Below, piece after piece: positions 1 to 36,109 of a stretch of 36,109 nucleotides of DNA. Numbering within the stretch: position 1 is the stretch's first letter; the number at the start of each line of letters is the position of its first letter. The DNA is from Acidobacteriota bacterium. GTDB lineage: Bacteria; Acidobacteriota; Thermoanaerobaculia; Multivoradales; JAHEKO01. Made by a program: the position numbers and the translations under genes. The notes beneath the pieces are model-generated. The model was not told the origin of the DNA and made no database searches. It saw nothing but the letters and a program-made list of their open reading frames with translations. The stretch spans positions 1 to 36,109 of the forward strand of contig JAUVRX010000005.1 of the NCBI GenBank assembly GCA_030597375.1, read 5' to 3'.

Positions 1-1313
1 AGAGAAAGATCGCCATAGGCCGTCAGAGCCAAAGAGCGGGGAATGGGTGTCGCCGTCATCACCAGCATGTCGGCTCGCTGCCCCTTGCTCTGCAGCGTCT
101 GGCGCTGGGCTACCCCAAACCTGTGCTGCTCATCGACCACCACGAGACCGAGCCGGTCGAAGGCAACCCCTTCCTGAATCAGGGCATGGGTACCAACCGC
201 CAATTGAATTCTTCCAGCCCCCAGAGCGCTGCGGACTTCCTCGGATCGACCACCTGAGCCCGTCACCGGAGCCAACCTGACGCGAGGCCCGAGGAGGCGC
301 TTCAAGGTCCTGAAGTGCTGCGCCGCCAGGAGCTCGGTCGGAGCCATGAAGGCTCCCTGCAGGCCGTTCTCCATGGCCGCGACCAGTGCCAAGGCCGCGA
401 CGATCGTCTTGCCGCTGCCGACATCGCCCTGCAAGAGACGAAGCATGGGATAGGGACTCTCCAGGTCGGCCACGATCTGCTCGACGACGCGTTGCTGAGC
501 TGCAGTCAGTCGGAAGGGTAGAACCGCCTGCATCACCTGCCGAAGGGACTGTCCGATCCTGTATGTGTGACCTTTCTGATCTCGGGTCTCGTAGGTCCGC
601 AACAGGCCGAGCTCGATTTGAAGCTCCAGAAACTCCCCATAGATCAACCTCTGGTGAGCCCCACTTCGCCGTTCGTTGAGGAGGCCGACATCGGCGGCGT
701 CTCCGGGCTGGTGGAGCTCCGCCAACGCCTCTCCCCACTTGGCGAGGCCGTAGCGCTGCCTCAGTCGGAGAGGCAGCTCATCCTCCAGACTTCTCAACGG
801 TAACTCGTTCAAGAGCGTGCGAAAAAGACGCCGCAGAAGAGCTGGACCGAGACCGCCCACCGAGCTGTACACTGCGACGATACGCCCACCGAGCAGGGCC
901 TGACTCGCCGGCTCCAAGCTGGCGTTGGCCATCTCGAGGTGAGACCCCTGGCGACGTACGCGACCGTGAAGAAGATACTCTTCCCCATCCTTCGCCTGCT
1001 GCATCAGGTAGGGTCGATTGAACCACGTCGCAGGCAGTCTGCCGGTGTCGTCCTCCAACCAACCCTTGACCATAGAGAGGCCTCGACGCCGAATACGGAT
1101 CTTTCTCAGACCGCCCAATCTGGCTGTCAGTGAGTACATCCCCTCCTCATCGACATCGGCGATCGAGGTCAGACGGCGACGGTCTTCGTAGCGAAAGGGC
1201 AGGTGATAGAGGAGATCCCGCGCCGTTCGGAAACCTGCCGCGGCCAGTGATCGGGCTCGAACTGGCCCGATGCCACGCAGTTCGGTCAGACGACTGTCAA
1301 GATCCAGGGACAT
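1..1313 (-). CDS. recG: ATP-dependent DNA helicase RecG (partial, C-terminus beyond left edge)
   Basis: RecG remodels stalled replication forks and branch-migrates Holliday junctions. I translated the reverse strand from the ATG at 1313 and found one open frame of about 437 codons to the window edge. The ORF track omits it because it has no stop here; the track ORFs at 130-738 and 778-1062 are shadows. The N-terminus (MSLDLDSRLTELRGIGPVRA) is the usual RecG wedge-region opening with a helix-hairpin-helix-like GIGPVRA. An OB-fold wedge region follows, then helicase motif I GDVGSGKT, motif II DEQH and motif III TATPIPRSLAL. No upstream in-frame start exists before a stop, so the ATG is firm although its Shine-Dalgarno is weak. 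It lies 105 nt downstream of the cNMP/FHA gene and is probably co-transcribed. Helicase motifs IV-VI fall outside the window. Confidence 0.96.
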   Translation of the reverse strand, partial: MSLDLDSRLTELRGIGPVRARSLAAAGFRTARDLLYHLPFRYEDRRRLTSIADVDEEGMYSLTARLGGLRKIRIRRRGLSMVKGWLEDDTGRLPATWFNRPYLMQQAKDGEEYLLHGRVRRQGSHLEMANASLEPASQALLGGRIVAVYSSVGGLGPALLRRLFRTLLNELPLRSLEDELPLRLRQRYGLAKWGEALAELHQPGDAADVGLLNERRSGAHQRLIYGEFLELQIELGLLRTYETRDQKGHTYRIGQSLRQVMQAVLPFRLTAAQQRVVEQIVADLESPYPMLRLLQGDVGSGKTIVAALALVAAMENGLQGAFMAPTELLAAQHFRTLKRLLGPRVRLAPVTGSGGRSEEVRSALGAGRIQLAVGTHALIQEGVAFDRLGLVVVDEQHRFGVAQRQTLQSKGQRADMLVMTATPIPRSLALTAYGDLS

Positions 1314-1418
1314 CGATGCCTGAAGCCAGGGTCGCCTGATTCGCGGGGTCTGTTCTGGCCTGGGGATGTTCGGCCTCTGCCGCTCTGATGTCGTGCCGAG
1401 TCTCTGTCGAGATGCCGC

Positions 1419-2198
1419 TCAATCGCACGAGAAGGAAAGCTCCACGAGGCCGAAGCGCACCTGGTCGCCCGCTTTCACCTCTACTGGAACGCCGGTGCGA
1501 ATTCGCTTGCCGTTGAGGAATGTCCCGTTGGTGGCCCCGATGTCCTCTACCAACATGTAGCCTTGCCCCTCCCTGTACATCTTGGCGTGTCTGCGGCTAC
1601 TGGAGCGCTCCGGATCCACAGCGGTCAGGTCCAGCTCCGGGCTTATGCCGGTTACCGGATCCTGCCGACCGATGGTCATCGAGCCGCTCACGGGAAGGTG
1701 GAATACCGAACCGCTTTCGGCATGGCCAAGACTGCCCGGACCAGGTTCCACTTCGACCACCTGAGGCCTCAGCTTGGTGGCCAGATCCAGGCGTTCTTCC
1801 TCCGAATCGAGCACCTCCCGTAGCAGCTCGTCCGTAGTGCGCACCCGTCGAGAGAGCTTGCGCATGATGCGGACACCAATCTCCGGATTCGCTCGCAACA
1901 TCGAATCGAAAGTGGCACTGTCGATGACGATGAGCCGCGCTGAGGTCGACGCTCTCGCACAGGCGTTGCGCGGCAGCTCCTCCAGGATCGACATCTCGCC
2001 AAAGAAGTCGCCTTTCTCGAGTATTGCCAGATGGCGTTCTCGATCGGCAACAACCTGAAAAATCTCCACCTGCCCCTGCTGGATGATGAACATCTCAGTG
2101 CCGAGCTCGCCCTCCCGGAAGACGTACTGCCCGGCAGCGACTTCGAGGGTTCGATCGGCGGATGGCCCGTGACTACTGACGACGATTTCAGGACTCAT
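1419..2198 (-). CDS. Cyclic-nucleotide-binding plus FHA domain protein
   Basis: This 259-residue protein fuses two sensory modules. Residues about 15-125 form a CRP-type cyclic-nucleotide-binding barrel whose phosphate-binding cassette FGEMSILEELPRNACARA keeps the Glu and Arg that contact cyclic nucleotide. Residues about 170-258 form a forkhead-associated domain with IGR, SSRRHA and TNGTFLNG, the residues that hold phosphothreonine. A helical linker (about 105-150) joins them. There is no DNA-binding helix-turn-helix, signal peptide or membrane segment, so it is probably a cytoplasmic signalling adaptor rather than a transcription factor. It sits between rnpB and recG on the same strand. The start is the ATG at 2198 without an obvious Shine-Dalgarno. 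Ligand and partner are unknown; the domain calls are strong, the role is inferred. Confidence 0.9.
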   Translation of the reverse strand: MSPEIVVSSHGPSADRTLEVAAGQYVFREGELGTEMFIIQQGQVEIFQVVADRERHLAILEKGDFFGEMSILEELPRNACARASTSARLIVIDSATFDSMLRANPEIGVRIMRKLSRRVRTTDELLREVLDSEEERLDLATKLRPQVVEVEPGPGSLGHAESGSVFHLPVSGSMTIGRQDPVTGISPELDLTAVDPERSSSRRHAKMYREGQGYMLVEDIGATNGTFLNGKRIRTGVPVEVKAGDQVRFGLVELSFSCD

Positions 2199-2293
2199 AG
2201 AAGGTCACCATCACTTCTTTCGACATCGAGAAGAGATATCTCATCAACAGGACCCTACAGCGCCGGCACTGGTAGGGGCTCGAAGAGAAAACC

Positions 2294-2707
<414 letters not shown>

Positions 2708-2717
2708 CGCAATCTCT

Positions 2718-2723
2718 ATTCTA
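2718..2723 (-). promoter_or_regulatory. Candidate -10 element for rnpB
   Basis: TAGAAT on the minus strand ends 10 nt before the first P1 nucleotide, which would place transcription initiation almost exactly at the RNase P RNA 5' end. No good -35 hexamer is seen 16-18 bp upstream, so this is a position-based inference. Confidence 0.4.
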
Positions 2724-2782
2724 CAGTGCAATCTCCGGGGGACCGCCTCAGGAACGAATCGTCCGAGGGTGCTGTCGAAACC

Positions 2783-4339
2783 TCAGTCCTTCGAGCCCCT
2801 ACCCAGAAGTGAGCGCAAGACCTGCGAGAAGCTCTTCTTGCCACTCCGTTTCGCTGCCGATCCCAGGCGATCCAACGACTCCTTTGCGGCAATGACTTCA
2901 GGCCCCAGTTCGAGTGCCGCTCGATACTCCTCCTGGGCGCGATTCAGCTCGCCTTTTCGTTCGAGCAACTGGCCGAGACGCAGCCGTAGGGATCCGTCCC
3001 CAGGCTTCGATTCGACAGCGCGAACCATATTCTGAACTGCCCGGTCCAGCCACCGCGGATTGTACGATTCACACTCTGCGAGCAAGGCAAGGTACTCACT
3101 GGCCGGATCGATCTTGACGGCCTGCTCGAGAAGTTGGATCGCGGGATGAAACTCCTGGCGATCGGCCAAGCCCCTCGCCAACTGGAAATTTCGTTGCGCC
3201 ACCGATTTCTTCTCAGCCTGGCGCTCCTCGGCAGAGGCAGAGTCTGTCTCGCTGTTCTTCAAGGGGCCGACCGTTCGGAGATACTCGGCCCGGCGCTCGG
3301 AGTCACTCAGTGTGAAGTAGGCCTCGGTGGCGCGCTCGAGCAGGAGCCCGAGAGCCCCTTCCCCACCCGCCAGCGCCAACCGTTCAGCATGAATCGGGTG
3401 CACCATCCGGCCCAACTCCGTGAATGCCCGGTGAACCTCTTCGACGCTGCTCTCAGGGCCGACCGCGAGAAGCTCGAAAAAAGTCATGTCCCCCATCCTC
3501 CCGAGGAGGTTCCCCAGTAACTCCCTGTGCTCCGGTGTCGACAGCGTCACAGGATCTTGCTCGAGGCTCTTGGCGATGCGCTCCGACAGGCGCTGGACCA
3601 ATTCCGAGCCGAACGAGATCGATCCCGAACTGCCGACCGGAGCGGACTCCCCGCGGATCAGACCCGCGGCAAGGAGTCGGCAGAGATTCTCCAGGATCTC
3701 TCGCCTCTCCACATTCAGCTGCTGAATGAGGTCGCCAACAGCCAGGGGCCTCTCGAGGCCCGACAGCAGGAATGCCTCCTCTGGATCCAGATCGAATCTG
3801 TGAGACTCCGAGTCGTCCACCGATGAAGCCACCAGGCGCGAAAGCTCACCCCCCATCTGACGGAGCAGACCCCTCTCATCCTCGCCTCGTACCGCCGCTT
3901 CCATGACCAGTCGGCCGGTCGGGAGCGGGCCGATCAGATCCAATCGAATCTGGCCGGCGCCATCGACGAAGTGACAGGATTCTCTGGCGCAGGGATGGAG
4001 AAGATCGGTCAATTCGGCGATCAGACGTCTGGTGGCCAAGCGTGCTTCGACGGCCTGTTGGCGGACAGGCCCCGATCCCGAAGTCTCAACGGCACGTTGC
4101 TTCCCCTCCACCCTGCCCCCCGCCTGACGCTGAATCGCCCTCTGCGAATCGGCCCAGGCCGTGGCTGCCGCCTCGAAGGGATGCTCCGGAGAGAGATAGA
4201 GGTCGCCACCTACGAAGAACAACTGGCCGCGAATATCTGCCGAATCCAGACCCAGCCGACCGGTCCACCCCTCCAGACAGGCTCTCCGAATCGCATCGAA
4301 GAAGCGGATCTCTGACGGCTCTCTAGGCTCGGTCGACAT
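2783..4339 (-). CDS. DUF4388 / J-like / TPR protein
   Basis: This 518-residue cytoplasmic protein has three recognisable parts. Residues about 10-70 resemble a DUF4388 domain (GWTGRLGLDS..GQLFFVGGDLY), common in regulators of Myxococcota and Acidobacteriota. Residues about 285-355 resemble a J-domain (TFFELLAVGPESSVEEVHRA ... AYFTLSDSERRAEY), but the Hsp70-activating HPD tripeptide reads HPI, so stimulation of DnaK is doubtful. Residues about 380-495 form TPR-like helical repeats ending in a basic tail. The central region (about 180-235) resembles a winged-helix fold. There is no catalytic motif. It lies between uvrC and rnpB on the same strand, 63 nt from uvrC. A scaffold or signalling role is inferred from the domains only. 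Confidence 0.85.
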   Translation of the reverse strand: MSTEPREPSEIRFFDAIRRACLEGWTGRLGLDSADIRGQLFFVGGDLYLSPEHPFEAAATAWADSQRAIQRQAGGRVEGKQRAVETSGSGPVRQQAVEARLATRRLIAELTDLLHPCARESCHFVDGAGQIRLDLIGPLPTGRLVMEAAVRGEDERGLLRQMGGELSRLVASSVDDSESHRFDLDPEEAFLLSGLERPLAVGDLIQQLNVERREILENLCRLLAAGLIRGESAPVGSSGSISFGSELVQRLSERIAKSLEQDPVTLSTPEHRELLGNLLGRMGDMTFFELLAVGPESSVEEVHRAFTELGRMVHPIHAERLALAGGEGALGLLLERATEAYFTLSDSERRAEYLRTVGPLKNSETDSASAEERQAEKKSVAQRNFQLARGLADRQEFHPAIQLLEQAVKIDPASEYLALLAECESYNPRWLDRAVQNMVRAVESKPGDGSLRLRLGQLLERKGELNRAQEEYRAALELGPEVIAAKESLDRLGSAAKRSGKKSFSQVLRSLLGRGSKD

Positions 4340-4402
4340 AACTTGTCCGGGACTTGCGTGATCTGATTCTACCGAATGGTTGCAGCCCTTTCTGTGAACT
4401 GA

Positions 4403-6217
4403 TCAACCTTCGCTTCGCCCCGTCTCGTCGCTCAATTGGTCGAAGACTCTACCTCCCAACACAGGCCCGAGAGCTTTCACCAACTCATCCCGTGGAGCCG
4501 TTCTCAGCTGCCCGACGCTGCCAAACTGTCGAAGTAGCAGCTTGCGTCGCCTTGGCCCGATGCCGGGGATTCCATCCAATTCACTCGCCAGACTTGTCTT
4601 CGAGCGGCGTTTTCGATGCCGAGAGAGTGCGAACCTGTGAGCCTCATCGCGCAGCTGCTGGAGGAGCCGCAGGCCGGCATCGCGACGGGGGAGCCGCACC
4701 GCCTCCGGCCGATCCGGCAGGTACAGTTCCTCGTTCACCTTGGCCAGCGCCACGACCGAAGTCTCTTCGACCCCCAACTCCACAAGAGCGCTCAGAGCCG
4801 CGTTGAGTTGTCCGCGCCCTCCGTCGATGAGTATCAGATCCGGCATCGCGCCCAATTCGTCGAGCCTCCTACGGTAGCGCCGCTCCACGGCCTGCCGAAT
4901 CGACGCCAGGTCATCGGCTTTCTCTTGGTTCCTGATGTTGAAGCTCCGATACTCCGATTTCTTCATTCGCCCCTGCTCCCACACTACCAACGATGCCACC
5001 GTCTCGCTGCCGTGGAGCGTTGCCACATCGAAGCCCTCGATTCGTAGCGGCACTTCTGGCAGCCCCAGGTGCTCCTGCAGGGCCTGCGCTGCCCTCTGAC
5101 CTCCGCCCGAGTCGGTTCGAAACCTCCGCCGATGCGCCAAAGCCGCGTTCTTCTGGGCCAGGGCCACACGCTGCGCCTTCGGCCCCCGCGACGGTAGCCT
5201 GATGTAGACCCGTTCGCCCTTTCTCTCGCTCAGCCACTCGGCCAGCGTTCCCTGTCCTTCGATTGGAAAAGGCAAGTGAATCTCGCGCGGGATGAACGTC
5301 GTTCGTTGGTAGATCTGGGGAAGCATCTCCGACAGCACCAGCTCCTTCGAAACCTCTTGCCTACCCTCCCAGAACAGTTCTCGGCGATCGAGGACCTGTC
5401 CGCCTCTCATCACCAAGGCGCAGATCGCAGCATCGCCCCCCGTTGCTTGGACTCCGTAGACATCGACGTCCTCTCCGCGTACGGAAGAGAGCTTTTGCTG
5501 CTGCGTCACCGATTCGATCCCGTGAATCAGATCGCGGATCTGTGCTGCTCGTTCGAATTGCAGGGAATCTGCCTGTGCGGCCATTTCCTGCCGCAAGGTC
5601 TTCAGCAGCTCGTCATTCCTACCAGCCAGGAACAGCCTCGCTGCAACCACCGCTTGATCGTAGGCCGCTTTTGTGGTCAATCCATCCACGCAAGGACCCA
5701 GGCATCGTCGCATGTCGTGGTAGAGGCAGGGCCTGGGTAAGGAGCCATCGATATCGATCCGACAGACCCTGATCTCGAAGAGCTTCTGCACCAGCTTGAT
5801 CGCGCGCCGCGCCAGGCCACCGGGCAGGTAGGGCCCGAAATACTCGGCCCCGTCCCGTCGGATCCGACGGGTAAAGGCCACCCTCGGATAGTCTTCGAGC
5901 GTCAACTTCACATAGGGGTAGGTCTTGTCGTCGCGCAGGAGAATGTTGTAGCGCGGTCGCCTGTTCTTGATCCAGTTGTTCTCCAGGAGGAGGGCCTCTG
6001 CTGCCGTGTCGGTCACGACAACCTCCACGTCGACCGCCTCACGGAGCATGGCCCCGATACGCGCCTCATGCTGGCCAGACAGATAGGTGGCCGTACGCTT
6101 GCGCAGCGAGCTGGCCTTGCCGACATAGAGCGGACGTGCCTCGGCATCCTGAAAGATGTAGATGCCAGGTCGGTCCGGGAGCTGCCGAATCCGCTGCGCT
6201 AGAGCGGAGCTCACCAT
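4403..6217 (-). CDS. uvrC: Excinuclease ABC subunit C (UvrC)
   Basis: UvrC makes both incisions around bulky DNA lesions that UvrA and UvrB have marked. The 604 residues match the family length and order. An N-terminal GIY-YIG nuclease (about 12-95) contains GIYIF and LYVGKA and makes the 3' cut. A UVR motif (about 200-240; LQFERAAQIRDLI) binds UvrB. The RNase H-like domain (about 380-540) carries GSETVASLVV, LILIDGGRGQL and the SRHRKRRS region and makes the 5' cut. C-terminal tandem helix-hairpin-helix motifs (LDGIPGIGPRRRKLLLRQFG) bind DNA. The ATG at 6217 lies 23 nt after the uvrB stop, so the two nucleotide-excision-repair genes are almost certainly co-transcribed. Confidence 0.97.
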   Translation of the reverse strand: MVSSALAQRIRQLPDRPGIYIFQDAEARPLYVGKASSLRKRTATYLSGQHEARIGAMLREAVDVEVVVTDTAAEALLLENNWIKNRRPRYNILLRDDKTYPYVKLTLEDYPRVAFTRRIRRDGAEYFGPYLPGGLARRAIKLVQKLFEIRVCRIDIDGSLPRPCLYHDMRRCLGPCVDGLTTKAAYDQAVVAARLFLAGRNDELLKTLRQEMAAQADSLQFERAAQIRDLIHGIESVTQQQKLSSVRGEDVDVYGVQATGGDAAICALVMRGGQVLDRRELFWEGRQEVSKELVLSEMLPQIYQRTTFIPREIHLPFPIEGQGTLAEWLSERKGERVYIRLPSRGPKAQRVALAQKNAALAHRRRFRTDSGGGQRAAQALQEHLGLPEVPLRIEGFDVATLHGSETVASLVVWEQGRMKKSEYRSFNIRNQEKADDLASIRQAVERRYRRRLDELGAMPDLILIDGGRGQLNAALSALVELGVEETSVVALAKVNEELYLPDRPEAVRLPRRDAGLRLLQQLRDEAHRFALSRHRKRRSKTSLASELDGIPGIGPRRRKLLLRQFGSVGQLRTAPRDELVKALGPVLGGRVFDQLSDETGRSEG

Positions 6218-6240
6218 GGTCTCAAGCGAACCACCATTCG

Positions 6241-8232
6241 TCAGGCACTGTAGATCTGGAGCTCCTTGAGCTCACGGAGCTCATCACGAAGGGCAGCAGC
6301 CTCCTCGAACTCGAGGTCTTTGGCGGCCGACTTCATTCGTTTCTCCAGGCTCGCGATCTGCTGACTCAAGGGAAGACCCGAGCGCTCGGCCACGCTCGAG
6401 GGTAGTCGGTCGCCGAGGGAGAAGTAGTCCAGATTGCTCATGGTGACTAGCGGACTGTGGATGTCCTTCAACACGCTCCGAGGTTCGATTCCATTCTCCT
6501 CGTTATAGGCCCTCTGCAGTACCCGGCGGCGTTCGGTTTCGGTCATCGCCCGGCGCATGGAGTCGGTGATCCTGTCGCCATAGAACAGCACCCTGCCGTC
6601 GAGGTTTCTCGCAGCCCGTCCAGCGGTCTGGATCAGGGAAGTCCCACTGCGCAGGAAACCCTCTTTGTCGGCGTCCAACACCGCCACCAGAGCCACCTCG
6701 GGCAGATCCAGACCCTCACGCAAGAGGTTGATGCCCACCAGAACATCGAAGACTCCGCGGCGTAGATCCGTCACGATCTCGACTCTCTCCAGAGTTTCCA
6801 CATCACTGTGGAGGTAGCGCACCCGAACGCCCACCTCTAGCAGGTACTGTGTAAGCTCCTCGGCCATCCGCTTGGTGAGGGTCGTCACCAGGATCCTGTT
6901 GCTCGCCTCTACCACGCGGCGGATCTCAGCCAGCAGGTCATCGACCTGGCCGCTGGCAGGTCGCACCTCGATCTCGGGATCGAGCAGGCCAGTGGGACGA
7001 ACCACTTGTTCTGCAACTACGCCATGCGTGCGCTGCAGCTCCCAGTCGCCGGGTGTCGCCGACACATAGATCCTCTGATTCTCACGACCGTCGAACTCCT
7101 CGAATGTCAATGGGCGGTTATCCAGTGCACTTGGCAGCCGGAAGCCGTACTCGACAAGGGTCTCCTTTCGAGATCGATCACCGTGGTACATACCCCTTAC
7201 CTGCGGAATCGACTGATGGCTCTCGTCGATCATCAGGAGGCTATCGTCCGGCAGGTAGTCCAAGAGGGTTGGAGGCGCCTCTCCAGGCCTTCTGCCTGAC
7301 AGGTGCCGGGAGTAGTTCTCGATCCCATGGCAATAACCGATCTCGCGTAGCATCTCGAGATCGAAGCGGGTGCGCTGATCCAGCCGCTGTGCCTCGAGCA
7401 GTCTTTCCTGGGCTTCGAGCTCGGACAACCGCTCCCCGAGCTCGCGCTGAATCCCCTCGATAGCTTTCTCCAATTGGTCCCTGGGGGTCACATAGTGGGT
7501 CTTCGGAAAGATGCCGATCCGGTCCAGTTCCTCCGTAGAGTCGCCCCTGAGCAGGTCGAAACGTGAGATCTTCTCGATCTCGTCGCCGAAGTACTCCACC
7601 CGGTACCCCATCTCCTCGTAGGCCGGAAACACCTCGAGCACATCGCCTCGCGCCCTGAAACTGCCCGGGAAGAGGTCCATCGAGGTCCGCTCGTACTGCA
7701 TCTCGACCAGCTTTCGCATGGCCGACTCCATGCCGTCGTCCTCTCCAAGGGCGAAGAACTGAAGCATCCCGTGGAAGGTCTCCGGAGAACCGAGGCCGTA
7801 AATGCAAGACACGGAGGAGATGATCACGACATCGCGACGTTCAAACAGCACCTTCGTCGCCCTCAATCGCAATCGATCGATCTCTTCGTTGATACTCGTT
7901 TCCTTTTCGATGTAGGTGTTACTTTGAGGCACGTAGGCTTCTGGCTGATAGTAGTCGTAGTAGGAAACGAAATATTCCACGGAGTTGTGCGGGAAGAAGC
8001 TCCTGAATTCCTGATACAACTGAGCCGCCAGCGTCTTGTTGTGCGACAGGATCAGGGTAGGCCGATTGACCTCCTCGATGACCTTGGCCATCGTGAAGGT
8101 CTTCCCCGAGCCGGTAACACCGAGCAGGACCTGCTCCTTCAGACCGCTCTCGAGGCCTTCCACGAGCTGTCGAATGGCCTCCGGCTGGTGACCCTGGGGA
8201 ACCAGCGGGGATTCGAGGATGAACCTGTCCAT
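6241..8232 (-). CDS. uvrB: Excinuclease ABC subunit B (UvrB)
   Basis: UvrB is the damage-verifying helicase-like subunit of nucleotide excision repair. At 663 residues it is full length. It shows Walker A GVTGSGKT (about residue 40), [15 protein letters not shown], the damage-probing beta-hairpin [12 protein letters not shown], the interaction segment around [15 protein letters not shown], the helicase box [11 protein letters not shown], motif [11 protein letters not shown], and a C-terminal UVR motif ([16 protein letters not shown]) that contacts UvrC. The ATG at 8232 gives the canonical N-terminus ([17 protein letters not shown]). It is preceded by the small membrane-protein gene, 33 nt away, and followed at once by uvrC. 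No uvrA is present in the window. Confidence 0.98.
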
Positions 8233-8265
8233 ACGCAGGATTGTACAAAGCCGGGAAGAGCGGGC

Positions 8266-8787
8266 TCACTGATCCGGATTCGTTACCAGGCGTGATGCGT
8301 CAACTGCAGGCACCTCGACAAGGCCGGCCTCGGGTGGGTCGACGCCATGGCCAGCGCTCCTTCCCGAGACACGATCCAGAGCCTCGATCAGCTCCTGGAC
8401 CTCCTCACGGCTGAGCCTCTTGGGTTCGTCGCCGAGAGCATCTCGAAACATCCCCTGAAGATCTCGGAGACCTTCGGGGCTGACGCGATCCTCCTGTACG
8501 GTTTCGATTGCCGCGTCGAACGCTCTTGACAGCTCGGTTCTCTCTTGCTCGGTGATATTCGCTGGCAACGACTCCTCGATCTCCGCTTCCAGCTCACCCA
8601 TCATCCATCCAAAGATGTCCTTCGCTTTGAGAAGAAAGACCATCGAACCGATGCCGAGCAGAAGTATCAGGGCTCCACATCCGATAAGCGCACGGCGGGA
8701 TCCCCCGGCCCACCTGGGCCTCGGCCCCTGAGGGGAGAAGGGCTCCCCACCCATCTCTACCCGCCCCTGGTCTGATTGGCTCTGCAT
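8266..8787 (-). CDS. Unknown single-pass membrane protein
   Basis: I do not recognise this family. The 173 residues have a hydrophilic N-terminus of about 30 residues, one strong membrane segment (about 33-53; RALIGCGALILLLGIGSMVFLL) and a mainly acidic, helical domain (about 60-140) rich in Glu, Arg and Leu. The tail is Pro/Val-rich. There is no signal cleavage site or lipobox. The ATG has a good Shine-Dalgarno (AAGGGGAAGCT). It is the first gene of the minus-strand run leading to uvrB, 33 nt upstream. Nothing in the sequence links it to repair; adjacency may be incidental. Coding status is supported by its position in the operon, the Shine-Dalgarno and a protein-like composition. Confidence 0.75.
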   Translation of the reverse strand: MQSQSDQGRVEMGGEPFSPQGPRPRWAGGSRRALIGCGALILLLGIGSMVFLLKAKDIFGWMMGELEAEIEESLPANITEQERTELSRAFDAAIETVQEDRVSPEGLRDLQGMFRDALGDEPKRLSREEVQELIEALDRVSGRSAGHGVDPPEAGLVEVPAVDASRLVTNPDQ

Positions 8788-8867
8788 AGCTTCCCCTTGC
8801 CTTGCTGAGGTTGCGTGTCAGAGAGCATTCTAGTCAGCACTCCCGAGGCTCGCAAATAGGACGAGGC

Positions 8868-8885
8868 TCGACAGGAAACTGTCGA
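8868..8885. other. Short hairpin in the divergent intergenic region
   Basis: TCGACAG-GAAA-CTGTCGA is a perfect 7-bp inverted repeat closed by a GNRA-type tetraloop. It lies between the minus-strand membrane-protein gene and the plus-strand PBP gene. It could be an operator or part of an RNA. It is upstream of the predicted PBP -10 element, so it would not lie in the PBP transcript. Confidence 0.4.
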
Positions 8886-8914
8886 ACCTCTCTGCGTCGA
8901 TTGGCTCGGCCGAA

Positions 8915-8920
8915 TATAAT
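8915..8920 (+). promoter_or_regulatory. -10 element (TATAAT) directly before the PBP1A start
   Basis: A perfect TATAAT ends 8 nt before the GTG start at 8929. With the usual 6-8 nt to the transcription start, the mRNA would begin at or within a base or two of the start codon. The -35 is not recognisable at 16-18 bp. No Shine-Dalgarno precedes the GTG. Confidence 0.5.
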
Positions 8921-8928
8921 CTGCAGCC

Positions 8929-11367
8929 GTGAGATCGAACTCCTCGAGGCCTGCTGAGAACTCTCCGTCCCTTCGAAACCGATCCGGAAGTCGGCGACGA
9001 CGTAAGGCGCTGGGTTGGATCGTGCCGCCGGCCATCGCGATTGTCCTCGGGATACTCGGTGGCGTCGGGATCGCCTCGGTCATCAACATGCCCCAGGTCG
9101 AGTCGCTGGCCGACTTCAGTCCAGGTGTCATCACGCGCCTTTTCGATCGCAATGGCGAGGTCTTTGCCACCTACGCCAAGGAGAAAAGGGTTTTGATCGA
9201 GGACGGCGAAGTCCCGGTGCTCCTCCAGAACGCCGTGCTGGCAGCCGAGGACAGCAACTTCTTTCAGCATGGGGGAATCGATGCCGAGGGTGTGTTGCGC
9301 GCCATGACCCAGAACCTGCGACAGGGCAGAATGGCCATGGGTGGCTCGACGATCACCATGCAGCTCGCTCGCCAGCTCTACCTGACGCCCAAGAAGACGT
9401 GGCGACGCAAGGCAGAGGAGGCGCTTCTCGCGGTCGAATTGGAAAAGAGCTTCAGCAAACAACAGATCTTGACCCTGTACTGCAATCTCATCTTCATGGG
9501 GCATGGCAACTACGGGATGGAGTCCGCTGCTCGGGCCTACTTCGGCAAGACCGTGAAGGACCTCGACCTTGCCGAAGCGGCGGTTCTGGCCGGAATTCCA
9601 CAAAGGCCCAGCACCTACAGTCCCTACAGAAATCCCGAGCTGGTGGTCACCCGGCGCAACTATGTACTGCGCCGCATGCGGGAAGAAGCCTACATCGACG
9701 AGGAGGAGTACCAGGAGGCTACCCTTCTGCCGCTGCTCGTCGTACCGAACCGCAAGAAGGATCTCCAGGCTCCATACTTCGCCGAGGAGGTTCGACGGTA
9801 TCTCGAATCCACCTACGGCGCCGAGGGACTCCTCGAAAAGGGACTGCAGGTCGACACGACCCTGGACCCGGCCATCCAGAGGGCTGCATCGACGGCCCTC
9901 GAGCAAGGCCTCGTACGCCTCGACCATCGTAGAGGATGGCGGGGTGCGGTACATCACGTCCAGGAAGACGATCTGGAGAGCTATGAGCTGCCGTCTTGGC
10001 GTGACGTCGAGCTACTAACGGGGAGATGGTACGAGGCTCTGGTCATGAGCGTCGACTCGCGAAGCGCCGTGGTCCGCATCGGGGAGAGCGCCCTGCACCT
10101 GGGCCCGGAGGGAATGAAGTGGACAGGGCAAAAAGACCCCCGGAGAATTCTCGAGCCGGGTGATGTCGTTTGGGTTCGCCTCGAATCCGTTGACGGGGAA
10201 GAGGGACAGCCGGAGATCGTGCGCCTCGAGCAGGAGCCGGAGCTCGAGGGAGCAGCGATCGTTCTGGAGTCCTCTACAGGGGCAGTGCGGGCCATGGTCG
10301 GCGGCTGGGATTTCAACCGCAGCAGCTTCAATCGCGCCACACAAGCACGACGACAGATTGGTTCGGCTTTCAAGGTCTTCGTCTATGGAGCTGCGCTCGA
10401 GACCGGGTTCACGGCCGCCGACACCATCTTTGACGCCCCGATCGTCTTCCCCGGCGCCGACAGCCTTCCCAGCTATTCCCCACGCAACTTCTACCGTAAG
10501 TACTACGGCATTACGACGCTGCGCCGAGCGCTGGAGAAGTCCATGAACGTCTGCTCCGCCAAGCTGATGGACATGGTGGGAGTCGAGCGCACGATCGACT
10601 TCGCCCGCCGTTGCGGAATCCGTTCGGACCTGCCACCCTACCCGAGCCTCGCACTCGGTGCAGCATCGCTCATCCCCCTCGAGCTCGCTAGCGCCTACTC
10701 CGCCATTGCCAATCAGGGCGTCTACCTCGAGCCCTTTCTGATCGAGGCTGTTCGTACTCCGGACGGTCAGGAGTTGGAAGCTCACCGACCTCGAGCTCAC
10801 AAGGCGATGGAACCGGAGATCGCCTATGTGCTAGGACACATCCTCGAGGGCGTGGTGGACAGGGGGACCGCGGCGCGCCTCTCCGGCCTCGATCTCGATC
10901 TGGCCGGCAAGACCGGCACCACCGACGACTACATCGATGCGTGGTTCGTCGGCTACACGCCGACCTACACGATCTTGACCTGGGTGGGCTACGACGTCAA
11001 CCGCTCCATCGGCAGAAACATGACTGGGGCCGCCGCCGCTCTGCCGATTTGGAAGTCGATCGTGGAAACCGGCCTTGATGAGGGTTGGATCGCTGCAGGC
11101 GCCTCCTTCGTTCGCCCACCAACGATTGTCGAGATGCAGGTCGACTATCTCACTGGACTGTTACCTGGCCCTGGTGCCCAGTCCCTGATCTCAGAGGCTT
11201 TTGTCTCCGGTACGGAGCCCGCCCGCCAATTCGATCAGAAAAGCCTTCGAATCCTCCAACTCCCCTGGTATCAGCAGCAACCTTTCTATCTACCCAAGGC
11301 CGGTGAGCGGATGCCCGGCGATGTGGCCGACTGGTCCCTCGTCCAGCAATCCTGGGCCGAGGAGTAG
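8929..11367 (+). CDS. mrcA: Class A penicillin-binding protein (PBP1A-type)
   Basis: This bifunctional peptidoglycan synthase polymerises lipid II and cross-links the strands. Its 812 residues comprise a basic cytoplasmic tail, one membrane anchor (about 28-50) and a GT51 glycosyltransferase domain with catalytic Glu107 in AAEDSNFFQHGGID, plus GGSTITMQLARQLYL. A linker/OB-like region follows. The transpeptidase domain has nucleophile Ser479 in GSAFK, Ser538 in SMN and Lys661 in KTGT. All active-site motifs are intact. The GTG at 8929 is the only start that includes the anchor. It has no Shine-Dalgarno and lies 8 nt after TATAAT, which suggests a leaderless mRNA. It is transcribed alone between two minus-strand blocks. 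The symbol follows the E. coli name (ponA elsewhere). Confidence 0.95.
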   Translation: MRSNSSRPAENSPSLRNRSGSRRRRKALGWIVPPAIAIVLGILGGVGIASVINMPQVESLADFSPGVITRLFDRNGEVFATYAKEKRVLIEDGEVPVLLQNAVLAAEDSNFFQHGGIDAEGVLRAMTQNLRQGRMAMGGSTITMQLARQLYLTPKKTWRRKAEEALLAVELEKSFSKQQILTLYCNLIFMGHGNYGMESAARAYFGKTVKDLDLAEAAVLAGIPQRPSTYSPYRNPELVVTRRNYVLRRMREEAYIDEEEYQEATLLPLLVVPNRKKDLQAPYFAEEVRRYLESTYGAEGLLEKGLQVDTTLDPAIQRAASTALEQGLVRLDHRRGWRGAVHHVQEDDLESYELPSWRDVELLTGRWYEALVMSVDSRSAVVRIGESALHLGPEGMKWTGQKDPRRILEPGDVVWVRLESVDGEEGQPEIVRLEQEPELEGAAIVLESSTGAVRAMVGGWDFNRSSFNRATQARRQIGSAFKVFVYGAALETGFTAADTIFDAPIVFPGADSLPSYSPRNFYRKYYGITTLRRALEKSMNVCSAKLMDMVGVERTIDFARRCGIRSDLPPYPSLALGAASLIPLELASAYSAIANQGVYLEPFLIEAVRTPDGQELEAHRPRAHKAMEPEIAYVLGHILEGVVDRGTAARLSGLDLDLAGKTGTTDDYIDAWFVGYTPTYTILTWVGYDVNRSIGRNMTGAAAALPIWKSIVETGLDEGWIAAGASFVRPPTIVEMQVDYLTGLLPGPGAQSLISEAFVSGTEPARQFDQKSLRILQLPWYQQQPFYLPKAGERMPGDVADWSLVQQSWAEE

Positions 11368-11395
11368 GGAAACCAGCCGAATCGGTCTGAGGGTG

Positions 11396-11418
11396 AGTCC
11401 GCAGGAACCACGCGGGCT
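11396..11418. other. Hairpin between convergent genes
   Basis: AGTCCGC and GCGGGCT pair over 7 bp (one G-U) around a 9-nt loop, in the 49-bp gap between the convergent PBP and methyltransferase stops. It overlaps the methyltransferase stop codon. No T-tract follows on either strand, so it is at best a weak terminator. Confidence 0.25.
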
Positions 11419-12676
11419 AGTCGGCTGCCAGAGGTTTGGTGCCGATCATCGCGTAATCCTGAAACCCGTACAGGAGCTCGTCCAGTCTGTCCCGTAGGCG
11501 GTTGACATGATCCGCTACAGGTTTGATCTCGTCGGGTAGGTCGAATAGATCGATCTCGGGTAGGCGATCTTCAGCCTCGAACGGGCGTAGATCCAGACGC
11601 TCCACCGGGTCGAAGCCGGCCTGCTCGAACTGCAGCATCAGGGTGGCAGGATGAACCGGTCGGCGGTGAGTCGGATCGAGCCAGAAGTTCCTTGCGGCGA
11701 CCACTAGAGAAAGAGGATTCGGGGTCTCCAGGATCAGGGTCCCACCCGGTTCCAGGACTCGCCAGGCCAGACGCACGAGGCGATCCACATCCGTCGGCGC
11801 CAGGTGTTCAATCACGTGCAGGGAAAGCACTCCACCCAGGCTCCCTTCGGAGGCCTCCTCGAGCGCGCCAAACAGATCGCCACGGTCTGCAGCGAGTTCC
11901 AGGCCGCGACAGTGTGCCACCATCTCCTCGCTCTGGTCTGTGCCACGGGCCGCAATACCGTGCTCTTTGAGGACCGTGAGCATCTCGCCCCTGCCGCAGC
12001 CCAGGTCCAGAATTGGCCCCTTCCCCTCCAGGTAACCGAGGTAGGCCTGCGCTCGGGTCGAAATCTCCTCTCGGGTCCCCCGAAACCGGTCCTCGAGCTC
12101 CAGGTAGCTCTGGTCCTTCCAGACCTCTTCCAGGGCGGCGCGGCTGACGGGTTCCGTCTCTGAATCCGAGACCCGTGCCAGAAGACTCCCCAACCGGCTC
12201 CAGTAGTGTTTGCTCTCCCTGCGCTGCCGATCCAGCCGCTGGTCCATCAGAGCGTACAGAGCATCGGTGTGCTGGTTGAAATCGGTCAGTACCTCGCGCG
12301 GAAAGGCCTCGAGATAGGTAATGCGACGATGATTGTTCTGGACATCCCGGACCAGGTCGTCGCGCACTTGACGCAGATCCCGGATGAAGTCGCTCGGGGC
12401 CCGTTGCAGAAACTCGAGATTCTCCAGAACGATCAGATTGAAAGTCTGCTGACGCACCCACAGATCGTGCTGTGGAAGCGAAACCGCTGGCCTGAAGAAA
12501 CGCGCCAAGCGTTTCAGGAGTCGCTCGGCCCGACCGGCCAGCCCCGTGCGCCGGCTGACCACCGGAAAGGCATGATTGCCTTCCCACAGCCAACGCCAAG
12601 CCGACAGATCCCGTGTCGGTTCGCCGACAAAATCCTCGATCGAGGGATCCGGCTTGGGCGACTCCGGGCTCGACAT
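11417..12676 (-). CDS. Class I SAM-dependent methyltransferase with long helical N-terminus
   Basis: The C-terminal half (about 205-340) is a Rossmann-fold methyltransferase. Motif I is ILDLGCGRGEML, followed by the acidic loop ARGTDQSEEMV and the post-core segment GGVLSLHVIEHL, which match the UbiE/Methyltransf_11-12 type. The first 200 residues are helical with repeated charged heptad-like stretches and no recognised catalytic motif. This arrangement is seen in methyltransferases of surface-polysaccharide clusters. The acceptor is unknown and no glycan genes are adjacent. The ATG at 12676 lies only 5 nt after the rplI stop, so it is probably translated from the rpsF-rpsR-rplI transcript. 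Methylation of a ribosomal component is possible from context but unsupported by sequence. Confidence 0.88.
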   Translation of the reverse strand: MSSPESPKPDPSIEDFVGEPTRDLSAWRWLWEGNHAFPVVSRRTGLAGRAERLLKRLARFFRPAVSLPQHDLWVRQQTFNLIVLENLEFLQRAPSDFIRDLRQVRDDLVRDVQNNHRRITYLEAFPREVLTDFNQHTDALYALMDQRLDRQRRESKHYWSRLGSLLARVSDSETEPVSRAALEEVWKDQSYLELEDRFRGTREEISTRAQAYLGYLEGKGPILDLGCGRGEMLTVLKEHGIAARGTDQSEEMVAHCRGLELAADRGDLFGALEEASEGSLGGVLSLHVIEHLAPTDVDRLVRLAWRVLEPGGTLILETPNPLSLVVAARNFWLDPTHRRPVHPATLMLQFEQAGFDPVERLDLRPFEAEDRLPEIDLFDLPDEIKPVADHVNRLRDRLDELLYGFQDYAMIGTKPLAAD

Positions 12677-12681
12677 CTACC

Positions 12682-13128
12682 CTACTCTTCCGCTTCGACA
12701 GTGACCGTGACTTCCGCAATCACTTCGGGGTGAAGCTCGATCCTGACCTGATGATCCCCCAGCGTCTTGATTCCGCCTTCGAGGTCGATGCGCCGATTGT
12801 CGACGGTGACTCCCTTCTCGAGCAGCAACTCGTTGACCTCGCTAGCCGTGACCGACCCGTAGAGAGTCTCTGCCTCGCTGACACGTTTGGCAATACGCAG
12901 TCGAAGGCTCGCAATCGAAGTTGCGATCTCCTGAGCAGCTTCCTGCTCCTTGGCATGTCGGGCATCGATCTTGCCCCGCTGCTGCTCGAAGACCTTTTGG
13001 TTCCCAGGCGTGGCTACCAGCGCCAGTCCCTTGGGGACCAAATAGTTTCGGGCATAGCCTGGCTTGACGTTGACGATCTCACCCCTCTTGCCCGCATGCA
13101 GAACGTCCTGCATCAAGATCACTCGCAT
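12682..13128 (-). CDS. rplI: 50S ribosomal protein L9
   Basis: L9 binds 23S rRNA near the L1 stalk base and helps maintain reading frame. The track ORF starts at 13203, but the true start is the ATG at 13128. It gives the canonical N-terminus MRVILMQDVLHAGKRGEIV and is preceded by a perfect Shine-Dalgarno (AGGAGGGGCACCATG). The 148 residues contain the N-terminal RNA-binding domain with VKPGYARNYLVPKGLA, the long connecting helix (about 42-75, Lys/Glu-rich) and the C-terminal domain ending in VTVTVEAEE. It is third in the conserved rpsF-rpsR-rplI operon, 10 nt after rpsR. Confidence 0.96.
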   Translation of the reverse strand: MRVILMQDVLHAGKRGEIVNVKPGYARNYLVPKGLALVATPGNQKVFEQQRGKIDARHAKEQEAAQEIATSIASLRLRIAKRVSEAETLYGSVTASEVNELLLEKGVTVDNRRIDLEGGIKTLGDHQVRIELHPEVIAEVTVTVEAEE

Positions 13129-13138
13129 GGTGCCCCTC

Positions 13139-13393
13139 CTAGTCCGACGTGTAGGGCAGCAGAGCCAGGTGACGGGCCCGCTTGATGGCCTGTTGGATGA
13201 CACGCTGATGCTTGGCGCAGGTACCCGAGATGCGTCGCGGCAAGATCTTGGAACGCTCTACCAGGTACTGCTGGAGGAACCGGAGGTCCTTGTAGTCCAC
13301 GACGTCGAGCTTGTCGGCACACATCCGACAGACCTTGCGACGCCTGAAGAAGAACTTCTTCTTGCCTGACCCCCCTCTGCCTACGGCTGCCAT
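13139..13393 (-). CDS. rpsR: 30S ribosomal protein S18
   Basis: S18 forms a heterodimer with S6 on the platform of the small subunit. The 84 residues include the conserved core [42 protein letters not shown] and a basic N-terminus. CRMC near the N-terminus plus the later Cys and His suggest a zinc-binding (C+) form. The ATG overlaps the rpsF stop by one base (TAATG), with GAGGAGGGG inside the rpsF end as Shine-Dalgarno, so translation is coupled to rpsF. Spacing to rplI is 10 nt. Confidence 0.97.
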
Positions 13394-13785
13394 TAGCGCC
13401 CCTCCTCACTGTCACTGGCCACCTGCTTCGATGCTTCGGCTGCCGGCTCGACTTCACTGGTTCCCGAATCTCTAGGTGCCCGTTCCCTCAGGCGACCCGC
13501 ATCCGTTCGGACCACCAGATACCGCAGGATACTGTCACTCTGGTGCATTCTCTGCCGCGCCAGTTCGAATGGACTACCACCTTCACTCTCAACATGCAGC
13601 AACACGTAGTGCCCTTCCTTCAACTTGTCGATTGGATACGCCAGTTTCCGCTTTCCCCAGCTCTCCTCTTTGGCGATGACTCCCCCTGCATCGGTGATCA
13701 TCTTCTGGAAGTCCTGGCTCAGTCCGACGACCTCCTCGTCGGAAAGACGAGGATTGGCCACGAACATCAACTCGTATTTACGCAT
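13393..13785 (-). CDS. rpsF: 30S ribosomal protein S6
   Basis: S6 pairs with S18 in the 30S platform. The 130 residues begin with the family hallmark [18 protein letters not shown] and include [18 protein letters not shown] and [10 protein letters not shown]. The C-terminal tail (about 100-130) is an acidic, low-complexity extension ([21 protein letters not shown]), longer than in minimal S6 proteins but typical of variable S6 tails. The start ATG has GAGGGAGGATTC upstream. It leads the rpsF-rpsR-rplI operon, and its stop overlaps the rpsR start by 1 nt. A promoter and about 100 nt of leader lie upstream. S6:S18 autoregulation through the rpsF leader is known in other bacteria, so the leader may be regulatory. 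Confidence 0.97.
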
Positions 13786-13895
13786 GGGTGCTGAATCCTC
13801 CCTCTGGCCTGATCAGTCCCCTTCTATGTAGGGACAGAGAGGTTGATGGATTGGAGCGCACGAACTTGTCGGCACCCCACGACGACTGACCGCCG

Positions 13896-13923
13896 ATTCT
13901 AGCCTATTCTCGGCAAAAAACAA
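13896..13923 (-). promoter_or_regulatory. Candidate sigma70-type promoter of rpsF operon
   Basis: On the minus strand TTGTTT and TAGAAT are separated by 16 bp. Initiation near 13889 would give an approximately 104-nt rpsF leader. The -35 overlaps a T-rich tract downstream of hppA. Confidence 0.45.
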
Positions 13924-13972
13924 CGGTTGATTCCGCTGGGTCCCCCCCCCGCGACGGATCCCGGTCTCCAAA

Positions 13973-16054
<2,082 letters not shown>

Positions 16055-16124
16055 ATCCCTCCTCCGAGATGGCGCATCTGCCCCTGGTTCGAGCCTTCCG
16101 GCTCCCGACGCCTGTCCAGCCCGG

Positions 16125-16718
16125 TCATCGGTTGAACTCGTTCATGGTCGCCTCTGGACCGTCCGTCAGCCAGCGCTCACAGGCAGCGGCCGCCCGAGCG
16201 GTCATATCCTCGACTTCACCGAGCTCCGTTTCCAGAAATGGTGACAGCACGAAGTCCACCAGGGCATCGCCCTCCAGGGTTTCTTCAGTGTCTCCCACAC
16301 CCAACCGAATCCGGGGGATCGACTCGCTCTGCAGATTCTGAATCACCGACTCCATGCCCCGATGGCCGCCGGGGCCGCCGGACCTGCGAAACCGGACTCT
16401 CCCCAGCGCCAGTTGAACGTCATCGAAGACCACGAGAATATCCTCGCCTTTCAAGTCGCGCTTCTCCGCCAGACAGCGCAAAGCATACCCACTTCGGTTC
16501 ATATAGGTCTGTGGCCGGGCCAACACCAGTGAGGGCTCAATGGCCACCAGCGAGTTGCACTCGAGTCGGTCAAAACTACTTCCCCGGCGCCTGGCCAACT
16601 CCTCCACGACCAGGAAACCCAGGTTGTGCCGCGTCAGCCGGTAACGCTCGCCGGGGTTTCCCAGCCCGACGATGAGTCGAACCCCTTCGCTCGCCTGTGC
16701 TGGCGTTGACTGACTCAT
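16125..16718 (-). CDS. pth: Peptidyl-tRNA hydrolase
   Basis: Pth releases peptides from prematurely dropped peptidyl-tRNA and so recycles tRNA. The 197 residues contain the N-terminal [20 protein letters not shown] with catalytic His31, [10 protein letters not shown] with the substrate-binding Asn, [20 protein letters not shown] with the catalytic-network Asp, and [10 protein letters not shown]. The family length is about 190. The ATG at 16718 adds a short polar extension before the fold. It follows rplY by 69 nt in the conserved prs-rplY-pth order. The usual next gene, ychF, is absent and hppA takes its place. Confidence 0.96.
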
Positions 16719-16787
16719 GGCCGGATCGGTAGCGGACGATGGCTGAAAACCTGTGCAACCACGAGCGGCTTCGAACCGACGGCTCTT

Positions 16788-17468
16788 CTAATCCTCCTCG
16801 CTCTCGGGCTCTTCTTCACGTCCGATGAGCTCGGGCTCGGCCTCCTCTTCCTCCAGCAGCCCGATATCCGCCGCCTCGGCCTCGGCTTCCTCGACCTCGG
16901 CTGCCACACGGCTATGGGCTACAGCCGCGATCACCTTGTCCGGCTCGACCATCAACTCGATATTCTCCCCCAGCTCGAGGTCCCTCGCCTGGTAGTTGCT
17001 TCCCAGTTCCAGGTCGCTGACGTCGAGCTCGATGCCTTGCGGGATGTCCCCTGGGAGGCATTCGACCTCGACTTCGCGAGTGACGAAATCGAGAACACCA
17101 CCTTCGTTCTTGACCCCGGCCGGGATTCCCACGAGCTCGATCGGCACCTGCACATTGATCTTCTCGGTCATCTGGACCCGCAGGAAATCGATATGGATGA
17201 TCTGTCGACTGATCGAATCGATGGAGAGCTCTCGGATCATTGTATGGCGCTTCGTCTCTGTTCCGGCCATCTTCAGCAGGAAGACCGCATTCTCGCCCCC
17301 CGCCTCCTTGAGAAGCTCATGCAGGGTCTTGCGATCGACTTGGATGGCTACGGAGTCCAAGCCCCCACCGTAGACAACGGCAGGGATGAGACCTGCGGCA
17401 CGCAGTCGCCGATTGGCATTGGTGCCGGTTTCTTCACGTGATCGAACTTCGAGGGTGATTTCGCTCAT
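16788..17468 (-). CDS. rplY: 50S ribosomal protein L25/CTC family
   Basis: This is the long, CTC/TL5-type L25 that binds 5S rRNA. Residues 1-95 form the L25 domain (SREETGTNANRRLRAAGLIP, AVVYGG, RELSIDSISRQIIHIDFLRV). Residues about 100-185 form the TL5 C-terminal domain (INVQVPIELVGIPAGVKNEGGVLD, LPGDIPQGIELDVSDLELG). The last 40 residues are an acidic Glu/Ala tail. CTC proteins are also general stress proteins in some species. The ATG at 17468 lies 23 nt after the prs stop. The prs-rplY-pth order is conserved in many Gram-negative bacteria, which supports all three assignments. Confidence 0.96.
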   Translation of the reverse strand: MSEITLEVRSREETGTNANRRLRAAGLIPAVVYGGGLDSVAIQVDRKTLHELLKEAGGENAVFLLKMAGTETKRHTMIRELSIDSISRQIIHIDFLRVQMTEKINVQVPIELVGIPAGVKNEGGVLDFVTREVEVECLPGDIPQGIELDVSDLELGSNYQARDLELGENIELMVEPDKVIAAVAHSRVAAEVEEAEAEAADIGLLEEEEAEPELIGREEEPESEED

Positions 17469-17491
17469 GACAAAAAGAGACTCCCAACTGG

Positions 17492-18433
17492 CTAGACAAA
17501 CAATGAGCTCACGGAGCTGTTTTCATGAATTCGGCGAATGGCCTCCCCCAGAAGAGGCGCCACCGATAGCGGCTTCAGCTTGTCGCACCGGTTCAACTTC
17601 TCCTCGAGAGGCGTGGTGTCTGTGACGAGGACCATTTCCAGGGCAGACTCCTGGATTCTCTCCAGGGCAGGCCCTGAAAGGACGCCATGGATTCCGGCGG
17701 CCAGAATGCGATCGGCTCCGTTCTCCTCGAGAGCCTCCACCGTCGACTTCAGAGTGCCTGCCGTGTCGATGATGTCGTCGATCAGGAGGACATTGCGGTG
17801 CCTCACATCTCCGATGAGGTGCATGACCTTTGCCTGGTTCGGAGCGACGCGTCGCTTGTCCACAATGGCCAGGCCGGCATCGAGCCGCTTGGCAATGGCC
17901 CGCGCCCGTTCCACACCACCAGCATCCGGGGAAATGATCATCAAATCGGGGATATCCAGCTTGCGAATGGCCTTCAGGAGAACAGGAGCAGCGAAGAGAT
18001 GATCCACGGGAACGTCGAAGAAGCCCTGGATCTGCGCGGCGTGAAGATCCATGGTAAGGATCCGCTCGGCTCCGGCTGCCGAGATCAGATCGGCTACCAG
18101 CTTGGCCGTGATCGGTACCCTCGGCCTGTCCTTCTTGTCCTGCCGCGCATAGCCGTAATAGGGGATGACTGCCGTGACTCGGGAGGCGGAGGAGCGCTTC
18201 AGGGCGTCGAGCAGAATCAAGAGCTCCATGAGGTTCTCGTTCACCGGCGTGCAGACCGGCTGAATCACGAAGGCGTCCGAACCCCGGACATTCTCCTCGA
18301 TCTGACAGAAGATCTCACCGTCAGAGAAATTGAAGGCTTCCACCCGTCCGAGATCCAGCCCCAGATAGTCACAGATCTCCCGAACCAGGACGGGATGCGC
18401 TCGACCACCGAAGATCTTCAGCTCACCGTACAT
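17492..18433 (-). CDS. prs: Ribose-phosphate pyrophosphokinase
   Basis: Prs makes PRPP from ribose 5-phosphate and ATP for nucleotide, His, Trp and NAD synthesis. Visible motifs are FNFSDGEIFCQIEENVRG (ATP/flexible region), YGYARQDKKDRPR, the divalent-ion and substrate segment TMDLHAAQIQGFF, SPDAGGVERARAIAKRL, and the PRPP-binding loop VLLIDDIIDTAGTL. Starting at the ATG at 18433 gives 313 residues and the family-typical MYGELKIFGG. The track uses a GTG 15 nt upstream (18448, MGKSAMYG). I prefer the ATG because GTGGGGAAA is then a plausible Shine-Dalgarno. Its leader contains one arm of a perfect 18-bp inverted repeat whose other arm abuts tRNA-Gln. Confidence 0.96.
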   Translation of the reverse strand: MYGELKIFGGRAHPVLVREICDYLGLDLGRVEAFNFSDGEIFCQIEENVRGSDAFVIQPVCTPVNENLMELLILLDALKRSSASRVTAVIPYYGYARQDKKDRPRVPITAKLVADLISAAGAERILTMDLHAAQIQGFFDVPVDHLFAAPVLLKAIRKLDIPDLMIISPDAGGVERARAIAKRLDAGLAIVDKRRVAPNQAKVMHLIGDVRHRNVLLIDDIIDTAGTLKSTVEALEENGADRILAAGIHGVLSGPALERIQESALEMVLVTDTTPLEEKLNRCDKLKPLSVAPLLGEAIRRIHENSSVSSLFV

Positions 18434-18462
18434 CGCACTTTTCCCCACTTGGCAGTTGTCCT

Positions 18463-18641
18463 AGCCCGCATGATTCATGAGCCCCATGGCATCTGGCGGA
18501 GACCGCCCACCGCCTCAGGCCGTCCTCGCTCGTCACTCCTCAACAACCCGCAAGGTTGCCTCCGGTGCTCCTCCCTGCGAGTGACCCGATCTGACGGACG
18601 CTTTCCACAATCAACTCGCGCGGTCATGAATCATGCGGGCT
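18463..18641. repeat. 179-bp segment bounded by perfect 18-bp inverted repeats
   Basis: AGCCCGCATGATTCATGA (18463-18480) is repeated as its exact reverse complement at 18624-18641, with 143 bp between. Each arm contains CATGATTCATG, itself a 5-bp dyad around one base. Inside are GTCACTC/GAGTGAC (7 bp) and two small hairpins (GGCGG-AGA-CCGCC, AACC-CGCAA-GGTT). On the transcribed minus strand the segment begins 3 nt after the tRNA-Gln CCA and ends 29 nt before the prs ATG. I see no flanking target-site duplication and no ORF. It may be a small mobile element, a structured prs leader or a paired operator. Confidence 0.75.
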
Positions 18642-18644
18642 GGA

Positions 18645-18719
18645 TGGCTGGGGCGGTAGGAATCGAACCTACGATAGCCAGATCCAAAATCTGGTGCCTT
18701 ACCACTTGGCGACGCCCCA
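18645..18719 (-). tRNA. tRNA-Gln(UUG)
   Basis: The reverse strand folds as a complete cloverleaf. The acceptor stem is TGGGGCG/CGCCCCA and the discriminator is G with an encoded CCA. The D-arm is GCCAAGTGGTAAGGC, and the anticodon stem CCAGA/TCTGG carries loop TTTTGGA with anticodon TTG. The T-arm contains GTAGGTTCGATTCCTAC. The anticodon reads CAA, so it is glutamine. The tRNA lies between spoVG and prs, all on the minus strand; tRNA-Gln also precedes prs in Pseudomonas. Confidence 0.97.
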
Positions 18720-18834
18720 TCATGAGAAAGCCCACATCCCATCGACCACGCGGCTCTCGACAGAACCCAGATGCTCAAAAGAGAGAGCACCTCGATGGCC
18801 CGGTCGGCTCCACAATCTCCCCGAATCGGTCCGA

Positions 18835-19242
18835 TCAAGAATTCCAGAAGGAATCCCGCAGGTGCATCTCTGCCACTTCCTCGAGGCTCTTCGTCTCCGG
18901 GGATTCTTCTGTCTGATCTGCCGCCGGTAGTACTTCTTTCCCAAGAGGCGTCTGGCGGCTGCTATCCCGCACCTCGTCCGATCTCTCTCCAGACAGAGCT
19001 CGATCATACTCTGACAAGATCTGATCCTCGAGCATCTTCCGAGTCTCATTGTTGAGCGGATGGGCCACATCCTTGAACTTTCCATTGCGCTTCTTGCGGC
19101 TCGGCATGCTGATGAACAGTCCGTCCCTACCCTGAATGACCTTGATATCGTTCACCATGAAACAGTTGTCGAAGACGATGGAGACAAAAGCCCGCAGCTT
19201 CTCCTCGTCGACTGGGAATACCTTGACCTCGGTGATTAGCAT
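18835..19242 (-). CDS. spoVG: SpoVG family RNA-binding regulator
   Basis: SpoVG proteins are small nucleic-acid-binding regulators, named from Bacillus sporulation but widespread. The family start MLITEVKVFPVDEEKLRAF lies at the ATG at 19242; the track's GTG (19269) would overlap ispE. The core (about 1-85) includes ASVIFDNCFMV-type sequence (here FVSIVFDNCFMVNDIKVI), GLFISMPSRK and VAHPLNNETRKMLE, all characteristic. The remaining 50 residues are a Ser/Glu-rich tail, longer than in Bacillus. It starts 13 nt after the ispE stop, so co-expression with ispE is likely. The regulatory target here is unknown. Confidence 0.93.
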   Translation of the reverse strand: MLITEVKVFPVDEEKLRAFVSIVFDNCFMVNDIKVIQGRDGLFISMPSRKKRNGKFKDVAHPLNNETRKMLEDQILSEYDRALSGERSDEVRDSSRQTPLGKEVLPAADQTEESPETKSLEEVAEMHLRDSFWNS

Positions 19243-19255
19243 CGAATCTTCCCCT

Positions 19256-20137
19256 TCACTGAACGACACGGAGTCGCTGTAGTGAGGTGCGCTTCAATGT
19301 ACGCGTGCGCAACACCCGACAGTCAGTCGGCAACCTGCTTTCTAGCTCGGCACTACCCACCGGAGCTTCGAAACATGCGAACAGGGTAGCTCCACTTCCG
19401 GAAAGTCGCACGACTCGAGCTCCGGCCTCGACCAGCGCATTATATACGCGGCCCACCTCGGGAAATCGACGCATCACCAGCGGCTGCAGATCATTCCAAC
19501 CGCGAGCCGCCATCTGCCAATCGAGGCCCTCGTCCCAGGCGGGCGGGCCCATACTAGAAATCTCCCGATCTGCTGTCAAATCCCTGAATTCCTGGAACAC
19601 CTCTGCCGTCGACACCTCGACGGCAGGAGTCACAAGCCAGAGATCGCGTTCCGGCAGGTCCGCCAGCCGGATGATCTCGTCGCCCCTCCCCAACCCCAGG
19701 GCTGTACCACCGGTCAAGAAGAAAGCCACATCCGCTCCGAGATCGCGGCCCAGCTCCTGCAGCCGAGCATCGGTCGCCAGCTGCACGCCGAGCAGATCCC
19801 GCAAGCCTCGAAGGACAGCAGCGGCGTTGCTGCTGCCACCCCCCAGACCTCCCCCAACGGGAATTCTCTTCTCCAGCTTGATTCGAACACCGTCGACCAG
19901 CGGCCAGGTGGAAAGAAAGGCTGCCGCCGCCCGATGGGCGAGGTTGCTCTCGTCGGCGGGCAGATCATGGCCGGACACCTCCAAGCGGACTCCGTGGCCT
20001 CCGAGCTCCAGGCTCACCAAGTCGCACAGGTCTATCGACTGAAAGACCGTTCGCAACTCATGGTAGCCATCAGGCCGCAGGCCCACGACCTCCAGATGCA
20101 GATTGACCTTGGCGAAGCTACGGTAGGTTGCGCGCAT
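19256..20137 (-). CDS. ispE: 4-diphosphocytidyl-2-C-methyl-D-erythritol kinase
   Basis: IspE phosphorylates CDP-methylerythritol in the non-mevalonate isoprenoid pathway. The track ORF begins at 20362, but homology starts at the ATG at 20137 (MRATYRSFAKVNLHLEVVGL), giving 293 residues, the usual size. The N-terminal AKVNLHLEVVGLRPDGYHEL carries the catalytic Lys and the substrate loop. PVGGGLGGGSSNAAA is the GHMP-kinase ATP loop, DLGADVAFFLTGGTALGLGRGD holds the catalytic Asp, and VRLSGSGATLFACF is the C-terminal Gly-rich motif. The start overlaps the end of the LolB-like gene by about 20 nt, so the two are translationally linked. Confidence 0.96.
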   Translation of the reverse strand: MRATYRSFAKVNLHLEVVGLRPDGYHELRTVFQSIDLCDLVSLELGGHGVRLEVSGHDLPADESNLAHRAAAAFLSTWPLVDGVRIKLEKRIPVGGGLGGGSSNAAAVLRGLRDLLGVQLATDARLQELGRDLGADVAFFLTGGTALGLGRGDEIIRLADLPERDLWLVTPAVEVSTAEVFQEFRDLTADREISSMGPPAWDEGLDWQMAARGWNDLQPLVMRRFPEVGRVYNALVEAGARVVRLSGSGATLFACFEAPVGSAELESRLPTDCRVLRTRTLKRTSLQRLRVVQ

Positions 20138-20909
20138 GACAATCCAAAGCTCGGTAGCCCGTTGGAATCTGCAGATCGCCGGGAGGAGACAGTAGGGGCT
20201 CACTGACGATCTCTCGCCACTTGTATTGAACTCCCTGTCGGTGCGAAAGCACTCCGCCCTGGCCCTGCCGACTCCACCAGAGTAGCGGTCGGTCTCCTTC
20301 CCATAGGATCCACGACATCGGACGGCCCTCCTCGAGCCGGGCTGTCCAGCGACGACCATCATCGCCGCGAAAGTCGATCTCGCCTCCTGAGCTCCACTCG
20401 TCGACCTCGAGCTCGATGGGTAGATAGCCCAAGAGCACGCGTGGAAGGGATCGCCAAGGCATCACCTGGAGAACGGCCTCGGGTAGGCGAATCTCCTCGG
20501 AGACACAGAACTCCTTGCCGCGGTGATCGATCAACAGAGTCTCCGGGTCGCCGGTCTGGAGGCTCCACAGGGGGCGGCCCAACGCGTCACTGGTCAACAC
20601 CTGAAAATCGGTCTCCGAGGTGAGCTTCAGAACCAGCTTCATACCACCACGCCCCTCCGGGCCCTCATACCGAACCCGAAACAGGCGCTGGGTCCTCAAC
20701 GACTCGTCGGGCAAGTTCCATCCGCGAGCTACCGTACCGGGTTCCGGTTGGACCTCCGGCGCCGAAGACCTGCCAGCGCATTGCAGTCCCAGGATGGCCA
20801 GGAGGGCCACCGGCCCCAGGTGCCGAACGGACCCTCTGTTGGCGAACGACGCTGATCTAGGGAAAAACATCGGGGAGGGGGCAAGCAGCCAGGCCCGACC
20901 TCTGGACAA
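20118..20909 (-). CDS. Probable outer-membrane lipoprotein, LolB candidate
   Basis: The 263-residue product has a hydrophobic signal (about 30-42, LGPVALLAILGLQCAG) ending in a Cys at a lipobox-like position, though Gln at -1 is atypical. The mature part is beta-rich (LFRVRYEGP, MKLVLKLTSETDFQVLTSDALGRPLWSLQ, LPRVLLGYLPIELEV, GRRWTARLEEG), resembling the LolB/LppX half-barrel. It lies between a TPR protein and ispE, exactly where lolB sits in Pseudomonas and Escherichia. LolB inserts lipoproteins into the outer membrane. The start is uncertain: TTG at 20909 or ATG at 20870, neither with a clear Shine-Dalgarno. Lipoprotein is likely; LolB function is inferred from synteny and pattern, not from a decisive motif. 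Confidence 0.7.
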   Translation of the reverse strand: MSRGRAWLLAPSPMFFPRSASFANRGSVRHLGPVALLAILGLQCAGRSSAPEVQPEPGTVARGWNLPDESLRTQRLFRVRYEGPEGRGGMKLVLKLTSETDFQVLTSDALGRPLWSLQTGDPETLLIDHRGKEFCVSEEIRLPEAVLQVMPWRSLPRVLLGYLPIELEVDEWSSGGEIDFRGDDGRRWTARLEEGRPMSWILWEGDRPLLWWSRQGQGGVLSHRQGVQYKWREIVSEPLLSPPGDLQIPTGYRALDCHARNLP

Positions 20910-20915
20910 CCGATC

Positions 20916-22808
20916 TCAGGGCTGTTCCAAACGACTCAACTTGTCTCTCACTGCTTGGGCGTTGTCGGCCTCGAGATCGAGCGCACGCTGGTAGACCTCT
21001 CGCGCCTGATCGAGTCTGCCGAGAGCAACATAGAGGTCACCCAGATGCTCGAACACCACCGGATCGTTCCCCACCAACTCGGCCGCTCGCTCGAGAAATC
21101 CTTGCGATTCCTCGTACTGACCCAGTTGAAAGTGTGCCCATCCCAGAGAGTCGGCGAAGGCCCCGTTGTCAGGCTCGATCTCCACCGCCTGCTGCACAAG
21201 GAGCAGCGCCTCGTCCAGGTTTTCTCCCGCTTCCGCCCACATGTAGCCAAGGTAGTTCAGCGCCGGAGCGAAGTCGGGATCGACCTCCAACAGTTGCTGT
21301 AGCAATGCCTCGGCCTCTGGCTTTCTACCCGAACGCTCGTAGGCGGCAGCCAGCCAGAACAACAGGCTGGTCGAGTCCGGATCCAGCTCCAGAGCGCGCT
21401 GCAACACCGGAACCGCCTCCTCGTAACGCTCTCGAGCCTGGTAGACCTCCGCCAACAGGGTCAGGTCGTCGATAGTTCCCTCTGCAGCCAGACGGGAAAG
21501 CAGTTCTTCCGCCTCTCGGTCTCGGCCCAGTTCGTACAGGATCTCCGCCTGTCTCGCCCATCCCCGACGTTGGGCCAGTGTGCCCGGCTCGATACGGGAC
21601 AGAACATCCAGAGCTTCCTCGTGCCTCTCCGTTCTGACCAACGCTTCCACCAGGATCATTGCCATGCCGACGTCACCTAGGGCAACTTCCTGTGCGATGA
21701 GGGGCTCGAACAGTTTCACGACACTGTCCCACTCGGCCTCTCGCACGAGAATCAACCCACGCTGGATTCGGGCCTGATTCGCGTGCTCGATCTCCCCAGC
21801 CGAGCGCAGGCGCCTCTCCATGGCCCTCAGCGCCTCTTCGGCCGCCTCGGGCTGTTGACGGCTTTCCAGTAGGCGAGCCAGGAGAATACCCAGATCGAGG
21901 TTCATCGGGTGACTTCTCAGCAAATCTCGTGCGACGGCTATGGCTTCGTCCTCTCTTCCCAGAGCGGCCAGGCTGAGCGCCTGCAGATAGCGATTCGGGA
22001 AATAGCCAGGATCCTCGGCCAGCATCTCTTCGACCCGTTGGAGGGCTCGAGAGTACTGACCGGACTGATGGAGCTCGAATGCGAACCTTCTCTGAACCTC
22101 CTGATCGGCCATGACCTCTCGGGGACTGCCTTCCAGCGTCTTCGCTGCGCTGACGTGATCCCCCCTGTCACTCTGGGCCTGCGCCAAGCTCAAACGGGCC
22201 CTGGTAAAGCCAGGGTCGAGCTCCAATGCGTCCTGCATCGCCTGTTCAGCCTCTTCCGAACGCCCCGCTCGCATCAGCGAATCGATCAACAGCGAGTACA
22301 CCATCCGGTTCCCCGATCTCCTGCCGAGAAGGTCCCTGAATACGGCTGCGGCTTCGTCGGGGCGAGACTCTCCCAGGTAGATCTGGCCCAGAGTGACCAT
22401 GGCCTCGATATTGCTCGGCTGTCGGGCTCGAATCTCCTCCAGTGCTTGTCGCGCTTTCTCCAACGCCGAGGGATCGTCCTGCGCGAGTCTCATGTGCGCT
22501 TCCGAGTAGAACAGCAGCACATCATCGAGGTCTGGCGCCATCTCCCTTGCCACTGTGGCTTGAGCGACTGCCTCCTGGGATCTTCCGAGTCTCAGGAGGA
22601 GGCGACCATGCTCGAGTCGCGCGTAAACATCGTTCGGTGTCAGGGCTATGGCAGCCTCGAAGCTCTCGAGCGCGCCTCGATAATCACCCTCCTCGGCCAG
22701 TAGCTGCCCTACCAGAAAGTGATAGGAGCCTTCCGAATCAACGCCCTCTCCAGCACCCGAAGACGCCACCAACAACCCAGCCAGAAGGAACATCCATCGT
22801 CGCTTCAC
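20916..22808 (-). CDS. Exported TPR-repeat protein (PA4667-like)
   Basis: The 630-residue protein has an N-terminal signal sequence (KRRWMFLLAGLLVASSGAGEG), after which nearly the whole length is tetratricopeptide repeats, roughly 14 units. The final repeats include ALNYLGYMWAEAGENLDEAL and DNGAFADSLGWAHFQLGQY, the hallmark of the TPR protein that precedes lolB in Pseudomonas (PA4667). TPR arrays mediate protein-protein contacts; with a signal peptide this one should act in the periplasm or at the outer membrane. It begins the lolB-like/ispE/spoVG run, 6 nt before the next start. It is divergent from the MshEN protein. No enzymatic motif is seen. Confidence 0.9.
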   Translation of the reverse strand: MKRRWMFLLAGLLVASSGAGEGVDSEGSYHFLVGQLLAEEGDYRGALESFEAAIALTPNDVYARLEHGRLLLRLGRSQEAVAQATVAREMAPDLDDVLLFYSEAHMRLAQDDPSALEKARQALEEIRARQPSNIEAMVTLGQIYLGESRPDEAAAVFRDLLGRRSGNRMVYSLLIDSLMRAGRSEEAEQAMQDALELDPGFTRARLSLAQAQSDRGDHVSAAKTLEGSPREVMADQEVQRRFAFELHQSGQYSRALQRVEEMLAEDPGYFPNRYLQALSLAALGREDEAIAVARDLLRSHPMNLDLGILLARLLESRQQPEAAEEALRAMERRLRSAGEIEHANQARIQRGLILVREAEWDSVVKLFEPLIAQEVALGDVGMAMILVEALVRTERHEEALDVLSRIEPGTLAQRRGWARQAEILYELGRDREAEELLSRLAAEGTIDDLTLLAEVYQARERYEEAVPVLQRALELDPDSTSLLFWLAAAYERSGRKPEAEALLQQLLEVDPDFAPALNYLGYMWAEAGENLDEALLLVQQAVEIEPDNGAFADSLGWAHFQLGQYEESQGFLERAAELVGNDPVVFEHLGDLYVALGRLDQAREVYQRALDLEADNAQAVRDKLSRLEQP

Positions 22809-22838
22809 GGCCGGAAGGATAGCAACCGCTCAGCTACC

Positions 22839-22867
22839 TTTACAAGCAACCATGCCCCACCTATAAT
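22839..22867 (+). promoter_or_regulatory. Near-consensus sigma70 promoter of the MshEN gene
   Basis: TTTACA (22839-22844) and TATAAT (22862-22867) are separated by exactly 17 bp. Initiation near 22874 would place the 22877-22911 hairpin at the very 5' end of the mRNA, with about 70 nt of leader before the ATG. Confidence 0.75.
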
Positions 22868-22876
22868 CCGCCTGAT

Positions 22877-22911
22877 TCGCCTAAGTAGCCATCTGCCAAC
22901 AACTTAGGCGA
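22877..22911 (+). other. 5' leader stem-loop upstream of MshEN gene
   Basis: TCGCCTAAGT pairs perfectly with ACTTAGGCGA (10 bp) around a 15-nt loop. It starts about 3 nt after the predicted transcription start. It could protect the mRNA, act as an operator dyad overlapping the start site, or bind a regulator. No T-tract follows, so it is not an intrinsic terminator. Confidence 0.6.
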
Positions 22912-22945
22912 TTCGCTTCGGGATCTGGAGATCAGACCTTTCGGT

Positions 22946-24223
22946 ATGCAGTTTCTCGGAACCCTTCTGCTCCAGCACGGCTGGATCACCGAGCAGCAGC
23001 TCGGACTGGCCATATCCAAGCAAGAGGAAATCGGCGGCAGGCTGGGTTCCTGCCTGCTCGAGATGGGGGCCATCTCGGAGGGCCTTCTCAACCGTACCCT
23101 GGCCGAGCAGCAGGGTGTTCCGATCGCCACAGCCGAAGACCTCAGTGAGATCGCTGACGAGGTCATCCAGTTGCTACCAGCCAGGCTGGCGATCCGCTAT
23201 CAAGCGGTGCCTTTCAGCTTCTCGGGTGCTCGTGTCGACATTGCAATGCTCGAGGTAGACAACCTCTGGCTGCAGGACGAGCTCTCCTTCATCATCGGCA
23301 GGCGCCTCAAGATCCACATTGCGAACGAGGTGCGCCTGGTGGCATCCCTGGCGAAGTACTACAACGCGCCGCTGCCAGAGCGTTTTGTAAAGTTGGAGAG
23401 GCTTCTGGATCAGAAGCGCCGACGTTCGCCGACAGCGAAAAGCTCAAGAGCTCATCCTGACTCCCGGCTCGTCCATTCGGCGGACTTCAGCGACTCCTCC
23501 CCGCAGGTGGTTCCGACCAGGACCTTGCAGTCGGAACCGGAGACCACGGGCTCCGAAGCCGAAATCTCTCAGGAGGTGACCGAAGACCCGAATCTCCAGA
23601 GTATTCCCCTGTCCGAGCAGGACCTCGCCAGTCTCGGCACCGAAGCCGCGCCGGATCAGACGGGTGGCAACATCTCGCCCTTTGTGTACGCTCGCGATCA
23701 CGATGTCGGCGGGATCATCGAAATCGACGACGTGGAAGGCCAACTCGCGGCGGCCAGCCATGCCGATGAGATCGGCCAGATTCTCACCGAATATCTCGCC
23801 CAGTTTTTTGTCAGGGTGTTGATCTTCCAGGTTCGGCAAGGCTCCGTTGTCGGTTGGCTCGGTAGCGGTCCCGGCCTCGACGAGAAGCGCTTCTCTGGGT
23901 TCAGGGTCTCTTTCGATGAGCCCTCCATCTTCCTGAACCTGCGCGAAGGCGGGAGTTTCTTCATCGGCAAGCTGCCCGACATGCCGGCCCATCTAGAATT
24001 GGCGGCCTGCTGGAGCAAGGACCTGACCGACGAATGTGCCGTTTTTCCTCTTCGCCTTCAAGATCGTCTTGTCAGCCTGATCTATGGTGACCGTGGCCCT
24101 CTCGGTCTTCAGGCCTTGGACCTGGAGCTCATTCGCCACCTGACCAGCGTCGCCAGTCAGGCCTTCGAAAGGTGCATCTTGCAGCAGAAACAACAGAGAC
24201 TCCGTCAAGCGCCGGATCGATGA
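22946..24223 (+). CDS. MshEN (type II/IV secretion ATPase N-domain) protein with GAF-like C-terminus
   Basis: The first 145 residues match the MshEN/T2SSE_N domain that precedes PilB/GspE ATPases. They contain two tandem motifs of the c-di-GMP-binding type, LGTLLLQHGWITEQQLGLAI and RLGSCLLEMGAISEGLLNRT, each followed by a closing Gln. A disordered, acidic Ser/Glu/Pro-rich linker (about 150-255) leads to a C-terminal domain (about 265-415) with GAF-like alternation, ending in LELIRHLTSVASQAFERCIL. There is no Walker A, Walker B or zinc motif, so it is not an ATPase. It is 425 residues long, transcribed from its own strong promoter, and divergent from the TPR protein. It may be a c-di-GMP effector or pilus-system adaptor; this is inferred from the domain alone. 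Confidence 0.85.
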   Translation: MQFLGTLLLQHGWITEQQLGLAISKQEEIGGRLGSCLLEMGAISEGLLNRTLAEQQGVPIATAEDLSEIADEVIQLLPARLAIRYQAVPFSFSGARVDIAMLEVDNLWLQDELSFIIGRRLKIHIANEVRLVASLAKYYNAPLPERFVKLERLLDQKRRRSPTAKSSRAHPDSRLVHSADFSDSSPQVVPTRTLQSEPETTGSEAEISQEVTEDPNLQSIPLSEQDLASLGTEAAPDQTGGNISPFVYARDHDVGGIIEIDDVEGQLAAASHADEIGQILTEYLAQFFVRVLIFQVRQGSVVGWLGSGPGLDEKRFSGFRVSFDEPSIFLNLREGGSFFIGKLPDMPAHLELAACWSKDLTDECAVFPLRLQDRLVSLIYGDRGPLGLQALDLELIRHLTSVASQAFERCILQQKQQRLRQAPDR

Positions 24224-24256
24224 TGAGAGCCGCGGCGGGCCTTGTGCCCTCTTTCG

Positions 24257-24285
24257 TTGACAGCCATTTTGGCCGTTGCTACACT
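24257..24285 (+). promoter_or_regulatory. Consensus sigma70 promoter of the HU-like gene
   Basis: TTGACA (24257-24262) and TACACT (24280-24285) are separated by 17 bp, in the gap after the MshEN gene. Initiation near 24292 gives a leader of only about 15 nt with no clear Shine-Dalgarno. Confidence 0.75.
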
Positions 24286-24306
24286 CGGACGCCCTAATCG
24301 ACCGAC

Positions 24307-24573
24307 ATGATCAAAGCCGATCTGGTAACCCGCGTCGCCGAAAGCTCGGATGTTCCGAGAGTCAAAGCTGCTCTCGCGGTGGAGACCATCTTCGAGGCCA
24401 TGAAGAATGCTCTCAGCGAGGGCAAGCGGATCGAGTTTCGGGGCTTCGGGGTCTTCCAGGTGCGGGATCGAAAGCGTGGTGTCGGCCGGAACCCCAAGAC
24501 CGGAGTTGAAGTCGCCATCTCGCCAGGAAAGACTGTTCGCTTCAAACCCGGCAAAGAGCTGAAGAACCTCTGA
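24307..24573 (+). CDS. HU/IHF family nucleoid DNA-binding protein
   Basis: This small 88-residue protein has the complete HU/IHF fold: a helical dimer body ([21 protein letters not shown]), the strand [19 protein letters not shown], the DNA-intercalating arm with RNPKTG including the conserved Pro, and the closing [13 protein letters not shown]-like features (GFGVF, GRNPKTG) do not decide between HU and IHF; both bend DNA and organise the nucleoid. It has its own consensus promoter. The stop is 2 nt before the GTG of the site-2 protease gene, so they probably share an mRNA. No gene symbol is assigned because paralogues cannot be told apart here. Confidence 0.95.
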
Positions 24574-24575
24574 GC

Positions 24576-25640
24576 GTGAGCTCGGGATCCATCCAATCTT
24601 CACCGCCCGACTTTTCGTCGGTCGGCCCTGCGAGACCTCTCAGAGGCGAGGGCAAAGACCCGCCTGCTGGCGGGGCCAGACGCTCCGAGCTTGCCAGGCT
24701 CCTTCTTGCCATCGTTCTCTTTCTGGGAACCTTCGTTACCACGACTACGTTCGGAACCGGCTTCTATCTGTCGACGAGAACGGACGTCGTTACGGACCTG
24801 GTACCTGCGATGCTGGTCGGCCAGCTGACAGCGTTCTTGACGCTCACAGCCCATACTTTCCGGAGTGTCTGGTCCAATGGTCAGTTGCTCGAAATAGGCT
24901 TGGCCTTCTCTCTTCCCACCCTGGCGATTCTCCTGGCCCATGAGCTCGGCCACTACTTCGCCTGCCGCCGAAACGACCTTCCCAGCACCTTCCCCTATTT
25001 CATTCCGGCGCCACTGCTCATCGGCACTTTGGGTGCCTTCATCCGCATTCGATCACCGATCCGAACTCGACGGGAGCTCCTCGAGGTAGGGGCCTCTGGA
25101 CCGATTGCCGGTTTCCTGGTGCTGCTTCCCATCCTGATCTACGGCGTCGCGAAATCCGAGCCGGTATCGATTGTCGAAATCGACTGGGGCCTGCCTGGCG
25201 GTCTGCTACTCATGAAACCTGGAACCTCCCTGCTGATGTGGGTGGTAACGCGCCTGTTTCATGGCCCTCTCCCCACCGGCACGGTTTTGAATCTACACCC
25301 CTTCGCTCTCGCTGCCTGGGTGGGCACTTTCGTCACGGCACTCAACCTCCTCCCCCTCGGCCAGCTCGACGGAGGTCACATCTTCTACGCCGCCTTCGGA
25401 AGACGCCAATGGTCCCTGTCGTGGTGGCTCCTCGGTCTACTGGCTCTGATGGGTGTCCTCTGGCCGGGCTGGTGGGTCTGGTGCATCGTCCTCTTGATCA
25501 TCGGCCCTCGCCACCCACCCGTTCTCTATGGCCGACAAGGGCTCGACAGCAAGCAACAGGTTGTAGCCTTGATCTGTCTGCTGATTCTCGGACTCACATT
25601 CATGCCGATACCGCTCGATATCGTGCCGATCCTTCCCTGA
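24576..25640 (+). CDS. Site-2 protease family membrane metalloprotease (M50)
   Basis: The 354-residue polytopic protein carries both signatures of intramembrane zinc proteases. HELGH (His122, Glu123, His126) is the first zinc site, and LNLLPLGQLDGGH, with Asp265 as the third ligand, is the second. About seven to eight hydrophobic segments surround them. GASGPIAGF is the extra motif shared by the large-exosite S2P/plant EGY-like branch. There is no PDZ domain, so it is not RseP proper. The first 36 residues are Pro/Ser-rich and cytosolic. The GTG start is 2 nt after the HU-like stop. Its substrate, perhaps a membrane-tethered regulator, is unknown. Confidence 0.92.
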   Translation: MSSGSIQSSPPDFSSVGPARPLRGEGKDPPAGGARRSELARLLLAIVLFLGTFVTTTTFGTGFYLSTRTDVVTDLVPAMLVGQLTAFLTLTAHTFRSVWSNGQLLEIGLAFSLPTLAILLAHELGHYFACRRNDLPSTFPYFIPAPLLIGTLGAFIRIRSPIRTRRELLEVGASGPIAGFLVLLPILIYGVAKSEPVSIVEIDWGLPGGLLLMKPGTSLLMWVVTRLFHGPLPTGTVLNLHPFALAAWVGTFVTALNLLPLGQLDGGHIFYAAFGRRQWSLSWWLLGLLALMGVLWPGWWVWCIVLLIIGPRHPPVLYGRQGLDSKQQVVALICLLILGLTFMPIPLDIVPILP

Positions 25641-25750
25641 AGGGCCGCAGGCCGTCACTGCTCGCAAGAGCGCGGTCCTGACCGCCCCGAGAAACCGCAA
25701 TCGAGTCATTCTCCCGCGTCCCGGCGAAGAAACCAGGTAAGACTAGAATT

Positions 25751-26212
25751 TCAGGGTGCCGAGTCGCTGGGGGGATGGAGGTCCAGAATGAAGGTCACCG
25801 GGCCGTCGTTGACCAGCTCTACTTCCATCCTGGATCGGAACCTGCCGGTCTTCACCGGGGCTCCGAGCTGGCGCAGACCCTCCACCAGCTCATCGATCAA
25901 TAGCTCGGCCTTCTCCGGCAGCTCAGCAGCTCCAAAGGAGGGCCGTCTACCCTTGGCCAGACTGCCAGCCAGCGTGAACTGCGAGACGATCAGGAGCTCA
26001 CCTCCGACCTCCAGGATGTCTCGATTCATTCGCCCCTCGGCGTCCTCGAAGATCCTCAAGTGGACCAATTTCTCCGCCGCCTTCGAAACCTGTGCCGGCC
26101 CATCACCCTTCTCCACCCCGACCAGGACCAGGATTCCCGATCGGACCCTCGCAAGGGTCTCGCCCCCGACCCGCACTGAAGCCGAGCTGACTCGTTGCAA
26201 GATCAGGCGCAT
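25751..26212 (-). CDS. dtd: D-aminoacyl-tRNA deacylase
   Basis: Dtd removes D-amino acids (and Gly from tRNA-Ala) mischarged onto tRNA, protecting translation. The 153 residues cover the whole family length. They start MRLILQRVSSASVRVGGE and contain the active-site SQFTLAG and the chirality-sensing NDGPVTFILD, which corresponds to the cross-subunit Gly-cisPro motif. It is convergent with the site-2 protease gene and divergent from ssb. No Shine-Dalgarno is strong. The divergent region with ssb carries an 8-bp dyad. Confidence 0.95.
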   Translation of the reverse strand: MRLILQRVSSASVRVGGETLARVRSGILVLVGVEKGDGPAQVSKAAEKLVHLRIFEDAEGRMNRDILEVGGELLIVSQFTLAGSLAKGRRPSFGAAELPEKAELLIDELVEGLRQLGAPVKTGRFRSRMEVELVNDGPVTFILDLHPPSDSAP

Positions 26213-26249
26213 CGTTTGCGTCTCCTACCGAAGGGGCGTATACCTTATA

Positions 26250-26274
26250 GGCGGGTCTCGAGATTTGACCCGCC
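26250..26274. promoter_or_regulatory. Operator-like dyad between dtd and ssb
   Basis: GGCGGGTC and GACCCGCC form a perfect 8-bp inverted repeat with a 9-bp AT-richer centre. It lies about midway between the divergent dtd and ssb starts. A possible -10 for dtd (TATAAG on the minus strand) abuts it, as does TATGAT (26299-26304) for ssb farther on. It may be an operator or a leader hairpin. Confidence 0.4.
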
Positions 26275-26339
26275 AGGCAATAGCGGCAACGAAAGCGCTA
26301 TGATAGCGGACCTCAACGGAGACAAGGAGAGACAAGCGA

Positions 26340-26762
26340 ATGGTCAACAAAGTAATCCTGGTAGGCAACCTTGGACGCGACCCGGAGGTCCGATCGACTC
26401 CCTCCGGCCGACCCGTGGCCACTTTCAGCCTTGCAACCAATCGCAAATGGAAAGACCAAAGTGGCAATCGTCAGGAACAAACCGAGTGGCACAACATCGT
26501 CTGTTGGGGCCGCCAAGCGGAGGTTGCCGGACAGTACCTGACCAAGGGTAAGCAGATCTATGTCGAGGGGCGACTGCAGACACGCTCCTGGGAGGACAAG
26601 CAGAGCGGCGAGAAGAAGTACCGCACAGAGATCGTCTGCGACAACTTTCAGATGTTGGGTGGTCGCGGAGAGTTCGAAGGCGGCTCCACGAGGGCAGCGG
26701 CAGGCCCTGAGCCGCTGGCTGACGCCCCGGCTCAGCCGGAAGACGACGACATCCCGTTCTGA
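26340..26762 (+). CDS. ssb: Single-stranded DNA-binding protein
   Basis: SSB coats single-stranded DNA in replication and repair and recruits partner enzymes. The 140 residues comprise an OB fold ([61 protein letters not shown]), a short flexible linker, and the conserved C-terminal peptide DDDIPF that binds RecG, RecO, polymerase and others. The ATG has AAGGAG 10 nt upstream. Unlike many bacteria, it is not within the rpsF-rpsR operon, which is found separately in this window. Its stop faces that of mutS, 4 nt away. Confidence 0.97.
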
Positions 26763-26766
26763 GGAG

Positions 26767-29379
26767 TCACCCGTCCATCCTGGCTTTCAGGGAATGAAGC
26801 AGGTTGAGCGCCGCCAGAGGTGAAAGCCGCTCGAGATCGACCTCTCGCAGGATGGAGCCGACAACCTCCTCGGCCGGTGCGAACAGCATCATCTGATCCG
26901 CCCCCCTGTCGCCTCTGTCCACGCCCTTGGCCAGGCGTGGTTGGCCACTCAGGTCGTACTCGTAGGCTTCCAGATTCTGGAGCACCTGCGAGGCTCGCTC
27001 GATGACGGTTTCCGGAATGCCCGCCAATCGGGCGACGTGCAATCCGTAGGACTTATCAGAGCTACCCGGCTTGACCCGCCGGAGGAAGACGATCTTGTCT
27101 TCCCACTCCCTGACGGCCATCGTTCGATTGACCACCCTGGGGAGAATTGCTGCGAGCTCTGTCAGCTCGTGATAGTGGGTGGCGAAGACGGTCTTCGGCC
27201 GGCAGTGCTCATGCAGATGCTCGACGATGGCCCAGGCGAGGGAGAGCCCATCGAAGGTGGCGGTCCCCCTTCCCACTTCATCGAGAATCACCAGGCTGTT
27301 GGCCGTCGCCTGATGCAGGATCCTGGCGGTCTCGATCATCTCCACCATGAAGGTGGATTCCCCGCGAGTCAGATCGTCGGAAGCCCCCACGCGGGTGAAG
27401 ATCCGGTCCACGGTACCGATCGAAGCTGATTCAGCCGGTATGAAGCTGCCTGTCTGAGCCATCAGCACAATCAGTGCCGTCTGACGCAGATACGTGGACT
27501 TGCCGCCCATATTGGGCCCCGTGAGAATCACGATCTGGCCTGTTTCACTGTCGAGCTCGGTGTCGTTGGGGACAAACGGCTCGCTCCCCAGTTTCTCTAC
27601 GACCGGATGCCTTCCCTCCGAGATGCGAATGGCCCCACCCAGCTCGCTGACATCGGGCCTCGTGTACCGATTCCTGGCTGCGACCTCGGCAAAGGTCGCC
27701 AGCACATCCAGTCTCGCCACGGACTTCGCCGCCAGCAACAAGCGGGCAGACTCTCTGGCCACCAGTTCTCGCACCCTCCTGAAATGCTCGATCTCCAGTC
27801 GAAGCTGCTGTTCCTCGGCAGCGAGGATCTGCTCCTCGAGATCTTTCAGCTCCGGTGTCACGTACCGCTCGGCGTTGACCAGGGTCTGTTTCCGAATGTA
27901 GTCCTCCGGGACCAGGTGCTGATTGGCCTTCGTCACCTCGAGGTAGTAGCCGAAAACCTTGTTGTAGCGAATCTTCAGCGAGGTGATACCGGTCCTCTGC
28001 CGCTCTCTTTCTTGCAGGGCAAGGATGTGCTGTCGACTGTCTTGTGCCAGCGAACGGTGACGATCCAACTCTTCATCCACCCCGGCCCTGATGACTCCTC
28101 CTTCCTTCAGGGAAGCAGGGGGGTTGTCCTCGACCAGACGTTTCAACTCGGCGGCCAGGCCCGATACGACGTCGGTCCTGCCGATTTCTTGCAGGGCAGC
28201 AGCCTCTACTTCGGACAGGGAATCCTCGATCTCGGGCAGGCGATCGAGGCCCGAGCGCAAGGTTGCCGCCTCGCGAGGGGTCATGGTCTCCAACACAGCC
28301 CTGGAGGCAAGGCGCTCCAGGTCCCCCACCTTTGCCAGAAGCCCTCTCAGTTCGGCTCGCAGAGCAGATTTCTCCAGCAACTCCGCCACCGCCTGTAGAC
28401 GCTCGTTGATCTCCGCCGGATCACGCAGGGGCCGCTTCAGCCACTCCCGCAGCAGGCGCCCACCCGCGGGAGAAACGGTGCGATCCAGGACCCCGAGCAG
28501 AGATCCGTGCCGACGCCCGTCCCTCAGGTTTCGGAAAATCTCCAGATTCGCGACGGTCGTCGCGTCCAGGACCAAGCTGTCAGAGGTTTCGCTGACTCGC
28601 AACTCCCGCACATGCGAGAGATCGCTCTGCTGTGTCTCTCTCGCGTACCGTAGAGCGGCAGCAGCAGCCTGTACCGCTGGCTCATCGTCATCCAGCCCGA
28701 AGCCCTTCAGAGTGGAAGTCCCCAGTTGGCGGCAAACCAGCTCCGCGGCTCTTCCGGGACGGAACCAGTCCTCTTCCGACTCGGGCGTTCGACAGATGCC
28801 CTCGGCTTCCATCCAGTCGATGAGAGTCCGAGGAAGACCCGACACCGGATGCAGGACCTCCTGTGGCCGAAGCAGGGCCAGATCATCGAGTGAATCCTCC
28901 ACTCGGGTCCACCGTCGCACAAAGAACCTACCGGTCGAGATATCCAGAAAAGCTCCGCCCCCTCGAGCGTCGTTCCATGCCACGCTCGCCAGGTAGTTGG
29001 CCTCCGCACCCTCCAGAAGCTCCGGGTCGGTCACGGTTCCAGGTGTGATCACCCGGGTGACCTCCCGTTTCACCAGGCCCTTGGCCTTGGAAGGGTCCTC
29101 GACCTGGTCGCAGATGGCCACCTTCAGCCCAGCGCGAAGCAGCTTCCCCAGGTACATCTGAAGGGCATGATGGGGGACCCCGCACATCGGTGCTTCGCTC
29201 TTGCTCCCCCGATTTCGGGCCGTCAGGGTGACCTCCAGAATGGGAGCTGCCCGCTCGGCGTCCTCGAAGAACATCTCGTAGAAATCTCCCATGCGGTACA
29301 GCACGATGGCGTCCTCATGATCCGCCTTCACATCGAGATACTGGCGAAGCATGGGAGTGAGCTGGACGGAAGTCGCCAT
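26767..29379 (-). CDS. mutS: DNA mismatch repair protein MutS
   Basis: MutS recognises mismatches and small loops and recruits MutL. The 870 residues match MutS1 length. The N-terminal mismatch-reading Phe-X-Glu lies in MGDFYEMFFED, followed by TLTARN and APMCGVPHHA. Lever and clamp domains are intact. The ATPase has Walker A TGPNMGGKST, then ESTFMVEM, Walker B VILDEVGRGTATFDG and the H-loop VFATHYHEL. A C-terminal segment suited to tetramer or beta-clamp contact completes it. The ATG at 29379 is 21 bp from the divergent tsaB start, and the two may share a symmetric -10. No mutL is in the window. Confidence 0.98.
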   Translation of the reverse strand: MATSVQLTPMLRQYLDVKADHEDAIVLYRMGDFYEMFFEDAERAAPILEVTLTARNRGSKSEAPMCGVPHHALQMYLGKLLRAGLKVAICDQVEDPSKAKGLVKREVTRVITPGTVTDPELLEGAEANYLASVAWNDARGGGAFLDISTGRFFVRRWTRVEDSLDDLALLRPQEVLHPVSGLPRTLIDWMEAEGICRTPESEEDWFRPGRAAELVCRQLGTSTLKGFGLDDDEPAVQAAAAALRYARETQQSDLSHVRELRVSETSDSLVLDATTVANLEIFRNLRDGRRHGSLLGVLDRTVSPAGGRLLREWLKRPLRDPAEINERLQAVAELLEKSALRAELRGLLAKVGDLERLASRAVLETMTPREAATLRSGLDRLPEIEDSLSEVEAAALQEIGRTDVVSGLAAELKRLVEDNPPASLKEGGVIRAGVDEELDRHRSLAQDSRQHILALQERERQRTGITSLKIRYNKVFGYYLEVTKANQHLVPEDYIRKQTLVNAERYVTPELKDLEEQILAAEEQQLRLEIEHFRRVRELVARESARLLLAAKSVARLDVLATFAEVAARNRYTRPDVSELGGAIRISEGRHPVVEKLGSEPFVPNDTELDSETGQIVILTGPNMGGKSTYLRQTALIVLMAQTGSFIPAESASIGTVDRIFTRVGASDDLTRGESTFMVEMIETARILHQATANSLVILDEVGRGTATFDGLSLAWAIVEHLHEHCRPKTVFATHYHELTELAAILPRVVNRTMAVREWEDKIVFLRRVKPGSSDKSYGLHVARLAGIPETVIERASQVLQNLEAYEYDLSGQPRLAKGVDRGDRGADQMMLFAPAEEVVGSILREVDLERLSPLAALNLLHSLKARMDG

Positions 29380-29387
29380 GATCCGTC

Positions 29388-29395
29388 AGTATAGC
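29388..29395. promoter_or_regulatory. Shared symmetric -10 for mutS and tsaB
   Basis: In the 21-bp gap, the minus strand reads TATACT ending 8 nt before the mutS ATG, and the plus strand reads TATAGC ending 5 nt before the tsaB GTG. One AT-rich patch could therefore serve both directions, each producing a nearly leaderless mRNA. The -35 elements are weak, so this is tentative. Confidence 0.35.
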
Positions 29396-29400
29396 GAGTC

Positions 29401-30087
29401 GTGACCCAGAACAGCGCCGACATCGAACCCCGAATCACCCTGGCGATTGACGCCGGCTCACCAATAGTCAGCGCTGCTCTCGCCAGAGATGGAGAGCTCC
29501 TCGCCGAGAGGTATACCCAGATTCGACGTTCCTCGCTGGAACTGATTCCGATGATCGACGACTTGCTATCAGAGGTCGGCTCGTGTACCAGCGATCTCGG
29601 TGGCATCCTGGGTCTCAGAGGCCCCGGCAGCTTCACCGGGCTGAGAGTAGGACTCGCCACCTGCCTCGGTCTCCATCAGGCCCTTGGTGTTCCTGCCGCG
29701 ACCCTGACCACCTTTGAAACCATCGCTTCCGTCTCTCCTGAGAGAGACCTGGTCGTCCTGGCTGCCGTCGAGTCGATTCGCCACAGCTGGCTGGTGCAGA
29801 CCTTTCGCGCCGATGAGGTGCCCGAGCCCCTCGACGAACCACGGACGGTCGCCGCTGAAGAGCTCGCCGCCGCGAAGGCCGATCTGGTGATCGGTTTTGG
29901 CGTCAACAGCATCTCGCCACGCGCCGGCCGAGCCTTCAGGGCTGCGATTCTGGAGCCTCCGCCTCTCGCTGGCCAGGCGCTGATGCTGTGGGGACGCAAG
30001 CAAGAACAATGGGATCCTTCCGGGCTCGTGCGGCCCCTCTACTTGCAAGCCCTGTCTGCTACACAGCCAACCACATCTGCCCCATGA
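29401..30087 (+). CDS. tsaB: tRNA threonylcarbamoyladenosine biosynthesis protein TsaB
   Basis: TsaB is the scaffold partner of TsaD and TsaE in making the universal t6A37 modification of ANN-decoding tRNAs. The 228-residue ASKHA-fold protein shows the N-terminal LAIDAGSPIVSAAL phosphate-1-like strand pair, LELIPMIDDLL, and the diagnostic GPGSFTGLRVGLATCLGL. The C-terminal half is more variable. The GTG at 29401 gives the expected N-terminus after a short extension, with no alternative start. It is divergent from mutS. No tsaD, tsaE or rimI neighbour is visible. Confidence 0.94.
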   Translation: MTQNSADIEPRITLAIDAGSPIVSAALARDGELLAERYTQIRRSSLELIPMIDDLLSEVGSCTSDLGGILGLRGPGSFTGLRVGLATCLGLHQALGVPAATLTTFETIASVSPERDLVVLAAVESIRHSWLVQTFRADEVPEPLDEPRTVAAEELAAAKADLVIGFGVNSISPRAGRAFRAAILEPPPLAGQALMLWGRKQEQWDPSGLVRPLYLQALSATQPTTSAP

Positions 30088-30387
30088 GACACGAGGATCG
30101 CCCCGGACAGGCTCCTGGTCGCAGGACAACCTGCTCAGCGAGTGGCGCCTCGTCTTGATCGCCAGTTTTGCCGGTGCTATTCTGCGTTCACAGTGCCGTG
30201 CGTCTGTAGCTGGATCGACCCTACCTCTGATGCGCGCTCTGCCGGCGGTTCAATGCAGCCTGAACGGGCCTTCCGACCGGCTCGAGACAACACCGACGGT
30301 TCAACAGTCTCGTGCTTGTACACCGACCCAACAGCCACTCCCACGACCACGAGGGGATGGCTTCAATCTCGCTAGGAGGCACAGTGG
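30088..30387 (+). other. 300-bp intergenic region with promoter and long leader
   Basis: No convincing gene is visible between tsaB and the DUF465-like gene. The region holds a promoter at 30155-30183 and then about 200 nt that would be a 5' leader. I see short inverted repeats (GTTCA/TGAAC at the 30249 area; CGAGAC/GTCTCG with an 18-nt loop) but no known riboswitch or small-RNA signature. The two plus-strand track ORFs here resemble no family and are probably chance frames. Confidence 0.5.
30155..30183 (+). promoter_or_regulatory. Sigma70-type promoter upstream of the DUF465-like gene
   Basis: TTGATC (30155-30160) and TATTCT (30178-30183) are spaced by 17 bp. Initiation near 30190 would leave about 198 nt before the ATG at 30388, which is unusually long for a 78-codon gene. 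Confidence 0.6.
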
Positions 30388-30624
30388 ATGGCGAAGACAG
30401 CTGACAGCTTGAGGGAAGAGTTGCTCACCACCGACGAAGAATTCCGCAATCTTCACGACCAACATCAGGACCTTGAGCACCGGCTCACCGAGCTTCACCA
30501 GAAGTCACTGCTCTCCGAGAAAGACGAACTGGAGGAGAAACAGATCAAGCGCCAGAAGCTCTTTCTCAAGGATCAGATGGAGACCATCTTGCGCCAACGC
30601 CAGAGGGAGGAAGCGCCGGTCTGA
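30388..30624 (+). CDS. DUF465 (YdcH-like) small coiled-coil protein
   Basis: The 78-residue, highly charged helical protein has the DUF465 pattern: an N-terminal helix with HDQHQDLEHRLTEL and a C-terminal helix with KDELEEKQIKRQKLFLKDQM. The last part corresponds to the family's LKKEKLxLKDEI signature. A two-helix hairpin is expected. The function of this family is not established. The ATG is preceded by TAGGAGGCACAGTGG, an excellent Shine-Dalgarno, which confirms translation. It is followed 67 nt later by psd. Confidence 0.85.
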   Translation: MAKTADSLREELLTTDEEFRNLHDQHQDLEHRLTELHQKSLLSEKDELEEKQIKRQKLFLKDQMETILRQRQREEAPV

Positions 30625-30691
30625 GCCACGCTACCTTGACCCTCGGCTCGCACTCCTCCGCCCGCATTCCGTCCCCGCCCATCGGCTTCTA

Positions 30692-31327
30692 ATGACCTTC
30701 GCCAAAGAATCCCTGCCCTTCGTGGTGCCGCTCGGAATCGCGGCCCTGGTGATGGTTTTGTTCGGACAGACACCCTGGGCCGCCGGCCTGGGTAGCCTCG
30801 CAATCCTCATATTGCTCTTCTTCCGCGTCCCGAAGCGGCACAGCGAGGCACCCGAGGACAGCATTCTGGCTCCGGCGAATGGCCGAATCCTTCGCCTCGA
30901 TCGAAGCCCGGCTCTCCTGGACGGCAAGGGAGATGCCCAGCGGATCGTCACTTTCTTGTCTGTCTTCGATGTCCACGTGCAGCGCACACCTGTCAGCGGC
31001 GAGGTAGTCGAGAGTCGTTTCACCCCGGGGCGAAAGGTGGCGGCCTTCAAGGAGGAGGCCGGTAGCGTCAACGAGAACCACTTCATCGTCCTGCGGCGGA
31101 GGAACGGTGACCTCATCGGAGTGCGGCAGCTCGCCGGTCTGGTCGCACGGCGCGTCGTCTGTCCACTACTACCTGGCGACCAGGTTCAGCAGGGAGACCT
31201 GATGGGATTGATCAAATTCGGGTCCCGTGTCGACCTGATGCTTCCCGACAACTACGAGATTCTCGTTCGCCCGGGAGACCGCCTGCGCGAGGGTGAAACC
31301 GTAGTGGCCAGGCGGAGGACGCCGTAA
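30692..31327 (+). CDS. psd: Phosphatidylserine decarboxylase (short, PSD-A type)
   Basis: Psd makes phosphatidylethanolamine from phosphatidylserine. The track ORF begins at 30473, but homology starts at the ATG at 30692, giving 211 residues, the size of the short PSD-A class. Two close hydrophobic segments (about 5-40) anchor it to the membrane. The conserved substrate motif is FLSVFDVHVQRTPVSGEV, and KFGSRVDLML contains the Gly-Ser at which the proenzyme self-cleaves to form its pyruvoyl group. The start has no clear Shine-Dalgarno. The partner gene pssA, which often follows, is absent; an aspartate-semialdehyde-dehydrogenase-like gene takes its place. Confidence 0.94.
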   Translation: MTFAKESLPFVVPLGIAALVMVLFGQTPWAAGLGSLAILILLFFRVPKRHSEAPEDSILAPANGRILRLDRSPALLDGKGDAQRIVTFLSVFDVHVQRTPVSGEVVESRFTPGRKVAAFKEEAGSVNENHFIVLRRRNGDLIGVRQLAGLVARRVVCPLLPGDQVQQGDLMGLIKFGSRVDLMLPDNYEILVRPGDRLREGETVVARRRTP

Positions 31328-31352
31328 GGCCTCGCACTCCATCGGCCGGCTG

Positions 31353-31369
31353 CTCAGACCTCGTCTGAG
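31353..31369 (+). other. Hairpin between psd and the Asd-like gene
   Basis: CTCAGAC-CTC-GTCTGAG is a perfect 7-bp stem with a 3-nt loop, 25 nt after the psd stop. There is no following T-tract, so it is more likely an RNA-stability or attenuation element than an intrinsic terminator. Confidence 0.4.
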
Positions 31370-31408
31370 ACATCAGGGCAACCAGGCTCCGAGGCAAGAG
31401 ATCCAATC

Positions 31409-32368
31409 ATGACGGTCCTGGCGATCATCAATCCGCAGTCGCTACTCGGGGGCGAGATCAAGAAATCACTGGGACGGCGGCGAGAGCTCTGGTCCGACGT
31501 TCGGCTTCTGGGAACCGAGCCGGCCCAGGTCGGAGCGGTCACCGAATTCGCTGGCGAAGCGGCCCTGGTTCAGGAGTGCGATGTGGAGGCCCTGCAGGGG
31601 GTTCGGCTCGCCATCCTCCTGCCTGGCGATGAAGATCCGACGGCAGCTCAGCTGAGCTTGCCAGCCGACTCGACCCTGCTGGTTGTCGATCCGAAAAGCG
31701 GCTGGCATGGAGCGACGCCAGCAGTAGCTGGCATCGATTCGACAGAGGATCGATCTGGAGCGGTCTTCATCAGTCCGTCGCCGGTGGTCATTCTCCTGGC
31801 GCATCTCCTCCAGCCTCTTCAGGACCTGGGGACGTCGGCAGCCGTCGCCCAGATTCTCATGCCGGCATCGACCCAGGGCCAGGCCGGCTTGGACGAGTTG
31901 TTCGAGCAGACCCGATCCTTTCTTGCCGTGCAGGATGACAAGCCAACCGAGGTTTTCGGCAAGCAGATCTCCTTCAACCTCTTTCCCCTCTCCTTCGACG
32001 ACACCAGGCATCTCGACCCACTGACACGAATTCTGGGCGGCAACCCCGCCGTGGCCCTGCAGGTCGTTCAAGCCGGGGTCTTTCACTGCCTGGCGTGCAG
32101 CCTCTTCCTGGGCTTCGACCAGGACCCGGGTCTCGAAAAGCTCCGGCATTGCCTCGCAGCCAATCCCTGGATCGAGATGGCGGGTGAAGGAGAGCTTCCC
32201 GGACCCACGGATGCGGCTGCGCGCGAAGAAATCCTCGTCGCAGATCTCCGACCCAGTCCGACGCGTCCGGGGTCCTACCAACTATGGGCTGTGATGGACA
32301 ACCTCACTCGTGGAGGTGTCTCCAACGTGCTGGGAATCGTCGAGAGTCTCCTCGCGCCTGCCAGTTGA
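31409..32368 (+). CDS. Degenerate aspartate-semialdehyde dehydrogenase homologue (USG-1-like)
   Basis: The 319 residues track the aspartate-semialdehyde dehydrogenase fold end to end: an N-terminal Rossmann region, a middle PASTQGQAGLDELFEQT segment (enzyme SGAG..EL..Q) and a C-terminal WAVMDNLTRGGVSNVLGIVE (enzyme DNLxxGAAxNAVQIAE). The catalytic parts are lost. The dinucleotide loop GATGxVG reads NPQSLLGG, the nucleophile region expected as NPNC reads SPSPVV, and the GHS histidine region reads VFHCLACS. It is therefore probably a pseudoenzyme comparable to E. coli Usg. It lies 81 nt after psd. A regulatory or assembly role is speculative; the enzymatic call should be avoided. Confidence 0.75.
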   Translation: MTVLAIINPQSLLGGEIKKSLGRRRELWSDVRLLGTEPAQVGAVTEFAGEAALVQECDVEALQGVRLAILLPGDEDPTAAQLSLPADSTLLVVDPKSGWHGATPAVAGIDSTEDRSGAVFISPSPVVILLAHLLQPLQDLGTSAAVAQILMPASTQGQAGLDELFEQTRSFLAVQDDKPTEVFGKQISFNLFPLSFDDTRHLDPLTRILGGNPAVALQVVQAGVFHCLACSLFLGFDQDPGLEKLRHCLAANPWIEMAGEGELPGPTDAAAREEILVADLRPSPTRPGSYQLWAVMDNLTRGGVSNVLGIVESLLAPAS

Positions 32369-32418
32369 CCCCATACGAAGGCGCTCTGCCCAGGCTCCCT
32401 CACATTCGCACAGGAACG

Positions 32419-32937
32419 CTACTCGATGCCTGCGTCCGGTGGCGGGATCACGCCTCCCTCGCGCGCCAGAAACTCCTCCACATGCAGCAGCCCATCCTCG
32501 CCTGCCCGCTTCACCACCTGTAGGAGGGTCCCCATCGTGTTGACCTCCTCGAACTGTTCGTTGACGAACCAGTCGAGGAACCGGACAGCGATGTGCTTGG
32601 AGTCCTCGTTGGCGATATCCACCAGGCCATAGATCTGCTGCGTAACCTCCTCTTCCCACTCGAGCGCCAGCTTCACGGCTTCCTCGGCACTGGCAAACTG
32701 ACTCTGCGGAGCTGGTATGGCGGGAATCTGGAGAGATCCATCGGCATCCACGATGAACCGCACGAACTTCATGGCATGGTCTCGCTCTTCGTCCGCCTGC
32801 CGATAGAAGAAGCGGGCCAGGCCGCCAAGCGCTTCCCTGTCGAAATACGAGGCGATAGCCACGTACTGGAGCGACGCTCCGAACTCGTTGCCGACCTGCT
32901 GGTTCATGGCTGAGATTAGTTTCTCACTCGCTAACAT
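32419..32937 (-). CDS. ftnA: Non-haem ferritin (FtnA-type)
   Basis: Ferritin oxidises Fe(II) and stores it as a mineral core in a 24-mer shell. The track ORF starts at 33285, but the ATG at 32937 has AAAAGGAGA upstream and gives the family N-terminus MLASEKLISAMNQQVGNEFG, 172 residues in all. The ferroxidase ligands Glu18, Glu51, His54, Glu95, Gln128 and Glu131 all lie one position from those of E. coli FtnA. The site C residues Glu50, Glu127 and Glu130 are also kept. No haem-binding Met is evident. It is divergent from trxB across a 204-bp region and convergent with the Asd-like gene. Confidence 0.94.
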   Translation of the reverse strand: MLASEKLISAMNQQVGNEFGASLQYVAIASYFDREALGGLARFFYRQADEERDHAMKFVRFIVDADGSLQIPAIPAPQSQFASAEEAVKLALEWEEEVTQQIYGLVDIANEDSKHIAVRFLDWFVNEQFEEVNTMGTLLQVVKRAGEDGLLHVEEFLAREGGVIPPPDAGIE

Positions 32938-33056
32938 CGAATCGTCTCCTTTTCCCGATCGGATCTGTGAAGCGCCGATCGACTCGTTCTTGCCGCCCTC
33001 GTCGTCTCGGTTGGGGCGGTCAGCATAGCCGATTCCCCGCCGAGGCGCGACGGTTG

Positions 33057-33062
33057 TATACT
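33057..33062 (+). promoter_or_regulatory. Candidate -10 for trxB
   Basis: TATACT lies 79 nt before the trxB ATG in the 204-bp divergent region with ferritin. No good -35 is visible. A hairpin (33077-33099) lies just downstream of the expected start. Confidence 0.3.
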
Positions 33063-33076
33063 GATTCTCCTCTTTT

Positions 33077-33099
33077 CGGCCGGCAGCAGTCTCCGGCCG
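33077..33099 (+). other. Leader hairpin before trxB
   Basis: CGGCCGG and CCGGCCG pair over 7 bp around a 9-nt loop. If transcription starts near 33069 this stem-loop is at the mRNA 5' end, similar to the arrangement at the MshEN gene. Confidence 0.35.
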
Positions 33100-33141
33100 T
33101 CGAATCGACATACAGCGAGTGCGGAGGAGACCCAGAGATCC

Positions 33142-34110
33142 ATGTCGAACAGCGAACCGTCGGACAACAACCACTTCAAAGTTATCGTCATGGGTTCGGG
33201 GCCCGCGGGCCTCACCGCCGCCCTCTACGCCGCCCGCGCCAATCTGCAGCCGCTCGTGCTCGAGGGTAGCCAACCAGGCGGACAACTGACCATCACGACA
33301 GACGTGGAGAACTTCCCAGGGTTTCCGGATGGGATTCTCGGTCCAGAGCTGATGGACAGGATGCGCTCCCAGGCTAAGCGTTTCGGTGCTGAGGTCAATT
33401 TCGAGGTGGTCTCTGCAGTCGATCTGAGCACTCGACCCTTCGAGATCAGAACCGACGCGGACCGCTACCTCGCTGACGCCCTGATCATCGCCACCGGCGC
33501 CAGTGCCAAGCAGATCGGCCTGGAATCCGAGAAGGAGCTGATGGGGTATGGAGTTTCAGCCTGTGCCACCTGCGATGGATTCTTCTTCAAGGACAGGGAG
33601 ATCGTCGTCGTAGGTGGCGGCGACAGCGCCTTGGAAGAGGCGGTCTTCCTCACCAAGTTCGCCAGCAAGGTGACGGTCATCCATCGCCGCGACGAGCTAC
33701 GGGCCTCGCCGATCATGCAGGATCGAGCGCGGGCCAACGACAAGATCCACTGGCTCTGGAACAAGCAGGTGATCGAGATCCTGGGCAGCCGGCAAGACAA
33801 GGTCCGCGGCGTCAGGGTGAAGGACACACAGAGCGGCGAAGAGTCCGACTACCCCTGTGAAGGAGTCTTCATCGCTATCGGACACACGCCCAACACCGAG
33901 CTCTTTCGAGGCGATCTGGAACTGAACGAAGTCGGCTATATCGAGGTCCAGGAGCCCTCGACCCGGACCAATTTCGGAGGTGTTTTCGCCTGTGGCGATG
34001 CCACCGACCCCACCTACAGACAGGCAATCAGCGCCGCCGGCTCCGGCTGCAAGGCCGCCATCGATGCCGAGCGGTGGCTCGAGACCGGCTCGGATGGACC
34101 GGCGGGCTAG
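33142..34110 (+). CDS. trxB: Thioredoxin reductase
   Basis: TrxB transfers electrons from NADPH through FAD to thioredoxin. The 322 residues contain FAD-binding [32 protein letters not shown], the redox-active CATC (Cys141, Cys144) within [11 protein letters not shown], the NADPH-binding [10 protein letters not shown] and HRRDELRAS, and the C-terminal FAD motif [11 protein letters not shown]. The HRR motif indicates NADPH rather than NADH or ferredoxin as donor. The Shine-Dalgarno is GCGGAGGAGA. It is divergent from ferritin, and the pairing suggests a shared link to oxidative or iron stress. Confidence 0.97.
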
Positions 34111-34217
34111 GGGCGCAGGGGTTGAGGCGGGCGGACTTCGCTCACAGAACAAAGCTATACTCACTTCAAAGCTGTAGTCTCAATTCAGTAGGTGATTTTT
34201 TCTCAGAAAGGAATGTC

Positions 34218-36109
34218 ATGCAGTTCCAACGATCGGTGGTCCTGGCTGCGTTGTTGGTCCTTTCGGTACCCGTGCTGGCTCAGGTACCTCCTCCACCCGA
34301 CGGGGCGAGCGCCCTTTCGAAGACCTACCCGGGCCGAGCCTATTCGCCCTACGCTCAGCGGGGCTTTCCCAGCGGAGTCTTCTGGGGCGACACTCATCTT
34401 CACACTTCCTATTCGATGGATGCGGGAGCCTTTGGCAACAGGCTCGATATGAACGACGCGTACCAGTTTGCGCGTGGCGATGAGGTCATCTCTTCAACCG
34501 GTCTACCCATAAAGTTGTCGCGACCCCTCGATTTTCTGGTCGTCGCCGATCACTCCGACAACATGGGCCTTTTTCCGGATCTGATCGCCGGAAAACCGAA
34601 TATCCTCGCCGACCCAAAGGGGCAGGACTGGTACGACCGTGTTCAGAGCGGCGACGGAGTATCGGTAGCGCTCGAGCTCATCAGCCTGTTCTCTCAGGGT
34701 GAGTTTCCCGAGGGTCTGGTCTACAGTCCCGACTCGGCTCCCTACAAACATGCCTGGCAGGATACGATCGATGCGGCCGAGGAGTACGACGACCCGGGGA
34801 CCTTTACCGCTTTTATCGGTTACGAGTGGACCTCGCTGATCAAGGGCAACAACATGCATCGGGTCGTGATCTATCGCGATGACGCTGGCAAGGCCGAACA
34901 GATGGTGCCCTACACCACCATGGCCCCTCTGGGCAGTCCAAATCCGCGTGATCTCTGGCGATGGCTCGAGACCTTCGAAGCCACTACCGGCGGCGATGTG
35001 CTGGCGATCGCCCACAACGGCAACCTCTCGAACGGCATCATGTTTCCGCTCGAGGCGCAGTGGGACGGAACCGCTCTCGATACCGAGTACGTGACTCAGC
35101 GCGACAGATGGGAGCCGTTGTACGAAGCCACCCAGATCAAGGGAGATGGCGAAACGCATCCGTTTCTGTCGCCAGATGATGAGTTTGCCGACTACGAGAC
35201 CTGGGCCGTCGGCAACCTCGATGTATCCGAGGCCAAGACAGATTCGATGTTGGCCGGCGAATACGCTCGCGAAGCGCTCAAGCGGGGCCTTGCGATCGAG
35301 TCCAGGCTCGGTACCAACCCCTACAAGTTCGGCATGATCGGCTCGACTGACAGCCACACGTCGCTCGCTACGGCGGAAGAGGACAATTTTTTCGGCAAAC
35401 ATCCAGGCTACGAACCCAATCCGGAGCGCATGACCCATCCCTTCATGGAGAGTGAAGCCGGGACGATCTATGCCTGGCAACAGGTGGCATCGGGACTCGC
35501 TGGAGTTTGGGCTACCGAAAACACTCGCGAAGCACTTTTCGACGCCATGGTCCGCAAGGAGGTCTACGCCACTACCGGAAGCCGTATGATGGTGCGGTTT
35601 TTCGGTGGTTGGGATTTTTCCGCCCAGGATCTGGCGGGGCGTTTGCCGGCCTTCGCCGGGTACCAGAGAGGTGTCCCGATGGGCGGTGATCTTCCACCCA
35701 GCACACCCGGATCATCGGCCCCGACCTTCATGGTTTATGCGCTGCGCGACCCGATCGGCGCCAACCTCGATCGCATCCAGATCGTCAAGGGGTGGCTCGA
35801 CAAGGGCGGCAAGACCCAGGAGAAGGTCTACGACGTGGCCTGGTCGGGTGATCGCACGAAGGGCACGGATGGAAAGGTTTCGGCGGTTGGCAACACTGTC
35901 GACGTAGGAAACGCCAGTTGGACGAACACGATCGGTGCATCCGAACTGGGGACTGTGTGGGCAGACCCCGACTTCGAGCCGGGTCAAAAGGCTTTCTACT
36001 ATGCTCGGGTGATCGAGATTCCGACTCCACGCTGGTCGACCTACGATGCCTACCGGTTTGGAATTCCATTGGCCGACGGCGCCCCGACCTCGACCCAGGA
36101 GCGAGCCTA
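34218..36109 (+). CDS. DUF3604 exported protein (partial, C-terminus beyond right edge)
   Basis: My own translation from the ATG at 34218 (Shine-Dalgarno-like AAAGGAATGTC) gives an open frame of about 630 codons to the window edge; the track lacks it because there is no stop. Residues 1-21 are a signal peptide (VVLAALLVLSVPVLAQ). The mature part has metal-site-like motifs GVFWGDTHLHTSYS and VADHSDNMG, both reminiscent of PHP-fold phosphoesterases, and later GSTDSHTS. These are the hallmarks of DUF3604, a family of exported proteins without an established reaction. A TATACT at 34156-34161 may be its -10. It follows trxB by 107 nt. It is probably a periplasmic or secreted metallo-hydrolase; the substrate is unknown. 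Confidence 0.9.
   Translation, partial: MQFQRSVVLAALLVLSVPVLAQVPPPPDGASALSKTYPGRAYSPYAQRGFPSGVFWGDTHLHTSYSMDAGAFGNRLDMNDAYQFARGDEVISSTGLPIKLSRPLDFLVVADHSDNMGLFPDLIAGKPNILADPKGQDWYDRVQSGDGVSVALELISLFSQGEFPEGLVYSPDSAPYKHAWQDTIDAAEEYDDPGTFTAFIGYEWTSLIKGNNMHRVVIYRDDAGKAEQMVPYTTMAPLGSPNPRDLWRWLETFEATTGGDVLAIAHNGNLSNGIMFPLEAQWDGTALDTEYVTQRDRWEPLYEATQIKGDGETHPFLSPDDEFADYETWAVGNLDVSEAKTDSMLAGEYAREALKRGLAIESRLGTNPYKFGMIGSTDSHTSLATAEEDNFFGKHPGYEPNPERMTHPFMESEAGTIYAWQQVASGLAGVWATENTREALFDAMVRKEVYATTGSRMMVRFFGGWDFSAQDLAGRLPAFAGYQRGVPMGGDLPPSTPGSSAPTFMVYALRDPIGANLDRIQIVKGWLDKGGKTQEKVYDVAWSGDRTKGTDGKVSAVGNTVDVGNASWTNTIGASELGTVWADPDFEPGQKAFYYARVIEIPTPRWSTYDAYRFGIPLADGAPTSTQERA

Follow-up and report, generated by a model that had tools for sequence, protein, structure and literature searches.

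The DNA between the tRNA-Gln and prs genes of an Acidobacteriota bacterium raises the question of whether it serves the expression of prs or is there for reasons of its own. The locus lies in a window of 36,109 nt, by which we mean the whole stretch of DNA that was analysed (GenBank assembly GCA_030597375.1, contig JAUVRX010000005.1). Two perfect inverted repeats bound a segment there, and three explanations had been offered for it: a MITE-like element, a structured leader of prs, or a pair of operator sites. We conclude with high confidence that the segment is a non-coding MITE of 175 bp inserted before prs, of the IS1380 type and presumably mobilised in trans. It is an ordinary mobile-element insertion of a MITE class already known, and recognising it as such removes a misleading clue to a new riboregulator of prs.

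The Inverted Repeats and the Extent of the Element

The arms of the inverted repeat are 18 nt each (18463-18480 and 18624-18641; sequence AGCCCGCATGATTCATGA and its complement). They are complementary over 100% of their length and enclose a gap of 143 nt, exactly as the original prediction had described them. The segment lies between tRNA-Gln and prs, both on the minus strand, and its near arm is 28 nt from the prs ATG (18432-18434, minus strand). At up to three mismatches, the 18-mer was found at 68 places in the 3.0-Mb genome of the window versus none for the reversed control. The arms are therefore not the product of chance, and the earlier statement that such a match is not expected by chance holds.

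The arms had also been taken as the bounds of a 179-bp segment. Their pairing is indeed perfect, but the element is smaller than they suggest. Each arm consists of a 16-bp terminal repeat, CCCGCATGATTCATGA, and two additional bp (outer AG/CT) that make up one half of the CTAG target, which is duplicated. The features of the locus are collected in Table 1.

Table 1. Features of the MITE between tRNA-Gln and prs, with positions in the window.
Feature	Position	Strand	Evidence
MITE body, 175 bp	18465..18639	- (orientation of prs and tRNA-Gln)	7 other near-full copies, 89-95% identity; absent in two congeners
Left terminal inverted repeat, CCCGCATGATTCATGA	18465..18480	+	Same 16-mer ends other copies
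Right terminal inverted repeat, exact complement of left	18624..18639	-	Repeat comparison among copies
Target-site duplication CTAG	18461..18464	.	Empty site has CTAG once in G001, TTAG once in G002
Target-site duplication CTGG, one substitution from CTAG	18640..18643	.	Flank comparison
Central stem-loop of element	18542..18560	-	Compensatory changes among copies (alignment columns 80-99)
tRNA-Gln (TTG), upstream neighbour, outside element	18645..18719	-	
prs (ribose-phosphate pyrophosphokinase), downstream neighbour, outside element	17492..18434	-	

Copies in the Genome and in Relatives

A BLAST search with the segment against its own genome (3.01 Mb, 323 contigs) gave 36 matches, and eight of these are near-full copies, the one in the window included (Table 1). 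The copies have mutually unrelated flanks and occur in both orientations, and many fragments accompany them. Several stop at contig ends, as repeats usually do in draft assemblies. Many genomic copies had been named beforehand as the sign of a mobile element, and the number of matches, near-full copies and arm occurrences is the outcome so described. The genome-wide recurrence of the arms is explained by the element. Its family is multicopy in this genome and is carried by relatives of the same bacterial family: among the 40 genomes searched (own genome and 39 relatives), nine had a match at E <= 0.001. These are the window's genome, its two congeners, five further members of the family, of which one gave a weak match, and one genome outside the family with a marginal match.

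Other forms of the element were found alongside the near-full copies. Three loci retain both ends at a length of only about 57-102 bp (L050:10-111, L054:573-663, and L056:595-651), and these internally deleted copies suggest a series of deletion derivatives. At L042 (end of contig C87), L052 (start of C5), and L055 (start of C304) an extra block starting with CAGTGGGCTGTCATGCCTACACGG lies between the same ends. L042 and L052/L055 suggest a longer variant of the element, a form that is visible only across contig ends. Solo 19-bp palindromes, CCCGCATTATTCATGCGGG, were found at four places exactly and at 12 places when up to two mismatches were allowed, while the control gave none. They look like two terminal repeats that have fused, with the entire interior gone. 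The loci concerned (L281-L292, e.g., C1:618-636, C5:95446-95464, C116:527-545, and C172:10056-10074) have YTAR-like flanks in many cases.

Empty Sites and Target Duplication

The order of tRNA-Gln and prs is conserved in most of the relatives examined. The spacer between them measures 210 nt in the window versus 32 nt in the congener G001 and 33 nt in the congener G002, whose prs proteins are 90-91% identical to that of the window. The element is absent upstream of prs in both congeners and from the other prs spacers examined. When CCATCTAGAACAGCC of G001 is aligned with the window, which reads CCATCCAG, element, CTAGGACAACTGCC, the insertion point falls at CTAG. The plus-strand duplications on the two sides of the window copy differ by one mutation (Table 1). 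A cleaner empty site is found for the copy at L004, where both congeners are uninterrupted (GGTTTAGGAT, with a single TTAG) and the filled site is flanked by TTAG and CTAG. For further copies the orthologous sequence of the congeners is contiguous and the exact joint is blurred by divergence. These comparisons show that the segment was inserted at CTAG in a short tRNA-Gln-prs spacer, uninterrupted in the sequenced congeners, and that its 4-bp target was duplicated.

The flanks were then compared over 88 distinct paired-end elements from the own genome, its relatives and public genomes. Identical 4-bp flanks were found in 45 of the 88 (2000 shuffles: mean 31.3, maximum 43), a figure to be read with the fact that many of these loci were found through a pattern that fixes YTAR on one side, for which the shuffle corrects only in part. 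In none of the 88 does the identity of the flanks extend to 5 bp or beyond, and the adjacent outward 4-mers never match. The commonest flanks are CTAG, CTAA, TTAG, and TTAA (YTAR), with CTAG the most frequent. Of 18 oriented copies, 16 have G directly 3' of the right-hand YTAR, and the next position favours A. By this preference to the right of YTAR, the target may be asymmetric (YTARGA).

Ends Shared With the IS1380 Family

The MITEs of the window's genus end in CCCGCATTATTCATGA, CCCGCATGATTCATGA or close variants. The 16-mer at the copy ends has T or G at position 8, and its T form also ends insertion sequences of the IS1380 type. CCCGCATTATTCATGA borders IS1380 genes at L251 of Nitrospira, where it follows CTAG, and at L255 of Krumholzibacteriia, where it follows TTAA. 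That Nitrospira genome, which has PF13701, also carries a MITE with CCCGCATTATTCATGA-type ends (L195). The genome G016, from the same family as the window, has an intact IS1380-family gene (L117:1474-2859, minus strand; NF033539, 365 bits) that is bordered by CTAG and CCTGCATTATTCATGA on one side and by CTAA and CCTGGAAAATTCATAA on the other. Three MITEs of G016 were aligned; two have CCTGCATTATTCATGA at both ends and the third at one. As in type I MITEs, the ends are thus those of a full insertion sequence, represented by L251 and L255, and by L117 for the G016 variant. In the matching insertion sequences the second terminal repeat is less exact than the first. An IS1380 remnant is found in the congener G001, and at the same place in G087, the genome of locus L144. 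Three other loci were rejected as IS1380 or autonomous copies: at L225 the end that lies near an IS1380 fragment points away from it, while at L192 and L130 the ends are 1.8-2.3 kb apart and the protein comparison found no IS1380 gene there.

Beyond the terminal 16-18 bp, the interior of the element does not clearly resemble the IS1380 copies with which it was compared. For the other mark of type I, a transposase in the same genome, the draft assembly of the window's genome (G000; 323 contigs, 92% complete) was searched with PF13701 (IS1380 transposase), and there was no match. The mobiliser is therefore one that we infer, and the source of transposase is lost, unassembled, or outside the genome. 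The link of the element to IS1380-type transposition is well supported but indirect. An IS1380-family transposase would recognise CCCGCATTATTCATGA-type ends and YTAR targets and would move the element in trans, into sites such as the CTAG before prs.

The same ends are also found far from the window's lineage. When public genomes were scanned for YTARCCCGCATKATTCATGA, at least 117 stretches were found, and those among the matches listed are mostly from Nitrospira, with other phyla represented too. Many of the stretches among the matches listed have paired ends 130-380 bp apart; unpaired single matches within a phylum are possibly due to chance. By their interiors, the matches listed fall into a largest group of 51 (mostly Nitrospira), the window's group of 20, a smaller group of 4 that combines Mariprofundaceae with a single other locus, and other groups besides. 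Identical ends around unrelated interiors are what a shared transposase predicts. Short repeats of Nitrospira, Acidobacteriota, and other phyla are in this way tied to one transposase family by their ends and target site.

Fold of the Element and Alternative Readings

The RNA of the segment on the prs strand was predicted to fold at -96.8 kcal/mol (z -4.2). In a fold of one hairpin over 18 copies, 97.9% of the cells are paired across 60 pairs. Changes on both sides were found in 17 of the 60 pairs, which 0 of 500 shuffles reached, though these covariation figures are inflated by the relatedness of the copies. The central stem-loop is an example of compensation, with GCAACC/GGTTGT versus GCATAC/GTATGT. 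The covariance check proposed for the locus thus found significant covariation but is uninformative on prs, since the copies lie at unrelated loci and the fold belongs to the element. Either selection acting on the element or arm-to-arm correction in the palindrome could maintain the fold.

The tRNA-Gln and prs genes are likely co-transcribed, given the short distance between them in the congeners (32-33 nt). Scans for promoters and terminators gave no match in the region. The insertion puts a long hairpin between the two genes. This hairpin is intrinsic to the element and would be present in any read-through transcript from tRNA-Gln to prs, and if prs were affected at all, this would be incidental to the insertion. 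A broader proposal is that CCCGCATTATTCATGA ends drive an undescribed MITE group with unrelated interiors in several phyla, that the fold is under selection in the window's lineage, and that certain copies, the one before prs among them, were co-opted as hairpins for RNA processing or the tuning of expression. Taken as a whole, we consider this proposal improbable.

Less probable still is a repeat of the REP/BIME type, a class of palindromes that owe their spread to a RAYT (Y1) transposase. The element is palindromic and some of the 19-bp palindromes stand alone, which agrees with it, whereas the duplication of a 4-bp YTAR target on both sides, the 16-bp ends common to DDE-type IS1380 elements and a full-length unit nearly constant at 175 bp argue against it. 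In the two large REP superfamilies one end of the repeat is tagged with GTAG or CGTC (PMC3733652), a pattern that the flanks of the element do not resemble.

It was also suggested that the 18-bp stem closes a metabolite-sensing RNA in a structured 5' leader of prs and so controls PRPP synthesis. The RNA does fold well, and its pairs are preserved by compensatory changes across the copies. A palindromic element, however, folds well at any location, and the same fold is found in copies beside unrelated sequence. An Rfam comparison of the segment matched no family. The conservation upstream of orthologous prs that a leader would have was not seen in G001, G002, or the other prs spacers examined, and the arms are wholly missing before the closely similar prs of the congeners. 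The leader reading fails on this absence, which had been named beforehand as its refutation, and on a fold that copies at unrelated sites share, and we regard it as very improbable.

The chance is just as slight that the arms are two operator sites whose CATGATTCATG dyads bind a regulator of prs or tRNA-Gln, for although each arm has a near-perfect dyad and isolated CCCGCATTATTCATGCGGG palindromes lie elsewhere, the sites travel with the element and the YTAR that flanks it, the 16-mer is missing at the prs of the congeners, and IS1380-type insertion sequences end in this very 16-mer, so that CATGATTCATG belongs to the transposon end and an operator is unnecessary.

Relation to Known Elements

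The piggyBac transposon has a 4-bp TTAA target and ends that begin with CCC. TTAA is one YTAR variant of the element studied here, which differs in being bacterial and in having a YTAR target with CTAG the commonest. IS1380 transposases have been used as an outgroup for piggyBac (PMC10813416). The IS1380 family itself (PF13701; NF033539) has the same 16-bp terminal repeat and YTAR flanks as the element, which differs in carrying no transposase and no clear interior in common with the insertion sequences compared. A 5-bp duplication is listed for the IS1380 member IS1247 (PMC3281130), in contrast to the 4 bp of the element.

The MITE-like option of the original prediction is borne out: copies are numerous, target sites are duplicated, relatives have empty sites, and an IS family has matching ends. 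The element falls within the MITE size range (about 30-300 bp without a transposase gene), with 175 bp, a length that could not encode a transposase, and no transposase ORF. Its terminal inverted repeats are 16 bp long and perfect in the window copy, multiple dispersed copies lie in its own genome, and both target-site duplications and empty sites were found. MITEs that have the ends of full transposable elements, fold into hairpins and duplicate their targets are well known, with the TA dinucleotide described as their usual target (PMC4133298). Type I MITEs such as TIMEs and Correia elements (CREE) are likewise short and non-coding, with terminal inverted repeats, target duplication, ends common to a full transposable element and strong hairpin potential, which in TIMEs is about -70 to -115 kcal/mol (PMC4133298), versus -96.8 in the element. 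TIMEs are of Tn3 type and duplicate 5-6 bp, whereas the element has IS1380-type ends and a 4-bp YTAR duplication. No description of IS1380-derived MITEs was found in the open-access literature searched, the coverage of which is incomplete, and a text search of papers for the terminal-repeat sequence gave no match. Elsewhere in the window, an RNase P RNA of bacterial class A was identified at 2292-2705 on the minus strand (278 bits).

Follow-up and report, generated by a model that had tools for sequence, protein, structure and literature searches.

The window, which is the whole 36,109-nucleotide stretch of DNA analysed, comes from a genome of 3.0 Mb in 323 contigs that is 91.7% complete. It carries a gene encoding a protein related to aspartate-semialdehyde dehydrogenase (Asd) and to Usg. 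The gene and its product are called ASDL here, which is our own label for the Acidobacteriota Asd/Usg-type pseudoenzyme. The genes at the locus are listed below with the evidence used for each.

26767..29379, minus strand: mutS, at the divergent end of the conserved block (ORF list, context)
29401..30087, plus strand: tsaB, conserved neighbour (NCBIfam, context)
30388..30624, plus strand: DUF465 small protein, conserved neighbour (Pfam, context)
30653..31327, plus strand: psd, phosphatidylserine decarboxylase (short form), directly upstream of ASDL (Pfam, NCBIfam, context)
31409..32368, plus strand: ASDL, 319 aa, putative catalytically dead protein of Asd/Usg fold (ORF, Pfam, NCBIfam, predicted structure, alignment)
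32419..32937, minus strand: ferritin (ftn), convergent neighbour, kept in many relatives (Pfam, context)
33142..34110, plus strand: trxB, thioredoxin reductase, conserved neighbour (NCBIfam, context)

The earlier note on this DNA described an intact frame between psd and a ferritin gene. This arrangement was confirmed: psd lies upstream, the ferritin gene lies convergent downstream, and ASDL is a full ORF of 319 aa that begins with ATG. The ASDL start follows the psd stop by about 80 bases, and pssA, which stands between psd and ASDL in most relatives, is missing from this interval (31327-31409). A divergent PssA homologue with 37% identity is encoded elsewhere in the same genome (G000:C185:4692-5168). 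A search for a promoter or terminator splitting psd from ASDL returned no match, a result that carries little weight in this kind of genome.

The Pfam search identified the Asd dimerisation domain PF02774 in ASDL (42 bits, E 1.4e-10, cut-off 26) and gave no match to the N-terminal dinucleotide domain PF01118. The NCBIfam asd and Usg models cover most of the protein, but at 56-58 bits against cut-offs of 223-324; for the Usg families PRK08040 and PRK05671 the score is 56 bits against 273-284. A phmmer search of the PDB returned two Asd structures as the best matches, 8juo (E 4e-11) and 2qz9, followed by USG-1, 2hjs (E 1.5e-9). An AlphaFold model built on 18 aligned relatives (pLDDT 86, pTM 0.88) has 2hjs from P. 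aeruginosa as its closest solved structure (TM 0.90), with many Asd structures next, and because of these matches both domains of the fold are predicted to be retained. PF02774 and the predicted model together place ASDL in the Asd fold superfamily, which is defined by the two-domain fold and the dimerisation domain. Thus, the comparison of a predicted structure with Asd, proposed in the earlier note, agrees with its description of an Asd homologue that keeps the fold, and the similarity to Asd is significant.

Catalytic residues were mapped by aligning ASDL with E. coli Asd, E. coli Usg and intact Asds of the phylum. Three sites in ASDL were located in this alignment.

31430..31450, plus strand: NPQSLLG, residues 8-14, aligned with the GxxGxxG dinucleotide loop
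31772..31783, plus strand: SPSP, residues 122-125, at the nucleophile Cys site (E. coli Asd GGNC135)
32081..32092, plus strand: FHCL, residues 225-228, with the clade-specific, near-invariant FH

ASDL has NPQSLLG in place of the loop, S124-P125 at the position of N134-C135 of E. coli Asd, and L228 and Q221 at the positions of the catalytic H274 and the substrate-binding R267. In addition, R102 is replaced by G98 and Q162 by M151. The earlier note had reported from the sequence that the loop, the nucleophile Cys region and the His region were all replaced, and the alignment bears this out. The catalytic positions are replaced in every psd/pssA-linked member of the group, none of which has a Cys at the nucleophile site. 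The four Cys of ASDL (57, 227, 230 and 248) fall in columns where no more than 4 of 61 relatives have Cys, and because they are unconserved a relocated Cys/His pair was ruled out.

Several other positions are highly conserved across the 61 ASDL members. F225 is present in all and H226 in 59, and the remaining values are P152 98%, S154 97%, F189 97%, D297 97%, E163 92% and Q167 90%. Most relatives have SPHP where the window has SPSP; His occupies the old N134 site in 44 of 61 members, and the old Cys position is Pro in 82%. The FH pair lies two residues ahead of the lost catalytic His (L228 = H274); it does not characterise true Asd, and E. coli Usg has FY. In the AlphaFold model the strand with the old His position has H226 at its edge. 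Judging by the alignment, the ASDL clade has gained a new near-invariant Phe-His, whereas the remaining conserved positions are mostly common to true Asd and would fit upkeep of the fold and dimer.

Of 59 relatives that share the window's genus, family or order, 42 have ASDL according to a family profile search. Across the phylum the profile has matches in 86 of 199 genomes, and some of these are to true Asds. A tree of 73 sequences places the 58 ASDL rows in one clade (SH-aLRT 99). This clade groups with E. coli Usg and one proteobacterial sequence (SH-aLRT 98), and the intact bacterial Asds and archaeal-type Asds lie apart. The tree was made by a quick method with only one named Usg, and E. 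coli Asd and a few other rows are on long branches. By this tree ASDL is grouped with Usg and not with true Asd, and its clade is sister to E. coli Usg, as the relationship to Usg suggested earlier would predict. The loss of catalytic residues is not local decay; the ASDL clade is spread through the Acidobacteriota. One contig titled Deltaproteobacteria (L061) carries ASDL and its gene block, which fall inside the acidobacterial order, and is probably a misnamed MAG.

Selection was estimated by simple Nei-Gojobori counts, with synonymous sites near saturation in some comparisons. Between the window and a same-genus relative, dN/dS was 0.225 for ASDL, 0.222 for tsaB, 0.192 for DUF465, 0.149 for psd and 0.072-0.099 for ftn, trxB and mutS; twelve further ASDL pairs gave 0.07-0.39. 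ASDL is under purifying selection, yet it evolves as fast as its fastest neighbours.

ASDL resembles several known systems in part. Bacterial Asd (TIGR01296 asd_B, PRK14874) has the same two-domain fold with a C-terminal dimerisation domain, and the motifs F..QIAFN.xP and W.v.DNL..G..N are common to both, but ASDL lacks the Cys, His, Arg and NADP loop and scores 56-58 bits against 223-324. The archaeal/fungal-type Asd of the order (TIGR00978) is a distant fold relative on a separate deep branch; it is an intact enzyme family and was not found in the host genome. E. coli Usg and P. aeruginosa USG-1 (2hjs; PRK08040, PRK05671) are like ASDL in having the Asd fold with the nucleophile Cys replaced. 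However, E. coli Usg keeps a GATGAVG loop and the catalytic His (QAPVFYGH); the loop is lost from ASDL, and so, in this order, is the His. To our knowledge, the role of Usg, a known dead relative of Asd, has so far gone unexplained. The contexts also differ, as E. coli usg lies in pdxB-usg-truA-dedA (PMC6358828) and ASDL lies beside psd-pssA. For Salmonella, usg has been annotated as an operon gene encoding a putative Asd (PMC6358828). None of truA, dedA, accD, folC and pdxB occurs in the ASDL loci of the relatives, and an identity with Usg by gene order was rejected. The literature searched, which left subscription journals mostly outside it, contained no description of the ASDL clade or of its link to psd-pssA.

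The block mutS (divergent)-tsaB-DUF465-psd-pssA-ASDL-(ftn, convergent)-trxB recurs through the order. By coordinate matching, 35 of 42 order genomes have ASDL and psd side by side on one contig. In G030 and G051 the neighbour is pssA, which brings the genomes with psd or pssA next to ASDL to at least 37 of 42; counting three genomes with pssA directly upstream on a contig without psd (G023, G031, G037), the figure is 40 of 42. Contig ends cut the ASDL loci of the other two (G010, G041). Elsewhere in the phylum, psd and/or pssA lies upstream in 32 of the 35 ASDL loci fetched, and neither was beside Asd in the five intact-Asd loci examined with flanks. About ten loci have open frames of about 600 aa that might be read as ASDL-PssA fusions, and these were rejected because the Arg-rich N-terminal part is out-of-frame pssA, an effect of GC content.

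The position directly downstream of psd or pssA is kept across the phylum, including loci that show no tsaB, ftn or trxB. One lineage, which includes contigs titled Candidatus Aminicenantes, has psd-pssA-ASDL-msbA-like-yicC-gmk-coaBC. Three loci without psd-pssA (L093, L095, L101) still have ASDL with yicC-gmk-coaBC, and two of the three also have the msbA-like gene. An MsbA-type ABC transporter gene and yicC follow ASDL in L072, L077, L093, L098, L099, L101, L105 and L113; gmk is likewise present except in L113, where the contig is cut, and coaBC wherever the locus extends far enough. Conversely, psd-pssA is kept without ASDL in some genera (L123-L125), and ASDL has been cleanly lost from psd-pssA-trxB in one genus and from psd-pssA-ftn-trxB in G005. 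ASDL occurs without an operonic pssA in the window, L127 and L128, and several genomes of the window's family have psd-ASDL with no intervening pssA.

The earlier note also called for a check for a true asd elsewhere. In the host genome (91.7% complete) PF02774 matches ASDL alone, the archaeal-type Asd model gave nothing above its cut-off, and no true Asd was detected. True Asd was undetected in 14 of the 42 ASDL carriers, and nine of these 14 are at least 90% complete; both proteins are present in the other 28. Over all 59 genomes there is no association between ASDL and true Asd (Fisher p 1.0); without one over-sampled genus p is 0.014, partly due to incomplete genomes. The true Asd of the order is mostly of the distant archaeal type and is often encoded beside homoserine dehydrogenase. 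One genome (G003) has ASDL and neither Asd nor homoserine dehydrogenase detected, and from this and the lack of association ASDL is not tied to the aspartate pathway.

Some further observations concern this pathway. No true Asd and no homoserine dehydrogenase were found in G005, G008, G011 and G013, which are 92-97% complete. DapB was found in 2 of 30 relatives searched, and amino-acid dependence or an alternative lysine route is possible. In the window's genus, a homoserine dehydrogenase gene lies beside a PLP aminotransferase gene and Asd is undetected (L119 = G000:C297:1-3661; L120 = G001:C551). Further neighbours are an ornithine-cyclodeaminase-like gene in L119 and, in L120, genes for an M20 peptidase and an amidinotransferase/deiminase-like protein; all these neighbours were named by eye. 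Perhaps homoserine is used catabolically in this genus.

These results bear on several explanations of ASDL. That it is an active aspartate-semialdehyde dehydrogenase with unusual residues is extremely improbable; the Asd fold and the lack of another detected Asd in the host genome would agree with this, but ASDL lacks the dinucleotide loop, the His, the substrate Arg and a Cys, whether at the nucleophile site or conserved at another position, and G003 carries ASDL without a detected homoserine dehydrogenase or Asd. Fast evolution and the loss of all catalytic residues might suggest a decaying pseudogene, a reading refuted by the selection signal (dN/dS 0.07-0.39) and given next to no weight, with open full-length frames in most of the phylum sample. 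ASDL could instead be a regulatory or heterodimer partner of true Asd, given the common fold and dimerisation domain and the 28 of 42 genomes with both. However, since true Asd is undetected in 14 of 42 carriers, the host genome included, ASDL cannot be solely such a partner. Co-occurrence across the 59 genomes gives this role no support and the order's true Asd is mostly of the distant type, and we regard it as very unlikely.

An enzyme with a rebuilt active site, in which FH and a PHP motif at the old Cys site carry out a different, NADP-independent reaction, is also unlikely. In its favour are H226, present in 59 of 61 members but not usual in true Asd, the His that 44 of 61 have at the old N134 site, and the conservation of P152 and S154, but the PHP His is Ser in the window's genus, most other polar active-site positions drift (the equivalents of R102, Q162, R267 and K244), and FH could be structural. 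The other main rival of the reading preferred below, likewise rather improbable, is that ASDL is a conserved pseudoenzyme with a job unrelated to lipids, in a tsaB-psd-trxB neighbourhood that is old gene order retained. The tsaB, DUF465, mutS and trxB genes stay in the same block, and as tsaB, trxB and mutS are conserved neighbours too, the position of ASDL may be inherited and not functional; whole genera also have psd-pssA and no ASDL. Against this, ASDL lies directly downstream of psd or pssA phylum-wide, also in lineages whose loci show no tsaB, ftn or trxB, and an MsbA-type gene adjoins it in one lineage.

The preferred reading, with a probability of roughly 0.45, is that ASDL is an Asd/Usg-type pseudoenzyme of ancient origin that has been co-opted for phosphatidylserine/phosphatidylethanolamine synthesis, where it probably serves as a scaffold or regulator in dimeric form; the lipid role is suggested by gene context. 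The results support a non-catalytic, Usg-related Asd homologue, to judge by its residues, that is maintained for another role. This fits the earlier suggestion that the gene is kept for such a role, given purifying selection, a conserved place in the genome and clade-wide residue loss. Because ASDL is kept beside membrane-phospholipid genes phylum-wide, a lasting function, either non-catalytic or newly built, is probable, with phosphatidylethanolamine synthesis the likeliest place for it, and the MsbA-type lipid ABC exporter gene that follows it in one lineage supports the lipid reading. The dependence is not absolute, since psd-pssA occurs without ASDL and ASDL without pssA or psd-pssA. ASDL would be a homodimer in the cytoplasm, acting on PssA and/or Psd where these meet the membrane surface; its part in phosphatidylserine-to-phosphatidylethanolamine synthesis would be that of a scaffold, a regulator or an assembly factor. 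The conserved dimer and cleft residues (P152, S154, E163, Q167, F225-H226 and D297-N298) would be used in place of the old chemistry. The proposal that Acidobacteriota use ASDL as a dedicated part of this synthesis, a PssA/Psd subunit or regulator that is non-catalytic or newly catalytic, is tentative and somewhat doubtful.

Beyond the first reading from sequence, this analysis adds the phylum-wide spread, the psd-pssA linkage, no detected true asd in the host genome and the near-invariant Phe-His. An automatic label "aspartate-semialdehyde dehydrogenase" on ASDL would be wrong and could mask a missing enzyme in these genomes. Here an Asd-fold pseudoenzyme has a role that can be put to the test, because the clade is phylum-wide, its context is stable and suggestive of phospholipids, true Asd was not found in some carriers and the near-invariant H226 can be mutated. 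If ASDL is such a dedicated component of lipid synthesis, the fold of an amino-acid enzyme would have become a PssA/Psd subunit or regulator, and the Usg group would gain a functional clue.
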